The notes below the pieces were generated by a model. It saw nothing but the letters and a program-made list of their open reading frames with translations. It had not been told where the DNA came from and did no database searches. From assembly GCA_936941155.1 (NCBI GenBank), contig CAKZJE010000031.1, forward strand, positions 186,001-250,000: a stretch of DNA of 64,000 bases, written 5' to 3'. The stretch comes from an uncultured Methylomonas sp. Its GTDB lineage: Bacteria > Pseudomonadota > Gammaproteobacteria > Methylococcales > Methylomonadaceae. Numbering within the stretch: the stretch's first letter is position 1; every line of letters begins with the position of its first letter. Below are positions 1-64,000 of the stretch, piece by piece. The translations under genes were made by a program, and so were the position numbers.

Positions 1-4
1 TCTA

Positions 5-517
5 TTAATCATCTTTATGGTGTGGTTTAGCGGGATACACCCAAATCACGTCTTTTTTTGGAGAGGACACACCATATGATTTATTTGGGTCTCGTGGTGT
101 TCCTTTGCACAAAGCAATTTGCTCATCTATTGTATTTAAAGCATTTGTTAATCTTTTTAATTCATCATTTGCTTTATTTAAATCACTACTTGCTTTGTTT
201 AATGCCTGATTTGACTTGTCCAAATCAGATTTTAATTTTTTATTAGAATCTTTGAGTGCTGTCAATTCAGAAACTTTAATATCTTTTTTTAATTCAATAA
301 TTTCTTCATTTGCTTTTAAAAGCTGATTTTTTAATTCTTCATTACGTTTTATTAACTCCTCATTACTGATTGTAGGAGTAGCTACGTTCGTAACTTGAGC
401 TTGACCCAAGTTATTAGTGGAATTAAGTGCTGCGGGTTCATCTGCTTTTAAAATGCCACTCCAAAATAAAGCAAAGACAACGCATAAAGAGAAAAATTTA
501 TTTTTTGACATCATCAC
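5..517 (-). CDS. Exported coiled-coil protein, unknown function
   Basis: 170 residues. An N-terminal hydrophobic stretch after MMMSKNK ends near LKADEP and reads as a Sec signal peptide, so the product is probably periplasmic or secreted. Residues of about 50-135 are rich in E/K/L/N with heptad spacing (NEELKNQLLKANEEI and following) and should form a long coiled coil. The C-terminus is short and basic. It is the last gene of a four-gene minus-strand run and overlaps the lipoprotein gene by 20 bp, so translation is probably coupled. No catalytic motif is visible. A structural or chaperone role in export of the upstream products is inference. Confidence 0.75.
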   Translation of the reverse strand: MMMSKNKFFSLCVVFALFWSGILKADEPAALNSTNNLGQAQVTNVATPTISNEELIKRNEELKNQLLKANEEIIELKKDIKVSELTALKDSNKKLKSDLDKSNQALNKASSDLNKANDELKRLTNALNTIDEQIALCKGTPRDPNKSYGVSSPKKDVIWVYPAKPHHKDD

Positions 518-1466
518 TATCCTTTGGAATTTTTTTCATACAACTATCAATATCGGCAACATCGCCATAGGTGTTTTGAACTAACCATAACGCTGCCATA
601 TCAATTAATGTTTGTTGCGCCCCTTGTTTACTATCGACAGAAAGATTATCAAAAGACGCATTTAATGAAGCATCGCCATAACCGGCATCCAATTTAATCG
701 AATAACCTTTTTCATGGGTATTTAATGTCCACGATGCTGAGTTTTTTACTAAATTAAAAACTGGTTCTTCAATAAGAATGGATAAACTGACACTTTTAAT
801 TTGATGGCTTCCATCGGCGTTAAGAGAAGCATTAGCAAAACCGTCAGCACTTGCCCCAAACTTTCCTTCCACCTTTCTGATGGGATTTTCATCATTGCGA
901 GTAAATGCACCTTTTACAATAATGGCTTCCATCCTCTCATAAGGAACAATTTTTTCGCCGCGTACCATTGCTTTGCCTCGTGCATCATTATTTAAAAGTG
1001 TTAGTTTTTTTGAAAGTTCTTTGTACGGGAACGGATCAACTTCACCAAACTCATTTAATCCAAAGCTGCTTTTCTTTTCAGAAGAACCTGCAATTTCTGA
1101 AGGATTTTGTCTAAAAATGACAGGGAAATTAGATAATACATTTCCATGACCATTGAAAACCATTTTACTTAATCTATTGATTAACTCATATCGTAATGAA
1201 TCTGATAAATCTCCATTTCCACCTCCTATGGGAATTGTTCCGTCAATGATGTCATCAATGACAAAATAATAACCAAAATCCCTAGGTTTTTTTTGTAATT
1301 CCTTTTGTGGTTTGTTCATCTCATCATAAGCGCAATCCAAGACTTTTTTCATAATTGAAGTTGTTTCTTTAGGGATTTCAGATGACTTTTGAGTTTCAAC
1401 AGTCATAAAAGAGCATCCTGATAAAAGATAACTTCCTATTAACAAAAATATTTTATTTTTTATCAT
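498..1466 (-). CDS. Outer-membrane lipoprotein, CsgG-like candidate
   Basis: 322 residues with a lipoprotein signal (lipobox LLSGC, acylated Cys near residue 18). The body has features reminiscent of the CsgG/HfaB curli-secretion superfamily: a strand-rich YYFVIDDIIDGT segment, a helix RYELINRLSKM, the YERMEAIIVKGAFTR stretch, and a late helix GAQQTLIDMAALWLVQNTYG resembling the C-terminal helix of CsgG. This resemblance was judged by eye only. It overlaps its upstream neighbour by 4 bp and its downstream neighbour by 20 bp, so the four genes form a tight operon. If CsgG-like, it would be the outer-membrane exporter for the small Q/G/N-repeat protein at the head of the operon. Confidence 0.6.
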   Translation of the reverse strand: MIKNKIFLLIGSYLLSGCSFMTVETQKSSEIPKETTSIMKKVLDCAYDEMNKPQKELQKKPRDFGYYFVIDDIIDGTIPIGGGNGDLSDSLRYELINRLSKMVFNGHGNVLSNFPVIFRQNPSEIAGSSEKKSSFGLNEFGEVDPFPYKELSKKLTLLNNDARGKAMVRGEKIVPYERMEAIIVKGAFTRNDENPIRKVEGKFGASADGFANASLNADGSHQIKSVSLSILIEEPVFNLVKNSASWTLNTHEKGYSIKLDAGYGDASLNASFDNLSVDSKQGAQQTLIDMAALWLVQNTYGDVADIDSCMKKIPKDSDDVKK

Positions 1467-1819
1467 TTATTCTCCCCATCTTTGCCAATTTCATTCCTTG
1501 AACCACCACATTGTAAGTTCAAATGTTCTATATTATTTATATTTTTAGATTCATTATCGGATTTAATACCCTCTTCTGTGAGGTTCATAACAACTGAGCA
1601 CTTTTGATTTTTACTAACATATCCAACCATTTCACCTTTTTTATTTACAACCTCATAACCTTTGAATACTTTTTTAGGTGACTTTTGTTTTTTATTATTT
1701 GACTGGCTAATAAAATCAGCGGCACTTCGTTTCTTACTTGCTTCTATATCATAAGCAATGCAAGTATAGGTAAATGAGGATAACACTAGCCCCATTACGA
1801 ATGGCTTAAAAATTTCCAT
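1463..1819 (-). CDS. Small exported protein, unknown
   Basis: 118 residues from the chosen start (MEIFKPFVMGLVLSS), which gives a clean signal peptide ending near TCIAYD and has a purine-rich AGAG just upstream. A longer start at 1849 adds ten charged residues and overlaps the preceding gene. The mature part is Lys/Asn/Ser-rich with two Cys residues (KNQKCSVV and LNLQCGG) that could form a disulfide. It is the second gene of the four-gene exported-protein operon. No family recognised; an accessory or minor subunit role is inference from position. Confidence 0.6.
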   Translation of the reverse strand: MEIFKPFVMGLVLSSFTYTCIAYDIEASKKRSAADFISQSNNKKQKSPKKVFKGYEVVNKKGEMVGYVSKNQKCSVVMNLTEEGIKSDNESKNINNIEHLNLQCGGSRNEIGKDGENK

Positions 1820-1830
1820 AACTCTATTGC

Positions 1831-2229
1831 CTATTTTTTTAAAATGCAATTACCAGCCTGCGTATTTCCTGAGCCACCAGTTTGGATATAAGTGGCAGTT
1901 TTGGCATCAATACCTTGATAAACGCCACCTTTATTTTTTCCATCCGTGTAATAAGCATTAACACATTGGGTTGAATTAGTTGCTTTATTTTGCGTTAGTT
2001 TTAAATCTTTATTAACTTTTACCCTTTGTATAGTTATTTCTTTGTTACCTGTAGCCTCTTTAAGATTTGCGGCTTGGCGGTTATTCTTTCCGCTTTGCTC
2101 CATTATCATTGTGTCATGCTCAACTGTTTGCCAAGTGGCATTATCAGGAAGGGCATCAGCAGCGGACAAAGCGTAGGAACTACTAGAAAAGCATCCAACT
2201 AAAAATAATAAAACTAATTTTTTCATCAT
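1831..2229 (-). CDS. Small secreted protein with curlin-like Q/G/N repeats
   Basis: 132 residues with a signal peptide (MMKKLVLLFLVGCFSSSSYA). The mature sequence contains EQSGKNNRQAANL, LTQNKATNSTQ and YIQTGGSGNTQAGN, which resemble the Q-x-G-x2-N-x-A spacing of curlin (CsgA/CsgB) repeats, though fewer and less regular than in true curlins. Two Cys are present (TQCVNAY and GNCILKK). It is the promoter-proximal gene of a four-gene operon whose third member is a CsgG-like lipoprotein. A functional-amyloid subunit is a reasonable inference; an unrelated secreted protein is possible. Confidence 0.6.
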   Translation of the reverse strand: MMKKLVLLFLVGCFSSSSYALSAADALPDNATWQTVEHDTMIMEQSGKNNRQAANLKEATGNKEITIQRVKVNKDLKLTQNKATNSTQCVNAYYTDGKNKGGVYQGIDAKTATYIQTGGSGNTQAGNCILKK

Positions 2230-2333
2230 TTATGTCTCAAGTTAGGTTAAAAATTCAGTGGACTGATTCTAAACCTTCAAGAATTTGTTACAATCAACAA
2301 AATCAGGTATTTCCAACGCTGGGAGCGGTATTT

Positions 2334-2747
2334 ATGTCGGTAAATGAAAAAATCAGGTTAATTCGAGAAGCAAAAGGATTAACACAAGAGCAAGCAGCTG
2401 AAAAGTTAGATATGTCGCCTAGCGCTTATGGTGAAATTGAACGTGGTGAAAATGATCCTAAATTATCGAAACTACAAAAAATTGCGGATATTTTTGAAAT
2501 AGAATTATCGGAACTGATTAGATTAACTGAAAAAGAAAACTTGACAATTAACGTTACGAATTATCAAGAAAACGGTAAATTCACTAAAAGCAAAGTTTAT
2601 ATTAGCTCTAATAATTCTGAATTAGAAAAACAGCAATTATTTGTTGAAATGCAGCAAAAAGAAATCGAAAGCCTAAAAATCCAAATTGCTCAATTGCAAA
2701 AAATCAATGAGTTGTTAGAGAAAAATCAGCTCGATAGGATTTGCTGA
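2334..2747 (+). CDS. XRE-family transcriptional regulator with coiled-coil tail
   Basis: 137 residues from ATG 2334 (MSVNEKIRLIREAKGLTQ), chosen because GGGAGC lies just upstream and it gives the normal XRE N-terminus; an upstream in-frame ATG at 2232 adds 34 unlikely residues. A Cro/CI-type helix-turn-helix spans about residues 6-60 (LTQEQAAEKLDMSPSAYGEIERG). A linker and a coiled coil (about 95-135) suggest dimerisation. It is divergent from the exported-protein operon and is a plausible local regulator of it. The last codons and stop lie inside a dispersed 46-bp repeat, so the original C-terminus may have been replaced. Confidence 0.85.
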   Translation: MSVNEKIRLIREAKGLTQEQAAEKLDMSPSAYGEIERGENDPKLSKLQKIADIFEIELSELIRLTEKENLTINVTNYQENGKFTKSKVYISSNNSELEKQQLFVEMQQKEIESLKIQIAQLQKINELLEKNQLDRIC

Positions 2748-2772
2748 ACGAAGGGAAGCACATCACAAAAAA
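2727..2772 (+). repeat. 46-bp dispersed repeat, copy 1
   Basis: Begins CAGCTCGATAGGAT and includes CTGAACGAAGGGAAG. It matches 3240-3285 except at four positions in two dinucleotides. It supplies the stop codon of the XRE gene. It resembles the dispersed imperfect palindrome of type GATGGGCTGAACG seen in many gammaproteobacterial genomes; that comparison is from memory. Confidence 0.85.
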
Positions 2773-2872
2773 CAACGCTTTAATATTGTGTTGCATGAGA
2801 AGTACCTTAAAAGTACAATTACCGCACGACTTATCCTTTGCAGTGTTATTCGGTTAACTCCTGCTTAGGACG

Positions 2873-2900
2873 AAAAAGCCACCTTATGGGTGGCTTTTTC
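2873..2900 (+). terminator. Rho-independent terminator
   Basis: AAAAAGCCACC / GGTGGCTTTTT arms around a TTAT loop, with T and A tracts on both sides, so it could act in either direction. It lies 126 bp after the XRE stop and 21 bp before the NYN gene. Confidence 0.85.
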
Positions 2901-2920
2901 ATTTCTAGCCCTCTAAAAAA

Positions 2921-3250
2921 ATGACTGAAAAAATCAAAACCATTGTTTACATTGACGGCTACAATCTCTATTACGGTCGGTTACGAAATCCTCAAACTCC
3001 TTTGAACTACAAATGGCTAGACTTGGTTAAACTATTTCAAAACCTCTTGAAAGCGCAAGACCCGAACAGCGAAATCGTTAAAGTTAAATATTTCACCGCC
3101 CCCGCGTTAGGAAAATTCGCCTCTCATGGCAATCAGTCTTCCGATGCTCAAGATGCTTATCACCGCGCCTTAAATCATCTCTACCCTGACTTGCTGGAAA
3201 TTATAATGGGCAAGCATGTTGCAGCAGCAAAACCTTTGCCAGCTCGATAG
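2921..3250 (+). pseudogene. Truncated NYN-domain (LabA-like) protein
   Basis: 109 codons. The N-terminus KTIVYIDGYNLYYGRL carries the first conserved Asp of the NYN/PIN-like ribonuclease fold, and VKYFTAPALG fits the next strand of the family. Family members usually run well over 150 residues with further catalytic Asp residues; here the frame ends at KPLPAR, exactly where the 46-bp dispersed repeat begins. The gene looks cut off by repeat insertion or recombination. The start is the only ATG before the motif and follows a strong terminator. The product is probably inactive. Confidence 0.6.
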
Positions 3251-3285
3251 GATGGGCTGAACGAAGGGAAGTGCATCACAAAAAA
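3240..3285 (+). repeat. 46-bp dispersed repeat, copy 2
   Basis: Same sequence as 2727-2772 apart from GG for TT and TG for CA. It contains an imperfect dyad between GATGGGC and GTGCATC. It provides the premature TAG of the NYN fragment. Confidence 0.85.
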
Positions 3286-3286
3286 T

Positions 3287-3314
3287 AAGGGCGGAACACA
3301 AATCGCCCTTTTTT
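3287..3314 (+). terminator. Rho-independent terminator
   Basis: AAGGGCG / CGCCCTT stem with a ten-base loop followed by TTTT. It lies directly after repeat copy 2, so it closes the NYN fragment transcript. Confidence 0.75.
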
Positions 3315-3318
3315 ACAA

Positions 3319-3442
3319 TAGACTTGTTTTAACTTCACTAATCAAGCAGTTATAAAAAAAAATTTGAAAAGTATTCTTTTAAACTGTTGATTTTATTATC
3401 TGCTGGAGTACAAAACATGTTTTGTACTCCAGTTTTTGAACT
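3319..3442 (+). mobile_element. MITE-like element copy A, right end missing
   Basis: Starts with TA plus GACTTGTTTTAAC and follows the same sequence as copy B, including TTTAAACTGTTGA and a perfect 30-bp palindrome at 3403-3432 (CTGGAGTACAAAACA and its complement). After TTTTTGAACT it diverges from copy B and runs into the palindromic repeat at 3452, so the right terminal repeat is lost. Non-autonomous: no ORF fits inside. Confidence 0.75.
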
Positions 3443-3451
3443 GAAATTTAA

Positions 3452-3469
3452 AAGACGAGCAGTCGTCTT
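3452..3469. repeat. AAGACGAC-type palindrome, copy 1
   Basis: AAGACGAGCAGTCGTCTT, imperfect at the centre. Flanks CTGAAATTT and AAATTTCAG extend the dyad. Member of a five-copy family (also 10311, 26947, 35567, 50742). Confidence 0.85.
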
Positions 3470-3867
3470 GAAAAATTTCAGCAACAAATAAATTACCGAT
3501 AACTGCGACACAAGCTAAGACAAAAAAGCAACCTGAGAAAATATCGAATAAAACAAATGTTGGTTTTTTAAATAACAAAATTGAGTGAAATGACCTATTG
3601 CAATCATTATTTTTTAACATAGTTTAATTAATCTATTCACCAAAAAAACACAAGTCATTGATTTAAAATAGCTTAAAAACTGGCATGTAACCTGCTAATT
3701 ACTCCCCTTAAAACTAAAAGCAAACGCCTTTTAATTGCAGCTCTATTGGCATCAGTGATTGAGCAAAATCAACAAAATAAATTAAAAAGTGGCGGCTTTG
3801 GGTGCTTTATTCGTCTTATCTTTTAGAGTGCAGCGAAAAAAATAATGTTTGAGGTTACTTAACTGAA
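3470..3867. other. Gene-poor AT-rich stretch
   Basis: No supported gene. A minus-strand frame at 3396-3620 has one hydrophobic segment but no ribosome-binding site, and its tail is repeat DNA. On the plus strand 3677-3826 stays open (reads ...KRLLIAALLASVIEQ...) without a start codon and may be a decayed gene fragment. Confidence 0.4.
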
Positions 3868-4101
3868 ATGAACAGATTACAACTTGTACCAGAACAAAAA
3901 ACTCACAAACAAGCGCAAATCAGAGAAGCGGAATTATTAAAACTATTTCCTTTACCGCGTTATTTTCAAATTCATTTTCAACACACCCATGAAAATGCAG
4001 ATGAACTCAAATCTGAACTGGCTGAAGTGAAACACACTGTGCAACAAATTAACGCAAAACTAGACCTGCTGCTTGAGCTTTTAACGCAAGCGCATATTTA
4101 A
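3868..4101 (+). CDS. Small coiled-coil protein, hypothetical
   Basis: 77 residues, charged at the N-terminus, with a C-terminal helix (ELKSELAEVKHTVQQINAKLDLLLELL) that has good heptad character. It lies between two direct copies of the MITE-like element, and copy B begins one base after its stop codon. No clear ribosome-binding site and no recognised family, so it may be a genuine small protein or a leftover fragment. Confidence 0.35.
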   Translation: MNRLQLVPEQKTHKQAQIREAELLKLFPLPRYFQIHFQHTHENADELKSELAEVKHTVQQINAKLDLLLELLTQAHI

Positions 4102-4269
4102 TAGACTTTTTTTAACTTTACTAATCAATTAGTTATAAAAAAATCAATTTGAAAAGTATTTTTTAAACTGTTGACTTTATTATCTGCTGGAGTAGAAAGC
4201 ATGTTTTGCACTCCCGTTTTTGAACTATAACACTTTGATATATAACAATACTTTGTTAAAACAAGTCTA
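4102..4269 (+). mobile_element. MITE-like element copy B (complete)
   Basis: 168 bp. Left end TA-GACTTTTTTTAAC, right end GTTAAAACAAGTC-TA; the ends form an inverted repeat of about 15 bp flanked by TA, as in Tc1/mariner/IS630-type insertions. The centre carries a mutated version of the 30-bp palindrome of copies A and C. No coding capacity. Confidence 0.8.
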
Positions 4270-4302
4270 CTTTAAATTGATTGAATCCTTCTCCCTCTCA
4301 CA

Positions 4303-4333
4303 GTGAAACGGCACTTTGTATTGTTGTTATAAT
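4303..4333 (+). promoter_or_regulatory. Putative sigma-70 promoter of tonB-exbBD
   Basis: A perfect TATAAT at 4328-4333 lies 28 bp before the tonB ATG. The best -35 candidate is GTGAAA at 4303-4308, which is weak and 19 bp away. No clear Fur box was seen by eye. Confidence 0.4.
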
Positions 4334-4361
4334 AGTGACCCCATGCTGATACCCTATTAAT

Positions 4362-5078
4362 ATGCTAAATTTACGTTTAGAAGAAATTGTCATTGTTATC
4401 TGTTTTACAATACTGCATCTTGGTGTTTATCACTACACAGCCCACTTACCGCGTGCGCAAATTAAAAACACGCCTATTCTGATTGAGTTTATTCACCCTA
4501 AGCCAAAACCAGAACCGAAAGAAGAGCCTAAGCCGAAATTAATTGAAGCTCCGCCCAAACCCAAAGAGCCGCCTAAACCTCCCAAAGAAATTAAGCCGAA
4601 AAAAGTGGTGAAAAAACCAGTGGTGCGAAAAGTGGTGGAAAAACCCAAGCTACAACAATCCAGCATTATTAAAGTTCATGCAGAAGAAGTGGTGGAAAAA
4701 GAAGTGGTTGAACACACGCAACAACTCAGCGAACCGGTGGTGAAAAAAGCCGACACCAAGCCAGAGGTGGAAGAATCCCCAGAGCCGCCACATACACCCG
4801 TGATTACCAAAGTTGGCATTGGCAGTTGCAGCTCTACGCTTAACAATTACCCCGCTGAAGCCCGTGAACAAGGCTTAGAAGGCACAGTGAAAGTGAAGGT
4901 GCAAGTTTCCGCCAGTGGTGGTGTATCAGGTGCTAGCATTGTAAAAAGCAGCGGACACAGCATTCTCGATGAAAGCGTATTAGCCAATGTGTATGACTGC
5001 AATTTTGAACCTGCCGAAAAAGACGGCTCACCGATTGCCAGCAAAGTCATCATTCCCGTCCGTTTTAAATTAGATTAG
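4362..5078 (+). CDS. tonB: Energy transducer TonB
   Basis: 238 residues. A single N-terminal membrane anchor (about 8-27, EIVIVICFTILHLGVYHY) is followed by a long Pro/Lys/Glu-rich periplasmic spacer (about 45-150, repeated PKP, EPK and PPK) and a C-terminal TonB domain (about 155-238: NNYPAEAREQGLEGTVKVKV, ending PVRFKLD). TonB couples the inner-membrane proton gradient, through ExbB-ExbD, to outer-membrane receptors for siderophores, cobalamin or metals. exbB and exbD follow directly, so the cluster is a complete TonB motor, though no TonB-dependent receptor gene lies in the window. Confidence 0.93.
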   Translation: MLNLRLEEIVIVICFTILHLGVYHYTAHLPRAQIKNTPILIEFIHPKPKPEPKEEPKPKLIEAPPKPKEPPKPPKEIKPKKVVKKPVVRKVVEKPKLQQSSIIKVHAEEVVEKEVVEHTQQLSEPVVKKADTKPEVEESPEPPHTPVITKVGIGSCSSTLNNYPAEAREQGLEGTVKVKVQVSASGGVSGASIVKSSGHSILDESVLANVYDCNFEPAEKDGSPIASKVIIPVRFKLD

Positions 5079-5141
5079 TTTTTTTTATTTATTGATTGCC
5101 GATAAATCCCCTATTAAAACCAAATAAAGGAGTTTTTTGTA

Positions 5142-5804
5142 ATGTTTAGCATGTCATCCTCACTTGCTGTGAATGCCGCATTGTGGCTATTAATTGTGTT
5201 TTCCATTGTCACTTGGAGCATTATCGTGAGCAAAATCATCAGCTTGTGGAAAAGAGGTGTTGCGAATAAAAAATACAGCGAAGCATTCTGGAGCGCACCT
5301 AATTTAGCTTCGGCAATAAAACTGGAAACCGAATGCCCCATGAGCCGCATTACCCAAGAAGGGATTAAGTTTTTGCAACAAGATTGCTCGGACGCATCCA
5401 CCCAAAATTTATTTCATGCAGGCAGTAAACAAGAGATTTTAGAACGTTGTTTGCGTTTAGAAATTCAAAAAGAACGCCACGATTTAGAACGCGGCTTAAC
5501 GGTTCTCGCCAGTGTGGGCAGCACCGCGCCTTTTGTGGGCTTATTCGGCACGGTATTAGGGATTATGCACGCGCTGCAAGAAATCACCGCCAAACATTCA
5601 GCCAGTGTAGATGCTGTTGCAGGGCCAGTGGGCGAAACCTTGATTGCAACAGCGATTGGGATTGGCGTTGCGATTCCAGCTGTGTTGGCTTACAACTTTT
5701 TTCTGCGGAAAGTAAAACTGTGCGAAGCGGAATTAGAAAATTTTGCCAATGATTTTTTAAGACTCACCATTCAAGCCGATTTTAAAATCAGCAACGGAGA
5801 TTAA
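5142..5804 (+). CDS. exbB: MotA/TolQ/ExbB proton channel family protein
   Basis: 220 residues, close to normal ExbB length. TM1 is at about 8-28; TM2 and TM3 flank the conserved Gly/Thr/Pro-rich region (TVLASVGSTAPFVGLFGTVLG at about 122-142 and VGETLIATAIGIGVAIPAVLAY at about 163-184). ExbB pentamers surround the ExbD dimer to form the proton-driven motor of the TonB system. AAGGAG precedes the ATG. It sits 63 bp after tonB and 2 bp before exbD, so it is cotranscribed. Confidence 0.93.
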   Translation: MFSMSSSLAVNAALWLLIVFSIVTWSIIVSKIISLWKRGVANKKYSEAFWSAPNLASAIKLETECPMSRITQEGIKFLQQDCSDASTQNLFHAGSKQEILERCLRLEIQKERHDLERGLTVLASVGSTAPFVGLFGTVLGIMHALQEITAKHSASVDAVAGPVGETLIATAIGIGVAIPAVLAYNFFLRKVKLCEAELENFANDFLRLTIQADFKISNGD

Positions 5805-5806
5805 TC

Positions 5807-6247
5807 ATGGCATTTAGCAATAAAAATGATGATTCTGCCATGAGTGAAATCAACGTCACGCCACTGGTGGATGTGATGTTGGTTTTGCTCATTATCTTTA
5901 TTATCACCACGCCGTTAATGACCCAATCTATCACCGTGCATTTGCCGGAAACGCAGAAAGATTTAACCATTGTTGATAATCCAGAAGATCACATTGTCAA
6001 CATTCAATTAACGTTAGACGGCAAATTGGAAATGACTAAAAAAGACGTAAAAGAAGTTTTTCCAACCAGTGAAAAAGATAAAATCACGCAAGCTTTTAAA
6101 ACTTTGCTAGAAAATGATAAAGAAGTGATTTTGGCGTTTGCAGCCGATGATAAAGCACCGCATGGCGATGTGATGAAAATTATGCAGCAAGCCGAAAATG
6201 TTGGGATTTTGAAAATTTCGTTTTTAACCACCGAAGAACATTTATAA
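5807..6247 (+). CDS. exbD: Biopolymer transporter ExbD
   Basis: 146 residues. A short cytoplasmic N-terminus (AMSEINVTPLVDVMLVLLII) contains the conserved Asp at the start of the single membrane helix, the proton-carrying residue in this family; the rest is a periplasmic domain. GGAGA lies 6 bp upstream of the ATG. Third gene of the tonB-exbB-exbD unit. Its 3' end overlaps the convergent AsmA gene by 6 bp. Confidence 0.93.
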   Translation: MAFSNKNDDSAMSEINVTPLVDVMLVLLIIFIITTPLMTQSITVHLPETQKDLTIVDNPEDHIVNIQLTLDGKLEMTKKDVKEVFPTSEKDKITQAFKTLLENDKEVILAFAADDKAPHGDVMKIMQQAENVGILKISFLTTEEHL

Positions 6248-8233
6248 ACCCAATCCCATTGCCGCTAAATCCACTTGATAGGTTGGCTCATCAAACGTGC
6301 CGCCAATATTAATAAAAACAGGTGGATTATTAAACGGTTTATTCGTCGCACGATTGATGGTTTCTCTGTGATCTAAAACAGCCACAACCCGATAATCAAG
6401 CTGCTCTGACAGCAAGTTTATCCACCCCATGCCAGCTACTTTCGCTTTGCTGGCAGCTGCTGATAAATCATTGTTACTCAAAAATCCATTGCTGATAATT
6501 GCCGTGCCAGAGACTTTAGGAAAAGCCGTTTGTTCTTCTTGACTATCCTCTGGCAACGGCGAATTGCTGAGCAAAATTTTTCCATTGTGAATAATTTTTT
6601 GCAAACTAAATCCACGCACAAAAATATCTTTGCCAACAAAACTTAAACGTCCGTTTAAAGACGCTTTAAGAGCCGCGTGAGTATTGCCTTTCGCCTCTAA
6701 TTTGCTGTTCATATCCACAAATCCCGCAAACTTTGACTCACCAGTTAAATCCGTCAGCAAAGAACTGATTTGAATATGCGACAGTTGTTGGCTTATCGAA
6801 AACACAGGCAATTCACTGTTTGCATCAACCACAATTCTGCCAGTATAAGCCCCTTGATACAGCCTGTTCACGCTTTGCAAACTTTGCACAAACCCATTTT
6901 TAGCGTTAAAAAACAGTCGCACACCTTGCATGGTTAAGTTTTTCACTTTTAAATCGCTAATTCGCAACTCGCCATTTAAATTCAGATTTTTTAATTTTTC
7001 CAACGGAAATAACGCCGCATTTTCGGCTGCCGCTTTTGGCGCGGCATTTAAATCTTGCAGCGATTTTTCTGCTTGCGGAGGTGGAAAATAGCGATCTAAA
7101 TTGATTTTATCCAACGCGAGATTCACATTAATCGCTGGTGCGGAAAAATTAGTAATCTGAGCTGCACCTTGCAGCGTGGTTTCATCTAACTGAATAGCTA
7201 AGTTTTGCAGTTTGGCGTGATTAGCATCGGCATTCAAACGAAAATCAGCCGCCAGCCAAGTGAGAGCGTTTTCATCCACCATCGGTGGCAATTTCACAGT
7301 GGTATATTGGCGCAAAAAGTCAACGCCATTAAAATTTGGAATATGAATTGAAGCTTCCAGCCTAACAGAATCCTGTAACCAGGCGGTGAGCGTAGGTGCG
7401 GAAATGGTCAGCACATCAGTTTCAAGATGCACGGGGGTAAATTTAAGCATTTGCTGTTTAAGATCAAAACTTGCCGCCCCCAATAATGTCGCAGTCAACT
7501 TACCGGTTGGTAAAAAATTGCCGGTTGTTTGCGATTGCACTCTAAACTGCTTCAATTTAAACAGGTCTAGCTCTTCTGTAATTCGCAAATCACCACTAAA
7601 AGTCACGTTTTCTGTGATAGCAAGTTTTGGCTCAAAAGCACTAAACCCAAACATTAGATTGATTGGTTGATTAAAAACGACTTTATCTGTATTGAGATTA
7701 AAGTCTTTAATTTGAATGCTTTGCCCTGTTTGTTGATCGTTCCAAGCAATCTGAGCATCTTTAACTAACACGCCTGCAATTTGTAACAATTGCAGCGGAC
7801 TTTTCTTGGAATCATCTTGTTTTTGCATCAATGCGACTAAATCTTCCCAATTGCTGAACCCTTGCGGATTTTTCAGCAAATTTAAACGCAAACCATTCAG
7901 CACAATTTCACTGACTTCAACTTGTTTAAACAACAGCGGCACTACTTTTACTTTAATCTGCGTTTCGTTGATTTGCGCAAAAGGTTCTGCGATAAAACTG
8001 TCTGGATTGTTTAAGGTGATTTTTCCAGTGCTAATACCCAACCAAGGAAAAATTGATAACTCAATATTGCCTTCAAGCGTTAGTTTTCTGCCCGTATTGC
8101 TTTCGACAACCTCTTCAATTTCGGTTTTAAAATCATTCACATCGACAACAAAAGGCACAACAACCAGTGTTGCTATGCTTAGCACCAGCAGTCCTGCAAG
8201 AATCAATATGATAATTTTGAGAGGTTTCCTCAT
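6242..8233 (-). CDS. AsmA family protein
   Basis: 663 residues. One N-terminal membrane helix (about 7-30, IIILILAGLLVLSIATLVVV) is followed by the typical AsmA start (DVNDFKTEIEEVVESNTGRKLTLEGNIELSIFPW). The remainder is a long beta-rich periplasmic region with repeated hydrophobic/polar alternation, and the C-terminal AsmA_2-type module ends FDEPTYQVDLAAMGLGL. AsmA-like proteins are thought to form lipid-transfer bridges between the inner and outer membranes. Single gene, convergent with exbD. Confidence 0.9.
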   Translation of the reverse strand: MRKPLKIIILILAGLLVLSIATLVVVPFVVDVNDFKTEIEEVVESNTGRKLTLEGNIELSIFPWLGISTGKITLNNPDSFIAEPFAQINETQIKVKVVPLLFKQVEVSEIVLNGLRLNLLKNPQGFSNWEDLVALMQKQDDSKKSPLQLLQIAGVLVKDAQIAWNDQQTGQSIQIKDFNLNTDKVVFNQPINLMFGFSAFEPKLAITENVTFSGDLRITEELDLFKLKQFRVQSQTTGNFLPTGKLTATLLGAASFDLKQQMLKFTPVHLETDVLTISAPTLTAWLQDSVRLEASIHIPNFNGVDFLRQYTTVKLPPMVDENALTWLAADFRLNADANHAKLQNLAIQLDETTLQGAAQITNFSAPAINVNLALDKINLDRYFPPPQAEKSLQDLNAAPKAAAENAALFPLEKLKNLNLNGELRISDLKVKNLTMQGVRLFFNAKNGFVQSLQSVNRLYQGAYTGRIVVDANSELPVFSISQQLSHIQISSLLTDLTGESKFAGFVDMNSKLEAKGNTHAALKASLNGRLSFVGKDIFVRGFSLQKIIHNGKILLSNSPLPEDSQEEQTAFPKVSGTAIISNGFLSNNDLSAAASKAKVAGMGWINLLSEQLDYRVVAVLDHRETINRATNKPFNNPPVFINIGGTFDEPTYQVDLAAMGLGL

Positions 8234-8396
8234 ATTTGTCTCTGTTACTTTGAAAAAGATGTCATGCTGATAAATATAGAATATTATTGTTGCTTCATCA
8301 CAACTTGTTTTAATGATTGCGGAAGGAGATTCTAGCGATATTCCTAACTAAATCAATGAATGAGTGTGTTTTAATCATTAAGCAGGAGAGAGAAAA

Positions 8397-8702
8397 ATGT
8401 TGCTTTTAGCGAAAATTTTAGCAATCGCAATCGTCGTCTGGTTTTACTTAGCAGCGCAAAAACATAATCAGCCCCCTATTAAATGGGCAGTTATTGGTTT
8501 AATTGGTTATCTTTTGGCTTGGGGATTAACCAAAGGACTACTGCATATTTTACTGCCCGCAGCAGCATCTCGCACGCTGGTGATGGGCTTTTTAATTATG
8601 CAGATTCCTGCCGTTTGTGGCGCATTTGCAGGTTTTTTAATCAGAGAAAAATTAATCTCCGATGCCGTTAATCAAGAAATAACCCAGCCAGACAGTGAAT
8701 AA
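8397..8702 (+). CDS. Small integral membrane protein, unknown
   Basis: 101 residues with three predicted membrane helices (about 2-20, 28-50, 58-80: LAKILAIAIVVWFYLAA, WAVIGLIGYLLAWG, VMGFLIMQIPAVCGAFAGFLI) and a short acidic cytoplasmic tail. The ATG follows a purine-rich AGGAGAGAGAAAA leader. Not recognised as a named family. It is monocistronic and closed by a strong bidirectional terminator shared with the convergent peroxiredoxin gene. Confidence 0.75.
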   Translation: MLLLAKILAIAIVVWFYLAAQKHNQPPIKWAVIGLIGYLLAWGLTKGLLHILLPAAASRTLVMGFLIMQIPAVCGAFAGFLIREKLISDAVNQEITQPDSE

Positions 8703-8706
8703 AAAA

Positions 8707-8740
8707 AAGGCGCGTTATAACTGACCATAACGCGCCTTAA
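8707..8740. terminator. Bidirectional intrinsic terminator
   Basis: AAGGCGCGTTAT and ATAACGCGCCTT arms form a 12-bp perfect stem with an 8-base loop. Eight A residues precede it, giving a U-run on the minus strand, so it ends both the small membrane protein gene and the peroxiredoxin gene. Confidence 0.9.
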
Positions 8741-8764
8741 ATAAAACAACTGCTTGAAAAAATC

Positions 8765-9367
8765 TTACAATTTGTCTGCGTTACCGCTTAAATATTCTGC
8801 AACGCCAGCTGGAGTTGCATTCATACCTGCATCGCCTTTTTTCCAACCTGCTGGGCAAACTTCGCCGTGCTCTTCATGGAATTGCAGTGCGTCAACCATA
8901 CGCAACATCTCGTCAACATTACGACCTAATGGCAAATCATTTACAACTTGATGACGAACCAAGCCGCTTTTGTCAATTAAGAAGCTGCCACGATACGCAA
9001 CGCCACCTGCTGCTTCTACATCATAATCTTTGCAAATGCTGTGTGTGATGTCAGCAGCCATTGTGTAGCTAACTGCGCCAATCCCACCTTGGTTGATTGG
9101 TGTGTTACGCCACGCATTGTGCGTAAAATGCGAGTCAATAGACACCGCAACCACTTCAACCCCACGACTTTTAAACTCATCCATACGATGATCTAAAGCA
9201 ATTAATTCACTAGGGCAGACAAACGTGAAATCTAAGGGGTAAAAGAATACCACAGCATATTTGCCGCTACTTGCTTTTGAAAAACTAAATGAATCAACTA
9301 TTTGACCGTCACCTAAGACCGCAGGTACGGTAAAATCTGGGGCTTGTTTACCTACTAATACACTCAT
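8765..9367 (-). CDS. 2-Cys peroxiredoxin (AhpC/TSA family)
   Basis: 200 residues, typical length. The peroxidatic Cys is C51 in DFTFVCPSE and the resolving Cys is about C171 in HGEVCPAGW; GVAYRGSFLIDKSG and GRNVDEMLRM are family motifs. It reduces hydrogen peroxide and organic peroxides in the cytoplasm using thioredoxin or AhpF-like donors. Monocistronic. The C-terminal YF-type extension (EYLSGNADKL) belongs to the sensitive eukaryotic-like class, though the exact YF motif is not present. Confidence 0.93.
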   Translation of the reverse strand: MSVLVGKQAPDFTVPAVLGDGQIVDSFSFSKASSGKYAVVFFYPLDFTFVCPSELIALDHRMDEFKSRGVEVVAVSIDSHFTHNAWRNTPINQGGIGAVSYTMAADITHSICKDYDVEAAGGVAYRGSFLIDKSGLVRHQVVNDLPLGRNVDEMLRMVDALQFHEEHGEVCPAGWKKGDAGMNATPAGVAEYLSGNADKL

Positions 9368-9509
9368 TGAAAAACTCCTAAAAATTTTTTGTAAAACAAA
9401 AGGTTATAACACTAAAAGTCTTGCCACTTTCTGTGGGTGATATTATTCTACACCAGAATAGTAGGAAATCACTGAAATTTTTACTTGCTTTTTTTCATGC
9501 TTAGCGACA

Positions 9510-9537
9510 CAATTTGTAAGCATAAGCTTACAAATTG
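9510..9537. promoter_or_regulatory. Perfect 12-bp-arm palindrome upstream of AP2-like gene
   Basis: CAATTTGTAAGC and GCTTACAAATTG separated by ATAA. It lies 94 bp before the downstream ATG and has no T-run, so an operator or leader structure is more likely than a terminator. A partial third TTGTAAGC half-site follows at about 9538. Confidence 0.55.
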
Positions 9538-9630
9538 GTTGTAAGCAGGTTCTGCACTGGGTTGCAGAGATTCTTTCCATCTGTGAGCAGCCCAACCGCG
9601 CTGTTATCAGAGAGCTTTGGAGTATAGGAA

Positions 9631-10146
9631 ATGCTAGGTGTAAAAAATAAACACATTACTGAACCCGATGTATTTGGTTTTCAAGTTCGTATCGTTAGAC
9701 GTGGAAAAGAAACTAGCCGCTATTTTTCTCATAAATTATGGGGCAGCAAAGTAAAATCGTTACAAGCAGCCATCACATGGCGCGATCAAATGCTTACGGT
9801 GTTAAAAGGCAGCCGTACTCGCTTTCTTAAACCGCCTAAAAACAAAACCACAACAGGGATTACTGGCGTATCCAGAACGATTAAATATGACCACAGAAAA
9901 GATAAAAGTTATCTTTGCTACACGGTATTTTGGGTGAAAGATCGCAAATCCAAAAACAAAACTTTTCAAGTGGGCAACGTACAAACGATTACCGCTGATG
10001 ATGAGTTGCACGCATTTCGCACTGCGCGGCTTTTTAGAAACTGTTATGAACATTCTATTGATCACGACATTCCATTCAACGATGACAAATTTGCAGGCTG
10101 GAAAAAAGTACGTTTGTATGAAATTGAATCTTTGAATGCCGCTTAA
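9631..10146 (+). CDS. AP2-like domain protein, putative DNA-binding
   Basis: 171 residues, strongly basic. Residues of about 73-135 (GITGVSRTIKYDHRKDKSY ... FWVKDRKSKNKTFQVG ... DDELHAFRTARLFRN) fit the three-strand plus helix pattern of AP2/ERF-type domains found in bacterial HNH and phage proteins; the N-terminal 70 residues (GFQVRIVRRGKETSRYF, WRDQML) may hold a second, shorter copy. No nuclease motif is visible. Single gene with a long leader containing a perfect palindrome. AP2 assignment is by eye and moderate. Confidence 0.6.
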   Translation: MLGVKNKHITEPDVFGFQVRIVRRGKETSRYFSHKLWGSKVKSLQAAITWRDQMLTVLKGSRTRFLKPPKNKTTTGITGVSRTIKYDHRKDKSYLCYTVFWVKDRKSKNKTFQVGNVQTITADDELHAFRTARLFRNCYEHSIDHDIPFNDDKFAGWKKVRLYEIESLNAA

Positions 10147-10232
10147 TTAATACCTTTCTGTGACCTGTGGAGGCGGCGTTGTTCGCCCCCGCAAACGGTC
10201 AACTTGCAACAATCTGTTTTAGCTCAAGCTCC

Positions 10233-10270
10233 GATATAACGCATTACACATTCAAAATATTCGTTATATC
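10233..10270. repeat. Spaced inverted repeat
   Basis: GATATAACG and CGTTATATC arms, 9 bp perfect, 20 bases apart, with AGCTC / GAGCT further out. Downstream of the AP2-like gene; function unknown. Confidence 0.4.
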
Positions 10271-10310
10271 TGCAAGAGCTAATTTTGCAGATTAAATCGC
10301 GAAAATTTTT

Positions 10311-10328
10311 AAGACGACCAGTCGTCTT
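10311..10328. repeat. AAGACGAC-type palindrome, copy 2
   Basis: AAGACGACCAGTCGTCTT, perfect apart from the central pair, flanked by AAAATTTTT and GAAAAATTTC. Confidence 0.9.
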
Positions 10329-10410
10329 GAAAAATTTCATAGGATTACCCCCATGAACAGAATCTGTCTGTTGTTACGGGTTAAGTATTTTTTGCTAAAG
10401 AGAGAAATTT

Positions 10411-12159
10411 TTACTCCTCAAACTGCACACTATACAGCCGTGAATACGCGCCATTTTTCTCAATCAACTCCTGATGCGTACCGCGTTCCACAATCTGCCC
10501 CTTATCAATCACCAAAATCAAATCCGCATGTTCAATGGTCGACAAACGATGCGCAATAATAATTGACGTGCGCCCCTGCACCACTTCTTTCAAAGCCTTT
10601 TGAATTTGCCGCTCCGACTCTGTATCTAACGCTGAAGTTGCTTCATCAAGAATCAACAACGGCGCGTTTTTCAACAACGCCCGCGCAATCGCCAACCGCT
10701 GCTTTTGTCCACCGGACAATTTCACGCCATTTTCGCCAATTTCAGTTTGCAAACCTTCGGGCAATTTCTCAATAAAATCGCTGGCATAGGCTCTAGTCGC
10801 GGCTTGCGAAATTTGCGCGAGTGGCGCATTAGACAAACCACCGTATGCAATATTATTCGCCACGCTGTCATTAAATAAGGTGACTTGCTGCGTGACTAAC
10901 GCCATTTGCGCCCGCAAATTACTTAAGCTGTAATCGGTAATATCTACGCCATCCAACAAAATTCTGCCTTGCGAATGTTGATAAAAACGCAAAATCAAAT
11001 TCGTCACCGTGCTTTTGCCACCACCGGAAGCACCGACTAAGGCAATCGTTTGTCCGGGCAAGGCTTTAAAACTGACATTTTTTAACGCCAAATCGTTACT
11101 ATTCGGATAAGCAAACGACACATTTTCAAACTCCAGCAACCCTTGCGCCCGCTCAGTTTGATACGTTCCGGCATCCACTTCGTTATCTTCATCCAAAATT
11201 TCAAACAAACTTTGCGCCGCCGTAATGCCTTTTTGAATATTGCTATTCGCATCACTCAATTGCCGAATCGGTTTTGGCAATAAAAATGCGGCTGTTAAAT
11301 AGCCCACAAAGCCGCCCGCGCTGACTTTTTCCATAAAAAACAACGTCAAATACATTAACCCAGACAAGGCGCAACCAATCAACAATTGCAGCAAGGGGTT
11401 ATGAATGGCGGTGGTTGTTGCCAGTTTTAAATTTTGCTGGCTGTTGTACAGGCTGCTTTCTAAAAAACGCTCGGTTTCATAATTTTTGCCGCCGTAACTC
11501 CGCACCACGCGGTGTCCGGTAACTAATTCGGAAGTAATATGCGACATATTGCCGACTGAATCTTGAATCAAGCGACTGAGTTTGCGTAACCGTTTACTCA
11601 CATAACTCACCATCAGCGCGATAATCGGCGCAATCCCTAAAAACACCAGCGACAATCGCCAGTCGCTATAAAACAAATAAATCAGCAAACCTACGGCGGT
11701 TAATCCTTCCCTTACTAATGTGCGTACTGCGTCGGTCGTGGCTTCCGTGACTTCGCGCACGTTATAGGTAATCACCGACATCATTTGTCCGCTGTTATGG
11801 CTGTCAAAATAAGCGGTAGGTAGTTGCGTGTATTTGTTAAACACATCGCAGCGCAATGCGTGAACTACGCCTGTGGCAACTTTCGCCAAGAAAAAACCGC
11901 CTAAAAATGTGCCGATGCCACGCACAAAAATCAGCCCGACAAAAAACAGCGGCAGCAGAATCATTTTTTCGCGATTTTGCGCTTGCAAAATATCAATAAT
12001 ATTTTTAATTAACGTGGCAAACAGCGGTTCTGTTGCTGCGTACATTAAATAACCGAATGTGCTAATCACAAAAGATCGCCAAAAAGGAATGACATATTGA
12101 AAAAGTCGTTTGTAGGCTGCTAAAGCATTATCTTTGTCGTTTTGTTGAGGCTGCGCCAT
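10411..12159 (-). CDS. msbA: Lipid A export ABC transporter MsbA
   Basis: About 582 residues from ATG 12159; a TTG six bases earlier is the only longer start. An N-terminal exporter-type membrane domain (about 25-320) is followed by the ATPase domain (about 335-580) with Walker A GASGGGKST, Q-loop VTQQ, signature LSGGQKQRLAIARALL, Walker B LLILDEATSALD and the H-loop AHRLST. The half-transporter dimer flips lipid A-core across the inner membrane. Other ABC-B exporters look alike, but length and sequence (FQYVIPFWRSFVISTFGYL) favour MsbA. Divergent from nth, with a perfect palindrome between. Confidence 0.9.
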   Translation of the reverse strand: MAQPQQNDKDNALAAYKRLFQYVIPFWRSFVISTFGYLMYAATEPLFATLIKNIIDILQAQNREKMILLPLFFVGLIFVRGIGTFLGGFFLAKVATGVVHALRCDVFNKYTQLPTAYFDSHNSGQMMSVITYNVREVTEATTDAVRTLVREGLTAVGLLIYLFYSDWRLSLVFLGIAPIIALMVSYVSKRLRKLSRLIQDSVGNMSHITSELVTGHRVVRSYGGKNYETERFLESSLYNSQQNLKLATTTAIHNPLLQLLIGCALSGLMYLTLFFMEKVSAGGFVGYLTAAFLLPKPIRQLSDANSNIQKGITAAQSLFEILDEDNEVDAGTYQTERAQGLLEFENVSFAYPNSNDLALKNVSFKALPGQTIALVGASGGGKSTVTNLILRFYQHSQGRILLDGVDITDYSLSNLRAQMALVTQQVTLFNDSVANNIAYGGLSNAPLAQISQAATRAYASDFIEKLPEGLQTEIGENGVKLSGGQKQRLAIARALLKNAPLLILDEATSALDTESERQIQKALKEVVQGRTSIIIAHRLSTIEHADLILVIDKGQIVERGTHQELIEKNGAYSRLYSVQFEE

Positions 12160-12190
12160 ATTCAATAAACCTGTGTTGTTGGGGAGCTTA

Positions 12191-12221
12191 TGACTGCCAG
12201 TCCTTTAAGGACTGGCAGTCA
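12191..12221. repeat. Perfect 15-bp-arm palindrome between msbA and nth
   Basis: TGACTGCCAGTCCTT mirrored around one central base. It lies in the divergent msbA/nth region. It resembles, but is not identical to, the CCTGACAGG hairpin family elsewhere in the window. Confidence 0.8.
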
Positions 12222-12298
12222 TTTGTGTAAAGATTAAGCAGTGTAAACTAACATTCGGAGTAAAATAACCTTTTTTCTGTCCGACTAATCTTCGCACC

Positions 12299-12934
12299 AT
12301 GAATCAAGAAAAGCGTTTGGCAATTTTTACGCGCCTTGCAGCTGCCATTCCTGAACCGACTACTGAGTTAATTTACACGTCTGTCTTTGAGTTGCTGATT
12401 GCGGTGGTTTTGTCGGCACAAGCAACGGATAAAAGCGTCAATAAAGCGACTGCGAAATTATTTCCGGTGGCAAATACGCCGCAAACTATTTTGGCTTTAG
12501 GGGAAGCGGGTTTAAAAGAATACGTCAAAACCATTGGGCTTTATAATAGTAAGGCGGCAAATATCATTAAACTCTGTCAAAGTTTACTTGAAAAACATCA
12601 AGGCGAAGTGCCGCAAACCCGTGCAGAGCTTGAGGCATTGGCGGGCGTGGGGCGTAAAACTGCAAATGTGATGTTAAATACCGCCTTTGGGCAGCCAACC
12701 ATTGCAGTCGATACGCATATATATAGAGTGGCAAATCGCACCGGAATTGCGCCGGGGAAAAATGTTTTAGAAGTTGAAAAAAAACTTGATAAAACCGTTC
12801 CCCAGCACCATAAACAAGATGCACACCATTTGCTTATCTTACATGGTCGTTATACTTGTATTGCCAGAAAGCCACGTTGCGGTAGTTGCGTGATAGAGGA
12901 TTTGTGCGAGTTTGCAGAAAAATCCACTGTGTAA
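12299..12934 (+). CDS. nth: Endonuclease III
   Basis: 211 residues, normal length. The helix-hairpin-helix LAGVGRKTANVML, catalytic Lys in that segment, catalytic Asp in TIAVDTHIYRVANR, and a C-terminal [4Fe-4S] ligand set C-x6-C-x2-C-x5-C (CIARKPRCGSCVIEDLC) are all present. It removes oxidised pyrimidines by base-excision repair and cleaves the abasic site. Monocistronic; the HvfA-like precursor starts 86 bp downstream. Confidence 0.96.
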   Translation: MNQEKRLAIFTRLAAAIPEPTTELIYTSVFELLIAVVLSAQATDKSVNKATAKLFPVANTPQTILALGEAGLKEYVKTIGLYNSKAANIIKLCQSLLEKHQGEVPQTRAELEALAGVGRKTANVMLNTAFGQPTIAVDTHIYRVANRTGIAPGKNVLEVEKKLDKTVPQHHKQDAHHLLILHGRYTCIARKPRCGSCVIEDLCEFAEKSTV

Positions 12935-13020
12935 AGTTGCAGTCCTGCATAAAACATTGTAAAACAAGCGTTTTTTTACAACAATAATAATTTATTCACC
13001 CTAACCCAAGAGGAAACACC

Positions 13021-13836
13021 ATGAAAAAATTTAATAAAAACTCGATAGCGACCATGATTGGCGCGGCGGTTGTTTCATCGTTTACTGGAAATGTGAACGC
13101 AGAAACAACGCCATTTGCCATGAATGAATTAGCGACTGGTTATAAACAAGCAGCTCCAGCACCCAAAGCAACCCCTGTTGTTAATAACAAAACAGCGGCA
13201 AAGCCTGTGGCAACACCTGCTGCTGGAAAAACTGGTGGCACATGTGCTGAAGGAAAATGCGGTGACATGATGAAACCTGCGGCAGCAGCAGCGACTGCAC
13301 CTGCAAAAGCGGAAGAAGGCAAATGCGGTGAAGCCAAATGCGGCGCAATGATGGAAAATGGCAAAATGAAAGCCGGTATGGAAATGGCTTGCGGCGCAAT
13401 GATGAAAGGCAAAGAAGGTTCTTGTGGTGACATGATGAATATGTCAGCACCGGCAGCCGCACATGCAGAACATGCAGAACATGCAGAACATGCAGCCGCT
13501 CCTGCGCCACAAGCTGCCGCTCCTGCAAAAGCAGCAGAAATGGCTTGCGGCGCAATGATGAAAGGCAAAGAAGGCTCTTGTGGTGAAATGTCACCCATGC
13601 ACGCAGCTCCCGCTCCTGCGCCTGTTGCCGCTGCACCAGCTCCTGTACAACACGCACAACATGCAGCTCCAGCTGCTGCGCCAGCAAAACCAGCCGCAGC
13701 ACCTGCTGCAACTGCTAACAAAGTGGTTGAGGGTCAATGCGCTGCTGTAAAAGAAATCAGCCATGATGCTCCAGAACACGCAGCCAATGGCAAAGCACAA
13801 CCTTGGGGCAATCGCAAAAAAATTGTTAATCCTTAA
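13021..13836 (+). CDS. hvfA: HvfA-like RiPP precursor (copper-binding metallophore, bufferin type)
   Basis: 271 residues with a Sec signal peptide cut near NVNA-ET (residue 27). The mature chain is low-complexity Ala/Pro/Lys/His sequence carrying nine Cys (75, 80, 102, 107, 124, 135, 176, 187, 240). The HvfA motif EGKCG occurs twice exactly (CAEGKCGDMM, EEGKCGEAKCGAMM), with variants KEGSCG twice and EGQCA. The 15-residue module MACGAMMKGKEGSCG is duplicated at 122-136 and 174-188. Genes for the MNIO maturase (DUF692) and its DUF2063 partner follow. In this family Cys residues in EGKCG are oxidised to oxazolone/thioamide groups that bind copper. GAGGAAA precedes the ATG. Copper role here is inferred from the family. 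Confidence 0.85.
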   Translation: MKKFNKNSIATMIGAAVVSSFTGNVNAETTPFAMNELATGYKQAAPAPKATPVVNNKTAAKPVATPAAGKTGGTCAEGKCGDMMKPAAAAATAPAKAEEGKCGEAKCGAMMENGKMKAGMEMACGAMMKGKEGSCGDMMNMSAPAAAHAEHAEHAEHAAAPAPQAAAPAKAAEMACGAMMKGKEGSCGEMSPMHAAPAPAPVAAAPAPVQHAQHAAPAAAPAKPAAAPAATANKVVEGQCAAVKEISHDAPEHAANGKAQPWGNRKKIVNP

Positions 13837-13862
13837 TTAACCCGCGTTATTTCTCATCGTTC

Positions 13863-13895
13863 AAACCTGACAGGTTTTTAAAATCTGTCAGGTTT
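13863..13895 (+). terminator. Intercistronic hairpin between precursor and maturase genes
   Basis: AAACCTGACAG and CTGTCAGGTTT arms followed by TTC. It sits 27 bp after the precursor stop and 24 bp before the DUF692 start. It probably acts as a partial terminator giving excess precursor over enzymes. The same sequence is a dispersed repeat (also 41847 and 52086). Confidence 0.65.
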
Positions 13896-13918
13896 TCTTG
13901 CATTGATAGGTATTCAAA

Positions 13919-14770
13919 ATGCGCACAACACAAAATCTGGTTCACGGCGCGGGCTTAGGCTTACGCCGAGCCTTTCTGTCTGAAATTGTTGAACACCCAC
14001 CTGTCGAAGTTGATTTTTACGAAGTTGCACCGGAAAACTGGATTACTATCGGCGGCAAGCTCGGCAAACAATTTCGTGCCATGACAGAACGCTTTAACTT
14101 TGTGGGACATGGATTATCCCTTTCGATTGGCAGCCGCGATCCTTTAGATGAAGACTTTGTGCGGGATGTGAAAAACTTTCTCGCCACACATCAAATCAAG
14201 TTTTACAGCGAACACTTAAGCTATTGCAGTCATCAAGGGCATTTGTACGATTTAATGCCGATTCCATTCACTAGCGAAGCTGTGCATCATGTCGCCCAAC
14301 GGATTAAGCGCGTGCAAGATATTCTGGAGCAAAAAATCGCCATCGAAAATGTTTCCTATTATGCCGCGCCTGGTCAGGAAATGAACGAAATCGAGTTTTT
14401 CAATGCCGTTGTGAATGAAGCCGATTGTGATGTGTTGCTGGATATTAATAATATTTACGTCAACAGCGTGAATCACGGTTATGACGCAATGGCGTTTTTA
14501 AAAGCGATTCCGGCACAACGAATTAGTTATGCGCACATTGCCGGGCATTATGTGGAAGCAGAAGATTTTTTAGTCGATACGCACGGCGCAACCGTGATTG
14601 ATCCGGTTTGGAATCTGCTCGCGAAAGCATACGAATTGTATGGCGTTTTTCCAACTTTGTTAGAACGCGATTTTAATATTCCCTCTATAGCGACTTTGGT
14701 TGACGAAGTTAGCACCATTAAATCCATTCAAACGGCGTGGAATACAGAACATGCAAAACAATCTGCTTAA
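13919..14770 (+). CDS. hvfB: MNIO-family RiPP maturase HvfB/BufB (DUF692)
   Basis: 283 residues, typical for DUF692. It has the TIM-barrel metal-binding signatures of multinuclear non-heme iron oxidative enzymes: FVGHGLSLSIG, SEHLSYCSHQG, ENVSYYA, LLDINNIYVN, SYAHIAGH and DTHG, which contribute His, Asp and Glu ligands. It is expected to oxidise Cys residues in the upstream EGKCG-bearing precursor. ATG 13919 is preceded by a modest AGG. It overlaps the DUF2063 gene by 20 bp, consistent with the usual HvfB-HvfC complex. Confidence 0.92.
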   Translation: MRTTQNLVHGAGLGLRRAFLSEIVEHPPVEVDFYEVAPENWITIGGKLGKQFRAMTERFNFVGHGLSLSIGSRDPLDEDFVRDVKNFLATHQIKFYSEHLSYCSHQGHLYDLMPIPFTSEAVHHVAQRIKRVQDILEQKIAIENVSYYAAPGQEMNEIEFFNAVVNEADCDVLLDINNIYVNSVNHGYDAMAFLKAIPAQRISYAHIAGHYVEAEDFLVDTHGATVIDPVWNLLAKAYELYGVFPTLLERDFNIPSIATLVDEVSTIKSIQTAWNTEHAKQSA

Positions 14771-15506
14771 TTTTCAACGCACTCAGCAGCAATTCGCCTC
14801 GTACATTAAAAACCCTCGTGTTAATCCAGCTCCCGCCGATGTGCGTCCTGAGCGCATGGCGATGTATCGAGAATTGTTTTTCAATAACGTGGAAAGTTTT
14901 TTGAGCACAGGATTTCCGGTGCTTCGCGCTATTTTAACTGATGCGCAATGGTTGAATTTGAGCGAAGATTTTTTTGCCACGCATCAAAGTCAATCGCCGT
15001 ATTTTTCTGAAATTTCTGAAGAGTTTTTAGAGTTTTTGCAAAACGAGCGGAATAATCCAGACGATTATCCGTTTATGTTGGAGCTGGCGCATTATGAATG
15101 GGTAGAAATGGCGTTGTCGATTTCGCAGGAACAATTGCCGCCATTTATGGAATATATTGATGATTTTATGGCGCAAAAAATCTTTGTGTCGCCCTTGGCA
15201 TGGGTGTTAGCTTATCGCTATCCGGTGCATGAGATTTCGCCAGAGTTTTTGCCTACTGAGCCGCCAGAGCAGCCAACGTATTTGATTGTGTATCGTGGTT
15301 CTGATGATGAGGTGCGTTTTATTCAAATTTCAGCGATTACGTTCAGATTATTACAAATTATTCAGGAAAAACCGCTGTTGACGGTTGAAGATTATTTGGA
15401 GCAAATGATTGATGAGGCAAAACAGATTAGTTCTGAAATGATTGTGGCGGGTGGATTGGATGCTCTGCAAAAAATGTTTGGCAAAAGTATTATTGCGATT
15501 GCTTAA
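14751..15506 (+). CDS. hvfC: RiPP maturation partner HvfC/BufC (DUF2063)
   Basis: 251 residues from ATG 14751 (MQNNLLNFQRTQQQFASYIKNP); a TTG at 14700 would add 17 atypical residues. The N-terminal DUF2063 helical domain (about 5-105, with RMAMYRELFFNNVESFLSTGFPVL) is characteristic, and the C-terminal half resembles RiPP-recognition-type domains in the family. It binds HvfB and presents the precursor. The start lies inside the last 20 bp of hvfB. No DoxX-type fourth gene follows, so the cluster is a minimal A-B-C set. Confidence 0.9.
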   Translation: MQNNLLNFQRTQQQFASYIKNPRVNPAPADVRPERMAMYRELFFNNVESFLSTGFPVLRAILTDAQWLNLSEDFFATHQSQSPYFSEISEEFLEFLQNERNNPDDYPFMLELAHYEWVEMALSISQEQLPPFMEYIDDFMAQKIFVSPLAWVLAYRYPVHEISPEFLPTEPPEQPTYLIVYRGSDDEVRFIQISAITFRLLQIIQEKPLLTVEDYLEQMIDEAKQISSEMIVAGGLDALQKMFGKSIIAIA

Positions 15507-15521
15507 AACTCAGGAGACATG

Positions 15522-16133
15522 ATGGCTTTCACCGATTTCAAATCCATTCAACAAGTGCAGCAGCTTTTTAAAATCAAATACTTGGAAGAGAATTATTTGG
15601 ATAGTGGCGAAATAGAGCCTTCTGCGGATTTTATTGCCGAGTTGAAATTTAATCGCCAATATTTGGATATTTTTTCTTCGGAAGCTTCACGTTGTGAGAA
15701 TGTGATTTATCCGATTTTGCGCGAAGTTTATAAACGGTATGCCGCAAATTATTCGCTTTGGAGTCACAAATCTTTGTCGTGTGATGAGGTTTTAAGTGGC
15801 ATTCCTGATTATTTGATTACATCACGTTCTGAGTTGGGTAAAAATATTTTGGGACAACCGATTGTGGTGGTTGTGGAGGCGAAACAGAATAATTTTACGG
15901 AAGGCTGGGGGCAATGTTTGGCGGAGTTGGTGGCGGCGCAGCGTTTAAATCAAGCGACTTTTCCGGTTTATGGCATTGTGACGGATGGTGAGGTTTGGCA
16001 TTTTGGTAAATTGGTTGAGCAAACGTTTATTAAAAATGAAAATGTGTTTGCTATTAATGAGTTAAGTAAAATTTTTGGCGCAATCAGTTTTATGATTGCT
16101 CAGGCGCAACAGTCGCTTTCTGATTCCTTGTAG
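15522..16133 (+). CDS. Putative PD-(D/E)XK-like nuclease
   Basis: 203 residues from ATG 15522, which AGGAG precedes by 5 bp (ATG 15519 is too close). The core GIPDYLITSRSE ... IVVVVEAKQNNFTEGWGQCL has the D ... E-x-K layout of PD-(D/E)XK nucleases, followed by a conserved GQCLAELVAAQRLN helix and YGIVTDGEVWHF strand. The same arrangement recurs in the gene at 55904. It sits directly before the ATPase/PIN pair with a 6-bp gap and may belong to that unit. It may also be part of the widespread orphan family of such proteins. Confidence 0.65.
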   Translation: MAFTDFKSIQQVQQLFKIKYLEENYLDSGEIEPSADFIAELKFNRQYLDIFSSEASRCENVIYPILREVYKRYAANYSLWSHKSLSCDEVLSGIPDYLITSRSELGKNILGQPIVVVVEAKQNNFTEGWGQCLAELVAAQRLNQATFPVYGIVTDGEVWHFGKLVEQTFIKNENVFAINELSKIFGAISFMIAQAQQSLSDSL

Positions 16134-16139
16134 AACATT

Positions 16140-17339
16140 ATGCACACCTTTAAGAATTTTAAGAATTTTGAATACGCTGAGATTGATTTGTCGAAACCGA
16201 TGACATTGTTGATTGGGCGCAATGGCGCAGGTAAATCAAATGTGATTGAAGGTGTGGAGTTATTGGCGGAGTTAATTAAAGGTCGAGAAGTTCATGAAAT
16301 ATCTGATGTAGAAAGAGGAGGAGATTTTGAAATTCGTGGAAGTTTACAAGGGTGTTTTCGGCAAGGTTATGAGAATTTTGAAATTTCTCTAAAAGATAAA
16401 GATATTCATTTTAGAGACGAATCATTCTATTGTTTTTGTCAAATAAGTCTTAAGCCAGTAATTAATAAAAAAGTTACTGATAATATAGAACGCATGGCGG
16501 AAAAGCATTATGACTATGATAATGATAGTCAAGGTTATGCAATGAACAATGGTGGTAGTGAATATATGGATTATTCTCCATTATTCTTTGGGGACTATTA
16601 CCAAGAATACCGAAATGAAGTGTTAAATAAATGGGGAAAAGTTTATGTCTACGACATTTATCCACGCATAATGCGGCAATATTCACCCATTGGATTAAAT
16701 CAATTAAGCAGAAATGGCGCAAATATATCTTCTGTACTTTATTATCTAAAGCAATATAAGCCTGATGTTTTAGATTATATTTTAAAAAATATAAGACAAC
16801 TCCCCGAAGAAGCTTTTGAAAGCTTTGAATTTATAGAAACCTCTGATGATAGTGAAATATTATTCGCCTTAAAATATCCCAATACTGAAAAACCAATCAG
16901 CGCGAAATTATTATCCGATGGCACGCTCCGCGCTTTAGCCATTCTCACCGCTTTAGAAACCGTACCCGAAGGCTCACGCATTATCATTGAAGAAATAGAT
17001 AATGGTATTCATCCTTCAAAAGCCAATATGTTAATTAATGCAATATGGGAAAGAAGCAAAGAACGAAAACTAAATACTTTAATTACCACGCACAATCCTG
17101 CCACTTTAGATAGCTTAAATAATGAACAACTTGAATGTGTCGTGGTTTGTCATTACGATAAACAAAGCCAATCCGCAAAATTAACGCCGTTTTTTGAATT
17201 GCCGCGTATTGATGTGTTATTGCAAAAAGGCAAATTAGGCGGATTAGTCACTCGTAATGTTATTGAACGTTATTTAGATCCAGAATTTGAAAATGAGCAA
17301 CGAAAAATTGCCTTAGAATGGCTGGAGTCTTGTAAATGA
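16140..17339 (+). CDS. AAA_21/OLD-like ATPase, partner of PIN nuclease
   Basis: 399 residues. The N-terminus FKNFEYAEIDL ... MTLLIGRNGAGKSN (Walker A at 26-33) is the SMC/RecF-like start. The C-terminal half has an ABC-type signature LLSDGTLRALAIL, Walker B RIIIEEIDNGIHP and H-loop TLITTHNPATL. No TOPRIM or nuclease domain is fused. The middle (about 90-210) is AT-rich, Tyr/Asn-rich and unfamiliar. It overlaps the PIN gene by 4 bp (ATGA), so the two are translationally coupled. Such ATPase plus nuclease pairs are common in anti-phage systems; this combination is not one I can name. Confidence 0.8.
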   Translation: MHTFKNFKNFEYAEIDLSKPMTLLIGRNGAGKSNVIEGVELLAELIKGREVHEISDVERGGDFEIRGSLQGCFRQGYENFEISLKDKDIHFRDESFYCFCQISLKPVINKKVTDNIERMAEKHYDYDNDSQGYAMNNGGSEYMDYSPLFFGDYYQEYRNEVLNKWGKVYVYDIYPRIMRQYSPIGLNQLSRNGANISSVLYYLKQYKPDVLDYILKNIRQLPEEAFESFEFIETSDDSEILFALKYPNTEKPISAKLLSDGTLRALAILTALETVPEGSRIIIEEIDNGIHPSKANMLINAIWERSKERKLNTLITTHNPATLDSLNNEQLECVVVCHYDKQSQSAKLTPFFELPRIDVLLQKGKLGGLVTRNVIERYLDPEFENEQRKIALEWLESCK

Positions 17340-17839
17340 AAAAGCCTGTTTATGTGGTAGATACTAGCTATTTGGTTGAATATTACAAAGTTGATGGTCA
17401 TTACAAAGAAAACTCACATCACCAAATATGGCAACGTTTTGATTCAGCTATTAAAAATAAAAATTCACTTTATATTCCAGTACCGATTATTTTTGAATTA
17501 GCCAATCATATTGCTCATGTTAAAGATGGAAACAATCGTCAAAAATTAGCTGAACGATTTGTTTCTGATATTCAAAATAGTTTAACAAAAGACTCTCCGT
17601 TTAATTTAGTCCCATGCCAAGATTTTCAGTCGATTGAAGAATTAGCTAAAAATTTAGTCGAATTCTCCAGTCGTTACGCTAAACAGGGTTTAGGACTAAC
17701 AGATACTGCTGTTTATTTACAAGCTGAACAGCTTTTTCAATCTTATAAACGCCTTAAAAACTACAGCGTTCATATTTGGACTCGCGATGAAGCCTTAAAA
17801 GCTCTCGAACCCGATACAGAACAAAACCCATTTGTCTAA
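17336..17839 (+). CDS. PIN-domain nuclease
   Basis: 167 residues. All four acidic positions of a PIN ribonuclease are visible: D9 (YVVDTSYLVE), E54 (IIFELANHI), D123 (GLGLTDTAV) and D151 (HIWTRDEAL). Length is a little above the usual VapC size. Instead of a small antitoxin, the preceding gene is an ABC-like ATPase, overlapping by 4 bp, which suggests ATPase-controlled nuclease activity and not a classic VapBC pair. Confidence 0.8.
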   Translation: MKKPVYVVDTSYLVEYYKVDGHYKENSHHQIWQRFDSAIKNKNSLYIPVPIIFELANHIAHVKDGNNRQKLAERFVSDIQNSLTKDSPFNLVPCQDFQSIEELAKNLVEFSSRYAKQGLGLTDTAVYLQAEQLFQSYKRLKNYSVHIWTRDEALKALEPDTEQNPFV

Positions 17840-17981
17840 AAGCTAATCATTCCAAAGCTATTTACAAAAAATTTGCACGCTTAAAACAATCAACAGAACA
17901 AGCTTGTTGTTAGAAAGGATTCATTAATTTTGCAATTTCTTCTGGCGATTTCAGCTAGTTTTCAATCAAATTTGCCAAACA

Positions 17982-19196
17982 TCAATCATTAAAATATCCG
18001 GCATCATACGCCATGCTGAACTCTTTAAAATCCTTTTGCACTTGCCGCGCATAACTCATACTGTAATTCATCAACTCTTCGCCCCATTCAGGAAAAATAC
18101 TGGCAAAATGAATTAACTCATCGGCTGTCGCAGAACCCGACCGCCCACCACTACGCAATTGATCCCACGCCAAAATTTCAGCAAACGTCTCAATCACATT
18201 TTTAATCTCTTCCACCTTGCCTTTGCACAGAGTTAAATCCATTTTATCCTGACTTGGTTGCAACTCTTTTAACACAAACCATTGTTTATCAAACTTAATT
18301 GCGCTCAATAACGCCTGCGGAAAAATCTGCATTTGCCGTTGAATTTGAATCACTCTATCCGCTTCATTTTTCCAAAACGGCTGCTTCATTTTTAAATACG
18401 GAGTTAAACAGGAAGGATTTGCGATTTTCATATCCAATAAATGATGTTTTTCCGCGCCTTTGCCTTTCACTAACAACACATATCGTTCTAAACCTAAGCT
18501 ACCCGTGCCGGCAATGCGATAGCCAACATCTAAAACTTTATCAAATTCAGACAATTGCTGCGTTTTTGCCCATTCGCTAATCACTTTTTTAATTTGCTGT
18601 TTTTTCGCTTTGCCAATTTTGCAAACATGCTCTGCATTAATCAGTAACTTGCGTTTATCGTCAATTTTCACGGTGCGGCTATTGATAAATTCTTTTCTTT
18701 TTCTGGAACTAACTGATTCTAAAAACTTTTTTAATGTGCCTTGTGCGAATTTTTCTTCCATCAATCGTGCAGAACCCGCTTGCAAAGTCTGCGTGTAGGT
18801 TTTTAAAAAGTGTTTACACAATTGCACCGCTGTCGGTAAATCAATTTTCAGCGTATCTGCACTTAACAGCAGGCTGGTTAATAATCGCGCCACATCCCAT
18901 AAACACGGAGCTAAAACGCTTTCGTCAAAATCATTAATGTCAAAATAAACGCCGCGATTATCGGCTTGATAACAGCCAAAATTTTCCAAATGCAAATCGC
19001 CACAAACCCAGACCGGCGGAGCTAAATCAAAAAACGATTTGCTCGGTAAATCTTCATAAAACAAATGACAAGAGCCGCGATAAAACACAAAAGCATTGCT
19101 GCGCATATTTTTGTATTTCATTTGCAATACGTCTGGATTTCTACCGCTGTTAAATTGTTTGATTCTTTTTGCGATGGTTTGGGTCTCTTCGCTCAT
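17982..19196 (-). CDS. DUF2252 family protein
   Basis: 404 residues from ATG 19196 (MSEETQTIAKRIKQFNSGRNP), preceded by AAAGGC; a longer frame from 19238 adds an unlikely leader. The DUF2252 hallmarks are present: NAFVFYRGSCHLFYEDL, VWVCGDLHLENFG and YFDINDFDES, which together form a protein-kinase-like (aminoglycoside phosphotransferase) fold with a putative HxxN and DxD metal site. Substrate unknown. Single gene, with a GTAGAGACG hairpin repeat between it and the P-type ATPase gene. Confidence 0.9.
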   Translation of the reverse strand: MSEETQTIAKRIKQFNSGRNPDVLQMKYKNMRSNAFVFYRGSCHLFYEDLPSKSFFDLAPPVWVCGDLHLENFGCYQADNRGVYFDINDFDESVLAPCLWDVARLLTSLLLSADTLKIDLPTAVQLCKHFLKTYTQTLQAGSARLMEEKFAQGTLKKFLESVSSRKRKEFINSRTVKIDDKRKLLINAEHVCKIGKAKKQQIKKVISEWAKTQQLSEFDKVLDVGYRIAGTGSLGLERYVLLVKGKGAEKHHLLDMKIANPSCLTPYLKMKQPFWKNEADRVIQIQRQMQIFPQALLSAIKFDKQWFVLKELQPSQDKMDLTLCKGKVEEIKNVIETFAEILAWDQLRSGGRSGSATADELIHFASIFPEWGEELMNYSMSYARQVQKDFKEFSMAYDAGYFND

Positions 19197-19257
19197 TTTT
19201 TTTGCCTTTTGTGTTTTGATGAATAACGCAGTAAACAAAGTTTTGCTATTATTTGGC

Positions 19258-19285
19258 GTAGAGACGCAAAATATTGCGTCTCTAC
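19258..19285. repeat. GTAGAGACG hairpin repeat, copy 1
   Basis: GTAGAGACGCAA and TTGCGTCTCTAC arms with a 4-base loop. Same family at 50863 and, with a different inner stem, 32188. Confidence 0.85.
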
Positions 19286-19306
19286 AGGGTGAAAAAAATC
19301 AATTCG

Positions 19307-21271
19307 TTATTTTTTAGAAATATCTGCATAATCAGAAAGTGTTTTTGGTGGAATTGCCGCCCGCAACGCATTTAACACCGCTAACACATCAATCACTTCT
19401 TGAGCGATTGCGCCTGCAACTGGCGTTAAATAACCTAATCCCGCAAAAACCATTCCGACCACACTTAACGCCATGCCGCCAACCGCCGATTGCAACGCAA
19501 TGGAGCGCATTCTTTCACCGATGTGCAGCAGCTCATCGACTTTTATCAAAGAGCTATTCATAATCACGGCATCGGCGGATTCAGCAGTAATATCGCTGTT
19601 TTTACCAAACGCGATTCCAATTGTGGCAGCGGTTAAAGCCGGCGCATCATTAATGCCGTCGCCTAAAAAGACCGTTTTTGCTTTTGCGGTTTCTTCACGC
19701 ACCAATTGCAATTTTTGCTCAGGGCTTTGACTGAAATAAACGTGCTCAATCCCCACTTGCTCGGCTAAATAACGCACTTCGGATTCTCTATCGCCTGACA
19801 CCAGCATCACCCGATCAAATAAATGATTTGGTTGTAAGTGATTGATAAAGTCAGAACTATCGCTGCGCACTTCATCGCGAAATTGCAAAGTCGCGGCGTA
19901 TTCACCATTTATCAGCACGATACATTCCAAGCCTCCACACAAGGCTGGCAATAGGTTTTCTGCATCGGCTTTCAGCGTTAAAAAATGTTTGCGACTGGTG
20001 ATTTGCACTTTTTTACCCGCTACATCACCTATCAAACCACTGCCGGGAAGTTCTTTAATATCAGCGACTTCCAATAAATTAATCTCAGCTTGTTCAGCGG
20101 CTGTCACAATCGCATGAGAGAGCGGGTGTTTTGAATAGCGTTCTAGGCTGGCAACTAATGCTAAAACATCGGTTTCCGCATAAGCAGAACTCGGAATTAA
20201 CGCGGTTAAAGACGGGCGACCATAAGTCAACGTGCCGGTTTTATCAAAAATAGCCGTGCGACAAGTGCCGATGGTTTCCAAAATGGCTGGATTTTTGATG
20301 ATAATTTCGCGTTTTGCTGCCAATGAAATCGAGCTGATAATGGTTACAGGAATGCCAATCAGCAAAGGGCAGGGCGTAGCAATCACTAACACCGCTAAAA
20401 ATCGCACTTCGTCTCCACTGATAAACCAAGCTAGCAAAGCTAAAAATACCGCAATCGGCGTGTATAAAGCTCCGAGTTGATCCCCTAAACGGCGCAATTT
20501 TGGGCGATGTTCTTCAGAGGAGCGCATCACTTCCATGATTTTGGCATAGCGTGAATCAATCGCGAGTTTATCGGCGCGAATCGTCAACGCCGCATCACCA
20601 TTAATTGCGCCCGACAACACTTGCGAGCCACACACTTTCGACATCATATACGGCTCACCGGTTAAGTAAGATTCATCCATTGTGCCTGAACCATCGAGCA
20701 CTGAGCCATCCACCGGACAAATTTCATGTGGCAAAACCAATAAAGTGTCGCCAATTTTGACTTCTTCTGTGCCAATATCCACCAGCTTGTTATCGGTTTT
20801 ACGGTGCGCAATCGAAGGCATTCGATTTGCTAACGCCTCTAATACGGATGAGGCTTTGCGCACGGCGTAAGATTCTAAAACCGAACCGCCCGATAACATC
20901 AGCACCACCAAACTTCCGGCTAAATATTCATCCAACCAAACTGAGGTGACAATGGAAATGCCGGCTAATAAATCCGCGCCCATATTCCCTTGCAATAATT
21001 TCGCTATCAGCTCATACACCAACGGCAAACCGCCCCAAATCAACACAAAAAGTAACGGCAAATCAAACAGCGAAAGTTGATAACTTAATTGTCCATTGTA
21101 AATATGCAGGCTGGGCGAGGCTAAATCGGTGTGAATAGTGAGAATATAAAGGTCGTCTTCAATTTGGAAGCCATAGCGAAGCAGCAAAAAAATCACAATG
21201 CCTATTAAACTTAATAGCGCGATTTTAGTTTCACTGCTGATTGTGTTTTTTGCGTGAGAAGATGGATTCAT
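19307..21271 (-). CDS. P1B-type heavy-metal-transporting ATPase
   Basis: 654 residues. The phosphorylation motif [13 protein letters not shown] (YLTGEPYMM), SKHPLSHAI (the HP dipeptide of P1B pumps) and [10 protein letters not shown] are present. The metal-site helix reads [13 protein letters not shown], i.e. TPC instead of the CPC of copper/zinc pumps. No N-terminal HMA domain is visible. TPC-type P1B pumps have been linked to nickel, iron or manganese rather than copper, so the substrate is uncertain. The C-terminal helix [13 protein letters not shown] is typical of the CadA/ZntA side of the family. Monocistronic. Confidence 0.88.
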
Positions 21272-21461
21272 ATTGGTGGCTTTAAACTGTTTTACGCTAA
21301 GTGAGAAATAGTTTTTGTATCAATGAGTTAAGAAAAAAGCTATTTTGCACGGAATAGCGGTGATTATAAGTCTTTTATATTAAAGAAATACGAATAGCGC
21401 GGCAGTTGAAAAAAAGGTTAAAACCCCTGCTAAATATAACTTCACGATTTTGAATGTTGGT

Positions 21462-21506
21462 GTAGGGGCGAATTCATTCGCCTTGGGCGATTAAAATCGC
21501 CCCTAC
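21462..21506. repeat. GTAGGGGCG repeat, copy 1
   Basis: 45 bp built of nested inverted pieces (GTAGGGGCGA ... TCGCCCCTAC outside, GGCGAATTCATTCGCC inside). Second copy at 50964-51008 with two differences. Confidence 0.85.
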
Positions 21507-21514
21507 TTTGATGC

Positions 21515-22651
21515 TTAGCCAATTTCCTCATCGGTTAAATAACAACCAGGGTCTTCTGCCCACGCATCATTGAAAATCTGTTGCGCCCGCACCCGCGTAT
21601 TGCCGTTGCAAATTTTTTGATACGCACACGTTCCGCAGCGACCTTTCAGCGGTCTAGGGTTTTGTTTTAATCCCGCCATTAAGGGATCAGAAACATCTTG
21701 CCAAATTTCTGAAAACGGACGTTTTTTAACATTCCCTAAACCATAATGCCACCAAAACGTATCAGGATGCACACCGCCCAGATTATCAATATTTGCCACA
21801 TTCACACCCGACGCATTGCCGCCCCATTGTTCTAATTTGGCTTGCAGATGTGCGGCTTGCTCAGGAAAATTTTTCCGCACCCAATGTAAAAAATACACGC
21901 CGTCTGCATCATTGTTTCCGGTGACAAATTCGCGTTCTTTGCCTTGTTTTTGCCATGCGTAACTGGTTTCAAACAATAAATCCATCATTTGCCGCGTGCT
22001 TTGAAACACCGCATCGTCTTTGCGATTGTGATTGCCGCGACCGCCGTAATTTAAATGCGATAGATAAAATTTGTCGATATTGTAATCGTCCATCAATTGC
22101 AACATGGCAGGAAAATCAGCCGCGTTATTTTGCGTCATGGTGTAGCGAATTCCGACTTTAATCCCTTGCGCTAAACACAATTCCACGCCGCGCATTGCCG
22201 CATTGAATGAGCCTTGTTTTTGCCGAAACTCATCATGGGTTTTGCCGATGCCGTCTAAACTGATGCCGATGTATTGATAACCAATTTCTGCAATTTGCGC
22301 GATATTTTCTGGCGTGATTAATGTGCCGTTGCTGGATAAGGCGACATAAAAACCCATCGCTTTAGCGCGGCGAGAAATGGCGAAAATATCAGGATGTAAT
22401 AAGGGTTCGCCGCCGGATAAAATCAGTACCGGAACTTTGAAGGCTTTTAAGTCATCCATCACGGTGTAAATTTCAGGCGTGGTCAATTCACCGGGAAAAT
22501 CAATATCCGCCGAGGTGGTGTAACAATGTTTGCAGGTGAGGTTGCAGCGGCGGATAAGATTCCAAATCACCACCGGAGCGGGCGGTTTGCGGGCAGGTTT
22601 CAGCGGGGTGGGCGTGATAAGTTCCTGCATGAATTGGCTAAGTCTGAACAT
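21515..22651 (-). CDS. nirJ: NirJ-like radical SAM protein (heme d1 / AhbC family)
   Basis: 378 residues. Radical SAM motif CNLTCKHCY near residue 36, glycine-rich LILSGGEPLLHPD, and a SPASM-type C-terminal Cys cluster RCGTCAYQKIC plus a later PGCYL. The N-terminus (MFRLSQFMQELI ... VVIWNLIRRCNLTC) is that of NirJ, which replaces propionate side chains by oxo groups in heme d1 synthesis; AhbC, a relative, acts in siroheme-dependent heme synthesis. No nirS, nirF or nirDLGH is in the window, so the gene is an orphan here and its substrate is uncertain. Confidence 0.8.
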   Translation of the reverse strand: MFRLSQFMQELITPTPLKPARKPPAPVVIWNLIRRCNLTCKHCYTTSADIDFPGELTTPEIYTVMDDLKAFKVPVLILSGGEPLLHPDIFAISRRAKAMGFYVALSSNGTLITPENIAQIAEIGYQYIGISLDGIGKTHDEFRQKQGSFNAAMRGVELCLAQGIKVGIRYTMTQNNAADFPAMLQLMDDYNIDKFYLSHLNYGGRGNHNRKDDAVFQSTRQMMDLLFETSYAWQKQGKEREFVTGNNDADGVYFLHWVRKNFPEQAAHLQAKLEQWGGNASGVNVANIDNLGGVHPDTFWWHYGLGNVKKRPFSEIWQDVSDPLMAGLKQNPRPLKGRCGTCAYQKICNGNTRVRAQQIFNDAWAEDPGCYLTDEEIG

Positions 22652-23363
22652 GATTTTTCTTATTTTTGAAGTTTAGAGGATTGTATCATCATGCTAGAGG
22701 CAATAAAAAAACGCCTGTGGTTTTGGTAAGAGGTGTGGCAAGACTAACGAGTTATTCCTTTGTACATGACAAAAATCACCCAGTTGGCTCTTTTTAAAAA
22801 CGAGTGGGTAAATTAGTTAGTTATTACAATATGTTATATAAAACAGAATCCAAAAATGCCATAACATAGCGTGTTAATATTTACAGATTTTCGTTATGTT
22901 TGAGTTATATACCTTAATAAATACAATGGATTATGTAAAAACAAGCCTCATAAAGTAACAATGAAAATTTAGCTTGAACTGATATGATTTGTTGTAAAAA
23001 ATACAGCTAACCATTTGTTTTAAATAATTTAAAATTCCCCACTCATTTCTTAAAATAGCCGAAAAATATGACAGCAACAGACGTACTTCATTTTGTCAGC
23101 TGATTCTATAAGTGCGTGCTTAAAAATATCGGTTTTTTCTTGAAAACCAGACTGAGGCATATAACCTATTTGCTGCGGCATATCGCGTAATTAGCAAACC
23201 ATAGTCTAGGATAAGGCTTAATTCTTAGCGGATATTAAATCTATAATTTTTATTAAAATCAAATAGATATGCTATTGTTACAGCTTGATTGGTATGGTAT
23301 TTGCGAAGGTTTGAGTCGGAATAAAGAATTATTCCAACTCTCTTTTATTATGCCACCTTGAGG
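22652..23363. other. 712-bp intergenic region
   Basis: AT-rich, with stops in all frames at short spacing and no supported gene. It contains an imperfect hairpin at 23313-23340 (GGAATAA / TTATTCC) just before the PfpI gene. It may hold decayed gene remnants. Confidence 0.4.
23313..23340 (+). promoter_or_regulatory. Leader hairpin of PfpI-like gene
   Basis: GAGTcGGAATAA and TTATTCCaACTC pair with one mismatch around AGAA; TCTTTT follows. It may be an attenuator or mRNA-stabilising stem 24 bp before the next start. Confidence 0.4.
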
Positions 23364-24161
23364 ATGCAAACCGTGCGATTTTTAAGAATTTGTTTTTTTA
23401 GTTTGTTTGCCGTGCTTAGCAGTTCTGCATACGCATTAACCGATGCGCAAATGTTTGAAGTGATGAGATTTATGGCAGAAAAACCCAAGCCTGACGTTAC
23501 CGTTAATGGCATTGGTATTTATGTTTACGACGGCATCAACTCGTTAGATGCGTTAGGCCCTTATCGCGTGTTTATGACAGCGGGCTTAAAACCTTTTTTA
23601 ATTGCCAAAAATAGAGGCACCATTACCACCAATGACAATTTGAAAATTCAAGTTGATAAATCCATTGCGGATGTGACTAAGCTCGATATATTGGTTATTC
23701 CTGGTGGCGCAGCAGAAACGGTTGCGCAAACGAAAGACCCTGTGACGTTGGCATGGATACAACAAATTGATGCGAACAGTCTTTACACTACCAGCGTTTG
23801 TACGGGTTCTTGGATATTGGGAGCTGCTGGGCTTTTGCAGGGCAAAAATGCAACCAGCAATTGGTATCGTGCGAAACAAATTTTGGCGAAATATGGCGCG
23901 ACTTTTCAACCAAAACGCTGGGTTCAGGATGGTAAATATTGGACATCCGCAGGCGTGAGTGCCGGAATTGATATGGCGTTAGCGATTGTGGTGAATTTAT
24001 ATAGCCATGATTATGCGCAAGCTGTGATGCTTGATTTGGAATATGATCCACAACCACCGATTAGAGGCGGCTCATTGGCGAAAACTGCTCTTGTTCCACG
24101 CCGCAATATGACATGGATGTATGATTTTTATTTGCTAGATTCTTTTGTGCGTAGCAAATAA
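23364..24161 (+). CDS. Exported DJ-1/PfpI family protein
   Basis: About 265 residues. A signal peptide (FLRICFFSLFAVLSSSAYA) targets it to the periplasm. The DJ-1/PfpI fold is clear: GIYVYDGINSLDALGPYRVF, LDILVIPGGAAE, nucleophile Cys in TTSVCTGSWILGAAGLL, and YWTSAGVSAGIDMALA. Sequence is closest to isonitrile-hydratase and transcriptional-regulator PfpI domains. Start is ambiguous: GAGG at 23360 is well spaced for GTG 23373, while ATG 23364 and TTG 23358 also fit. An exported member is less usual than cytoplasmic ones. Substrate unknown. Confidence 0.85.
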   Translation: MQTVRFLRICFFSLFAVLSSSAYALTDAQMFEVMRFMAEKPKPDVTVNGIGIYVYDGINSLDALGPYRVFMTAGLKPFLIAKNRGTITTNDNLKIQVDKSIADVTKLDILVIPGGAAETVAQTKDPVTLAWIQQIDANSLYTTSVCTGSWILGAAGLLQGKNATSNWYRAKQILAKYGATFQPKRWVQDGKYWTSAGVSAGIDMALAIVVNLYSHDYAQAVMLDLEYDPQPPIRGGSLAKTALVPRRNMTWMYDFYLLDSFVRSK

Positions 24162-24229
24162 GTTTTGAAATTCAATCGTTTCTGCTGAACGTGGGAACGG
24201 TCTGTAAAATGGAGTTTGTTTAACTCAAC

Positions 24230-24398
24230 TAGACTTGTTTTAATAAATTATTCTTATATATCAAAGTTTTATAAATTAAAAACTGGAGTGCAAAACATGT
24301 TTTGTACTCCAGCAGATAATAAAATCAACAGTTTAAAAGAATACTTTTTAAATTGATTTTTTTATAGATGATTGATTAGTAAAGTTAAAACAAGTCTT
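24230..24398 (-). mobile_element. MITE-like element copy C (inverted orientation)
   Basis: 169 bp, reverse complement of copies A and B. Ends TA-GACTTGTTTTAA and TTAAAACAAGTC-TT, so one TA flank has mutated. The central palindrome at 24283-24312 has a single mismatch. It lies between the PfpI and PepSY genes. Confidence 0.85.
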
Positions 24399-24450
24399 GT
24401 GTTGTTTTTCGGCAGATGGGCTTGGCGCAGAGAAACTTCTTAGTCTAAAT

Positions 24451-25782
24451 CTATGATGTTTTTTTAAAAAACTGACTGATTTGCGCAGTGTTGAGTGAAT
24501 CGGATGACATATTGTTTATGAAACTTTGAGTTTTTTTTGCCTTGCGTTTTTGTCGCCAGCGAATAAATCCTGTGACATATAAAATCGGACAGGCTAATCC
24601 TGACAGAAACACCAAAATTCGCCCTGTCCAGCCAAATGCCGTGCCAGAATGCAAAGGCCATTGCCAAATCGTGAACACATCACCGCCCGTGCCGTTTTTG
24701 ACATCGGAGATTTTCAGCACTTGTCCTGAATATTGGTCAATGAAAAGCTGTTGATTGCCGACAAAATGACTTAATGAATCAATATGGCTTTTGCCGATTT
24801 GATGCGCGGCAAATTTATCCGCCGCCGGAGCTATCCAGACTAAATCGCCTTCAGGAAATTGTTTTTCCACCCGATCAATCGCATCGCCCCAAGTGATTGG
24901 TTTTTTGGTAGGAGTAAAACGCGAATGAATTTGTTCAGGATGAATAACGGGAGAAAAACTCTCCACTATCTGATTGAAAAAATTGGGTAAATTCATTGAA
25001 ATCCCCGAAACCAACACCGCAATAAGAATCACGCTGGTATAAAAACCGCTGGTTTTATGTAGGTCAAAGTTAAAACGTTCTGAGCTGGCGCGGGGTTTAA
25101 AAGTTAAAGCTTGTTTCCATTTTCCTGTCAGTGGATACCAAACGATTAAGCCCGTTAACGTGGAAAGTAGAAAAAAACAGCTTAAAATTCCAACAATATC
25201 AAGTCCATAGCCACGCATTAACAAGGCATAATGCAGTTTGAACATTAACGGGATAAAACCCATTTCACCTGAAAAAAAATCCGCGCTGTACCAAAGGCGT
25301 GAGCCTAAAACTTCTGCGGTGTAAGGATTGAGAAACAACATCCAGTCATCCATCTCGCCTGCAACATGCGCAGAGGGTATGGAGTAACCGACAATCAAGC
25401 TATCGAGTCCGCGCGTGGCATCAGGAAAACTAATCCAAGTCGGATGTGCGCTAGCAGGTAACGCGGTTTGTGCAACCTGTGCCAAGATGCTGTAAGCCTG
25501 TGGCACAGCGTGCAGAGGTTTAGATAAATGATAAAGTTCTGGATAGATTAAGCCGTCTATTTCCATGTAAAACACTAAAATGCTGCCCGTCAATCCGATG
25601 ATGGCAAAGAAAAAACCGATGATTAGTCCCAGCCACAAATGCACGATTAACCAGAGTTTGCGGCGGTTTTTTAAGCGGGTTAATTCTGTAAAAAATAGGG
25701 TCGGCGTTTTTTCGGCGTGAGCAGGAAAGTAAATAGATGCTAAACAAAGCGAAGCCAATGTTTTTTTAAACGATAGGCTCAT
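24451..25782 (-). CDS. PepSY-associated inner-membrane protein
   Basis: 443 residues. PepSY_TM architecture: helix 1 (LWLIVHLWLGLIIGFFFAIIGLTGSILVFY), periplasmic PepSY regions (about 70-170 and 275-360), helices near 190-215 and 245-265, and a last helix (ILVFLSGLACPILYVTGFIRWRQKRK). Such proteins often reduce or move iron alongside TonB receptors. Unusually, a signal-peptide-like segment (FKKTLASLCLASIYFPAHAEK) precedes the normal N-terminus; AAGGAGAGG before the ATG shows translation does begin there. No receptor gene is adjacent. Confidence 0.85.
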   Translation of the reverse strand: MSLSFKKTLASLCLASIYFPAHAEKTPTLFFTELTRLKNRRKLWLIVHLWLGLIIGFFFAIIGLTGSILVFYMEIDGLIYPELYHLSKPLHAVPQAYSILAQVAQTALPASAHPTWISFPDATRGLDSLIVGYSIPSAHVAGEMDDWMLFLNPYTAEVLGSRLWYSADFFSGEMGFIPLMFKLHYALLMRGYGLDIVGILSCFFLLSTLTGLIVWYPLTGKWKQALTFKPRASSERFNFDLHKTSGFYTSVILIAVLVSGISMNLPNFFNQIVESFSPVIHPEQIHSRFTPTKKPITWGDAIDRVEKQFPEGDLVWIAPAADKFAAHQIGKSHIDSLSHFVGNQQLFIDQYSGQVLKISDVKNGTGGDVFTIWQWPLHSGTAFGWTGRILVFLSGLACPILYVTGFIRWRQKRKAKKTQSFINNMSSDSLNTAQISQFFKKTS

Positions 25783-26018
25783 TATCCTCTCCTTATTTTT
25801 AATAATTTAAGAGGCATAATCAGCAGGTTGTATGCCAGAGTAATTGTATTTATAAATCAAATGCTTATCGGCTATTTTTCTGGAAAACGTATTAAACTAT
25901 GTTATAAACCACAGTTACTGGGTTATTTGCCTTATTTTGAAAAAAAGAATCGCGCTTTAACTTTCAAAAAAATGCAGTATCAGCAAATTTTCGCGCTTAA
26001 GATTGATTTTATATCTTA
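25783..26018. other. Intergenic region with no supported gene
   Basis: A 65-codon plus-strand frame (25828-26025) lacks a ribosome-binding site and family features. The rest is AT-rich promoter-like DNA leading to the 37-bp motif. Confidence 0.4.
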
Positions 26019-26055
26019 TAATTAGATATAAAGTTCAAAATATATCGTTTTATTA
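26019..26055 (+). promoter_or_regulatory. 37-bp AT-rich motif, copy 1 (putative CysB-type site)
   Basis: Begins TAATTAGATATAAA and ends TATATCGTTTTATTA. It shares length and both conserved halves with 30020-30056 and with 63044-63080 (reverse strand). It lies 56 bp before the ATG of the unknown membrane protein; a weak TAAACT follows at 26072. Confidence 0.6.
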
Positions 26056-26110
26056 ATTAATGAAAACATTTTAAACTCTCAGCCATCAACCAATTATTTT
26101 CGACAGAGGC

Positions 26111-26923
26111 ATGATGGCTATTTTTATTGAATTCGTGATTGGCTCAGTCCTAGCGATTTATTTTCATTGGGTTTTGCAATACGAACAGGCGGCTTACACC
26201 TTGTTTGGTATGGGGATTTTGCTGTCATTGGCAACGTATTTGCTGCAACATCAAATTTTAACGTCACAAAAAGCCTTAGCTGAGCTGTATCAAAGCAATC
26301 ATGAACTTTCCAGCGCGTTAGCCGCGATTAACGACCCCGAATGTGAGCTGAAATCCCAAGAACTTTTAGCCGATTTCAAAAAAAATCTTGCACAATTGCA
26401 GCGCGGTTATCTATTGCTGAATGAAGCGGAGTTTTATTTGGAAGGCGTGAAAAGCGTTTCTCAAAGTAATTTGCATGTGAAAGCAGTTGATCCGTTGGAA
26501 GTGGGTTGGGAAAGTCGCGGCGCGGTGCGCAATTATTATCAGGCGAATTTGCAGGCTCTCAGTCGTGGCGTGCAAATTACCCGCGTGTTTGTGATTAGTC
26601 GGCGCGATTTGCTGAATCCTGATGTGCAAAAAATTTTGCAACAACAGCGCGATGACGGAGTGGAGGTGTTAATCACTTATCGGGAAGATTTGGCGATTAA
26701 TGTGGCAAATCAAGAGGTTTATTCGCTGGATTTTGCGATTTATGATGATGCGGTTATCACCGATCGTGGACGCGAAAAAGGTTTGTATTTTGGCAAGCGC
26801 ACTCAAAAAACGGCGGAAATTGTGAAATATCAGCGGTTATTTGAGTTGATTCATCATCATGCGCATCGTTTTTTAAGTGATGAAGAAACGGAGCAGTATT
26901 TAGTTGAGTTGGTGAATAAATAA
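26111..26923 (+). CDS. Membrane-anchored protein of unknown function
   Basis: 270 residues. Two closely spaced N-terminal helices (about 4-20 and 27-45) form a hairpin anchor, followed by a helical/coiled segment (about 50-115) and a cytoplasmic alpha/beta domain (about 120-255: SRGAVRNYYQANLQALSRGVQITRVFVISRR, YSLDFAIYDDAVITDR, LYFGKRT). The last part resembles the phospholipase-D-like or TrmB-C-terminal sensor fold but lacks an HKD motif. AGAGG precedes the ATG. It shares the 37-bp upstream motif with the sulfate transport operon, which suggests a link to sulfur regulation. Confidence 0.7.
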   Translation: MMAIFIEFVIGSVLAIYFHWVLQYEQAAYTLFGMGILLSLATYLLQHQILTSQKALAELYQSNHELSSALAAINDPECELKSQELLADFKKNLAQLQRGYLLLNEAEFYLEGVKSVSQSNLHVKAVDPLEVGWESRGAVRNYYQANLQALSRGVQITRVFVISRRDLLNPDVQKILQQQRDDGVEVLITYREDLAINVANQEVYSLDFAIYDDAVITDRGREKGLYFGKRTQKTAEIVKYQRLFELIHHHAHRFLSDEETEQYLVELVNK

Positions 26924-26946
26924 TCAAATTTAGCGAGAATTTTTTC

Positions 26947-26964
26947 AAGACGACTGGTCGTCTT
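26947..26964. repeat. AAGACGAC-type palindrome, copy 3
   Basis: AAGACGACTGGTCGTCTT flanked by T- and A-rich runs, 24 bp after the membrane protein stop codon. It could also work as a terminator. Confidence 0.9.
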
Positions 26965-27220
26965 AAAAAATTAAGCTCGAAAAATTCGGTTTCAGATATT
27001 GTGTTAGAGGTTAATTAATCTGAGTATCCTTTGAATCTTTTGTTCAGGAATTTAGTATTTTACAGATTGTAGTTGATGAGATTGATTTGAAGCTATTGTA
27101 TAAAGTGATAAAAACAACAACTAAACTTGAACGCGCTAAGATTTAAAATTTAAGACTGGAACCATTATTCATATTTTGTTAAAATTAACTCTTTATAGCA
27201 ATAAAGAGAAATAAAGAAAC

Positions 27221-28507
27221 GTGTCAAAGATTAAATATATAGATTTATTTGCAGGAATGGGCGGTATTAGATTAGGATTTAGCCAAGCTTGTGATGAACT
27301 TGGCTTAAATCATCAGTGTGTATTTTCTTCAGAAATAAAACCGTATGCTGTCGATATTTATAAATATAATTTCAATGAACATTATATTCATGGAGATATT
27401 ACGCAAATAAATGCTAATGAGATTCCTGATTTTGATTATCTATTGGCAGGATTTCCATGCCAAGCTTTTAGTACCGCAGGAAAACAGTTAGGGTTTGACG
27501 ATATAAGAGGAACGCTATTTTTTGATGTTGCTAGAATTTTAAAAGAAAAAAAACCAAAAGGATTCATTCTGGAAAATGTCGAAGGTTTTGTAACCCATGA
27601 TAAAGAATGTAAAACAGATGAAATAGGTAGAACATTAAAAACTATTTTAAAAACTTTAAAAGATATGAATTATAAAGTTTCATGGAAAATTTTAGATGCC
27701 GCAAATTTTGGAGTTCCACAAACAAGAAAAAGAGTTTTTATAACGGGGCATTTAATCAATGAGCCAAATTTAGAAAATTTTCAATTAAAAAAAAGTAAAA
27801 TTGGTTCTATTTTAGAATATGGCTTACCAACATTAACATCTAGTTTTACTCAACAATTATTAAAATACTATAGTGTAGAAGAGCTGAAAGGTAAGTCAAT
27901 TAAAGATAAGCGCGGCGGTAGTGATAATATTCACAGTTGGGATATAGCTATAAAAGGCGAAATAAGTAAATATCAAAAAATAATCTTGGAACGACTGTTA
28001 CGCGAAAGAAGAAAAAAACATTGGGCTCAATTAAAAGGAATTGTATGGATGGATGGAATGCCTCTTACTTATAATGAAATCGCTTCGTTTTGTACTGATA
28101 TTCCTTCTGAGCAACTACAGCTACTGTTATCTGATTTAGAAACAAAAGGTTATGTAAAGTTAGAGCATCCAAAAGATATAATAACGATTGACGGAAAAAA
28201 TAAACGCCATCCAGATATAACAAAAGCTAAAGGATATAACATTGTAACTGGAAAATTAAGTTTTGAATTTAATTGCATTTTGCACCCAGAGGAAATAGCA
28301 AATACGTTAGTTGCTACTGAAGTTGATAGAATAGGTGTCATAGATGGTAAAGGAATAAGAAGGTTATCTAATAAAGAATGTTTACGTTTCTTTGGTTTTC
28401 CAGATAGCTATCAATCTAATATAGCGAATGTAAAACTCTATGATTTAATTGGCAATACAGTTGCTGTTCCAGTCGTTAAAGCTGTAGCACTAAAATTATT
28501 AGGATAA
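27221..28507 (+). CDS. DNA cytosine-5 methyltransferase
   Basis: 428 residues from a GTG start. C5-methyltransferase motifs in order: I YIDLFAGMGGIRLGF (5-20), IV with catalytic C80 (LAGFPCQAFSTAGKQLGF), VI ENV (118-120), VIII near NFGVPQTRKRVFITG, and IX/X ECLRFFGFPDSYQ ... DLIGNTVAVPVVKAVA. The target-recognition region (about 200-330) is long and carries a winged-helix-like stretch (TYNEIASFCTDIPSEQLQLLLSDLETKGYVKL). It is convergent with, and overlaps by 9 bp, a restriction endonuclease gene, so it is the protective enzyme of a type II system. Markedly AT-rich compared with neighbours, consistent with transfer. Confidence 0.92.
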   Translation: MSKIKYIDLFAGMGGIRLGFSQACDELGLNHQCVFSSEIKPYAVDIYKYNFNEHYIHGDITQINANEIPDFDYLLAGFPCQAFSTAGKQLGFDDIRGTLFFDVARILKEKKPKGFILENVEGFVTHDKECKTDEIGRTLKTILKTLKDMNYKVSWKILDAANFGVPQTRKRVFITGHLINEPNLENFQLKKSKIGSILEYGLPTLTSSFTQQLLKYYSVEELKGKSIKDKRGGSDNIHSWDIAIKGEISKYQKIILERLLRERRKKHWAQLKGIVWMDGMPLTYNEIASFCTDIPSEQLQLLLSDLETKGYVKLEHPKDIITIDGKNKRHPDITKAKGYNIVTGKLSFEFNCILHPEEIANTLVATEVDRIGVIDGKGIRRLSNKECLRFFGFPDSYQSNIANVKLYDLIGNTVAVPVVKAVALKLLG

Positions 28508-29149
28508 CTGATTAACTAAATAAACACCTTTATTTTCAGAAATTTTGTTTAAATAGATTTCTTCAGTGTCGTACAATGCTTTAACGAATTCTTCTTTAGA
28601 CTTAAATGGTTTATAAATTGATTTTGATGAATACCAAGATGCCGGTCTAATATTATAAATAACATCGCGCTTAACTTGAGTTTTTAATGGGAATCGTTTA
28701 CTTGCACAACAAATTTCCCAAATATTCTTTAACCAGATGTTTTTAATAATTAATTGACCTTGATTTAAGACATATCCAAAAATTAAATAATCAGAATAAA
28801 TTCTTTCTGGACATGTAGCCAATGATTCGCAATAAGATTGAAAATTTGCAATGTCAAAATTAGCACCTGCACTCATGTCAAAACTCTTTATTTCCAGCAA
28901 AGATACTTTGTTGTCTTGTGAGTGTAGGAAGAAATCGGGAAACGATTGAGAGTTAGATGGTGCACTATAAACAATTTCGTTTTTGAGCATCCATTTTTCA
29001 AGCCATTCTTGAATATGTCCGCCGATACCATCTTTGCTATTTATTTCAAACTCAATGTCATTCATTTTGAATGTAATTGTTCCTACAAGACCATTATTAA
29101 CCTCAACTAATAAAGAGTCATACATTCTTTTTGCAACATCACTTGGCAT
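28499..29149 (-). CDS. Type II restriction endonuclease, NgoBV-like
   Basis: 216 residues. The N-terminal region (MPSDVAKRMYDSLLVEVNNGLVGTITF ... IGGHIQEWLEKWM) resembles NgoBV-family endonucleases, and SFPDFFLHSQDNKVSLLEIKSF supplies the PD-x(n)-E-x-K catalytic core. NgoBV recognises GGNNCC; specificity here is only inferred. It is convergent with the C5-methyltransferase. AT-rich like its partner. Confidence 0.7.
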   Translation of the reverse strand: MPSDVAKRMYDSLLVEVNNGLVGTITFKMNDIEFEINSKDGIGGHIQEWLEKWMLKNEIVYSAPSNSQSFPDFFLHSQDNKVSLLEIKSFDMSAGANFDIANFQSYCESLATCPERIYSDYLIFGYVLNQGQLIIKNIWLKNIWEICCASKRFPLKTQVKRDVIYNIRPASWYSSKSIYKPFKSKEEFVKALYDTEEIYLNKISENKGVYLVNQLS

Positions 29150-29275
29150 CTGCTAAACCTAATTTTTAAATTGAATATGAGGGTAAGTATAGCAAAGCTA
29201 GTTGTCTCAAAGTGCAGGAGAATGAGAAAATTAACGGGTTTATGGAATAGTGAAAGAAAACTAAGAAAGCCCGAT

Positions 29276-29932
29276 TTACTTCACCACCAACCGATAAACC
29301 TGCTCGTGTAATTGCGTTAAACCGCGTTTTTGTAACGCCGCCTCTTGCGCCAGCACATCTTCATTCGCCAACAAATCAATCTCACACCACGCTTGATAAA
29401 GCCTAGCGATTTCTGTAGGTGGCAAACTAAAGGGCGGTCCCGACATCTCAACTTGCGGATAATTAAGCGCGATCAACAAAATATTCACATCAGATTTCAG
29501 CAACTGCGCCATTTTTGCCACATAATCCAGCCGCATTTGTGCAGGCAAAGCCACCAACGCCCCGCGATCATAAACAGCATCAATTTCTCCTACGTCATCA
29601 AGTTGCAAGGCAAAAAAATCGCCGCATAAAACTTGTAATCCCTCAATTTCATAGCTCAAAAATTCACCTTGTTGGCGAATATTCGCTTGCAAGTCGTTTT
29701 CGGCAAAAAAAGCCGCAACTGCCAACGGGCTTAATTCGATTCCCAGCACTTGAAAACCTTGTTTCAGCAGCCACAGCATATCGTTAGTTTTGCCGCACAT
29801 CGGCACAAATACACGCCCGCCGGATTTTATTCCCAATTTCGACCCATATTGCTGCAAATGCGGATGAATTTCATCGCGATGAAAACCGATTTGATTCATT
29901 TTCCAACGCTCGTGCCAAAAATTATGTTCCAT
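29276..29932 (-). CDS. tpm: Thiopurine S-methyltransferase
   Basis: 218 residues, normal for bacterial Tpm. Family features: NFWHERWKMNQIGFHRDEIHP at the N-terminus, VFVPMCGKTNDMLWLLKQG (SAM-binding loop), GIELSPLAVAAFF, and YDRGALVALPAQMR. It transfers a methyl group from SAM to thiols, and in bacteria it can methylate selenium and tellurium compounds. It lies just upstream of the sulfate transport operon but on the other strand. Confidence 0.93.
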   Translation of the reverse strand: MEHNFWHERWKMNQIGFHRDEIHPHLQQYGSKLGIKSGGRVFVPMCGKTNDMLWLLKQGFQVLGIELSPLAVAAFFAENDLQANIRQQGEFLSYEIEGLQVLCGDFFALQLDDVGEIDAVYDRGALVALPAQMRLDYVAKMAQLLKSDVNILLIALNYPQVEMSGPPFSLPPTEIARLYQAWCEIDLLANEDVLAQEAALQKRGLTQLHEQVYRLVVK

Positions 29933-30019
29933 TTGCTGCTCCTGTTTTACACATTATTTGCAACGATTATATCCCATCGTTATTGCCCGCCCTTCTTATA
30001 ATTCAGGCTGTTAATCTAA

Positions 30020-30056
30020 TAATGAGATATAAATATCTTTTTATATCGTTTTATTA
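30020..30056 (+). promoter_or_regulatory. 37-bp AT-rich motif, copy 2 (putative CysB-type site of sbp)
   Basis: Begins TAATGAGATATAAA and ends TATATCGTTTTATTA. It differs from copy 1 mainly in the central eight bases. CATAAT at 30076-30081 is a good -10 whose first base is 56 bp from the motif start; the -35 region is poor, as expected for an activator-dependent promoter. sbp starts at 30121. Confidence 0.7.
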
Positions 30057-30120
30057 TAAAAAGTGAGTTGTTTATCATAATCTCAACACGAATTTTTATT
30101 TCATTTGAGGCTCTAGGATT

Positions 30121-31125
30121 ATGAAAACTCAAACATGGCTTATCCGCAGCCTAATTGCGGCAACGATTTTAATCAGCGCGAATGCGTTTGCTGATCGCAG
30201 TTTATTGAATGTGTCGTATGACCCGACGCGCGAACTGTATCAAGAATATAACCAAGAATTTGCTAAATATTGGCAAGGAAAAACCAAAGAAACGGTGACG
30301 ATTCAGCAATCGCACGGTGGCGCGGGCAAACAAGCGAGAGCAGTGATTGATGGTTTAGATGCGGATGTTTTAACGCTGGCATTGTCGTATGACATTGATC
30401 AAATTGCGAAAAAAGCGAAATTATTGCCAAAAGAGTGGCAAAAACGCTTGCCGCATAACAGCACGCCTTACACGTCCACGATTGTGTTTTTGGTGCGCAA
30501 AGGCAATCCGAAAAAAATCAAAGATTGGGGCGATTTAGTGAAGCCGGGTATTGCGGTGATTACGCCGAATCCTAAAACTTCAGGCGGAGCGCGTTACAAC
30601 TATTTAGCGGCGTGGGCGTATGCAGAAAAAACCTTGGGTTCTCCTGCGGCTGCGAAAGATTTTATGAAAAAATTGTTTAAAAACGTGCCAGTTTTGGATT
30701 CTGGGGCGCGAGGCGCAACCACCACTTTCATTCAACGCGGGATTGGTGATGTGTTGTTGGCTTGGGAAAATGAAGCGTTTTTAGCGATTAATGAACTCGG
30801 CGAAGGCAAATTTGACATTATTGTGCCACCGACCAGTATTTTGGCAGAAACGCCTGTCGCTGTGGTTGACAATGTGGTGAATAAACACGGCACGCGTGAT
30901 TTGGCGGAAGCGTATTTAAATTATTTGTATTCGCCAGCGGGACAAAAATTAGCGGCAAAACATTATTACCGTCCGATTTCGCCTGAATTAGCCGATCCAA
31001 AAGACTTGGCGCGTTTTCCAAAATTGCATTTATTTACCGTGAATGAGCAGTTTGGGGGTTGGGAAAAAGCGCAGAAAGACCATTTTGATGACGGCGGCTC
31101 GTTTGACCAGATTTATACGCCTTAG
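30121..31125 (+). CDS. sbp: Sulfate ABC transporter substrate-binding protein
   Basis: 334 residues. Signal peptide ([15 protein letters not shown]) then the Sbp/CysP start [66 protein letters not shown] and [23 protein letters not shown] are the anion-binding signatures of this family. It captures sulfate (and thiosulfate) in the periplasm for CysTWA. First gene of the operon, downstream of the 37-bp motif and a CATAAT box. A 33-bp hairpin repeat separates it from cysT. Confidence 0.95.
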
Positions 31126-31133
31126 TGAGATTC

Positions 31134-31166
31134 AAACCTTCCAGGTTTTAAAAACCTGGAAGGTTT
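31134..31166. repeat. AAACCTTCCAGG hairpin repeat between sbp and cysT
   Basis: Perfect inverted repeat with 16-base arms (AAACCTTCCAGGTTTT). It probably limits transcription past sbp so that binding protein exceeds permease. Its right arm supplies AAGG ahead of a possible GTG start at 31169. A diverged copy lies in the 3' end of ampG (59320). Confidence 0.85.
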
Positions 31167-31195
31167 AAGTGCAAAAACATCAGCAGAAATTAAAC

Positions 31196-32023
31196 ATGAG
31201 ACAAAGTCACGTTATACAAGGCTTCGCGCCGACACTGGGTTTAACCATCGTCTATTTAAGCTTGGTGGTACTCATTCCGTTAAGCACCTTAGTTTTCAAA
31301 AGCTTGCAATTAACGTGGGACGAATATCTAAACGTGATTGGCAACGCGCGGGTGATCGCTTCGTTTCGCGTTAGTTTTCTCACCGCCTTAGCCGCCGCCA
31401 CGATTACCTCTTTTTTCGGCTTTATTATAGCGTGGGTATTGGTGCGCTATCCGTTTCCCGGCAAACGCTTTTTAGACGCATTGATTGATTTGCCCTTCGC
31501 GCTGCCGACTGCGGTTGCGGGGATTGTGTTAGCAACCATTTATCAACCCAGCGGCGTACTTGGTCAATTTTTGCAAGATACGTTTGATCTAAAAGTCGCT
31601 TACACACCATTAGGGATTGTGGTGGCGTTGATTTTTATCAGCTTGCCATTTGTGGTGCGCACCGTTGAGCCTGTGTTGCAAGAGTTTGATTTTACGATGG
31701 AAGAAGCTGCATCCAGCTTAGGCGCGTCACGCTGGCAAGTGTTTGTCAAAATCGTTTTCCCCAATATTTTCCCCGCCTTATTGACAGGATTTGCCTTAAG
31801 TTTTGCGCGTGGGATTGGTGAATACGGCTCGGTGATTTTTATCGCTGGAAATTTGCCCTACGTTTCTGAAGTGATTCCGTTGTTGATTGTCACCAAGCTG
31901 GAACAATACGATTACGCGGGAGCAACAGTGATTGCGCTAACCATGTTAGTTGCGTCATTTTTATTATTGCTGCTGATTAACTTGCTGCAAATGTGGGTGC
32001 GCAAACGTTCAGGACAACTGTAG
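31196..32023 (+). CDS. cysT: Sulfate ABC transporter permease CysT
   Basis: 275 residues from ATG 31196 (MRQSHVIQGFAPTLGLTIVYLS), which matches the usual CysT N-terminus; a GTG at 31169 with AAGG upstream would add nine residues. Six membrane helices. The EAA loop EEAASSLGASRWQVFVKIVFPNIFPAL contacts the ATPase CysA. Conserved stretch DLPFALPTAVAGIVLATIY. Partner permease is CysW, 337 bp downstream across a repeat-rich gap. Confidence 0.94.
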   Translation: MRQSHVIQGFAPTLGLTIVYLSLVVLIPLSTLVFKSLQLTWDEYLNVIGNARVIASFRVSFLTALAAATITSFFGFIIAWVLVRYPFPGKRFLDALIDLPFALPTAVAGIVLATIYQPSGVLGQFLQDTFDLKVAYTPLGIVVALIFISLPFVVRTVEPVLQEFDFTMEEAASSLGASRWQVFVKIVFPNIFPALLTGFALSFARGIGEYGSVIFIAGNLPYVSEVIPLLIVTKLEQYDYAGATVIALTMLVASFLLLLLINLLQMWVRKRSGQL

Positions 32024-32057
32024 GTGCGAATTTATTTAATTTTCATTCCTTAACTGA

Positions 32058-32326
32058 CATTACGCATAAGTAAAAAATATCCACGAAAAACACGAAAAAC
32101 ACGAAAAACACGAAAAACACGAAAAAATAAGCGCAAAAAAAAGCAGCAATATAGCGGTTTCAAGTCAAAGTGATAGTTTTTTCTGTTGTAGAGACGTTGC
32201 ACTGCAACGTCTCTACGGTATCAGGCATATTGTATTGAGTTAAAAATGCTATAGCTGGTATTTGATATTTTTTGGATAACTAGACTTTCGTGCTTTTCGT
32301 GTCTTTCGTGGACAATGCGTAACATC
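32058..32326. mobile_element. Inverted-repeat element with CACGAAAAA tandem array
   Basis: Left end TTACGCAT ... TCCACGAAAAACACG and right end, read on the minus strand, TTACGCAT ... TCCACGAAAGACACG form inverted termini. The left end holds about four tandem CACGAAAAAC units (32082-32127). The middle contains the GTAGAGACG hairpin. No coding capacity. It sits between cysT and cysW. Confidence 0.6.
32188..32216. repeat. GTAGAGACG hairpin repeat, variant
   Basis: GTAGAGACGTTGCA and TGCAACGTCTCTAC, 14-bp perfect arms around one base. It is nested inside the 32058-32326 element. Confidence 0.85.
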
Positions 32327-32360
32327 AATCCATAATTTATTTCTTAATAGAGAAGACAAA

Positions 32361-33215
32361 ATGCACGTTGCAACGGCTAAAACTTTTACTGCGCAACCGA
32401 CGTTTCGTGATCCGCAATGGTTACGTTTCGCGCTGATTTTGATTGCGGTGTCTTTCATCGTGTTGTTTTTATGCGTTCCGCTGATTTTGGTACTCAGCGA
32501 AGCGTTTGCCAAAGGTTGGCAAGCTTACGCAAACGCCTTATCACAACCGGAGGCGATTTCTGCGGTGAAATTAACCTTATTAACCGCGCTTGCCACTGTG
32601 CCGCTAAACACTTTATTTGGTTTATGCGCAGCTTGGGCAATTACCCGTTTTGAATTTCCTGGCAAAAGCTTATTAACCACGTTGATTGATTTGCCGTTTT
32701 CGGTGTCGCCCGTTATTTCCGGTTTGATTTTCGTGTTGATGTTTGGCGCACAAGGCTGGTTTGGAGAATGGTTATCGGCACACGACATCAAAATTATTTT
32801 TGCGATTCCCGGCATTATTTTGGCAACGTTGTTTATCACGTTTCCCTTTGTGGCGCGGGAATTAATCCCGTTGATGCAAGAAATGGGCAGCGAAGAAGAG
32901 GAAGCGGCGTTGTCGCTGGGTGCGGGAGCGTGGACAACGTTTTTCAAAATCACCTTGCCGAATATCAAATGGGGATTGTTGTATGGCGTGTTGCTATGTA
33001 ACGCGCGGGCAATGGGCGAATTCGGCGCGGTGTCGGTGGTGTCTGGACATATTCGTGGGCTTACCAACACCCTGCCGCTGCATATTGAAGTGAGCTACAA
33101 CGAATATGATTTTGTCGGCGCGTTTGCCAGTGCTTCCATTTTGGCAGGGCTAGCGATTGTGACCTTGATTTTAAAAAGCTTTTTGGAATGGAAACAAAGC
33201 CAAAATCGAGTCTGA
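32361..33215 (+). CDS. cysW: Sulfate ABC transporter permease CysW
   Basis: 284 residues, six membrane helices. The EAA loop is [28 protein letters not shown]; family stretches include [20 protein letters not shown] and [20 protein letters not shown] with the downstream [16 protein letters not shown] typical of CysW. It forms the membrane channel with CysT. A foreign-looking GIY-YIG gene separates it from cysA. Confidence 0.95.
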
Positions 33216-33284
33216 GGAATGTTTCAAGAGGAGTAATTTATTAGCGATATAATTAGAGCTTTTAATCACTCTTTTAGTTTTAAA

Positions 33285-34307
33285 ATGAACAATCGCGGAT
33301 ATATTTATATTTTAGCTAATGGCTCAATGCCAAATTTAATAAAAATTGGCAAAACAACAAGATCATCTGCAAAAAGAGTAGAAGAACTATCCAGTCATAC
33401 AGGAGTCCCTACTCGCTTTATACTTGTTTATGAGCAATTTTTTGAAGATTGTTCAGTAGCAGAAGATTATTTACATACGACTTTAAGTAAATATCGCCAT
33501 GAAAAAAATAGAGAGTTTTTTAGAGTTTCTGCCAGCAAAGTAGTTCACATAATTTTAAAAATGTCTGGACGAATTGATGCTTTCGATGCAGCAGAAGCCG
33601 ATGAAATTTTCGTTAATGATAGTGAATTAAAAGAAATAGAATCTTATGGAAATACTCTTTGTAAAAATGCTTTAAGTTATCGGCTTGGATTATTTATTCC
33701 TCAAGATAAAGAAAAAGCAATAGATTTATATCGTCAAGCAGCAGAACAAGGTAGTTTAGAAGGATATAAACAATTAATTTATTTTGCCGATTTATTAAAT
33801 ATTGGTAATGAACCTCAAGATACTATAAATCTTTATAAAGAAGCAGCTTTATTAGGTTATTCAAAAGCTTATGAGAAGCTAGGTATGTTGTACGCTTATG
33901 GTGATGGCGTGCCTAAAAATAGGAAAAAAGCTTTTGATTATTATAAAGAAGGAGGTAAACGTGGAAATTATTATTGCTGGTTAAAAATGGCTACAACTTT
34001 ATTTTATGAAGATACATCTAATTATAGTAGATGTATTAAATTGTTTTTCAAACATCGAAAGATAGAAATGAATAAAACTATTTTAGATGATGAATATTTA
34101 TTTTCTTTGTATTGCATTCAATATATTGAATATTGTTTAAGAAAAAAACTAATTCCTATAAAAGATGGGGTTCAGCAAATGAAATTAATAAAAAAATCTA
34201 TGGTTGAATATTTAAAAAAAGAGTTAAAAGGAAAACAAGAGGAGTATTTTAATTTGCAAGATATTTATTATAAAAAAACTCTACAATGGGTTAGAGAAAA
34301 TTTATAA
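33285..34307 (+). CDS. GIY-YIG (T5orf172/MUG113) nuclease-like protein with Sel1 repeats
   Basis: 340 residues. N-terminal GIY-YIG variant (about 4-95): GYIYILANGSMPNLIKIGKTTRS, RVEELSSHTGVP, AEDYLHTTLSKYRHEKNREFF, matching the T5orf172/MUG113 subfamily with the catalytic Tyr/Arg/Glu pattern. Sel1-like repeats follow (about 130-225: YRLGLFIPQDKEKAIDLYRQAAEQGS, YGDGVPKNRKKAFDYYKEGGKRG), then a Lys-rich helical tail. It is much more AT-rich than the flanking cys genes, has no clear ribosome-binding site, and interrupts the sulfate operon. Function unknown; nucleic-acid cleavage or defence is possible. Confidence 0.8.
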   Translation: MNNRGYIYILANGSMPNLIKIGKTTRSSAKRVEELSSHTGVPTRFILVYEQFFEDCSVAEDYLHTTLSKYRHEKNREFFRVSASKVVHIILKMSGRIDAFDAAEADEIFVNDSELKEIESYGNTLCKNALSYRLGLFIPQDKEKAIDLYRQAAEQGSLEGYKQLIYFADLLNIGNEPQDTINLYKEAALLGYSKAYEKLGMLYAYGDGVPKNRKKAFDYYKEGGKRGNYYCWLKMATTLFYEDTSNYSRCIKLFFKHRKIEMNKTILDDEYLFSLYCIQYIEYCLRKKLIPIKDGVQQMKLIKKSMVEYLKKELKGKQEEYFNLQDIYYKKTLQWVRENL

Positions 34308-34339
34308 CAGTTACCCAAATAAATGAAAAATAAAAAACT

Positions 34340-35389
34340 ATGAGCATTTTACTTAACAATATCAGCAAAAACTTCGGTCAATTTGCCGCGCTATACGACA
34401 TTAATCTGGAAATTCCTGAAGGCGAGTTGGTGGCATTATTAGGGCCGTCCGGCTGTGGCAAAACTACGCTGCTACGCATTATTGCCGGATTGGAAAATCC
34501 AGACGCAGGCTCGGTGGCGTTAAATGGTAAAAATATTACCGATCAACATGTTAGCAATCGCGGCATCGGTTTTGTGTTTCAACATTATGCTTTATTCAGA
34601 CACATGACTGTTTTCGATAACGTTGCGTTTGGTTTGCGGGTGAAGCCGAAAAAACAACGTCCTTCTGAGGCGACAATTGCGAAAAAAGTTCACGCGCTTT
34701 TGGATTTAGTGCAATTGGATTGGTTACACGACCGTTTTCCCGATCAACTTTCCGGTGGACAACGCCAACGAATTGCATTGGCGCGAGCTTTAGCTGTTGA
34801 ACCGTCCGTGCTGTTATTGGATGAACCTTTTGGCGCGTTAGATGCCAGTGTGCGGAAAGATTTGCGTTTGTGGTTGCGGCATTTGCATCAAGAATTGCAC
34901 GTTACCAGCATTTTCGTGACTCATGATCAAGAAGAAGCGATGGAAGTTGCTAGCCAAGTGGTTGTTTTGAATCATGGCAAAATTGAACAACAAGGCATTC
35001 CAAGTGAAATTTATGACCATCCGCAAAATGCGTTTGTTTCCAAATTTATTGGTCAAACCAACGTGTTTCATGTGGAAAAAGAAGACAGTCAATGGCTGGA
35101 ACACGCAGGTATTGTGTTAGATGACCCACAAGGCTTGATTGCGCATGTGCGTCCGCATGATATTCAGATTGAAAAAGCGCAAAAACCAGAGGAATCACCG
35201 ATTATTTTGAAAGATTGGCAACATTTAGGCGCAACGATTCGGCTGGAATTAAGCAAAGTTCAGTCGCAAGCTAACGCGGCGAATCATATTGTGTATGCGC
35301 AAATGCCAAATGAGCAGTTTAAAAACCTCAATTTGAATCGCGGCGATCATGTTTTATTACAAATAAAACAAGCACATTGGTTTAATTAA
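34340..35389 (+). CDS. cysA: Sulfate ABC transporter ATPase CysA
   Basis: 349 residues. Walker [10 protein letters not shown] (about 36-44), Q-loop VFQHYALF, signature [19 protein letters not shown], Walker [14 protein letters not shown]-loop [12 protein letters not shown], then a TOBE-type regulatory domain (about 240-349, [11 protein letters not shown]). It powers CysT/CysW. The operon terminator lies about 100 bp downstream. Confidence 0.95.
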
Positions 35390-35489
35390 AAGTGCTGATG
35401 GCGATATTTTCCGTAAGATAACGATTGGTTACGCATGAAAACCATATTAAGCAAGTCAGCGTAAATAAGTTTTCAGGTATTCAAAAACT

Positions 35490-35528
35490 AACGACTTTCA
35501 ATTTCAAAAGATTGGAAGTCGTTTTTTA
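35490..35528 (+). terminator. Intrinsic terminator of the cys operon
   Basis: AACGACTTTCAAT and ATTGGAAGTCGTT arms (one mismatch) followed by TTTTTT. Confidence 0.85.
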
Positions 35529-35566
35529 TTGTTCTGTAGATATAAAAAATAACGCGAAAATTTTTT

Positions 35567-35584
35567 AAGACGACTGGTCGTCTT
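35567..35584. repeat. AAGACGAC-type palindrome, copy 4
   Basis: AAGACGACTGGTCGTCTT with flanks AAAATTTTTT and GAAAATTTTT extending the dyad. Confidence 0.9.
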
Positions 35585-35803
35585 GAAAATTTTTCCAGAA
35601 TTTATGGTTGAATCGCTTTCGTAAAGATTAAGAAATTTTTGTATAAACTGACTTTAATATCAGCAACTTAAGTTTAAAAACTTAGCGGATTACCGCGTAA
35701 ATAAAAGTGTGAAGAGAGCAGGGCAGGGGAGAGCTTGGGCTTGTGTAACACAAATGGCGGGATTTAGATTTACAAAAAAAACGGTTTTATCGCTTGTTTA
35801 AAA

Positions 35804-35831
35804 TACCCCGTCTGCTTACGGTAACGGGGTA
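35804..35831 (-). terminator. Intrinsic terminator, minus strand
   Basis: TACCCCGT and ACGGGGTA arms; on the minus strand TTTTAAA follows. It terminates the exported helical protein gene. Confidence 0.75.
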
Positions 35832-35877
35832 ATGCTTACATCAAATTCAGTTTGCTAGATAAATTCAGTCAAACGGA

Positions 35878-36375
35878 TTATCTATCAGGTTTGTCCAAAA
35901 TACGGTTTAGCATGTGAGTTTGTTGCGCGGCTCTATCTGCTTGTGATAAATCAAGCATTCCTTTCAGTTCTGAAAAACGCTTTTCAGCTTCATGCAGTTC
36001 TTCAGATGCTTTTGCCAAATCACCGTCTTTCACGGCTTTTCTGGCTTTTTTCAAATAGTCATTCGCGCGATTACGATTGCGATCCAGCTTATCGTTTGCA
36101 TTGATTTCTTTGCTTAATTTCAAAGCTTCTTTAATATCATTGATAATGACTTCGTCGCTATGTTTTTCATCGCCACCCGCACCACCGCTGCTTTTTAGCT
36201 TAACGGCTTCTAAGGCAACATGAACTTGATCGACAGTCGCATTAATGCCTTCGAGTGGAGTCATTTTATTGTACATACATGCCATTCCTAAGCAGACGGC
36301 AGAAGCAGTAGTTGAAAAAGATCCTAAAGAAAGTGCTAATGTCGTGGCTACGAAAGTGCTTTTTAATAATTTCAT
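35878..36375 (-). CDS. Exported helical protein, unknown
   Basis: 165 residues with a signal peptide (FVATTLALSLGSFSTTASA) and two Cys soon after (AVCLGMACMYN). The mature part is charged and helical (SDEVIINDIKEALKLSKEIN, ANDYLKKARKAVKDGDLAKASEELHEAEKRF), reminiscent of small helical-bundle or TPR-like periplasmic proteins. A Gly-rich linker lies at about 62-70. Monocistronic with its own terminator. Family not recognised. Confidence 0.7.
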   Translation of the reverse strand: MKLLKSTFVATTLALSLGSFSTTASAVCLGMACMYNKMTPLEGINATVDQVHVALEAVKLKSSGGAGGDEKHSDEVIINDIKEALKLSKEINANDKLDRNRNRANDYLKKARKAVKDGDLAKASEELHEAEKRFSELKGMLDLSQADRAAQQTHMLNRILDKPDR

Positions 36376-36560
36376 GTCATCTAATCCTCGCTGTTATTGT
36401 TGTTATTAGGTCAGTAACTGCTTAGATATTAAGGATATTTAATTAGTTACATAACAATGTGGACTTTATCATAACTTTTGTAAATCTGAATAAATAAATT
36501 TACGCGATTTTAAAAATTTCATTTATCAGTTATTTTTTTCAAATTAACAGAGATATTTTT

Positions 36561-37076
36561 ATGCGTACTTTTATAAATGTTGAAAAAAACAGGCAGAAAA
36601 TTCTTGAGAATCAATATAAATGGCTGCATGAAGTTTCTGAAATGCAAATGCCGCCCGCTATTTTGAGTTTATCAATTTCCTATTTTGAGCATTGGCTTTC
36701 TCTTGAAGAAGCTTTGGAGTTTTTAACCGATGTTTCAGCAGAAGAACAAAAAAAGCGCGACGAATTGTTTTTCAGTTTTATGAAGGAATTAGCGAGGGAT
36801 TTTGAGGTGTACAATTTTACTTTTCGAGGGTGGCAGAAAAATCGTCCTGTGTTTCGTCGCTTTATTTCTGCGCCATCGGCAACCGCTTTTTTGTTACCAA
36901 AATCGTTAGGTGGAACGCGAAATAAAGCGATGGAGTTTGTGTTAAATCAACAGGATGCGGCTTTTTTTGAAGGTTATGATGATACTTTTCATCTTTATTT
37001 TAAAAATCGAGAACAGATTTTGCCGATTCTTGCCTTAGCGGAAAAATGTGGTCTGCATATTCTTGAGCATCATTAA
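36561..37076 (+). CDS. Conserved-looking hypothetical protein
   Basis: 171 residues, soluble, rich in Phe, Glu and Leu, with an N-terminal helical part (EEALEFLTDVSAEEQKKRDELFFSFMKELA) and a mixed C-terminal part (HLYFKNREQILPILALAEKCGLHILEH). No signal peptide, membrane helix or catalytic motif is evident. ATG follows AGAGA. It is convergent with metF, 26 bp apart. I do not recognise it. Confidence 0.6.
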   Translation: MRTFINVEKNRQKILENQYKWLHEVSEMQMPPAILSLSISYFEHWLSLEEALEFLTDVSAEEQKKRDELFFSFMKELARDFEVYNFTFRGWQKNRPVFRRFISAPSATAFLLPKSLGGTRNKAMEFVLNQQDAAFFEGYDDTFHLYFKNREQILPILALAEKCGLHILEHH

Positions 37077-37101
37077 AACAACAAATTAGCCGCAGAGTTT
37101 T

Positions 37102-37947
37102 TTAGCGGAAATTTAGATTTTTCCAAATTGCCAATGTTGGCGCGGATTGATTCATGGTGTAAAAATGCAGTCCCGGCGCACCGTTATCCAGCAAGCGTTG
37201 ACATAAAGCTGTCACCACTTCTTCACCCAAAGCGCAAATCGCCGCTTTATCATCGCCTAAACATTCCAAACGTTTGCGCAACCAACGTGGAATATCCGCG
37301 CCGCACATATCGGAAAAGCGGAACAGTTGCGAGTAATTGGTAATTGGCATAATGCCCGGCACGATGGGAATGTTGATGCCGTTTTTTTCGCATTCATCCA
37401 GAAAATAAAAATAACTTTCTGCATTGTAAAAATATTGCGTGATGACGGCATTTGCGCCGGCTTCTACTTTGCGTTTAAAGTTTTTGAAATCGGCAGTGGC
37501 GTTGTTGGCTTGTGGATGTATTTCAGGATAAGCGGCAACGTGAATGTCGAAAAAATCACCGGTTTCACTGCGAATAAATTCAACTAATTCATTGGCATAG
37601 CGAAATTCACCCGCTGACATCATGCCGGAGGGTAAATCACCGCGCAGGGCGACAATTTTGGCAATGCCGTTGTTTTTGTAGGCTTGCAAAATATCACGGA
37701 TATTTTCTTTGGTGGAGGCTACGCAGGATAAATGTGGAGCAGCAGGAACGCCGTTTTGCTGAATTTTAACGACGGTGTCAAAGGTTTTATCGCGGGTTGA
37801 GCCGCCTGCGCCAAATGTGACGGAGAAAAACTCAGGATTCAGGGCTTTGAGTTGTTCGTGGACTAAAACTAGGTTTGCCGAGCCTTCGTCGGTTTTTGGA
37901 GGGTAGAATTCAAAGCTGAAGTGTTGGGAAGGTGTTTGTGATTTCAT
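37102..37947 (-). CDS. metF: Methylenetetrahydrofolate reductase
   Basis: 281 residues, normal length. MetF features: FSFEFYPPKTDEGSANL with the catalytic Glu, FFSVTFGAGGSTRDKT, ALRGDLPSG, DIHVAAYPEIHPQA, GANAVITQYFYNAESY and PGIMPITNYSQL. It reduces 5,10-methylene-THF to 5-methyl-THF with FAD, feeding methionine synthesis. It is on the same strand as ahcY and metK but separated from them by five unrelated genes; the nearest starts 15 bp upstream. Confidence 0.96.
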   Translation of the reverse strand: MKSQTPSQHFSFEFYPPKTDEGSANLVLVHEQLKALNPEFFSVTFGAGGSTRDKTFDTVVKIQQNGVPAAPHLSCVASTKENIRDILQAYKNNGIAKIVALRGDLPSGMMSAGEFRYANELVEFIRSETGDFFDIHVAAYPEIHPQANNATADFKNFKRKVEAGANAVITQYFYNAESYFYFLDECEKNGINIPIVPGIMPITNYSQLFRFSDMCGADIPRWLRKRLECLGDDKAAICALGEEVVTALCQRLLDNGAPGLHFYTMNQSAPTLAIWKNLNFR

Positions 37948-37961
37948 AATTATTTAATCCG

Positions 37962-39023
37962 TTAAGCCGCTTGTTTTTCTTCAGTTTCTTTAGATATTTT
38001 CGATATTAAATCAGGAACAAATCTTTCACTAAAGCCTGCTATAAATGCAAAACATACAATGGCGTAAACATTATCTTTGAAGGGGGCTAATACAATCTCT
38101 GATTTAGCAGAAAATATGATAAATAAACCGAAGACAATGCCTATTACTAAGCGAGAAAGACTTTCAGCGTACAAGCTCATAATACTGCCATAGTGGTCTA
38201 TTGCTATATTATTATTTCGTTGAATTGAAGAAACTATTGCACCTAAAACACCAGAACCAGCACTTAAAAAGAATATAACATTCTTATGAGAAGTGCATAA
38301 ATCGAGAACAAAAAAAATTAATACACAAGATATCGCTGTCAGTAAATTTGCAAAAAAAAGTCTGATTTTTAAATCTGCACTAATATGGGAAACAATAAAT
38401 CGTTCAATATCTTTAAATATTAATTCTGGATCATCATTATCCTCTTTTTCTAATGCAATTGCTAAAGCAGAAGCCAGCATTGTACTAGCAGCCGTTTTAC
38501 GAAACTCTGGAAGACTTGAGTTTAGCAAAGAGTTTAAGTTGATAAACTTTGCCCTAACTTTATTAAGATGTGTTGGTAGATTCGGATAATAAAATTGAAT
38601 AGTATCTTTTTGATCTATATAGATTTCGTAGTTTGTATTATCTGCAATTCGCTCTTTTATTTCATTTTTGTATTTTTCAATGAAGTCTTCTACAGATTTA
38701 AATAGGTTAGTAATATCGGGCTCTTCTGTTGAAACCATTGAAGAATGCAATGCACTTGCCAGCATAGAATCAACATTTTCCTTATACTTACGAGGTAAAA
38801 GAGAATTTGTAGCATCTATTAGAGAAGTACAACGATTTACTGTTTTGTTTACCCAAGGCGGACTGTTTGCAAACTCCCAACTTACCGTATTTTCTTCAGT
38901 CTTAAAAATAATATAATCGCTTGAGTAGAAATAAATATCTGCTATCTTAGAACCCAGAGGAGATATATCACCGATTTTATATAAGCTTCTATCTTTATGT
39001 TTAATCGGTTCATTTTCCACCAT
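37962..39023 (-). CDS. Membrane protein of unknown function
   Basis: 353 residues. A soluble N-terminal two thirds contains what may be two related halves: LIDATNSLLPRKYKENVDSMLASAL and LNSLLNSSLPEFRKTAASTMLASAL, each followed by an ITNLFKSVEDFI / ELIFKDIERFI helix. Four membrane helices follow (about 220-340) and the C-terminus is charged. GGGGGGAAT precedes the ATG. It starts an AT-rich accessory block between metF and ahcY. No family named; the internal duplication is visible by eye. Confidence 0.65.
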   Translation of the reverse strand: MVENEPIKHKDRSLYKIGDISPLGSKIADIYFYSSDYIIFKTEENTVSWEFANSPPWVNKTVNRCTSLIDATNSLLPRKYKENVDSMLASALHSSMVSTEEPDITNLFKSVEDFIEKYKNEIKERIADNTNYEIYIDQKDTIQFYYPNLPTHLNKVRAKFINLNSLLNSSLPEFRKTAASTMLASALAIALEKEDNDDPELIFKDIERFIVSHISADLKIRLFFANLLTAISCVLIFFVLDLCTSHKNVIFFLSAGSGVLGAIVSSIQRNNNIAIDHYGSIMSLYAESLSRLVIGIVFGLFIIFSAKSEIVLAPFKDNVYAIVCFAFIAGFSERFVPDLISKISKETEEKQAA

Positions 39024-39104
39024 ATTCCCCCCATTGCTTGAAAATAACTCAATACTTCAACGTCAAAGTCAAAAATAATAATACATTCTTTTTTGGATAA
39101 GAAA

Positions 39105-39359
39105 TTAAGCTGCAATTTCCTGAGAAACAACTTTACTTTTCAAATAAAGCGTATCGTAGCTTAAATCCTGTCCGTTCAACCATTCCACAGAACCGGACAC
39201 AATCTTAACAGTTTTAAAATAACTCAAATTCTGCAATTCTTTAAATACGCCTTTATCAAGATAAGGCTTTACATCAAATAACCTGCGCTCTTGATTTGCA
39301 AAAGTCAGCAATAAAGTAAAATCATTTTGTGCAATCACATCAACTGCTTTTGGGTTCAT
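39105..39359 (-). CDS. DUF2442 domain protein
   Basis: 84 residues: VDVIAQNDFTLLLTFANQERRLFDVKPYL ... FKTVKIVSGSVEWLNGQDLSYDTLYLKS, the standard DUF2442 pattern. Usually encoded next to a DUF4160 gene, as here (2-bp gap). The pair is often listed as a toxin-antitoxin-like module; activity is not established. Confidence 0.88.
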   Translation of the reverse strand: MNPKAVDVIAQNDFTLLLTFANQERRLFDVKPYLDKGVFKELQNLSYFKTVKIVSGSVEWLNGQDLSYDTLYLKSKVVSQEIAA

Positions 39360-39361
39360 TT

Positions 39362-39631
39362 TTATTTCAACGGCTCAATTTTAAAAATATCCAAACCTTC
39401 ACAAGCCAATTTCCAATCAGCCATTAATTCTTCTCGATGTAATTCAATCCAAGCCTGTACTAAGCGAGTTTTATTTTTTGGCAATTTTCCGGTCACAATT
39501 TCGCCATCTTCGATATTAAAAACAGCGTTATCATCAGCATATTCAGCATGAATATGCGGCAAATGATGTTGGTCTGTATCAAAATAATACATTCTGATAA
39601 TCAGTCCATAAAACATGGTTACAATAGGCAT
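39362..39631 (-). CDS. DUF4160 domain protein
   Basis: 89 residues: MPIVTMFYGLIIRMYYFDTDQHHLPHIHAEY is the DUF4160 signature, followed by the GEIVTGKLP strand and the WIELHREELMADW helix. It forms a two-gene unit with DUF2442 and lies in the accessory block interrupting the methyl-cycle genes. Confidence 0.9.
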   Translation of the reverse strand: MPIVTMFYGLIIRMYYFDTDQHHLPHIHAEYADDNAVFNIEDGEIVTGKLPKNKTRLVQAWIELHREELMADWKLACEGLDIFKIEPLK

Positions 39632-39686
39632 AATTTTATTTTTTATAAATGGTCAGAAAATCTCAAGCTTTCTTTTGCATTAAAAA

Positions 39687-40064
39687 CTAAGCCGCCTGCT
39701 TTAACGGAATAAAAAACGCCTGTTTTATATCCTGCCCCAATAAATTCTCATTTTTAACTTCAATGAGTTGCGAAGACTGCGCAAAATTAAAACGGTCTAA
39801 CTCGTGTAATTCAGGATGGTCGTGTTGCAAAATCACAATACCTGATAGCTTTACCATTTCTTCTTTTTGCAAATTTGCTTTTAATTTATCCGCTATTTTT
39901 TTCAGAGCGACACCTTTATTGTCATCAATCCAAGGTGCAGAAACCATCACATCCCAGAATCCTGATGAGTCCTCTCTTTGAAATAGCGCGAACAAAGTAA
40001 AATCACCGTATTCAGCCGCCAACTCTTGTTCAACAATTGTCATTTTTTGCGTAAGTGAATTCAT
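39687..40064 (-). CDS. Hypothetical partner of HEPN protein
   Basis: 125 residues, soluble, mixed alpha/beta (YGDFTLFALFQREDSSGFWDVMVSAPWIDD ... LSGIVILQHDHPELHELDRF). Its start overlaps the HEPN gene stop by 4 bp, so the two are coupled. By analogy with HEPN modules it could be the antidote or target-binding partner; its fold is not a known MNT nucleotidyltransferase by eye. Confidence 0.6.
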   Translation of the reverse strand: MNSLTQKMTIVEQELAAEYGDFTLFALFQREDSSGFWDVMVSAPWIDDNKGVALKKIADKLKANLQKEEMVKLSGIVILQHDHPELHELDRFNFAQSSQLIEVKNENLLGQDIKQAFFIPLKQAA

Positions 40065-40456
40065 AATACTTTCATCAGCTCCTTTACAGAACTTAACATC
40101 ATTTCAGCTTCTTCTTTTGAAACCAAACTGATTGTTTTATAGCGGTTTTCTGGATTCCAGTTTTTAACATTTGACCAATCGCTCATTTGTTCTTGCTTGA
40201 TTTCTTCCTCAAAACCAGACAAATGCAACAACACATCTAAATTATGCACTTTAAAACTCTGGTAGTTTTGAAATTCACTATTAGAAGAAGGAAAACCAGA
40301 CCATTTAAGCGTTTTACAAATTCTTGCCTTTAGCGATAACTCTATCGCATAACCACAAATATACGCCGCACCATCGTAGCGTTCCGCAATGATTAAAGCC
40401 TCTGCATCAAGTAATCGTGCTTGGGCAATTGTTTCCAGTTCGGCGATTGTAATCAT
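40061..40456 (-). CDS. HEPN-domain protein
   Basis: 131 residues from ATG 40456 (MITIAELETIAQARLLDAEALI); a frame from 40516 adds an implausible leader. HEPN pattern: a helix with YICGYAIELSLKARIC, then SFKVHNLDVLLHLSG with the conserved His after a basic residue. HEPN proteins include RNases in toxin-antitoxin and defence systems. Downstream gene overlaps by 4 bp. Confidence 0.75.
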   Translation of the reverse strand: MITIAELETIAQARLLDAEALIIAERYDGAAYICGYAIELSLKARICKTLKWSGFPSSNSEFQNYQSFKVHNLDVLLHLSGFEEEIKQEQMSDWSNVKNWNPENRYKTISLVSKEEAEMMLSSVKELMKVL

Positions 40457-40525
40457 TAAGCATACTTTGAAAATCGTTATGTTTCCACGCCCAAAAACTG
40501 AGCGTGAAAACAACAACTCAACCGA

Positions 40526-41818
40526 TTAATAACGATAATGATCCGCTTTATAAGGCCCTTCAATCGGCACATTAATATACGCCGCTTGCTCTGGAGTTAA
40601 TTCAGTCAAATGTACGCCGATTTGTGCCAAATGCGCACGCGCGACTTTTTCATCTAATTTTTTCGGCAAAATATAAACTTTGTTTTCATACAAGCTCGCG
40701 TTTGCCCATAACTCCATTTGCGCTAACACTTGGTTGCAGAATGAATTTGACATCACGAAACTAGGATGACCTGTCGCGCAGCCTAAATTCACTAAACGAC
40801 CTTCTGCTAACACGATGATGCGTTTGCCGTCTGGGAAAATAACATGATCCACTTGCGGTTTAATGTTTTCCCAAGTGTATTGACGCAATGCCGCGATTTC
40901 GATTTCAGAATCAAAATGCCCGATGTTGCACACAATCGCTTGGTCACGCATCGCTAACAAATGCGCATGAGTGATGATGTGATAGTTACCTGTTGCCGTC
41001 ACGAAAATATTGGCAACAGGTGCTGCTTCTTCCATCGTCACTACGCGATAACCTTCCATTGCCGCTTGCAGTGCGCAAATTGGGTCAATTTCAGTAATCC
41101 AAACCGTTGCACCTAAACCACGCAAGGATTGCGCACAACCTTTGCCCACATCACCATAACCGCAAACCACCGCGATTTTACCTGCTATCATCACGTCAGT
41201 TGCACGTTTAATACCGTCTACTAATGATTCACGGCAACCGTATAAGTTATCAAATTTCGATTTAGTCACAGAATCATTCACGTTAAATGCAGGAACTTTT
41301 AACGTACCTTTTGCCACTCTTTCATACAAACGCAATACGCCAGTGGTGGTTTCTTCTGATAAACCTTTGATGTCTGCCATTAATTCTGGGAATTTGTCGT
41401 GCAGCATATTGGTTAAATCGCCACCGTCATCCAGAATCATATTAGGTCGCCAGCCATCCGGCGCAATAATAGTTTGCTCAATACACCAATCCGCTTCGGC
41501 TTCGGTTTCACCTTTCCACGCAAAAACAGGAATCCCTGCCGCTGCAATCGCTGCTGCTGCATGGTCTTGGGTTGAGAAAATATTGCAAGATGACCAACGA
41601 ATGGTCGCGCCTAATGCAGTTAACGTTTCAATTAACACTGCCGTTTGAATGGTCATGTGCAAACAACCAGCAATACGCGCGCCTTTCAAAGGTTGTGCCG
41701 CGCCGAATTCTTTGCGCAATGCCATTAAGCCTGGCATTTCAGTTTCAGCGATATTGATTTCTTTACGTCCCCAGTCTGCTAAGGACATGTCAGCGACTTT
41801 GTAATCTGTAAAACTCAT
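40526..41818 (-). CDS. ahcY: S-adenosylhomocysteine hydrolase
   Basis: 430 residues. Motifs: [62 protein letters not shown]-binding [20 protein letters not shown], and the C-terminal [13 protein letters not shown]. It hydrolyses SAH to adenosine and homocysteine, relieving inhibition of SAM-dependent methyltransferases. It is 66 bp downstream of metK on the same strand, with a CCTGACAG hairpin between. Confidence 0.97.
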
Positions 41819-41846
41819 TGTTTTGATTCTCGTAAGTAATTGAAAG

Positions 41847-41873
41847 CCTGACAGCTCTTAAAAAACTGTCAGG
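41847..41873. repeat. CCTGACAG hairpin between metK and ahcY
   Basis: CCTGACAG and CTGTCAGG arms around an A-rich loop. Same family as 13863 and 52086. It may tune the metK/ahcY ratio. Confidence 0.75.
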
Positions 41874-41884
41874 TTTGAAAAGAT

Positions 41885-43045
41885 TTAAAGACCAGCCGCG
41901 TCGCGCAATGCGTCAACTTTGTCGGTTTTTTCCCAAGTGAAAGAAGCTTCGGTGCGACCAAAATGCCCATAAGCGGCAGTCGGTTGGTAAATCGGTTTCA
42001 ATAAATCCAGCATAGCAATCAAACCTTTTGGACGCAAATCAAACACGTCGCGGATGATTTTGACTAATTTATCTTCCTCTAATTTGCCTGTGCCAAATGT
42101 TTCTACGCTCACGGAAGTTGGCTCTGCAACACCAATGGCGTAAGAAACTTGCACTTCACAACGCTCTGCCAATCCTGCTGCAACCACGTTTTTTGCTACA
42201 TAACGCGCCATATAAGCTGCGGAGCGGTCTACTTTTGAAGGATCTTTACCAGAAAACGCGCCGCCGCCGTGACGTGCCATACCGCCATAACTATCTACAA
42301 TAATTTTACGTCCGGTTAAACCGCAATCACCAACAGGACCTCCGATTACGAAATTGCCAGTTGGGTTGATGAAATATTTCGTGTCTTTGTGCAGCCATTC
42401 TTTTGGCAACGTATGCAGAATAATTTCATCCATCACGGCTTCATGCAGAGCTTTGGTGCTAATCTCTGGAGAATGTTGAGTTGATAACACCACTGCTTCA
42501 ATGGCAACGGGTTTGTTATCTTCATAACGGAAGGTGATTTGGCTTTTCGCGTCAGGGCGCAACCAAGGCAGAGTTTTGTTTTTGCGCAATTGCGCTTGCC
42601 GTTCAACTAAACGGTGCGCATAAGTGATGGGTGCTGGCATTAACACATCGGTTTCATTGCTGGCATATCCAAACATTAATCCTTGGTCGCCTGCGCCTTG
42701 TTCATGGTTTTCATCTTCATCAACGCCCATAGCTATATCAGGAGATTGTTTACCAATAGCATTTAATACTGCACAGCTTTTGCCATCAAAACCAATTTCG
42801 CCATTGTCGTAACCAATATCACAAACGACTTTGCGTACTAAGGCTTCCATATCAACCCAAGCATTCGTGGTTACTTCACCTGCTAATACCACCATGCCAG
42901 TTTTGACTAATGTTTCACAGGCAACACGCGCCTTTGAATCTTGGGCTAAAATCGCATCCAAAACAGCATCAGAGATTTGATCGGCGACTTTGTCTGGATG
43001 ACCTTCTGAAACAGACTCAGAAGTGAAAATATAGTTATTGCTCAT
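41885..43045 (-). CDS. metK: S-adenosylmethionine synthetase
   Basis: 386 residues from ATG 43045 ([23 protein letters not shown]), with AAAGG 7 bp upstream; a TTG 21 bp earlier is not needed. Motifs: [12 protein letters not shown] (ATP), [19 protein letters not shown] (phosphate loop) and [13 protein letters not shown]. It makes SAM from methionine and ATP. No SAM or SAH riboswitch was recognised upstream. Confidence 0.97.
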
Positions 43046-43080
43046 GGGGATACCTTTACTGGTCAAATAGTCAGATATGA

Positions 43081-43105
43081 AAAAGGCTGCATAATGCAGC
43101 CTTTT
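43081..43105 (-). terminator. Intrinsic terminator after tRNA-Ile2
   Basis: AAAAGGCTGCAT mirrored to ATGCAGCCTTTT with a further T-run on the minus strand. It separates the rpoD-tRNA transcript from metK. Confidence 0.88.
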
Positions 43106-43112
43106 ATGGTTT

Positions 43113-43189
43113 TGGTGGGCCCTGTAGGACTTGAACCTACGACCTGCCGATTATGAGTCGGATGCTCTAACCAACTGAGCTAAGGGCCC
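43113..43189 (-). tRNA. tRNA-Ile2 (CAU anticodon, lysidine type)
   Basis: 77 nt with encoded CCA. Acceptor GGGCCCT / AGGGCCC, discriminator A, D-arm AGCTCAGTTGGTTAGAGC, anticodon arm CCGACTCATAATCGG with CAT anticodon, and T-loop GTTCAAGTC. The overall sequence (starting GGGCCCTTAGCTCAG) matches bacterial Ile2 rather than Met tRNAs; TilS converts the wobble C to lysidine so it reads AUA. It lies 29 bp after rpoD. Confidence 0.92.
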
Positions 43190-43218
43190 TTAAATTGCTA
43201 CTGAAATGGATTCAGTTT

Positions 43219-45042
43219 TTATTCTCCGTCCAAGAAACACCGCAATTGTTCTGAACGTGATGGGTGTCTTAATTTTCTTAATGCTTTTGCTTCAATTTGA
43301 CGAATTCTTTCTCTTGTTACATCAAACTGTTTGCCAACTTCTTCTAAAGTATGGTCTGTATTCATGTTAATGCCGAAACGCATTCTTAACACTTTTGCTT
43401 CTCTAGCCGTTAGCCCACTTAACACTTGTTGAGTCGATTCACGCAGTCCTGCAATGGTTGCAGATTCAACTGGGGATAATACTTTAGCATCTTCTATGAA
43501 ATCTCCCAAATGCGAATCTTCGTCATCACCAATCGGTGTTTCCATCGAAATCGGTTCTTTGGCTATTTTCAAGACCTTACGCACTTTATCTTCTGGCATT
43601 TCCATGCGTTCTGCCAGTTCTTCTGGGGTCGCTTCCCGTCCTAATTCTTGCAAAATTTGCCGTGATACGCGATTAAGTTTATTAATCGTTTCAATCATAT
43701 GCACAGGAATTCGAATGGTTCTCGCTTGATCTGCAATAGAACGAGTAATTGCTTGGCGAATCCACCATGTCGCGTAAGTAGAAAACTTATAGCCTCTGCG
43801 GTATTCAAACTTATCAACCGCTTTCATTAAGCCAATATTACCTTCTTGAATTAAATCTAAAAACTGTAAGCCGCGATTGGTATATTTTTTTGCAATAGAG
43901 ATAACAAGGCGCAAATTTGCCTCAATCATTTCTTTTTTCGCTCGTCTGGCTTTTGCTTCGCCAATCGACATTCGTCGATTAATATCTTTGATAGCAGAAA
44001 CAGTTAAGCATTGTTCTGATTCAATTTCAATCAGTTGCGTTTGTATTTTGCGGATGTTTTTTTCATGTTCTTTGATAACTTCTGCGTATGGGCTGTTTTC
44101 TAAATATTGATTAACCCAATTTATATTCGTTTCGTTATCAACAAAGGATGAAATAAATTCTTTGCGTGGCATTTTTGCTTTTGCCGTGAAAATTTCAAAA
44201 ATGATTTTTTCTTTTTCTCTGATTTTTGCCACGATACCAGAGAATTCAGTCACCATTTTTTTGATGTACTGAGGAGTCCATTTAAACGCTAAAAAACATT
44301 CCGCTAAGGCGGCGAACGCTTTTTCGGTTTTTTCATGGGTATAGCCATTCTTCTTAACTGAGGCAGAAGCCAGTTTTAAGCAATCTCTTAACTCATCAAC
44401 TTTGACTTTAATTTCTTCATAATTAAGTCCACCTGCTTCTTCGTCTTCTTCGGTGGTTGCTGTTTCAGCATCTTCATCGTCAATCACAGGAAGTAATGCT
44501 AAAAAATCATCGGTTTCTTCAGAATTGACTAAACCGGAAACTAAATCGCTTAAGCGAACACCTGTTTCTTCGTCTGAAGAAACTTCGTCAAAGGATTTTA
44601 AGAAAGATTCAACAACGCAGGCAGATCGTGCAATAGATTTGATAATTTGTTGTTGTCCGCTTTCAATGCCTTTGGCAATTTTTAATTCTTGCTCACGGGT
44701 TAAAAGCTCAACTGTGCCCATTTCACGCATATACATGCGTACTGGGTCTGTGGTGCGACCAAATTCGCTATCAACTGAAGCTAAGGCTGCAACTTCTGCG
44801 GCAGCTTCATCGTCATCAGAGGTAACAGCTGAGTCAGAAGTGATTAACGAGTCTGCATCTGGGGCAACTTCGTGAACCTGAATTCCCATATCATTGATCA
44901 TGCCAATGATGTCATCGACTTGTTCAGGATCAATAATATCGCTAGGTAAGTGGTCATTAACCTCTGCATAGGTTAAATAGCCTTGCATTTTACCTTTAGC
45001 GATTAACTGTTTAAGCTGGGATTGCTGCTGTTCTTGATTCAT
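43219..45042 (-). CDS. rpoD: RNA polymerase sigma factor RpoD (sigma-70)
   Basis: 607 residues. Region 1.1 at the N-terminus; region 1.2 [21 protein letters not shown]; an acidic non-conserved insert (about 170-215, [17 protein letters not shown]); region 2 [58 protein letters not shown]; region 4.2 [30 protein letters not shown]. Primary sigma factor. It forms the classic macromolecular-synthesis block with rpsU and dnaG. Confidence 0.97.
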
Positions 45043-45120
45043 CGTTGCTCACTTTATTAATCTTCAGACAAACTTCGCTGAACAGCGGATTATAGCACAA
45101 AATATTACTATTTCCATCAA

Positions 45121-46854
45121 CTAATGTTTGTTTGCTAACATTTTTTTTAGTTGGTCTTGCTCATGGCCACTTAAACTTTGGCTGTTTCCTTTTTCCAGCA
45201 GTTGAGTGATTTTTGCTTGTTTAGCTTGAGCTATCAAATTATCAATAGCCCCTAGAAATTCAGCATTAATGCCGCTTTCAGGAAACAAAAACTCCCAGCT
45301 TGCCAAAGTTTGAATGGTTTTTTCTAAAGCCAACCCCCGATACATTTCAATCAACGCTCCGGTGCTAAGCGAAGGATAATTGAGAATGTGATGTAACAAA
45401 TTTTTTAATACATCCAACCCTGGAAATTCAAGTTCATCCCATTCTGGAATTTTTTCCATCACACTTGTCGCTAAATGGGGATTCTGTAGCAATAATGCAA
45501 TAGCGACTCGCGCAGGGGACAAATGTTTTTTTAGTTTTGATTTCGGTTTGATTAAGTTGTGCTGAAGTGTAGTGGTATTTTCTGAAAAAACTAGCTCAGG
45601 CACTTGGGAGAGTTGTTTTAACTCTGTTTCCATCATTTGTTTGAACACGCCGCCGGGCAATTGTTCAATATGCGATTTTGCCTGCGCGACTAACTTTGCC
45701 CGACCTTCCATCGTTGATAAATCAAGTGCAGCCGTAAAGTGAGCGAAAAAATAATCCGATAACGCTTGTGCAGAACTCACGCGCTGCGCAAAATTATCAA
45801 CACCTTCGGCGCGAATTAAAGAATCGGGATCATGTCCTTCTGGTAACAGCATAATGCGCACTTGTCGGCCGTCACGCAAACTTGGCAATGCAGCTTCTGT
45901 AGCTCGCCACGCCGCTTGTTGTCCTGCCTTATCGCCATCAAAACAAAAAACCAGTTCTGTGGACAGACGAAACAATAAATCAATATGTGTTTTGGATGTT
46001 GCCGTTCCTAATGTTGCAACGGCGTAATCAATGCCAAATTGCGCCAATGCAATCACATCCATATAGCCTTCAACGACTAGAATTCGTTGCGGTTTGGCGT
46101 TTTTTTGTAACAATTCATACAAGCCATAAACATGCTGTCCTTTAGAAAAAACAGCAGACTCTGGTGAGTTTAGGTATTTAGGTTGTGAATTATCTAAAAC
46201 TCGACCACCGAAACCAATGACCCGTCCGCGTTTGTCGCGAATTGGAAACATGACTCGTCCACGAAAACGGTCATATTGTTTGCCATTATCATTTTTGACT
46301 AGCAAACCGACTTCTAATAAAGATTTACTTGGAAAGTGTTTTAACAGCGCGTCCCATTGTTCAGGTGCGTAGCCTAATTGAAATGTCTTTGCAATTTGCC
46401 CGCTTACGCCGCGTGCCTTTAAGTAATCAATGGCAGGTTGTGCTTGGGGATTAGTTGTGCGTAACTGCGTTGCATAAAACTTGGCAACATCATCAAGAAG
46501 TTGATAAAACTCTTTCAGATTGTCTTGCGGAGCAGAGTTTTGATGTGTGCCTGCTTCACGCGGCACTTCAACGCCAACGAAAGAGGCAAGCTCTTCAATG
46601 GCTTCAACAAAATTAAGATGCGAAAAATCCATCAAAAAAGAAACCGCATTGCCGCTGACACCGCAACCAAAGCAGTGATAAAACTGTTTGTTGCGATTAA
46701 CGGAAAAACTTGCAGATTTTTCATTGTGAAAAGGACAGCGAGCCATATAGTTGCTGCCCGTTTTTTTCAGGGGAACGTGCGAGTCAATTAAATCAACAAT
46801 ATCGACTCGCAGTAAGAGATCATTAATAAACTCGCGTGGAATAAGACCAGCCAT
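45121..46854 (-). CDS. dnaG: DNA primase
   Basis: 577 residues. N-terminal zinc-binding domain CPFHNEKSASFSVNRNKQFYHCFGCG (C-x2-H ... C-x2-C), catalytic core and TOPRIM domain (LVVEGYMDVIALAQFG, FCFDGDKAGQQAA), then a C-terminal DnaB-interaction region. It synthesises RNA primers for replication. Between yqeY and rpoD in the macromolecular-synthesis block. Confidence 0.97.
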   Translation of the reverse strand: MAGLIPREFINDLLLRVDIVDLIDSHVPLKKTGSNYMARCPFHNEKSASFSVNRNKQFYHCFGCGVSGNAVSFLMDFSHLNFVEAIEELASFVGVEVPREAGTHQNSAPQDNLKEFYQLLDDVAKFYATQLRTTNPQAQPAIDYLKARGVSGQIAKTFQLGYAPEQWDALLKHFPSKSLLEVGLLVKNDNGKQYDRFRGRVMFPIRDKRGRVIGFGGRVLDNSQPKYLNSPESAVFSKGQHVYGLYELLQKNAKPQRILVVEGYMDVIALAQFGIDYAVATLGTATSKTHIDLLFRLSTELVFCFDGDKAGQQAAWRATEAALPSLRDGRQVRIMLLPEGHDPDSLIRAEGVDNFAQRVSSAQALSDYFFAHFTAALDLSTMEGRAKLVAQAKSHIEQLPGGVFKQMMETELKQLSQVPELVFSENTTTLQHNLIKPKSKLKKHLSPARVAIALLLQNPHLATSVMEKIPEWDELEFPGLDVLKNLLHHILNYPSLSTGALIEMYRGLALEKTIQTLASWEFLFPESGINAEFLGAIDNLIAQAKQAKITQLLEKGNSQSLSGHEQDQLKKMLANKH

Positions 46855-46872
46855 AACGCTCCATACGAGTTG

Positions 46873-47322
46873 TTATGCTGCCAGAGCCGCCTTAATTTTC
46901 ACTCCGACAACTGCCATATCAGCGCAGCCTTGCATTTTGGGTTTTAGCAGTCCCATCACTTTTCCCATATCTTTCACAGAAGTTGCTTCTGATTCAGCAA
47001 TTGCTGCTGCAATCATGGTGTCAATTTCTTGCTCAGATAAAGCTTGCGGCAAAAAGTCTTGAATCACGAGAATTTCTGCTTCTTCAATAATCGCTAAATC
47101 TTCGCGATTAGCATCACGATATTGTCTGATGGATTCGCGCCGTTGTTTTAGCATTTTGTCTAAAACGACCAGCACTCGTGCATCGTCCAATTCAATCCGT
47201 TCATCCACTTCAATTTGCTTCAATGCTGATAAAATCAGCCGAATTGTGCCCAACCGTTCTTTTTCTTTTGCCTTCATACAGGCTTTCATATCATCCGTGA
47301 TACGTTGTTTTAATGATTCCAT
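46873..47322 (-). CDS. GatB/YqeY domain protein
   Basis: 149 residues: LKQRITDDMKACMKAKEKERLGTIRLILSALKQIEVDER and DMGKVMGLLKPKMQGCADMAVVGVKIKAAL are the YqeY signature, similar to the tail domain of GatB. tRNA-dependent amidotransferase-like role is presumed. It is conserved between rpsU and dnaG in many proteobacteria, as here. Confidence 0.94.
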   Translation of the reverse strand: MESLKQRITDDMKACMKAKEKERLGTIRLILSALKQIEVDERIELDDARVLVVLDKMLKQRRESIRQYRDANREDLAIIEEAEILVIQDFLPQALSEQEIDTMIAAAIAESEATSVKDMGKVMGLLKPKMQGCADMAVVGVKIKAALAA

Positions 47323-47346
47323 TACGCTAAACCTTTTTTGTTTAAA

Positions 47347-47580
47347 TTACAGCTGTGGACGGCCACGACGTAAATTTTTCAACGCATAACGCTCACGAGC
47401 CAATTTTTTCAAATGACGTTTTACAGCTGCCGCGCCTTTGCGTTTACGTTCTGCCGTTGGTTTTTCATAAAATTCACGACGACGCACATCAGCCAACACA
47501 CCGGCTTTTTCACATGCGCGTTTAAAACGACGGATAGCAATATCAAATGGTTCGTTTTCTTTAACTTTAACTGATGGCAT
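47347..47580 (-). CDS. rpsU: Ribosomal protein S21
   Basis: 77 residues, very basic: [28 protein letters not shown] ... [27 protein letters not shown]. Standard S21. First gene of the rpsU-yqeY-dnaG-rpoD block and divergent from tsaD, the usual arrangement. Confidence 0.97.
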
Positions 47581-47682
47581 TATATGACCTGATTTTATGT
47601 TAATATCTGAAAAGTGTGGATTGTCAAATCCAAAAATTGAACCGACAATTATACTGTTAATTTTTAAACAATCAAAAACTTA

Positions 47683-48693
47683 ATGTACGTTTTAGGCATA
47701 GAAACTTCCTGCGATGAAACCGGCGTTGCTATTTATCATTCCGAAAAAGGTTTGATTAGCGACTTTTTATACAGTCAAATCACCATGCACAGCGAATACG
47801 GCGGCGTAGTTCCTGAACTGGCATCGCGTGATCATATTCGGAGGGTTATCCCTTTGATTAAGCAATGTTTGCAGGCAGGACAGCTGCAAGCAAATGATAT
47901 TAACGGCATTGCTTATACCGCAGGCCCTGGTTTAATGGGCGCGTTATTAGTGGGTGCAACTACTGCCCGCAGTTTGGCGTGGACATGGCAAGTTCCGGCA
48001 ATTGCCGTGCATCACATGGAAGGGCACTTATTAGCTCCAATGCTGGAAGAAAATCCACCTGCATTTCCCTTTGTAGCATTATTAGTGTCGGGCGGTCACA
48101 CTTTGTTAGTGCGCGTTGACGGCATTGGGCAATATCAATTGTTGGGTGAATCCATTGATGATGCAGCGGGCGAAGCCTTTGATAAAACAGCAAAAATGCT
48201 GGGCTTAGGCTATCCGGGTGGGCCCAAAGTTTCAGCATTAGCAGAACTTGGCTCGCCGCGTTTTAAATTTCCACGACCGATGACAGACAGACCGGGTTTA
48301 GATTTCAGTTTTAGCGGATTAAAAACATTCACCATGAACACGTTGAATGAAACTGAAAAAACCGAACAAGATAAAGCCGATATTGCTTATGCTTTTCAAA
48401 CCGCAACGGCGGAAACATTAACCATTAAATGCCGTCGTGCTTTGCAACAAACGGGTCTAAAAAGATTGGTGATTGCCGGTGGCGTGAGTGCAAACAAGCA
48501 AATTCGCGCGGCATTGTTGGCAATGACGGCAAAAGAAAAAGCTGAACTCTATTTTCCACGCTTGAAATTTTGTACAGACAATGGCGCAATGATTGCCTAC
48601 GCAGGATGTCAACGCCTGTTGGCAGGAGAAGCAGAAAACTTGGAAGTCTTTGCGAAACCGCGTTGGTCGATTGCGGAATTAACCGCCGTTTAA
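47683..48693 (+). CDS. tsaD: tRNA N6-threonylcarbamoyladenosine synthase TsaD
   Basis: 336 residues. [19 protein letters not shown] start, metal ligands [53 protein letters not shown] and [13 protein letters not shown]. With TsaB/TsaE/TsaC it makes t6A37 in ANN-decoding tRNAs. Confidence 0.97.
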
Positions 48694-48796
48694 CGTAAAA
48701 GAAAAAGCTTACTGCGGCTCATTTGTTGCGTTTAGCCGACAAAATTTCAGTTTTTGACTACAATAAAGCGATTCCAGCTCTATATTCGGAAATAAC

Positions 48797-50701
48797 GTGA
48801 AATTTATTTTTGTTATTGTTATTTTTATCTCAAGTCTGAATTGTGCTTTTGCGCAAGAGCTGAAAACCTTGCGTTTTGGTATTATGTCATTTCGTCCAAA
48901 AGAAGTGACGCTTAAGCAGTGGCAACCTTTAGCGCGTGAGTTTGAACGTGTGTTGCCCGGCTATAGCGTTAAAATTCTTCCGATGCCAATGGCAGAGCTT
49001 GATAAAGCCGCAAAAAGTAAACAATTGGAGTTTGTACTCACCAATCCAGAGCATTACATTATTCTGAAAAACAACTTGCTGCTAAATGCGGTGGCAACTC
49101 TTGTGAATTTAGAAAGCGGGCATCCGATTACACAATTTGCAGGCGTTATTTTTGTCCGTGCCGACCGAGATGATATTAAAACGCTGGCTGATTTAGAAGG
49201 AAAAAGCATCGCCTCGCCGGGCAAAGACTCACTCGGTGGTTATTTAATGCAGCGTTGGGAATTGGAAAAAAATCAAATCCAAGCCGGACGTTATGATTTT
49301 TTAGGAATGCCGCATGATCGTGCTGTTAGTGCAGTTTTAACAGGAAAAGATGACGCAGGATTTGTACGCAGTGGCGTGTTAGAAAGCCTAGTGCGTGAAG
49401 GAAAAATGAAAATATCGCAAGTTCGCGTGTTAGATAAACATAGCATGTTTGGCGCAGATAATATCTCGCTGCTGCATTCAACCGAACATTATCCTGAATG
49501 GCCTTTTGGCGTTTCTCCCCAAGTGAATCCTGATATTGTCCGCAAAGTTTCTTTGGTGTTACTCAATGTCAATTCAAATAGCATTATTGCGCAGACCGCA
49601 AAAATTGCCGGCTTTAATCCTCCCTCTGATTACACTCCTGTTGAAGTTTTGATGCTGCGTTTACGCTCGCATCCTGAAGAATTGAAATATTTTAATTTTT
49701 CGGATGTTGTGTGGCGATACCGTGAAGTTTTTCTGATGGCAATCATTGCAGGAATATTAATTTTTACATTAGTGTTGTTTTTAATGATTACTAATCAACG
49801 CTTTAAGAAAGTCGCTAACGAAAATCAGAAGTTATTATTAGCAGTGGAACAAAGTCCAGTCTCGATTGTTATCACAGATTTAGATACAAAAATAGAATAT
49901 GCAAACCATGCTTTTTTAGAAATAACCGGCTATCCCTTAGAAGAACTGATTGGGAAGACACCGCAAATTTTAAAATCAGGAAAAGTTGATAAAGAGATAT
50001 ATCAGCAAATGTGGGCAGCCTTAAATGATGGCAAACAATGGCAGGGCGAGCTGACGAATCGTCGCAAAGATGGCAGTGAATATATTGAAATGACGCAAAT
50101 AACCCCTGTTAAACAACGTAATGGGCGCATCACGCATTATTTAGGCATTAAACAAGATATTACGGAACGCAAAAAAATTGAAGAGCAAACGAAACAGCTG
50201 GCTTTTTTTGATCCCTTAACTGATTTACCGAATCGGCGAAAATTATTAGATCGTTTAAATTATGCAATTGCGATAAGTTATCGCGAAAATAGATTATTTG
50301 CCGTGCTTATGATGGATTTGGATAAATTTAAAGCCGTAAATGATTCGCTAGGACATGCGGCAGGTGATGAATTGCTCAAGCAAGTCGCGGCACGAATTGT
50401 GCAAATTTTGCGCGAAAGCGATATGGTGGCGCGTTTAGGTGGTGATGAATTTGTGATTATCTTAGATCATTTATTGAAACTGGAAAGTGCAGGGCAGGTT
50501 GCGGCGAAAATTATTGAAAGCTTAACCATGCCATTTACCTTGCCGAAAGGTGATGTTGTAGAAATTGGCGCAAGCATTGGGATTAGCTTTTATCCGCAAC
50601 ATGGAAATACGCCCGAAAAGTTAATGGGACATGCCGATATTGCGCTGTATCAAGCCAAAGATAGCGGTCGCGGTCGTTATTCGTACTATAAAGTAATTTA
50701 A
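48797..50701 (+). CDS. PhnD-like sensor, PAS and GGDEF diguanylate cyclase
   Basis: 634 residues from a GTG start with GGAA upstream. Order: signal peptide (about 1-20); periplasmic PhnD/ABC-binding-protein-like domain (about 22-300: LRFGIMSFRPKEVTLKQWQPLAREFERVLPGYSV, VRADRDDIKTLADLEGKSIASPG); membrane helix (about 312-336, EVFLMAIIAGILIFTLVLFLM); PAS (about 350-455, SPVSIVITDLDTKIEYANHAF, then TQITPVKQRNGRITHYLGIKQDITERK); GGDEF (about 470-630) with active RLGGDEFVII and an RxxD inhibitory site (RESD) five residues before GGDEF. Predicted to make c-di-GMP in response to a periplasmic ligand, perhaps a phosphorus oxyanion. Confidence 0.92.
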   Translation: MKFIFVIVIFISSLNCAFAQELKTLRFGIMSFRPKEVTLKQWQPLAREFERVLPGYSVKILPMPMAELDKAAKSKQLEFVLTNPEHYIILKNNLLLNAVATLVNLESGHPITQFAGVIFVRADRDDIKTLADLEGKSIASPGKDSLGGYLMQRWELEKNQIQAGRYDFLGMPHDRAVSAVLTGKDDAGFVRSGVLESLVREGKMKISQVRVLDKHSMFGADNISLLHSTEHYPEWPFGVSPQVNPDIVRKVSLVLLNVNSNSIIAQTAKIAGFNPPSDYTPVEVLMLRLRSHPEELKYFNFSDVVWRYREVFLMAIIAGILIFTLVLFLMITNQRFKKVANENQKLLLAVEQSPVSIVITDLDTKIEYANHAFLEITGYPLEELIGKTPQILKSGKVDKEIYQQMWAALNDGKQWQGELTNRRKDGSEYIEMTQITPVKQRNGRITHYLGIKQDITERKKIEEQTKQLAFFDPLTDLPNRRKLLDRLNYAIAISYRENRLFAVLMMDLDKFKAVNDSLGHAAGDELLKQVAARIVQILRESDMVARLGGDEFVIILDHLLKLESAGQVAAKIIESLTMPFTLPKGDVVEIGASIGISFYPQHGNTPEKLMGHADIALYQAKDSGRGRYSYYKVI

Positions 50702-50741
50702 TTGCCGGTAAATTTTTTAGAGAAAATTGCCAAAAATTTCT

Positions 50742-50759
50742 AAGACGACTGGTCGTCTT
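50742..50759. repeat. AAGACGAC-type palindrome, copy 5
   Basis: AAGACGACTGGTCGTCTT, 41 bp after the cyclase stop, flanked by AAAAATTTCT and GAAAAATTTTT. Confidence 0.9.
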
Positions 50760-50862
50760 GAAAAATTTTTAGCATAGAAAAAGATGATTTTTATTCGGCA
50801 ATAAATTTGTTTTCCCAAAATAAATCTCATCTAATTTGAGAAACGTAGTTTTTTGTTGAACC

Positions 50863-50890
50863 GTAGAGACGCAATATTTTGCGTCTCTAC
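50863..50890. repeat. GTAGAGACG hairpin repeat, copy 2
   Basis: GTAGAGACGCAA and TTGCGTCTCTAC arms around TATT. Confidence 0.85.
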
Positions 50891-50963
50891 ACGTTTACAT
50901 AGCATCTAACCATTTTAAAAAACTATGTGTTTCTGAAATGGATGCGGTTTAACTTCTGTTGGT

Positions 50964-51008
50964 GTAGAGGCGAATTCATTCGCCCTGGGCGATTAAAATC
51001 GCCCCTAC
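50964..51008. repeat. GTAGGGGCG repeat, copy 2
   Basis: Same 45-bp structure as 21462-21506, with GTAGAGGCG at the left end. Confidence 0.85.
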
Positions 51009-51190
51009 AGGATTAATTTAAAAAATTCAGTGAAGTCATTATTGACCAAATCCTAACAGCAATAATTCAATCCTGAAAAGAATACACAAAAAGAGTACAG
51101 AACTTTTTCATTAACTCAGGTCGGGGTAACTCACAAAAAAGGTGATAAAATTTCCCCACCTAGTTATTTCAAACACATTTCTGAGGCATT

Positions 51191-52081
51191 ATGAACGTTC
51201 CGCAAGCTCTTTACGAATCATCCCTTTCCAGTTTAAAACTGCTGGCGCGTGGCAAAGTACGCGATATTTATGAAGTTGATGCAGAGCATCTTCTGATTGT
51301 GAGTTCTGATAGATTGTCTGCTTTCGATGTGATTTTGCCTGAGCCGATTCCCGGAAAAGGGCGCGTTTTAACGCAAATTTCTAACTTTTGGTTTGAAAAA
51401 CTCAAAGACGTGATGCCGAATCATTTAGCGGATATTTCGTTGGCAGAAATTATTCCAGACGAACAAGAACGCGCTCAGGTTGAAGGACGCGCGATTGTGG
51501 TGAAGAAATTGCAGCCTTTGCCAGTGGAAGCGATTGTGCGCGGTTATTTGATTGGTTCGGGTTGGAAAGATTATCAAAAAACGGGCGCAGTGTGCGGTAT
51601 CGAGTTGCCAAAAGGATTGCAACAAGCGCAGCAATTGCCTGAGGCGATTTTTACTCCTTCAACTAAAGCGGGTGTGGCAGAGCATGATGAAAATATTTCC
51701 TTTGCGCAAACCGTTGAATTATTAGGGCAAGAACTGGCAGAAAAAGTGCGTGATGCCAGCATTCTGTTGTACACAAAAGCGGCGGAGTACGCAAAACAAC
51801 GCGGGATTATTATCGCGGATACGAAATTTGAATTTGGTTTAGATGCGGCAGGAACGTTATATTTGATTGATGAAGCGTTGACACCGGATTCGTCGCGTTT
51901 TTGGCCAGCCGAATATTACAGAACAGGCATGAGTCCACCGAGTTTTGATAAGCAATATATTCGCGATTATTTGGAAACCTTGGATTGGGATAAAACCGCG
52001 CCGGGGCCGATGTTGCCAGAAGAGGTGAGATTGTACTGTGCGGAAAAATATCGTGAAGCAGAAGTGAAATTAACGCAATAA
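51191..52081 (+). CDS. purC: SAICAR synthase
   Basis: 296 residues, the longer PurC form. Motifs: [83 protein letters not shown] and [12 protein letters not shown]. It joins CAIR and aspartate in purine synthesis. Monocistronic, ended by the hairpin at 52086. Confidence 0.96.
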
Positions 52082-52085
52082 ACTT

Positions 52086-52117
52086 AAACCTGACAGGTTT
52101 TTAAAACCTGTCAGGTG
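52086..52117 (+). terminator. CCTGACAGG hairpin, terminator of purC
   Basis: AAACCTGACAGG and CCTGTCAGGTGTTTTT; the stem is followed by a T-rich run. Same dispersed family as 13863 and 41847. Confidence 0.75.
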
Positions 52118-52124
52118 TTTTTAT

Positions 52125-52565
52125 TTATTGATAACTAATTGAAAAATCATCCAATGTTGCTAAAGCAACGGGTAATTGTTCTTCATTATTCAAGTGGAAC
52201 GCATTTACACCGATTTTGGATAAATAGAAAACTTGATCCAGCATAAAATTCCCTACCGCTCTAATTTCACCTTGATAACCAAAGCGAATTCGCAATAATT
52301 TTGCCCGCGAAAATAAGCGTCCATCGGTAAACGCTGGAAAATTTAATTCAAGCAAGGCAATTTTGTTCAAATCATCCGCAATCAAAGTCACATCATCTTC
52401 AATCGTCAAACGCAAACCAACTTGCCCATTGTGACTGAGTAATTGCGCTTTTTCTTGCAGCCAACGCGCTAACGACACCGTAATATTTCCGTTAGATAAA
52501 CTTTCATCATCCGCAAGATAGCGATAAGTATTTTCTACAATCTGTTTGTCTTTAATGATTTGCAT
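52125..52565 (-). CDS. DUF934 protein, sulfite reductase partner
   Basis: 146 residues with the DUF934 pattern: VSLARWLQEK, VGLRLTIEDDVTLIADDLNKIALLELNFPAFTDGRLFSRAKLLRIRFGYQGEIRAVGNFMLDQVFYL. In Pseudomonas and relatives this gene follows cysI and is linked to assimilatory sulfite reduction. Here it overlaps cysI by 14 bp. Exact biochemical role unknown. Confidence 0.9.
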   Translation of the reverse strand: MQIIKDKQIVENTYRYLADDESLSNGNITVSLARWLQEKAQLLSHNGQVGLRLTIEDDVTLIADDLNKIALLELNFPAFTDGRLFSRAKLLRIRFGYQGEIRAVGNFMLDQVFYLSKIGVNAFHLNNEEQLPVALATLDDFSISYQ

Positions 52566-54204
52566 AAACTTTTTCCTTAAACGGGGTCATACCTACGCGC
52601 TTCACGGTGGTTAAAAAGGACTCTTCTTCCTGCCGCTGTTCCGTATACACTTCTAAAATGGTGGTGATGGCTGGGACAATTTCATCGCGTGCCACAGAAG
52701 GCCCTAAGCGATCGCCAATGGCCGCTTCATTTTCAGACGAGCCGCCGAGCGTGATTTGATACCATTCCACGCCTTTTTTATCCACGCCTAAGATGCCGAT
52801 ATGTCCAACGCTTTGGTGAGCACAGCCATTCATGCAGCCAGAAATATTAATTTTGATGTCACCTAAATCGTGAATGTAATCAATATCATCCAAGGCTTGA
52901 TTGATTTCTTTCACCACATCAATTGAACCGGCGTTTGCAAGTGCGCAAAAATCCAGACCCGGACAGCAAATAATATCGGTTGCTGTGCCGATATTAGCCG
53001 TTGCTAATTTCAACGCAGAAAGTTTTTGCCACAACGCATATAAATCCGCTTGTTTTACATCCGCTAATACCAAATTTTGCCGATGTGTGCTGCGCACTTC
53101 ACCAAAACTGTATTCATCCGCTAAATCTGCTACGGCATATAAACAGGCATCAGTAATATCGCCAGGTGGTGAATCAGGTGCTTTTAAAGACACAAACACG
53201 GCGCGATAGCCGTCCATTTTGTGTTCTTTGGTGTTGAACTTTATCCAAGTTGCAAACGCTGAATTTTGTTCCAAATGCGCTGCAAAACTTGTATCGGCAG
53301 CTGCATTTTTATCGTAAGCAGGATCAGTAAAGTGCGCTTTTATTTCTGCAAAACGCGCATCGCTGAGTTCCATGCCGTCTTTTATCGCATTCCATTCGGC
53401 TTCAACTTGTTGACGGAAAGTCTCCATTCCCGTTTCTTTTACCAAAATTTTAATACGCGCTTTGTATTTATTATCACGGCGACCATAGAGATTATAAATT
53501 CGCAAAATCGCTTCTAAATAAGAGAGTAAATGTTTCTTTTCTAAAAATGGACGAATTTCTTCGCCAATAATTGGGGTGCGACCTAAACCGCCGCCCACTA
53601 AAATTCTGTAACCGATTTCGCCTGCGGCATTTTTAACAATATGTACGCCGATGTCGTGAAATTGTGTGGCGGCACGGTCTTGCGCTGAAGCACTTACCGC
53701 AATTTTAAATTTACGCGGCAGATAGGCAAATTCAGGATGAAACGTTGTCCATTGGCGAATAATCTCGCACGTTGGACGTGGATCTTCTATTTCATCTTTG
53801 CAAACGCCGGCTAAATGGTCAGTGGTGGTGTTACGCAAACAGTTGCCACTGGTTTGCACTGCGTGCATTTGTACCGTAGCGAGTTCTGCCAAAATATCAG
53901 GCACTTTTGCAAGTTCTGGCCAGTTAAACTGAATATTTTGCCGCGTCGTAAAATGTGCGTAGCCTTTGTCGTAATTTTTAGCAATGTCGCCCAGCTTGCG
54001 TAATTGTTTGGCAGAAATCAAACCATAAGGCCCTGCCACCCGCAACATCGGCGCATGTGTTTGAATGTACAAGCCATTCATTAAACGCAAAGCACGAAAT
54101 TGGTCTTCGTTCAGTTCGCCTTTTAAAAAGCGTTCAGTTTGACCGCGAAACTGAACTACCCGTTCTTCAATAATTGTTTGGTCGTTGTCGTTATATTGAT
54201 ACAT
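52552..54204 (-). CDS. cysI: Assimilatory sulfite reductase hemoprotein (CysI type)
   Basis: 550 residues from ATG 54204 (MYQYNDNDQTIIEERVVQFRG); a longer frame to 54270 adds a hydrophobic leader that is not expected. Nitrite/sulfite reductase ferredoxin-like half domains and siroheme/[4Fe-4S] Cys ligands CCPGLDFC and SGCMNGC are present. KNYDKGYAHFTTRQNIQFNW and SGNCLRNTTTDHLAGV are family stretches. It reduces sulfite to sulfide. No cysJ in the window, so the electron donor may be ferredoxin or encoded elsewhere. Cotranscribed with DUF934. Confidence 0.93.
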   Translation of the reverse strand: MYQYNDNDQTIIEERVVQFRGQTERFLKGELNEDQFRALRLMNGLYIQTHAPMLRVAGPYGLISAKQLRKLGDIAKNYDKGYAHFTTRQNIQFNWPELAKVPDILAELATVQMHAVQTSGNCLRNTTTDHLAGVCKDEIEDPRPTCEIIRQWTTFHPEFAYLPRKFKIAVSASAQDRAATQFHDIGVHIVKNAAGEIGYRILVGGGLGRTPIIGEEIRPFLEKKHLLSYLEAILRIYNLYGRRDNKYKARIKILVKETGMETFRQQVEAEWNAIKDGMELSDARFAEIKAHFTDPAYDKNAAADTSFAAHLEQNSAFATWIKFNTKEHKMDGYRAVFVSLKAPDSPPGDITDACLYAVADLADEYSFGEVRSTHRQNLVLADVKQADLYALWQKLSALKLATANIGTATDIICCPGLDFCALANAGSIDVVKEINQALDDIDYIHDLGDIKINISGCMNGCAHQSVGHIGILGVDKKGVEWYQITLGGSSENEAAIGDRLGPSVARDEIVPAITTILEVYTEQRQEEESFLTTVKRVGMTPFKEKVYANH

Positions 54205-54364
54205 ACATAGAGTTGGAATGCGCGTATAAACGCGATAAGACAAAATGAACAATAATATACTGCAAGCCATTAAATGACAAAGCTTATTGTATGGTGATAG
54301 TATTGACGGTTGAAATTTTTATTATTTACTTTTTAACTACTTTTATTGGGGTAGGGAGGTTGTT

Positions 54365-55738
54365 TTGTTACGCTTATTGATGATATTTGCTCCGTTATTG
54401 CTGATGTTTATGCCAGAGTTGGCAATCGCAGGCGAAGATAAATTTGGAAATTTAGGATTGACCGGAACTGAACGCGGAATTTACTGCGTGTTGATTTTCT
54501 TGGTGGCCTACGGTTTTGTGATGACTGAAGAGTTCACTCACATGCGCAAATCTAAACCAGTGATTTTAGCGGCTGGGATTATTTGGGCACACGTTGCAGT
54601 ATTAGCAGGTTCTGCTGGCATTTCTACCGAAGATTTGCACGAGGCTTTTGAATACAACTTAAAAGAATATGGCGCGTTAATGTTGTTTTTATTGGTCGCA
54701 ATGACTTATATCAATAGCATGTCCACGCTGAATGTATTTGAAGCTTTACGTTCTTGGTTGGTGAGAAAACAATTCGGTTACAGACAATTGTTTGTGATTA
54801 CTGGCGTTATCACATTCTTCTTATCGGCTGTTGCTGATAACTTAACTGCGGCTTTATTAGTGGGCGCGGTGGTATTAGCAGTTGGTAAAGATAACGAAAA
54901 ATTCGTAGCGATTGGTTTCGTAAACTTGGTTATTGCTGCAAATGCTGGCGGCGCGTTTTGTCCATTCGGCGACATCACCACGTTGATGGTATGGCAAGCA
55001 GGTTATGCTGAATTTTTCGATTTCTTCAAATTATTCGTTCCTTCAATGGTGAACTACGCAGTGCCAGCGGCTTTTATGTATTTTGCTGTGCCTGATGTGC
55101 ATCCTGAAGCAACAAATGAAGAAGCTGTGCAATTGAAAAAAGGTGCTTGGGAAGTTTGTGCCTTATTTTTTGTGACTATTTGTTTAGCTGTTAGCTTTAA
55201 ACAATTCCTGCATTTGCCTCCTTTCATGGGCATGATGACTGGCTTGGGTATTTTAATGGCGTATTCTTATGCGTTGAAAACCATTTATCATGTTGAAGGC
55301 GAAAAACCATTTGATATTTTTGAGCAAGTTCATAATGCAGAATGGGATACTTTGTTGTTCTTCTTCGGTGTAGTTTTTGCGGTAGGTGGTTTAGGCTATA
55401 TCGGTTATTTGGAATTGTTGTCTGGCACAATGTACGCAGGCTTAGGACACACAACTGCTAACATTTTGGTCGGTTTGTTATCAGCTGTAGTTGATAATAT
55501 TCCTGTGATGTTTGCGGTATTAAACATGAAGCTAAACATGGACTTATATCAATGGTTGTTGGTCACATTGACAGCTGGCGTGGGCGGTTCATTGTTGGCA
55601 GTGGGTTCTGCGGCGGGCGTTGCGTTAATGGGACGTTCTAACCACAAATACACTTTCTTTAGTCATTTAAAATGGACTCCAGCGATTGCAGCAGGTTATG
55701 CAGCAAGTATTTTTGTGCATTATTTGATTAATGGTTAA
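54365..55738 (+). CDS. nhaD: Na+/H+ antiporter NhaD
   Basis: 457 residues, about twelve membrane helices. TTG start supported by AGGGAGG 5 bp upstream. NhaD/ArsB-type features: FFLSAVADNLTAALLVGAVVL, AANAGGAFCPFGDITTLMVW and LLSAVVDNIPVMFAVL with buried Asp-Asn pairs. A signal-like first helix (LLMIFAPLLLMFMPELAIA) precedes them. It exports Na+ or Li+ in exchange for protons, contributing to pH and salt homeostasis. Divergent from cysI. Confidence 0.94.
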   Translation: MLRLLMIFAPLLLMFMPELAIAGEDKFGNLGLTGTERGIYCVLIFLVAYGFVMTEEFTHMRKSKPVILAAGIIWAHVAVLAGSAGISTEDLHEAFEYNLKEYGALMLFLLVAMTYINSMSTLNVFEALRSWLVRKQFGYRQLFVITGVITFFLSAVADNLTAALLVGAVVLAVGKDNEKFVAIGFVNLVIAANAGGAFCPFGDITTLMVWQAGYAEFFDFFKLFVPSMVNYAVPAAFMYFAVPDVHPEATNEEAVQLKKGAWEVCALFFVTICLAVSFKQFLHLPPFMGMMTGLGILMAYSYALKTIYHVEGEKPFDIFEQVHNAEWDTLLFFFGVVFAVGGLGYIGYLELLSGTMYAGLGHTTANILVGLLSAVVDNIPVMFAVLNMKLNMDLYQWLLVTLTAGVGGSLLAVGSAAGVALMGRSNHKYTFFSHLKWTPAIAAGYAASIFVHYLING

Positions 55739-55752
55739 GCCATAACTTGTAG

Positions 55753-55780
55753 GGTGGGCACGCTGTTTTGCCCACCTTAT
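55753..55780. terminator. GGTGGGCA hairpin after nhaD
   Basis: GGTGGGCA and TGCCCACC arms with a nine-base loop, 15 bp after the nhaD stop. It looks like a dispersed AGGGTGGGCA-type repeat serving as a terminator, although the T-run is weak. Confidence 0.5.
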
Positions 55781-55903
55781 CTCCAACTTCAAAAAAACAC
55801 TTGAGCTGTATTGTTAGTGGTTCTCGCAGGGCGCAAAGCCCAACTCTTCTTGGCTCACGCAGTCACACTCCGCATAAAATCTAATCCATACTGAGATTCC
55901 ATC

Positions 55904-56512
55904 ATGTCTTATAGTGATTTTACGATTAAACAAATTCAACAAAATTTCGGTTTAGACATTATTGAAAAAATGGGTATTTTTTCAAACATTGAACCTATAA
56001 AAATCAGTGATTATTTCATTATGACGCTAGAGGAAAATATTCCGCTGGCTGTTGCCATGAATACAGAAAAAGCCAAATCCGAGCTAATTATTTCTAATGT
56101 GCTGTTGGAAGTGCGCAAACTGTTTGATCGAAAAATCAGTTTTTTTTCAGGTGTTGAGTTTAATATCGACAAAGAAAAAGGCTTGAATGGTTATTGCGAT
56201 TTTCTTATCAGCTTGTCGGCGGAACAATTGTTTGTAAAATCGCCTGTTATTGCATTGGTAGAAGCTAAAAATGAAAATATTATGGCAGGACTGGGGCAAT
56301 GTATTGCGGAGATGATTGCCGCTAGAATGTTTAATGAAGCCGAAGGTAATAATATTCCGATAACCTATGGCGCGGTGACAACAGGGATTTTTTGGAAATT
56401 TATTAAGCTGATAGAGAACAAAGTTTATATTGATTTGAAAGATTATAGCCTTGAAGAAAATCCAGAGCGTGTGATTGGGATTTTGTCGGCTATGATGGAG
56501 CAAAAGGCTTAA
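55904..56512 (+). CDS. Putative PD-(D/E)XK-like nuclease, paralogue of 15522 gene
   Basis: 202 residues. The core GLNGYCDFLISLSAE ... PVIALVEAKNENIMAGLGQCIAEMIAARMFN ... ITYGAVTTGIFWKFIKL parallels the gene at 15522 (GIPDYLI ... VVVEAKQNN ... GQCLAELVAAQRLN ... YGIVTDGEVWHF). D and E-x-K positions are kept. Single gene; the downstream SEC-C gene is 82 bp away and could be cotranscribed. Function unknown. Confidence 0.65.
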   Translation: MSYSDFTIKQIQQNFGLDIIEKMGIFSNIEPIKISDYFIMTLEENIPLAVAMNTEKAKSELIISNVLLEVRKLFDRKISFFSGVEFNIDKEKGLNGYCDFLISLSAEQLFVKSPVIALVEAKNENIMAGLGQCIAEMIAARMFNEAEGNNIPITYGAVTTGIFWKFIKLIENKVYIDLKDYSLEENPERVIGILSAMMEQKA

Positions 56513-56594
56513 TTGATTTTAACCTCTGTAATAGTTTTACTCTGTTCCGTCTATCTTGTTTTTAATGTCTCTTTGTTGATTAAGGAGTTAAATT

Positions 56595-57890
56595 TTGAGG
56601 AAAGTCTTAGCAACTGATTTAGGCATTTGGCCAGTATTTCAAGATTTGCATAAAGTTTCTGATGCTATGGTTGCATCAAGTGAAATTAAACGATCATTGG
56701 CTAACTATATTCTGCTTTATGACCAAATATTTATACCTACAGGAAATCTACAAATACTTCCAGTTCTTCGTATTTTATTGGGCGAAGATGTATTTGATGA
56801 GCTTGTAAAAAATAATGTTCTAGTCCTTGCCCGATATGATAAATGGTTTATGTATGGTGGAAATGGCTTAAGAAAAGAAGGTCAAGGGTTAACTTTTTTC
56901 CGTGCAAATGATGAAACTAGGAAAAAAGAGTTTAACCTTTTCTACTCTTATTTTACTCCCCTAGATGAATGTATTGATACTGCACTAAAAACAACTAATC
57001 CATTAGCCAACTTTGATAGAAAAAAGCTACTTACAAACTTATTGCTCGACAAAGTAGTTTCGGTGACTTCAAATATTAAAGAGGATACATTTAAAAAGGA
57101 AACCTATAGAGATTTGAAAAGTCCTTATCTTAGAAAATTTTTAAACTTTAGAAATCAAGGAAAATCACTCGATAAACTTAAAGGAATTGAACCTAACCAA
57201 ATAAGAGTGTATTACCCCCATGATGTGATAGATAATTCTGAAATAGGGGCTGTTCTTCATGCTGCATTTGAAAATTTTGTATTAGGAATAGGATCAGATT
57301 TAAAAGTTGACGAAATTACAGGTGATGATTATTCGCTTTCTCTCCTAAGGGCTAAAGGACAGCGTGTAGGTATGCCAATTGAAGGGCAAAAAGCATTTGC
57401 CCAAATTCAAGAAATTTCAGGAGTCCCTGATGTAGGTTTAGCGTTTGCTAATAACCAAATTACAGCGGAACAGCTTCTTGACTTACGCGAATTAAAATCT
57501 GCCGAAAACTTTAGAAAGTGGCTAAATACAACACATCAGCCGCAAAACTCACACGAAGATATTGTTAATGCGTTTGTAGAATCGTTAAATCAAACTAACT
57601 TTGTGGATTCTTATCTAATGAAAACCTTTCGCTTTGCTGTTACAAATACTCTTGGGGTAATATCTACTCCTCTTGGCATTGCAGCATCAGGAGCAGATTA
57701 CTTTTTATTGGATAAATGGTTTCCAGATAGATCTCCACGTCTTTTTCTTAAACAAATTAAATCGGTTGTAGTTAAAAGTGCAGAAAAAGAAAAAGTTGTT
57801 GTAGCACCACCTAAACAAAGTGGAAGAGATAGAAACAGACCTTGTTCTTGTGGAAGTGGTAAAAAATATAAGAACTGTTGTGGCTCATAA
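56595..57890 (+). CDS. SEC-C motif protein of unknown function
   Basis: 431 residues from a TTG start with AAGGAG 7 bp upstream. The last 25 residues carry a zinc-binding SEC-C motif (PCSCGSGKKYKNCCGS, C-x-C-x8-C-C) as at the end of SecA. The first 400 residues (SLANYILLYDQIFIPTGNLQILPVLRILLG ... DYSLSLLRAKGQRVGMPI) are unfamiliar, with a Gly/Ala helix (NTLGVISTPLGIAASGADYFLLDKW) before the tail. AT-rich, suggesting an accessory gene. A role in defence or protein targeting is guesswork. Confidence 0.7.
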   Translation: MRKVLATDLGIWPVFQDLHKVSDAMVASSEIKRSLANYILLYDQIFIPTGNLQILPVLRILLGEDVFDELVKNNVLVLARYDKWFMYGGNGLRKEGQGLTFFRANDETRKKEFNLFYSYFTPLDECIDTALKTTNPLANFDRKKLLTNLLLDKVVSVTSNIKEDTFKKETYRDLKSPYLRKFLNFRNQGKSLDKLKGIEPNQIRVYYPHDVIDNSEIGAVLHAAFENFVLGIGSDLKVDEITGDDYSLSLLRAKGQRVGMPIEGQKAFAQIQEISGVPDVGLAFANNQITAEQLLDLRELKSAENFRKWLNTTHQPQNSHEDIVNAFVESLNQTNFVDSYLMKTFRFAVTNTLGVISTPLGIAASGADYFLLDKWFPDRSPRLFLKQIKSVVVKSAEKEKVVVAPPKQSGRDRNRPCSCGSGKKYKNCCGS

Positions 57891-57987
57891 GGAATACAGC
57901 TATTTTTTACTCTCAACACCTTAAAGTCCCAAAATGTTACGATAGGTCGAAATGCCTGTCTACTTTACAATCTACCTCTTCCGCAGT

Positions 57988-59358
57988 ATGACACAAAAAT
58001 CTTGGCTCTCCACCCTTTCCATTTACACCCAACCGCGAGTGTTGGGGATGATTTTCCTAGGCTTTTCTGCCGGTCTTCCTTTTCTGCTGGTTTTTTCCAC
58101 GCTATCCGCTTGGCTGAGCGATGAAGGCATCAGTCGCTCAGTCATCGGTTTTTTTAGCTGGGTTGGTGTCACTTATTCGATCAAAGTCTTTTGGGCACCC
58201 GTGATTGACCGCTTACCGCTGCCGTTTTTAACCCGTTTACTCGGCAGACGGCGCAGTTGGATGCTAGTTGCACAAATCGGCATTGCCACCGGCTTAATCT
58301 GCATGGCAAATTTGGATATTCACACGCAAACGCAAACACTGGCTTTATGCGCTGTTGCAGTCGCATTTTGCTCCGCTACCCAAGATATTGTGGTCGATGC
58401 GTATCGGATTGAAGCCGTTACTCCCGAATATCAAGGCGCGATGTCGGCAACGTATGTGTTTGGTTATCGCCTCGCTTTATTAGTCGCAGGCGCAGGCGCG
58501 TTTTACATTGCCGAATACAGCAACTGGCAAACCACTTATTGTGTGATGGCGGCGATTATGGCGGTGGGCGTGACCACGACATTATTAATTCAAGAGCCAC
58601 AAGTCAGCAAAGACAAAACTGCACAACTGCTGGAACAACGTTTAGAAGCTTCATTAGGCATTCAACAACACGCAACTTTATGGGCAAAATTTATCGCTTG
58701 GTTTGTGGATGCAGTCGTAAGTCCATTTGTAGAATTTTTCACTCGCAACGGCAAACTCGCGTTGCTGATTTTAGCTCTTATCGCCCTGTATAAAATGAGT
58801 GACATCACGATGGGCGTGATGGCGAATCCGTTTTATTTGGAGCTGGGTTATAGCAAAAAAGAAATTGCCGAAGTGGGGAAAGTTTTCGGCTTTTTTATGA
58901 CGATTTTCGGTGCGTCCGTCGGTGGTTTGCTTGTTGCTCGTTATGGGATTATGAAACCGCTGTTATTAGGCGCGGTTTTAGTTTGCGTGACCAATTTATT
59001 GTTTGCGATGCTAGCCGTTGCCGCCAAACCGGATTTAATCTTTTTAGCCGCAGTGATTAGCGCGGACAACTTAAGCGGCGGTATCGCTAGCTCGGTGTTT
59101 ATTGCTTACCTTTCTAGTATGACTAACAGTTCTTATACTGCGACACAATACGCGGTTTTTAGTTCGTTGATGACCTTGCCGGCTAACTTAATCGGCGGGT
59201 TTTCGGGGGTCATTGTTGATAACTTTGGCTATCAACTCTTTTTTATTTACGCCTCTGTTTTGGGCGTGCCTGCGGTTTTATTAGTGATGCTGTTAAATCA
59301 CTTTCAAGCTAGAAAAGGAGACCTTCCAGGTTTTAAAAACATGGAAGGTCTGAAATAA
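57988..59358 (+). CDS. ampG: AmpG-type muropeptide MFS transporter
   Basis: 456 residues from ATG 57988; a frame from 57952 adds twelve residues. Twelve membrane helices. AmpG features: VLGMIFLGFSAGLPFLLVFSTLSAWL, GFFSWVGVTYSIKVFWAPVIDRLPLPF, LGRRRSWML, SATQDIVVDAYRIE and ALIALYKMSDITMGVMANPFY. It imports GlcNAc-anhydroMurNAc peptides for cell-wall recycling. The last dozen codons (KGDLPGFKNMEGLK) are encoded by a hairpin repeat that appears to have replaced the native end. Confidence 0.9.
   Translation: MTQKSWLSTLSIYTQPRVLGMIFLGFSAGLPFLLVFSTLSAWLSDEGISRSVIGFFSWVGVTYSIKVFWAPVIDRLPLPFLTRLLGRRRSWMLVAQIGIATGLICMANLDIHTQTQTLALCAVAVAFCSATQDIVVDAYRIEAVTPEYQGAMSATYVFGYRLALLVAGAGAFYIAEYSNWQTTYCVMAAIMAVGVTTTLLIQEPQVSKDKTAQLLEQRLEASLGIQQHATLWAKFIAWFVDAVVSPFVEFFTRNGKLALLILALIALYKMSDITMGVMANPFYLELGYSKKEIAEVGKVFGFFMTIFGASVGGLLVARYGIMKPLLLGAVLVCVTNLLFAMLAVAAKPDLIFLAAVISADNLSGGIASSVFIAYLSSMTNSSYTATQYAVFSSLMTLPANLIGGFSGVIVDNFGYQLFFIYASVLGVPAVLLVMLLNHFQARKGDLPGFKNMEGLK
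59320..59350. repeat. ACCTTCCAGG hairpin repeat inside the ampG 3' end
   Basis: GACCTTCCAGGTTTT and AAAACATGGAAGGTC, one mismatch; diverged copy of 31134-31166. It is read in frame as the AmpG C-terminus and lies 10 bp before the next gene. Confidence 0.8.
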
Positions 59359-59359
59359 C

Positions 59360-60091
59360 ATGCCAAAAAACGTTTTAATCACCGGAGCAGCTAAACGGAT
59401 TGGGGCTGCCTGCGCAAAACACTTTCATAATCAAGGTTATAATGTTTTTTTACATTATCGCAACTCATCTGAAAAAGCTTTGCAGTTGTGTGAAGAACTC
59501 AATCAATCGCGTCCTGATTCTGCAAAAATGATGGCTGCGGATTTATTATCAATTCCACAAATTCAAAACCTTGCCGAACAAGCGTGTGCAGCTTGGGGCG
59601 GAATTGATGTTTTAGTGAATAATGCCTCAAGTTTTTATCCGCAAAACGTTGCCGATGTGACTGAAAACAGTTGGGATGAAATGTTGGGCAGCAATTTAAA
59701 AGCTCCGTTTTTTTTGATTCAAGCCTTAAGCTATTCGTTAGCAAAGCGCGGCGGTTGTGTGGTCAATATTATTGATATTCATGCCGAGCGTGGCTTAAAA
59801 AATTATCCGGTGTATAGCATTGCCAAAGCGGGACTGGCTGGTATGACGAAAATTTTAGCCAAAGAACTTGCGCCGCAGATTCGCGTAAATGGCATTTCAC
59901 CCGGTGCAATTTTGTGGCCAGAACAAGAATTATCGCTGTCGGCAAAAGCGGATATTTTAGAAAGAATTGCCTTAGGACATGCGGGAAATCCCGATGATAT
60001 AGCCAAAGCCGTTGCTTTTTTGTGCAATGATGCCAGCTATATCACAGGACAAATTATCAATGTTGATGGTGGCAGAACGTTATTCTGTTGA
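59360..60091 (+). CDS. Pteridine reductase (SDR family)
   Basis: 243 residues. NAD(P)-binding TGAAKRIGAACAKHF with the Arg typical of pteridine reductases, NNASSFYPQNV, IIDIHAERGLKNYPVYSIAKAGL (Tyr-x3-Lys), and a C-terminal YITGQIINVDGGRTL. Related to PTR1 and FolM, which reduce dihydrofolate or dihydromonapterin. Convergent with folK, overlapping by 12 bp, so folate genes cluster here. One base after ampG. Confidence 0.9.
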   Translation: MPKNVLITGAAKRIGAACAKHFHNQGYNVFLHYRNSSEKALQLCEELNQSRPDSAKMMAADLLSIPQIQNLAEQACAAWGGIDVLVNNASSFYPQNVADVTENSWDEMLGSNLKAPFFLIQALSYSLAKRGGCVVNIIDIHAERGLKNYPVYSIAKAGLAGMTKILAKELAPQIRVNGISPGAILWPEQELSLSAKADILERIALGHAGNPDDIAKAVAFLCNDASYITGQIINVDGGRTLFC

Positions 60092-60580
60092 TAACCATGT
60101 TGGTACAACAGTGTGTTGACGCTGCTCGCTTTTATCAAACTCTTGCCACAGCCGCGCGTAACTTTTTTGATTTAACGGATGCGTTAAATTAGGCGCAATT
60201 TCTGCTAATGGCTCTAACACAAACGCATAACGCTCAATTTCATCTCGTGGAATTTGCAGGCGACCATCACTGATAACCAAATCGCCATACAAAATCAAAT
60301 CCAAGTCTAAGGTTCTGGCAGAGAACTTTTGCGCCTCGCGGGTGCGCCCGTGTTCCAACTCAATTTGGCGTAACTTTTTACCAACTGCTTTCACTTCCCA
60401 ATCGGATTCAAAAGCGACGACTAGATTATAAAAAGCCGCTCCAGTAAAACCGACCGGCTCTGATTCATAAACACTTGAAACAGTCAGTTCCCCGAAACAT
60501 TGTGCGAGAGCTGCCAAACTAGACGGAATATTTTTATCTCGCTCAATATTACTGCCGATACTGATATACGCAGTAGGCAT
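60080..60580 (-). CDS. folK: HPPK, 6-hydroxymethyl-dihydropterin pyrophosphokinase
   Basis: 166 residues. AYISIGSNIERDKNIPSSLAAL, SSVYESEPVGFTGAAFYNLVV, and the catalytic signature ARTLDLDLILYGD followed by PRDEIERYAFVLEPLAEIAP. Next step after FolB in folate synthesis; the genes abut with no gap. Confidence 0.96.
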   Translation of the reverse strand: MPTAYISIGSNIERDKNIPSSLAALAQCFGELTVSSVYESEPVGFTGAAFYNLVVAFESDWEVKAVGKKLRQIELEHGRTREAQKFSARTLDLDLILYGDLVISDGRLQIPRDEIERYAFVLEPLAEIAPNLTHPLNQKSYARLWQEFDKSEQRQHTVVPTWLSTE

Positions 60581-60934
60581 TTATTTTTCTCCTCGCTCAA
60601 TGATAATCCCCACATCTTTCGCTCGTGTAATTGCACCGCGTTTATTTAAGACAATTCTGACCCAAGGGATTTGAAATTCAGTGCGCAAAACAGCGGCAAT
60701 TTCTTCAATTAATTTTTCCACCAAAAAAAACTCACTGGTTTCGACAAACGAAACCACGCGCTCAGAGACGGCTTTATAATCAAGTGTATGTGCAATATCA
60801 TCGGTTTGCGCGGCTTTTTTAATATCAAATGCCATTTCAATATCTAAAACCACCGTTTGCTTCTTTTTTCGTTCCCAATCATAAATCCCAATAATTGTGT
60901 CAATTTCCAGCCCGCCTAAAAATATAATATCCAT
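60581..60934 (-). CDS. folB: Dihydroneopterin aldolase
   Basis: 117 residues: IIFLGGLEIDTIIGIYDWERKKKQTVVLDIEMAFD, DYKAVSERVVSFVE and FFLVEKLIEEIAAVL with the conserved Glu/Tyr/Lys positions. It makes 6-hydroxymethyl-dihydropterin for folate. First gene of folB-folK; divergent from plsY. Confidence 0.95.
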   Translation of the reverse strand: MDIIFLGGLEIDTIIGIYDWERKKKQTVVLDIEMAFDIKKAAQTDDIAHTLDYKAVSERVVSFVETSEFFLVEKLIEEIAAVLRTEFQIPWVRIVLNKRGAITRAKDVGIIIERGEK

Positions 60935-61028
60935 TGTGTTTTCCGGTTAAAATGGTTGTTTTAAGAGTATTAAAGTATCAAGGATACGTTTTTACTTCCT
61001 AAGTTTCAATTGAAGAGGAAAAAAGGAA

Positions 61029-61601
61029 ATGATTGAGTGGTTGCTAGTTCCAATAGGTTATTTGGTAGGTTCTGTCTCTAGTGCAATTATTGTCTGTCAA
61101 TTAATGGATTTACCTGACCCGCGCACAGAAGGCTCTCATAATCCCGGTGCAACCAACGTAATGCGGATTGGAGGAAAAAAAGCTGCCGCCATTACTTTAG
61201 CGGGCGATGCGATAAAAGGACTGCTACCTGTGTTGCTGGCAAAAATGCTAGGCGTGGAAAGTTTGATATTGGCAGCGGTGGTATTCGCTGCTTTTTTAGG
61301 GCATTTATACCCGATTTTTTTTGGATTTAAAGGCGGAAAAGGCGTTGCCACTTCGCTGGGTGTTTCGTTAGGCGTGTCGTGGATTTTGGGATTGGCAATT
61401 TCTGGAACTTGGTTTTTAGTTTATAAACTGTCTAAAATTTCTTCATTGTCAGCCTTAGTTGCCGCAGTTTTAGCTCCGCTGTATACATGGCTGATTGTAG
61501 GTGACAGTTATTTAGTGGGCGTTTTTGTATTGATTTCAATTGTGCTGCTGTGGCGACATCAAGGAAATATTAAACGTTTGTTAGCAGGGGAAGAGAGTTA
61601 G
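61029..61601 (+). CDS. plsY: Glycerol-3-phosphate acyltransferase PlsY
   Basis: 190 residues, about five membrane helices. Conserved loops: LVGSVSSAIIVCQL, GSHNPGATNVMRIGGKKAAAITLAGD and FKGGKGVATSLGV. It transfers acyl groups from acyl-phosphate to glycerol-3-phosphate, the first step in phospholipid synthesis. A ribosome-binding GGAA precedes the ATG. Next to folB as in many proteobacteria. Confidence 0.95.
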   Translation: MIEWLLVPIGYLVGSVSSAIIVCQLMDLPDPRTEGSHNPGATNVMRIGGKKAAAITLAGDAIKGLLPVLLAKMLGVESLILAAVVFAAFLGHLYPIFFGFKGGKGVATSLGVSLGVSWILGLAISGTWFLVYKLSKISSLSALVAAVLAPLYTWLIVGDSYLVGVFVLISIVLLWRHQGNIKRLLAGEES

Positions 61602-61629
61602 CAGAAGGGCAGGGGAGGGGGGCACTGCC

Positions 61630-61746
61630 TTAAGTTAAGAATTTTTCCGTTCGTCCTGAGCTTGTCGAAGGATGAACGGGAAAATTCAAATACACAAAGT
61701 TAAGCCTTTCATGGTTCGACAAGCTCACCACGAACGGCTTAACTTA
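61630..61746. repeat. Composite inverted repeat (TTCGTCCTGAGCTTGTCGAA type)
   Basis: Outer arms TTAAGTTAAG and CTTAACTTAA enclose two hairpins, CCGTTCGTCCTGAGCTTGTC ... GATGAACGG and GGTTCGACAAGCTCACCACG ... AACGG. This motif type is common as a dispersed repeat in many bacteria. It lies between plsY and the degenerate EAL gene. Confidence 0.8.
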
Positions 61747-61807
61747 ATGGCAGAGAGGGGAGGGGGGAGACGCAAAATTGTGACTCTACAATAGCAATCA
61801 TTACCGC

Positions 61808-62713
61808 TTAATAATTTGCGTAACTATACTCGCGTACTTGCCGTTTATGGCTGACCAACCCCGCATTAGGCTTAGACAGTTTTTCATAATAAGCACCTTG
61901 CACAAAATTAAAACCGATTTGTGTTGCACATAAATCCTGTTCTGGTTGCGTCACCTCTTGAAAAACAATTTCGCCCCCTAATGAAGAAACTATTTCTTGC
62001 AACTGGCGCAATGCACTCGACAAAGTTGAGTGTTGTGCCAAGTTGCCGTAGTTTTCATGCGGAGCAGTCACGCAAACAAAATCAGGTGATAACAGCTTGA
62101 TTAAATTCAATATTCGATCGGCGGAAATTAAATGTCCAATATTTAACGCAATTTTGTAGCCGCAATCGCGATAATTATTTAAACCTTTTAATAATTCGTG
62201 ATGATGAACTTCATGGATTCCGCTCGCGGATAAAGAAATCACCACGTTTTTAGTTTCCAAGCCACAATGTAAAACAGTTTCTTCAAAATAAGTGCCGTGA
62301 TGATGTTTCACGCCAATAATATGGCGCGGGTCTACTTCTAAGCACAAAAAACTGTTTCGATAGCTGACTCCCAACCAATTTAATAAATGCACAGTTCGGC
62401 ATAAACGATCAAAATTGATAATTGAGCTGAAGTCGATTTTTTGCTGTCCCGGCTCGCAACTTAATAAATTTTCAATTTCAAAAGTTTGTTGCTGATGAAA
62501 AAAATTAGGCGAGGTGACAAGTTTTGCTTTGTGACCTGCAATAAAACTTGGATTAGCTCTCTCACGCACGGGCGTAAGCACACTGTCTAAACGATTTTTG
62601 CCAAATAATCCACTCACAGAACCGGCTTGCAAAACCAAAGGGCGAAAATCAAAACTGTGTTCTTGAGCGAATCTGTCATTAAAATAATCAACTAATTGTT
62701 GTAGCGACATCAT
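61808..62713 (-). CDS. Degenerate EAL-domain protein
   Basis: 301 residues. The C-terminal half keeps the EAL TIM-barrel layout (FLCLEVDPRHIIG, VISLSASGIHEVHHHELLKGLNNYRDCGYKIALNIGH, LLSPDFVCVTA, IVFQEVTQPEQDLCATQIGFNFVQGAYY, the last equivalent to the final LG-x-x-x-x-QG-x-x-x). The EAL triad and several metal ligands are missing or changed, so phosphodiesterase activity is unlikely; a c-di-GMP-binding or scaffold role is possible. AAAGGA lies before the two start ATGs. Monocistronic. Confidence 0.7.
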   Translation of the reverse strand: MMSLQQLVDYFNDRFAQEHSFDFRPLVLQAGSVSGLFGKNRLDSVLTPVRERANPSFIAGHKAKLVTSPNFFHQQQTFEIENLLSCEPGQQKIDFSSIINFDRLCRTVHLLNWLGVSYRNSFLCLEVDPRHIIGVKHHHGTYFEETVLHCGLETKNVVISLSASGIHEVHHHELLKGLNNYRDCGYKIALNIGHLISADRILNLIKLLSPDFVCVTAPHENYGNLAQHSTLSSALRQLQEIVSSLGGEIVFQEVTQPEQDLCATQIGFNFVQGAYYEKLSKPNAGLVSHKRQVREYSYANY

Positions 62714-62893
62714 ATTTTCCTTTAATCAAATGGTTGTCATCAGCTGTTATGGCGCGGTGACAACGTAAGTTACTTTAGCAATCGCAATTGCTACATTCCC
62801 TCGTTTTAGGGCTAATATTCTTAAAAAACTGTTGAAATTTGCGAACATGTTTTGAATGGTTTCTGAAAAGTAATCGACTCGGTAGTCCTGTTT
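62714..62893. other. 5' leader region of the EAL-like gene
   Basis: No gene. A spaced inverted repeat GTTGTCA ... TGACAAC at 62733-62765 could fold in the mRNA leader. The 69-codon minus frame at 62747-62956 runs through the sRNA terminator and is not supported. Confidence 0.35.
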
Positions 62894-63012
62894 AAAAAAA
62901 ATAGGTGGGCGATGAAACCCACCTGAAAGACATCCTTGTCTAAAGGTTATACACATCTAACGATTTACTTCTACACACTCTGGAGATTTAAAACATGAAA
63001 GCTAATTTACTG
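62894..63012 (-). ncRNA. Candidate small RNA divergent from cysB
   Basis: Read on the minus strand: a perfect TATAAT (63024-63019) puts the start near 63012; about 119 nt later there is a strong terminator, AGGTGGG / CCCACCT (62924-62903) followed by A and eight T. Before it lies a short stem AGACA-AGGA-TGTCT (62941-62928), and further 5' an unpaired AATCTCCAGA that could pair with ribosome-binding sites. No convincing ORF. The 37-bp motif (63080-63044) lies upstream at the same spacing as at sbp. Inference from sequence only. Confidence 0.55.
62903..62924 (-). terminator. Intrinsic terminator with no upstream gene
   Basis: AGGTGGG and CCCACCT, 7-bp GC-rich stem, 8-base loop, then ATTTTTTTT on the minus strand. 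The only upstream minus-strand promoter candidate is the one at 63019-63024. Confidence 0.8.
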
Positions 63013-63018
63013 CATGGG

Positions 63019-63024
63019 ATTATA
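63019..63024 (-). promoter_or_regulatory. -10 box of the candidate sRNA
   Basis: TATAAT on the minus strand, first base 56 bp from the motif start at 63080, identical to the motif-to-CATAAT distance at sbp. Confidence 0.5.
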
Positions 63025-63043
63025 GTAGTCGCTTATTTGTTTT

Positions 63044-63080
63044 TAATAAAACGATATAAATAGATTTTATTATCTTATTA
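63044..63080 (-). promoter_or_regulatory. 37-bp AT-rich motif, copy 3 (putative CysB-type site)
   Basis: On the minus strand it reads TAATAAGATAATAAAATC ... ending TATATCGTTTTATTA; same length and conserved halves as copies 1 and 2. It lies 46 bp before the cysB ATG but faces the other way, so it may serve both activation of the minus-strand transcript and autoregulation of cysB. Confidence 0.65.
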
Positions 63081-63126
63081 TTAGATATAATAATTAAACA
63101 ATATAACACTACAGTTTTTTAAGATT

Positions 63127-64000
63127 ATGAATTTAAGCCAAATTGAACTTTTACAAGTTTTGCAAGAAACTGAATTAAATTTATCGAAAGCAGCCGATAA
63201 AATGCACGTTGTGCAATCTGCGGTGAGTCGACAATTACAGCTGTTTGAGGCTGAATTAGGCTCACCTTTGTTTGAACGTCGGGGCAAAAAATTAGTGGAT
63301 TTAACGCCTTTAGGCAGACAAGTGATGGATGAAGTGGCTGCAATTAGCCAAGCAAAACAGAATATTAAAACGATTGCGGCGGATTTTTTAGATAGCAATC
63401 AAGGCACAATTCATATTGCCACCACTCACACGCAAGCGAAATATTTTTTGCCGTTGCCGATTCAACGTTTTAGAGAAAAATATCCGGGCGTGCGAATTTA
63501 TATGTTGCAAGCCTCACCCGAACAATTAATTGACCAACTGCATAATCACAAGGCAGATGTGGCGATTTGTACTGAAAAGGTCAGTGAAGATGCAGGTTTA
63601 GTGACCAAGCATTGTTATGAATGGCATCATGCGGCGGTGATGCCACATAATCATCCTTTAGCGACTGGCGAAATTACCCGCGAGCGTTTGGCGACCTTTC
63701 CCATTTTAACCTATAGCTTTGGTTATACCGGACGCTCTATGATTGAAAAAGCCTTTAAAGACAGAGGCTTGGAACTTGATATTATTTTGGCAGCCGCTGA
63801 TACCGATGTGATAAAAACCTACGTTAGATTAGGGCTGGGCGTAGGGTTAATTGCAGGGATGGCTTATGACACGTTTGCGGACAAAGATTTAGTGGTGCGG
63901 GATTTGTCGCATTTAATTCCGCGCTCTGTCACGCGGATTGCGTATTTAAAGCAAAATTATTTGCCGCTGTATAGTCAGCATTTTATTGAAGAATTGCTGT
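63127..64000 (+). CDS. cysB: LysR-family regulator CysB (partial, runs off the window)
   Basis: 291 codons without a stop at the window edge. N-terminal winged HTH (NLSKAADKMHVVQSAVSRQLQLFEAELGSPLFERRGKKLVDLTPLG), then a type-2 periplasmic-binding-like sensor with TTHTQAKYFLP, the CysB/Cbl sulfate and O-acetylserine site, and TDVIKTYVRLGLGVGLIAGMA. CysB activates sulfate uptake and reduction genes; sbp-cysTWA and cysI in this window are its expected targets. The upstream region carries a copy of the 37-bp motif shared with sbp. Confidence 0.93.
   Translation, partial: MNLSQIELLQVLQETELNLSKAADKMHVVQSAVSRQLQLFEAELGSPLFERRGKKLVDLTPLGRQVMDEVAAISQAKQNIKTIAADFLDSNQGTIHIATTHTQAKYFLPLPIQRFREKYPGVRIYMLQASPEQLIDQLHNHKADVAICTEKVSEDAGLVTKHCYEWHHAAVMPHNHPLATGEITRERLATFPILTYSFGYTGRSMIEKAFKDRGLELDIILAAADTDVIKTYVRLGLGVGLIAGMAYDTFADKDLVVRDLSHLIPRSVTRIAYLKQNYLPLYSQHFIEELL

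What the first reader, a model, noticed from the sequence alone, without database searches (positions are those of the whole stretch)
16140..17839. Coupled ABC-like ATPase and PIN nuclease: candidate undescribed defence or toxin system
An AAA_21/OLD-like ATPase with all nucleotide motifs overlaps by 4 bp a PIN protein with four intact catalytic acids. Known ATPase-plus-effector defence pairs use HNH, TOPRIM or other nucleases; I cannot match an ATPase-PIN pair of this build to a named system. The preceding nuclease-like gene (15522) lies 6 bp upstream and may be a third component.
Basis: partly seen in the sequence, partly recalled or inferred. Interest (0 to 1): 0.65.

Follow-up and report, generated by a model that had tools for sequence, protein, structure and literature searches.

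The report
ATPase–PIN nuclease defence candidate PDC-M07
Two overlapping genes, an SMC/PtuA-like ATPase and a PIN-fold nuclease, form a widespread, mobile two-gene unit that a public catalogue already lists as an untested anti-phage candidate; it probably stops infected cells by cutting RNA once the ATPase senses infection.

Summary
In detail: a 399-aa AAA_21/ABC ATPase (16140-17339) overlaps by 4 bp a 167-aa PIN protein (17336-17839) with four catalytic acids. The pair is real and strongly co-conserved: of the 80 best ATPase relatives found in 84,980 species genomes, 77 have the PIN gene directly downstream; two others are cut by contig ends and one carries a broken PIN remnant. It spans many bacterial phyla and an archaeal genome bin, plasmids and viral contigs, and the two proteins co-diverge (r 0.91). 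It is not unrecorded: PADLOC's models call every member tested PDC-M07A (84 of 84) and PDC-M07B (78 of 78), a phage defence candidate; I found no paper that tests it. The predicted ATPase fold is closest to PtuA (Septu, retron I-A), tied with Rad50/SMC heads; the PIN weakly resembles VapC toxins. Best explanation: abortive-infection module in which a PtuA/AriA-like ATPase holds and, on infection, licenses a PIN ribonuclease. The upstream nuclease-like gene is not a component: it belongs to a multicopy lineage family and is missing beside the pair elsewhere. New member of a known but uncharacterised kind.

The parts
16140..17339 (+). ABC/AAA_21 ATPase, 399 aa, PDC-M07A family, PtuA/Rad50-head-like fold
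   Evidence: ORF; PADLOC PDC-M07A 1.4e-92; Pfam AAA_21 2.4e-23; AlphaFold2 model mean pLDDT 86.8; closest folds PtuA and Rad50/SMC heads
16215..16241 (+). Walker A, GRNGAGKSN (residues 26-34)
16908..16931 (+). ABC signature-like motif LLSDGTLR (residues 257-264); S, D, G, T, R invariant in 84 rows
16980..17021 (+). Walker B and following motif IIIEEIDNGIHPSK (residues 281-294)
17336..17839 (+). PIN-fold nuclease, 167 aa, PDC-M07B family; starts inside the ATPase stop (ATGA overlap)
   Evidence: ORF; PADLOC PDC-M07B 2.1e-49; AlphaFold2 model mean pLDDT 94.8; weak matches to VapC PIN toxins
17360..17362 (+). PIN catalytic acid 1, D9 (82 of 84 PINs)
17495..17497 (+). PIN catalytic acid 2, E54, in the family motif E-x-x-N-H-I (81 of 84)
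17702..17704 (+). PIN catalytic acid 3, D123 (77 of 84, 5 gaps)
17786..17788 (+). PIN catalytic acid 4, D151 (72 of 84, 5 gaps, 4 His)

Best explanation
A stand-alone, horizontally moving two-gene defence module (PADLOC candidate PDC-M07). The ABC ATPase forms a PtuA/AriA-like oligomer that binds the PIN nuclease and keeps it idle; on phage infection an ATP-dependent change in the ATPase frees or licenses the PIN active site, which cuts RNA, most likely tRNA, and stops growth before phage mature. Shown here: the pair, its motifs, its linkage, its co-inheritance, its mobility and its company. Inferred: complex formation, the trigger, RNA as substrate, and abortive infection.
For: Linkage from both sides: ATPase to PIN in 77 of 80 loci, no intact counterexample; PIN to ATPase in 14 of 15 PIN matches in 398 genomes; 6 of 6 viral-contig ATPases with E at or below 1e-30. 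PIN start overlaps the ATPase stop by 4 nt in 34 and 8 nt in 17 of 83 pairs. Co-divergence r = 0.91 over 76 pairs, largest of 2000 permutations 0.22. Catalytic motifs conserved in both partners. ATPase model best matches PtuA of Septu and retron I-A (Foldseek E 9e-13; VIA Z 19.8, rmsd 3.3, 268 aligned, tied with Rad50/SMC heads); PIN model matches VapC (Z 7.1, rmsd 4.5, 82 aligned). Defence company: 74 PADLOC families at E at or below 1e-20 among 140 neighbour ORFs against 9 among 140 control ORFs; on two plasmids the pair sits between hsdS and hsdR. Patchy: 13 of 398 genomes of the phylum, own genome included. In Septu both the ATPase and the HNH active sites are needed, and tRNA-Tyr is cut (PMC13096335, passages).
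Against: No experiment. No complex was modelled. The PIN-VapC match is weak (Foldseek E 0.05; Z under 8), and a fold match shows no substrate. In the window and in the nearest relatives the pair lies among ordinary genes, not in a defence island. 14 of 84 PINs lack at least one of the four acids in the alignment, some because the frame is broken or cut; one more PIN (L023) has lost the Glu. Another PADLOC candidate pair tested in its native host gave no defence (PDC-M63AB, PMC12409345, passages).
Confidence: 0.6

Rival explanations
1. Toxin-antitoxin / addiction module: the PIN is a VapC-like toxin and the ATPase its antitoxin, kept because loss is lethal, with no anti-phage role.
For: PIN fold nearest to VapC toxins; two overlapping genes, on plasmids including a 9.1-kb mobilizable one; no intact PIN without the ATPase in the loci read.
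Against: VapBC antitoxins are small DNA-binding proteins (recalled); here the partner is a 399-aa ATPase with invariant nucleotide motifs, of the fold used by defence ATPases. Antitoxin-like and sensor roles are not exclusive.
Confidence: 0.2
2. Guard of another defence system: a second layer that fires when restriction-modification or BREX is blocked by a phage inhibitor, as PrrC or PARIS respond to anti-restriction proteins (recalled).
For: Embedded between hsdS and hsdR on Photobacterium and Vibrio plasmids; Hsd relatives within the flanks of 8 of 80 loci, 0 of 20 control regions; BREX genes among the neighbours; a distantly related ATPase plus 189-aa gene between pglX and pglZ on an E. coli plasmid.
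Against: 72 of 80 loci show no Hsd neighbour by this test, and in the window and its nearest relatives the pair stands alone.
Confidence: 0.15
3. DNA-targeting module: the PtuA-like ATPase senses or binds phage DNA and the PIN-fold enzyme acts as a structure-specific DNA nuclease.
For: ATPase head is equally close to Rad50/SMC; [quoted passage not shown]
Against: The nearest PIN matches are mostly VapC toxins, described as tRNA cutters (PMC13092281, passage); no DNA-binding domain was seen among the family matches.
Confidence: 0.1
4. Three-gene system with the upstream nuclease-like gene (15519-16133).
For: 6-bp spacing and same strand.
Against: That gene family has 22 matches in this genome and 28 in G398, but none in 35 of 41 genomes searched; no match better than E 0.3 in the 95 loci L039-L133, and only the window's own copy in the loci.
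Confidence: 0.03

Closest known systems
PADLOC PDC-M07 (phage defence candidate, PDC-M07A + PDC-M07B)
   Same: Both proteins are best matched by these models; every relative tested matches them too.
   Different: Nothing that I could test; the entry is a catalogued candidate without a described mechanism in the papers searched.
Septu (PtuA + PtuB) and retron I-A effectors
   Same: PtuA-like ATPase gene next to a nuclease gene; closest solved folds.
   Different: Partner is PIN, not HNH; the ATPase is far below the PtuA cut-off of NCBIfam (34 against 500 bits).
PARIS (AriA + AriB)
   Same: ABC ATPase plus separate nuclease gene; an AriA model hits the ATPase at 1.7e-22. AriB cuts tRNA (PMC12409363, abstract).
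   Different: AriB is a TOPRIM nuclease; the ATPase fits PDC-M07A far better (309 against 79 bits).
ptuXYZ (proposed defence operon, PMC11980606, section read)
   Same: PtuA-like ATPase next to a protein with a PIN-like fold.
   Different: There the PIN-like domain lacks catalytic residues and is fused to a BECR RNase, and a DUF262 gene leads the operon; here the PIN is single-domain with conserved acids.
VapC toxins of VapBC
   Same: PIN fold and four acids.
   Different: No small DNA-binding antitoxin; below the Pfam PIN cut-off.

Membership tests
PADLOC PDC-M07 | ATPase best matched by PDC-M07A models | tested here: met
   1.4e-92, next family HEC-01A 1.3e-36; 84 of 84 members of A4
PADLOC PDC-M07 | Partner best matched by PDC-M07B models | tested here: met
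   2.1e-49, only PDC-M07B listed; 78 of 78 members of A5
PADLOC PDC-M07 | The two genes adjacent | tested here: met
   4-bp overlap; 77 of 80 loci
PADLOC PDC-M07 | Anti-phage activity | not testable with these tools
   needs phage challenge
Septu | PtuA ATPase by sequence model | tested here: not met
   PADLOC PtuA 2.3e-15 against PDC-M07A 1.4e-92; NCBIfam PtuA 34 bits, cut-off 500; the fold is PtuA-like
Septu | HNH partner PtuB | tested here: not met
   partner matches PDC-M07B only and has a PIN-like fold
PARIS | AriB TOPRIM partner | tested here: not met
   partner is the PDC-M07B PIN
ptuXYZ | PIN-like domain fused to BECR RNase, after a DUF262 gene | tested here: not met
   167-aa protein without room for a second domain; upstream gene has no Pfam match
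VapBC toxin-antitoxin | PIN protein with four acids | tested here: met
VapBC toxin-antitoxin | Small DNA-binding antitoxin next to the toxin | tested here: not met
   ATPase upstream, DUF2252 gene on the other strand downstream
Housekeeping module | Near-universal in relatives | tested here: not met
   PIN model in 13 of 398 phylum genomes including this one, 0 of 14 control genomes
OLD nuclease | TOPRIM domain after the ATPase | tested here: not met
   no such Pfam match, protein ends at 399 aa

The most novel reading that the evidence does not exclude
PDC-M07 is a separate class of ABC-ATPase-gated immunity in which the effector is an intact PIN ribonuclease, working both alone and as an RM/BREX-embedded guard that fires when the host system is inhibited; it would add PIN to the HNH, TOPRIM and BECR effectors known or proposed for PtuA/AriA-like ATPases.
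Probability: 0.4. Interest if true: 0.55.

Novelty: new member of a known kind. Interest (0 to 1): 0.38.

Why it matters
It suggests that the PtuA/AriA type of ATPase has a further, very widely spread nuclease partner, and gives a compact two-gene unit, present even on small plasmids, in which ATPase control of a PIN RNase can be tested directly. A catalogued but undescribed candidate gains here a linkage, conservation and structure case and a testable mechanism.

Tried and rejected
Third component: rejected. OLD membership: rejected. 'Unrecorded system': rejected because of PADLOC. Phage records: tblastn of the PIN against 50,697 phage records gave no match; a single-sequence scan of viral contigs gave none, an alignment-based one gave 15 loci, 6 of them with the pair. 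The PIN profile against PDB sequences gave only two chance-level matches. Promoter and terminator scans are at chance level (15 found, 13.7 expected; 7 found, 5.2 expected); no Rfam match in 12900-19500. Low GC of the pair (0.34 and 0.33 against 0.45 for hvfABC and 0.40 for the window) fits transfer, but other parts of the window dip as low, so I give it little weight. Papers: 'PDC-M07' is in no held paper; searches listed no paper whose title or abstract start, or the passages I opened, describe an ABC-ATPase plus active PIN pair. The library holds few preprints; the preprint that introduced the PDC names (Payne 2024, seen only as a reference) and the ABC-ATPase classification of Krishnan 2020 (not held) could not be read, so prior description there cannot be excluded.

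The Hsd test used one diverged query set and undercounts; the flanks total 1.28 Mb against 0.30 Mb of control. L053 was left out of A4 because its contig ends inside the gene; PINs under 135 aa were left out of A5.

Full report
What is there. Pfam gives AAA_21 (2.4e-23) and AAA_15 for the first and only a sub-threshold PIN match (19.0 against a cut-off of 23.6 bits) for the second. PADLOC-DB names both: PDC-M07A at 1.4e-92 and PDC-M07B at 2.1e-49. So this is a catalogued phage defence candidate, not an unrecorded pair.

Is the pair real? In 77 of 80 a PIN reading frame follows directly on the same strand; in a few of these it is broken or cut (L081, L085, L098, L107, L109). Of the other three, L043 ends 79 bases after the ATPase, L053 ends inside it, and L111 has the first residues of a PIN followed by stops, a broken copy. 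Coming from the other side, the PIN model matched 15 places in 13 of 398 genomes of the phylum, this genome included; 14 of 15 have the ATPase next door, the exception L021 being a lone PIN fragment beside another gene. On plasmids, all six PIN hits lie next to an ATPase (four of the six read), and two ATPase hits without a listed PIN hit turned out to have one. Among 15 viral-contig loci, the six with ATPase E at or below 1e-30 have the PIN and the other nine, weaker, do not. The start of PIN overlaps the ATPase stop by 4 nt in 34 and 8 nt in 17 of 83 pairs. Pairwise distances of the two proteins correlate at 0.91 over 76 pairs; the largest of 2000 permutations was 0.22. They travel and change as one unit.

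Are both active? In the 84-row ATPase alignment the signature S-D-G-T-x-R, E284, E285, D287 and H318 are invariant, and Walker A G, N, G, K, N are present in all 82 rows with letters there. In 84 PINs the four acids are kept in 82, 81, 77 and 72 rows; 14 rows lack at least one, several through broken or cut frames, and His replaces the fourth acid in 4. One further copy (L023) keeps a PIN-like ORF without the Glu.

Structure. The PIN model is confident (mean pLDDT 94.8). Foldseek's best PDB match is a VapC (E 0.05); VIA gives Z 7.1, rmsd 4.5, 82 aligned for the same chain, with an unrelated protein at Z 6.4, so the fold call is plausible but weak on structure alone. The ATPase model (mean pLDDT 86.8, with residues 109-115 and 124-149 under pLDDT 50) matches PtuA of Septu and retron I-A first (Foldseek E 9e-13; Z 19.8, rmsd 3.3, 268 aligned), tied with Rad50 and SMC heads.

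Where it lives. Relatives span Methylococcaceae (which by kinship and names is probably the host's own group), Pseudomonas, Halomonas, cyanobacteria, Paenibacillus, Clostridia, Bacteroidetes, Chloroflexota, Planctomycetes, Myxococcales and a Methanosaeta bin. In the window it follows hvfABC; in seven relatives the 1.5 kb after hvfC hold no such pair. In the nearest relatives read it stands beside different ordinary genes each time. A same-genus genome (G399) lacks a strong ATPase match (best 2.9e-18). Elsewhere it keeps defence company: 140 neighbour ORFs hit 74 PADLOC families at E at or below 1e-20, with BREX, Zorya, Mokosh, Shango and Dpd names (recalled meanings of the model names), against 9 families for 140 control ORFs; Hsd relatives occur in 8 of 80 flanks and 0 of 20 controls; two plasmids carry it between hsdS and hsdR. 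This is enrichment, not a rule.

The upstream gene. The nuclease-like ORF 15519-16133 (PADLOC PD_DExK) has 22 matches in this genome, 28 in G398, 11 in G407, 7 in G399, and none in 35 of 41 genomes. It was not seen beside the pair in any other locus. It is a neighbour.

How it most likely works. Septu needs both its ATPase and nuclease sites and cuts tRNA-Tyr during infection (PMC13096335, passages), as does the PtuAB effector of retron-Eco7 (PMC11555353, passages); AriB of PARIS is a tRNA-cutting nuclease (PMC12409363, abstract); VapC PINs cut tRNA, and PIN active sites are needed in two tested systems of other build, DS-3 and DS-5 (PMC13092281, passages). By analogy the ATPase here holds and licenses a PIN RNase that stops the infected cell. 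The complex, trigger and substrate are inference.

Novelty. The family is in PADLOC; the term PDC-M07 is in no held paper, and the other searches showed no functional description. The nearest published proposal that I read, ptuXYZ, has a PIN-like domain without catalytic residues fused to a BECR RNase (PMC11980606, section read). The locus is a new member of a known, untested kind.

Noticed in passing
window 15519-16133: A PD-(D/E)XK-like gene family is expanded in this lineage: 22 matches in this genome, 28 in G398, 11 in G407, 7 in G399, none in 35 of 41 genomes searched. No Pfam or PDB match; why it multiplies is unexplained.
   Followed up: partly
L188 3980-5664 (E. coli plasmid NZ_CP010234.1): A distantly related AAA ATPase (25% identity) with a 189-aa hypothetical gene sits between pglX and pglZ of a BREX operon: another ATPase plus small-protein pair embedded in a defence operon.
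   Followed up: no
L134 3983-5760, L135 3974-5751: On Photobacterium damselae and Vibrio campbellii plasmids the ATPase-PIN pair lies between hsdS and hsdR of a type I restriction operon.
   Followed up: partly
L023, L068, L111: Copies with a degenerate or broken PIN beside an apparently intact ATPase, which suggests that the PIN can be lost first.
   Followed up: no
window 13021-15506: An hvfABC-type RiPP cluster (HvfB MNIO maturase, HvfC partner) with a long, Cys-containing, repetitive 271-aa precursor-like ORF.
   Followed up: no
L055 9230-9629: A small AbrB-like ORF and a short PIN-like ORF, resembling a VapBC remnant, lie just upstream of an ATPase-PIN pair (assignment by eye).
   Followed up: no

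What the first reader, a model, noticed from the sequence alone, without database searches (positions are those of the whole stretch)
30020..30056. 37-bp motif shared by three promoters defines a putative CysB-type regulon
Copies at 26019, 30020 and 63044 (reverse strand) have identical length, a conserved left half (TAATnAGATATAAA, with one variation in the third copy) and an invariant right half (TATATCGTTTTATTA). In two copies a good -10 box follows at exactly 56 bp from the motif start, with a poor -35, placing the motif at about -68 to -32, where LysR activators bind. One copy precedes sbp, a classic CysB target, and one lies beside cysB.
Basis: partly seen in the sequence, partly recalled or inferred. 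Interest (0 to 1): 0.72.

Follow-up and report, generated by a model that had tools for sequence, protein, structure and literature searches.

The report
CysB-type sulfur regulon with a small RNA
A roughly 42-bp DNA signal before the sulfate-uptake genes of this methane-oxidising bacterium is a genuine LysR/CysB-type activator site conserved across its bacterial family, and one of its copies drives a previously uncatalogued small RNA that looks built to bind the global regulator CsrA.

Summary
The three copies are the only exact matches to the right half in the 4.26-Mb genome. They belong to a ~42-bp site, TCT-N7-AGAT-N7-aTCTAA-N2-ATATCGTTTT, conserved in most sampled Methylomonadaceae, mostly upstream of sbp (or a porin gene ~2 kb before sbp), between cysB and a divergent EAL-like gene, and before cysE/cysK-type genes. 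An independently built model finds all three window copies (E 1e-8 to 5e-5) and one weak further site beside cysE.

A -10 box (TAnnAT) sits at a fixed offset in 65 of 84 sites; the three window copies fit it as TAnnnT. This puts the palindrome at about -65, the textbook LysR position.

Copy 3 faces away from cysB. It drives a ~120-nt RNA (63014-62895, minus strand) with a CsrA-type hairpin (AGACAAGGAUGUCU) and a strong terminator. Relatives carry the same RNA: 30 of 34 model hits lie just downstream of such a site, and in several genomes it stands alone. It is not in Rfam at the curated cut-off.

CysB as the binder is inferred from gene context, co-occurrence and architecture. CsrA binding is inferred from sequence only. 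Nothing here is measured.

The parts
26014..26055 (+). CysB-type site A, upstream of the 270-aa gene 26111-26923
   Evidence: Matrix score 44.9; model R1, built only from other genomes, E=2.1e-7
26072..26077 (+). putative -10 (TAAACT) of site A promoter
   Evidence: Lies at the conserved -10 offset
26111..26923 (+). Target A: 270-aa protein with a probable membrane segment, no Pfam/NCBIfam match; clear homologues only in the genus
   Evidence: In G001 it lies in the order site - RNA - EAL-like - this gene - site - sbp
30015..30056 (+). CysB-type site B, upstream of sbp
   Evidence: Matrix score 45.1; R1 E=5.4e-5; conserved at sbp of relatives
30073..30078 (+). putative -10 (TATCAT) of sbp
   Evidence: Conserved offset; replaces CATAAT at 30076
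30121..35389 (+). Target B: sbp-cysT-cysW-(inserted GIY-YIG/Sel1-like gene 33285-34307)-cysA sulfate transporter
   Evidence: sbp by NCBIfam subfamily models, E=1.8e-150; ORFs; cysTWA matched in relatives
63044..63085 (-). CysB-type site C, between cysB and the divergent RNA/EAL-like gene, reading leftwards
   Evidence: Matrix score 48.9; R1 E=1.4e-8; same place and direction in relatives
63022..63027 (-). putative -10 (TACTAT) of the RNA/EAL-like promoter
62895..63014 (-). Candidate small RNA (about 120 nt), start and end inferred
   Evidence: Conserved in 28 of 61 family genomes by model R2 (window copy was in the training set); 30 of 34 hits have a site 21-153 bp upstream
62928..62941 (-). 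CsrA-type hairpin AGACAAGGATGTCT (GGA in loop)
   Evidence: consensus RUACARGGAUGU quoted in PMC7652899
62893..62924 (-). intrinsic terminator AGGTGGGTTTCATCGCCCACCT-ATTTTTTTT
61808..62713 (-). EAL-like gene (degenerate, no DDFG motif), conserved member of the regulon
   Evidence: Pfam EAL 6.5e-5, below the curated cut-off; family alignment; site upstream of orthologues
63127..63999 (+). cysB (runs on past the window end)
   Evidence: NCBIfam CysB-family subfamily model best, 1.1e-95, bit score under the curated cut-off (window copy is incomplete)

Best explanation
The motif is the binding site of a CysB-family LysR activator. A CysB tetramer probably holds the palindrome TCT-N7-AGA, centred near -65, with one dimer. 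The second dimer touches aTCTAAnnATATCG just upstream of the -35 position, where it would recruit RNA polymerase to promoters with a poor -35 and a TAnnAT -10. When sulfur is short (inferred, from Salmonella/E. coli CysB and its inducer N-acetylserine) it would switch on sulfate uptake (sbp-cysTWA, porin), cysteine synthesis genes in relatives, the 26111 protein, and a ~120-nt RNA followed by an EAL-like gene. On copy 3 the palindrome lies where cysB's own promoter would be, so it probably also self-regulates cysB. Shown: site conservation, fixed spacing to the -10, target genes, and the conserved RNA with terminator. Inferred: CysB as the binder, the sulfur signal, and CsrA as the RNA's partner.
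For: Exact copies only here in the genome. Model R1, made from 20 sites of other genomes, ranks the three copies top in the whole genome. Conserved upstream of sbp and beside cysB. TCT-N7-AGA fits the LysR T-N11-A pattern, and the CysB structure paper proposes paired short half-sites of BenM type, ATAC-N7-GTAT. Fixed -10 at one offset in 65 of 84 non-redundant sites. Co-occurrence with cysB, Fisher p about 1e-10, uncorrected for kinship. Further targets cysE, cysK/M-type, cysT, porin in relatives. Only 2 of 274 genomes sampled across the class match at E<=1e-4, both in this family.
Against: Co-occurrence with sbp is as good as with cysB. Four genomes have a motif hit without a cysB hit above the threshold used (one of these motif hits is a 23-bp fragment), and one has cysB without the motif. 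E. coli and Salmonella CysB sites have a very weak consensus, so such a sharp site is unusual for CysB. The sulfate-reduction genes cysDNHIJ were not recognised among the sites of this genome. Several other LysR candidates exist in the genome. No binding or expression data.
Confidence: 0.85

Rival explanations
1. The site is bound by another LysR protein (a Cbl-like or unlinked regulator) and cysB is only a neighbour or a target.
For: Several LysR candidates per genome. A few genomes have the site without a cysB hit above threshold. Some genomes hold two cysB paralogues.
Against: The site repeatedly lies in the cysB promoter region of different genomes; cysB is the only LysR gene seen adjacent to it here; most recognised targets with a known role are in sulfur or cysteine metabolism.
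Confidence: 0.1
2. The minus-strand RNA is only the attenuated 5' leader of the EAL-like gene: the terminator is regulated in cis and there is no free-standing function.
For: In most genomes the EAL-like gene follows on the same strand, and the Methylovulum-type loci lack the RNA and have the gene directly behind the site.
Against: In G063 and G003:C11 the RNA has the site and terminator but no same-strand gene of 100 aa or more just behind it; in G035, G030:C165 and G079 the RNA also occurs without an EAL-like gene behind it.
Confidence: 0.35
3. The three copies are dispersed repeats (a mobile or REP-like element) rather than regulatory sites.
For: High similarity of three copies within 37 kb; short 28-bp look-alikes are dispersed in G062 and G012.
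Against: Similarity ends with the site, the -10 is at a fixed offset, middle bases differ, and orthologous promoters carry the site in many genomes.
Confidence: 0.02

Closest known systems
CysB regulon of Salmonella/E. coli (CysB-binding sites at cysP, cysJIH, cysK, cysB)
   Same: LysR activator of sulfate uptake and cysteine genes; site upstream of -35; site near cysB itself
   Different: Known sites are 19-bp half-sites with very weak consensus (PMC11329422). Here the 42-bp site is sharply conserved and targets include an alginate-export-type porin, an EAL-like protein and a small RNA
General LysR T-N11-A recognition plus activation site architecture (e.g. BenM ATAC-N7-GTAT)
   Same: Palindrome TCT-N7-AGA at about -65, second element abutting -35
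   Different: Second element ATCTAAnnATATCGTTTT is not a second palindrome of the same type
McaS-type base-pairing small RNAs and CsrB/RsmY-type RNAs that bind CsrA
   Same: ANGGA hairpin matching the CsrA consensus; 11 of 16 aligned RNAs have a second ANGGA, 28-34 nt away in 10 of them, inside the 10-63 nt bridging range
   Different: One or two ANGGA sites instead of many; CysB-type rather than GacA/UvrY-type promoter site; CCUCC in most; the window copy has one ANGGA and no CCUCC; no CsrA binding shown
CsrD (EAL-domain protein promoting CsrB decay)
   Same: Degenerate EAL-like protein encoded next to a CsrA-type RNA
   Different: No GGDEF part matched; no evidence of a role in RNA decay

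Membership tests
LysR-type activation site | Interrupted palindrome of T-N11-A type near -65 | tested here: met
   TCT-N7-AGAT in A1; centred at about -65 if the start lies 8 nt after the -10
LysR-type activation site | Second element next to -35 and a -10 at fixed spacing | tested here: met
LysR-type activation site | Protein binding and footprint | not testable with these tools
   No bench data
CysB regulon | Regulator is a CysB-family protein | tested here: inconclusive
   Gene 63127 matches CysB-family models best and co-occurs with the site, but binding is not shown
CysB regulon | Sulfate transport and cysteine genes carry the site | tested here: met
   sbp, cysT, cysK/M-type and cysE in relatives
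CysB regulon | Sulfate-reduction genes (cysDNHIJ) carry the site | tested here: inconclusive
   No such gene recognised among the loci examined, but not every hit was annotated
CsrA-binding small RNA | GGA in a hairpin loop matching RUACARGGAUGU | tested here: met
   pair C12-G19 changes to U-A in three sequences, and no shuffle reached the covariation score
CsrA-binding small RNA | CsrA encoded in the genome | tested here: met
   G000:C106:77904-78059 (-), E=4.4e-26
CsrA-binding small RNA | Multiple GGA sites (CsrB/RsmY type) | tested here: not met
   One ANGGA in the window copy, two in most relatives
CsrA-binding small RNA | Binds CsrA | not testable with these tools
   No bench data
Known Rfam family | Match at the curated cut-off | tested here: not met
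   None; weak RF02423 match (35 bits against 80) rests largely on the terminator

The most novel reading that the evidence does not exclude
Methylomonadaceae carry a CysB-controlled small RNA that binds CsrA, and perhaps pairs with ribosome-binding sites through its CCUCC, so that sulfur shortage is relayed to the Csr system; the neighbouring degenerate EAL-like protein may tune it as CsrD does for CsrB.
Probability: 0.25. Interest if true: 0.8.

Novelty: new variant of a known kind. Interest (0 to 1): 0.55.

Why it matters
It gives a sharp CysB-type site with a fixed promoter register, whereas the enterobacterial sites are described as too weak to assign with high confidence. It predicts a sulfur regulon in methane oxidisers and exposes a candidate small RNA family that may link sulfur status to the global regulator CsrA. 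The literature searches made here (CysB with methanotrophs or Methylococcales) turned up no paper that appears, from its title and abstract, to describe such a regulon; only open-licence papers were searched.

Tried and rejected
Rejected: dispersed repeat or mobile element. Rejected: -10 at +56 as the conserved register. Rejected: the Rfam hit RF02423 as a relative, since the match rests largely on the terminator stem. The first count of the hairpin pairs used the wrong columns and was redone with the right ones. The fold of the window RNA as a whole is not more stable than shuffles (z -0.68), so only the two hairpins are claimed. The small ORF 62747-62956 (-) crosses the terminator, has no family match and is not treated as a gene. 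A tblastn of the 26111 protein against plasmids gave nothing, nor did PHROGs. The partial hit G000:C66:24880 (E=0.027, 23 of 53 positions) was not followed.

Full report
Observation. The right half TATATCGTTTTATTA is exact at 26041 (+), 30042 (+) and 63044 (-). Four matches with up to 2 mismatches compare with 0.40 expected, and no shuffle reached four. There are no other exact copies in the 4.26-Mb genome.

What the unit is. CysB relatives are in named Methylococcales genomes, with Methylovulum among the closest named ones, and the kinship tables place the window genome in a family that I take to be Methylomonadaceae (inference). The upstream regions of cysB in L036, L037 and L039 carry the same block in the same direction. 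A matrix grown from 37 sites in relatives (34 distinct) gives the consensus TCTaaTtattAGATatnnaaaTCTAAttATATCgTTTTattt, with scores 22-50 against at most 10 on reversed sequence. Twenty sites from other genomes align without gaps, with TATC, GA and ATATC invariant. The palindrome TCT-N7-AGA is followed by a second TCTAA that starts 21 bp, two helical turns, after the first, and then by ATATCG.

Whole-genome test. Model R1, built only from those 20 foreign sites, ranks the three window copies first in the genome (E 1.4e-8, 2.1e-7, 5.4e-5). The next full-length hit is at C31:49083 (E 0.028), in front of an alginate-export-type porin and next to a cysE-like hexapeptide transferase gene. In 61 family genomes 42 have a hit at E 0.01. 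Among 274 genomes across the class only two match at E 1e-4, this one and G012 of the same family.

Promoter register. In 84 non-redundant sites a TAnnAT hexamer sits 58-63 bases after the first T of the site, with T 96%, A 92%, A 71%, T 93%; 65 sites peak at exactly that position. All three window copies fit as TAnnnT (TAAACT, TATCAT, TACTAT). With a start about 8 nt beyond (inferred), the palindrome is centred at -65 and the site's T-rich end covers the -35. That is the LysR arrangement (T-N11-A is discussed in PMC5002191; the BenM-like paired half-site idea for CysB is in PMC11329422).

Targets. Seventeen of 29 sbp loci in relatives have the site directly upstream. In several of the rest a hit lies about 2 kb upstream on the same strand, before a porin gene. 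Genes behind other sites fall into clusters: EAL-like protein (about 15, plus a few more distant members), alginate-export porin (13 entries, two of them the same own-genome locus and some others near-duplicates), sbp, cysK/M-type PLP enzyme (3), cysE-like transferase, cysT. The site's presence tracks cysB (38 both, 1 cysB only, 4 motif only, 18 neither; p about 1e-10) and sbp (37, 1, 5, 18) equally; these p values ignore kinship.

Copy 3 and the small RNA. Copy 3 reads away from cysB. Behind its -10 lies a stretch with an AGACAAGGATGTCT hairpin and a strong terminator. In most relatives the same stretch lies between the site and the EAL-like gene, with CACAGGGATGT and a GC-rich terminator conserved and CCTCC frequent (11 of 16). 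The terminator stem has compensatory changes, and the hairpin's middle pair changes C-G to U-A. Model R2 finds it in 28 of 61 genomes. Of 34 hits, 30 have a CysB-type site 21-153 bp upstream on the same strand. Among the 17 hits that were not in, or duplicates of, the training set, 13 have the site (my count from the same lists). In G063 and G003:C11 no same-strand gene of 100 aa or more follows it closely, and G035, G030:C165 and G079 also carry it without an EAL-like gene behind it. This favours a free-standing small RNA over a pure leader. Methylovulum-type loci lack it. Rfam has no match at cut-off, and the one weak match rests on the terminator.

CsrA link. The SELEX consensus RUACARGGAUGU and the 10-63 nt bridging range come from PMC7652899. 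The window RNA matches 11 of 12 positions. Ten of 16 aligned RNAs contain ACA.GGATGT or ATA.GGATAT against 0.007 expected in shuffles, but the set was anchored on this element, so that number is partly by construction. CsrA is encoded in this genome. The window copy has a single ANGGA and lacks CCUCC, so it may be a reduced form.

EAL-like protein. It matches Pfam EAL only weakly, and the usual DDFG motif is absent in the alignment of 21 relatives. It is probably not a c-di-GMP phosphodiesterase (inference). CsrD, which has an EAL domain and promotes CsrB decay, is a suggestive but untested parallel.

Limits. No binding, transcription start or expression data were available. Genomes were sampled, not exhaustive, and the search over many genomes used stricter filters. 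Not every R1 hit was annotated, and gene calls were mechanical.

Noticed in passing
window 61808-62713 (-); orthologues L202-L231: Family-wide EAL-like protein lacking the DDFG motif, a conserved member of the motif's target set; function unknown.
   Followed up: partly
window 27221-29149: A DNA cytosine methyltransferase-like gene and a convergent gene that could be its restriction partner lie between the 26111 gene and sbp; in G001 26111 and sbp are adjacent, so this looks like an insertion (function by sequence look only).
   Followed up: no
window 33285-34307 (+): A GIY-YIG/Sel1-like gene (by sequence look) splits cysW from cysA in the sulfate transporter operon.
   Followed up: no
G062:C2, G012:C1, G084:C1: A 28-bp stretch matching model positions 3-30 recurs at many dispersed places with near-identical scores, probably a separate repeat.
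   Followed up: no
L257 (G018:C3:121939-122023): A strong copy of the small RNA in a genome where neither the site nor cysB was found.
   Followed up: partly
window 29276-29932 (-): Thiopurine S-methyltransferase gene divergent from sbp (NCBIfam 8.3e-82).
   Followed up: no

Follow-up and report, generated by a model that had tools for sequence, protein, structure and literature searches.

A predicted small RNA beside the sulfur regulator gene cysB in a family of methane-oxidising bacteria

Does the short intergenic region upstream of the sulfur regulator gene cysB encode a small RNA (sRNA) behind the same switch that controls sulfate uptake? The question arose in a 64,000-nucleotide stretch of an uncultured Methylomonas sp. 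genome (GCA_936941155.1, contig CAKZJE010000031.1, positions 186,001 to 250,000), hereafter the window. An earlier note on the sequence alone had proposed that the minus strand there carries a motif shared with the sbp promoter, a TATAAT at the same offset, about 119 nt without a credible open reading frame, and a terminator. We confirm these elements (Table 1). A BLAST search of the intergenic region against the whole genome recovered the sbp promoter (E 1.8e-9) and a third copy near 26009-26056, and a position weight matrix (PWM) built from 72 sites in relatives found only three such LysR/CysB-type boxes in the window, whereas the best score in ten Markov-simulated 64 kb strands was 6.5. The 15-mer TATATCGTTTTATTA occurs exactly three times in the window, and even with 2 mismatches allowed only 0.40 matches are expected. 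TATAAT and the CATAAT of sbp both lie 17 nt after the 38-nt PWM block, so the equal offset is real, although the -10 conserved across the family (TAnnnT) lies 3 nt further upstream. Two overlapping terminator-like sites were found, against 0.3 in shuffles. The only frame of note, of 69 aa, runs through the terminator and has no Pfam match.

Table 1. Features of the cysB-linked locus and of related sites in the window
Coordinates	Strand	Feature	Support
63042-63087	-	CysB-type (LysR) box, dyad plus TATATCGTTTTATTA, shared with sbp	PWM 48.8 bits (63079-63042); 87% identity over 47 nt to the sbp promoter
63019-63027	-	-10 region: TATAAT 63024-63019, overlapping the family-conserved TAnnnT (TACTAT 63027-63022)	promoter-like hit TTAAAA-16-TATAAT; same offset as in relatives
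62894-63012	-	predicted sRNA, about 119 nt (start and end inferred)	covariance model R1 54.2 bits; jackknife model R2 46.0 bits, E 9.7e-11
62982-62985	-	CTCC of the window copy, outside the position where relatives conserve CUCCU	sequence and alignment
62928-62941	-	hairpin AGACA-AGGA-UGUCU with GGA in the loop, CsrA/RsmA-type site	MFE fold; 11 of 12 match to RUACARGGAUGU (PMC7652899)
62894-62924	-	intrinsic terminator: 8-bp stem 62924-62903, then A and T8 (62901-62894)	stem covaries among relatives
62956-62747		69-aa open frame	no Pfam match
61808-62713	-	degenerate EAL-domain protein gene (301 aa), probably expressed by read-through of the terminator	weak Pfam EAL; YkuI 2bas E 5e-5; EAL folds by Foldseek on a predicted structure
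63127-63999	+	cysB (runs off the window), divergent from the sRNA	NCBIfam CysB family models, best 320 bits but below their curated cut-offs
62815-62832 and 63111-63128		18-nt inverted repeat (94%) bracketing the sRNA unit
30013-30058	+	same box in front of sbp (gene 30121-31125)	PWM 42.3
30076-30081		CATAAT of sbp	17 nt after the PWM block
26012-26057	+	same box in front of an unannotated 270-aa gene (26111-26923)	PWM 39.1 (26020-26057); gene without Pfam or NCBIfam match
33285-34307		GIY-YIG/repeat-type gene between cysW and cysA of the sulfate transporter operon

The next gene on the minus strand encodes a degenerate EAL protein. Foldseek comparison of an AlphaFold2 model (pLDDT 78.8) returned EAL structures, and in the alignment to YkuI the acidic and lysine residues expected of an EAL active site are, by our reading, mostly not kept. 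Orthologues at 37-48% identity in the same family carry the same upstream anatomy, with box, promoter, 80-200 nt, terminator and EAL start, and a scan of named genomes gives Methylobacter, Methylovulum, Methylotuvimicrobium, Crenothrix and, more distantly, Nitrosomonas. In the Nitrosomonas loci with cysB adjacent, and in Methylovulum, the box stands directly before EAL, divergent from cysB, without the RNA element, and our covariance model finds nothing there, so the box-EAL pair is older or wider than the RNA. This degenerate EAL-like family behind a CysB-type box divergent from cysB, shared by Methylococcales and Nitrosomonas (loci L092, L097, L106, L118, L121 and L147), has no NCBIfam name. 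The boxed 270-aa gene of the window has a homologue that in one genome (G001) lies between the EAL gene and sbp.

To ask how widely the RNA is conserved, we built a covariance model (R1; one stem, the terminator, plus sequence) from 52 elements. It finds the element in 126 of 151 genomes of the family at E <= 0.05, a weak tail included, and in 100 of 251 genomes of the order at E <= 1e-3, 98 of them in the same family (Methylobacter, Methylotuvimicrobium, Crenothrix and others); a cultivated, genetically tractable species, Methylotuvimicrobium buryatense 5G, carries it. A jackknife model (R2) built without the window or its genus still recovers the window copy, while the next window hit has 17.5 bits. 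The box is not part of the model, yet it lies upstream of 78 of 83 copies examined, with a median predicted RNA of 125 nt. The TATAAT-terminator pair, whose absence in close relatives would have spoken against the earlier note's proposal, is conserved in relatives across the family, although within the three-genome genus one genome lacks the RNA and in the other it sits before an EAL gene rather than beside cysB. Weak model hits without the AnGGA core (L225-L229), and one locus without the box (L230), are not counted as members; the former are other conserved CCUCC-plus-terminator RNAs, two of which (L225 and L226) follow an ATATTCC dyad, and are possibly further sRNA families. The RNA matches no Rfam 15 family: the only covariance match in the window was a tRNA, and a local E-value search gave only a chance snoRNA hit.

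The conserved core of the RNA consists of CUCCU, then (A)CAnGGAUGU, then the terminator. AnGGA is present in 62 of 65 non-redundant copies, ACA in 45 and GU in 52, matching the CsrA SELEX consensus RUACARGGAUGU (PMC7652899). CTCC was seen 64 times against 15.8 in shuffles and CANGGA 50 times against 4.1, although relatedness inflates these motif counts. The GGA hairpin is short, and its pairing exceeds a deal-anew control only modestly (50 of 62 against a mean of 46, 9 of 3000 shuffles); individual cases in an incomplete letter-shuffle test of its stem were unimpressive, and the fold of the whole RNA is not unusually stable (z about -1). The earlier note had described a short stem, which is the GGA hairpin, without its CsrA-type character, and had not mentioned the EAL gene. 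It had also proposed that an exposed CTCC-bearing stretch could pair with ribosome-binding sites. This is the weakest part of its account here, because the window's CTCC is not at the conserved position, where the window reads CCUUU, and no conserved target was found: a search with GCTAGGAGGAGGT in six genomes of one genus (g12) returned, besides the sRNA gene itself, only scattered, non-orthologous sites at control frequency. We also considered whether CUCC and GGA form mutually exclusive hairpins, but their pairing is not above letter-shuffled controls (58 against 56.6 of 65). Nor did the inverted repeat around the unit suggest a mobile element, as no third copy with at most one mismatch was found in the genome.

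Since most copies, the window's included, precede a degenerate EAL gene, the RNA might be only the attenuated 5' UTR of that gene, with CsrA or another factor deciding between termination and read-through. In some loci (L067, L057 and L039) the terminator ends about 25-50 nt before the ATG, leaving no room for another promoter, so that EAL there probably depends on read-through, and the loci in which the box precedes EAL directly indicate that EAL is an old target of the box. However, fifteen copies (14 loci of genus g12 and L181 of another genus) are divergent from cysB with no EAL gene and a convergent gene downstream; in 13 of the 15 the box scores above 20, and in two (L223 and L224) it is degenerate. 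Second copies also stand apart from EAL genes (L189 and L190), and Methylobacter luteus has two copies around its EAL gene (L070, 4881-4968 and 6511-6593), the second free of an EAL gene. Another boxed copy (L193, 1474-1562, minus strand) lies about 560 nt upstream of a cysteine-synthase-like gene. Two loci (L183 and L184) carry the RNA without box, cysB or EAL nearby, sharing instead a different conserved upstream stretch (TTCATCTTTGGTTAAGTTCA...TATAAAAT), and lie next to a cytochrome c gene. Moreover, there is no conserved antiterminator pairing, since RNAalifold finds only the terminator stem. We therefore regard a purely cis-acting leader as unlikely.

A pure CsrA-sequestering RNA under sulfur control, with no base-pairing function, would fit the near-perfect CsrA consensus in a loop, conserved family-wide, and the presence of csrA, but the RNAs carry only 1.98 GGA and 1.55 AnGGA each, where sponges carry many, and the strongly conserved CUCCU is not needed for CsrA binding; this possibility, too, seems doubtful. 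It is very unlikely that the transcript is the mRNA of a small protein, encoded by the 69-aa frame or by a short frame starting at the AUG of GGAUG. A 16-aa part of the 69-aa frame matches g12 loci, but this is explained by the conserved RNA core and terminator; the AUG is not conserved (GGACG, GGAUUG, GGAUCG, GGAAG and GGAUA occur), and reading frames in the RNA family are not longer than in shuffles. Equally improbable is that the region is only the cysB autoregulatory region plus a chance terminator: the box lies about 48 nt from the cysB start and could also serve autoregulation, but the core and terminator are conserved over many genera and away from cysB.

The reading best supported by this comparative evidence, in which we have moderate confidence in the absence of any measured transcript or binding data, is an sRNA of roughly 119 nt transcribed from a promoter that is inferred to be activated by CysB, and hence made when sulfate or cysteine is short. 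That a real family of terminated transcripts arises from this promoter type is highly likely, and a free-standing sRNA function is probable. The conserved hairpin, perhaps with a second, less conserved GGA, may bind CsrA, such that the RNA competes for or is stabilised by CsrA (csrA is present in 29 of 31 relatives); we consider this contact about as likely as not. In relatives, the conserved CUCCU could pair with Shine-Dalgarno sequences of target mRNAs with Hfq (hfq is present in 12 of 13 relatives), but this remains tentative, and more so for the window's own copy. In this and most genomes, the same promoter probably also feeds the EAL gene by read-through, so the same RNA appears as a stand-alone gene and as a terminated leader. 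A more speculative and unlikely scenario is that the RNA links sulfur starvation to the CsrA network, titrating or recruiting CsrA and repressing translation through an anti-Shine-Dalgarno segment as a sulfur counterpart of RyhB, with the co-regulated EAL protein acting on the RNA or CsrA as a CsrD-like partner.

No CysB-controlled sRNA was found in the open-access PubMed Central literature searched, and a CysB-linked family with a CsrA-type site and an EAL partner appears to be new, but its arrangement probably has precedents. In GcvB/GcvA, OxyS/OxyR and SgrS/SgrR, a short terminator-ended sRNA typically lies divergent from, and is apparently controlled by, a neighbouring regulator of the nutrient or stress response (LysR type for GcvA and OxyR); the RNA described here differs in its putative sulfur/CysB regulon, its unrelated sequence, its CsrA-type hairpin and the degenerate EAL gene that often follows. 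With the CsrA/RsmA-binding sRNAs (CsrB/C, RsmX/Y/Z, McaS and GadY) it shares GGA in a hairpin loop with the ACA..GU context and, like McaS and GadY, has about two GGA together with a possible pairing region, but it has few sites, a CysB-type promoter and no Rfam match. Anti-Shine-Dalgarno CCUCC sRNAs, such as the CcsR-type RNAs of Alphaproteobacteria, probably offer a parallel for the conserved CUCC/CCUCC segment next to the terminator, although lineage and promoter differ and here there is a single CUCC stretch, degenerate in the window's genus. Finally, CsrD, a degenerate EAL-GGDEF factor of CsrB/C decay (PMC7652899), is likewise a degenerate EAL protein linked to an RNA with a CsrA-type site, but here there is only an EAL-like domain, the link is only genomic and there is no evidence of a role in RNA decay.
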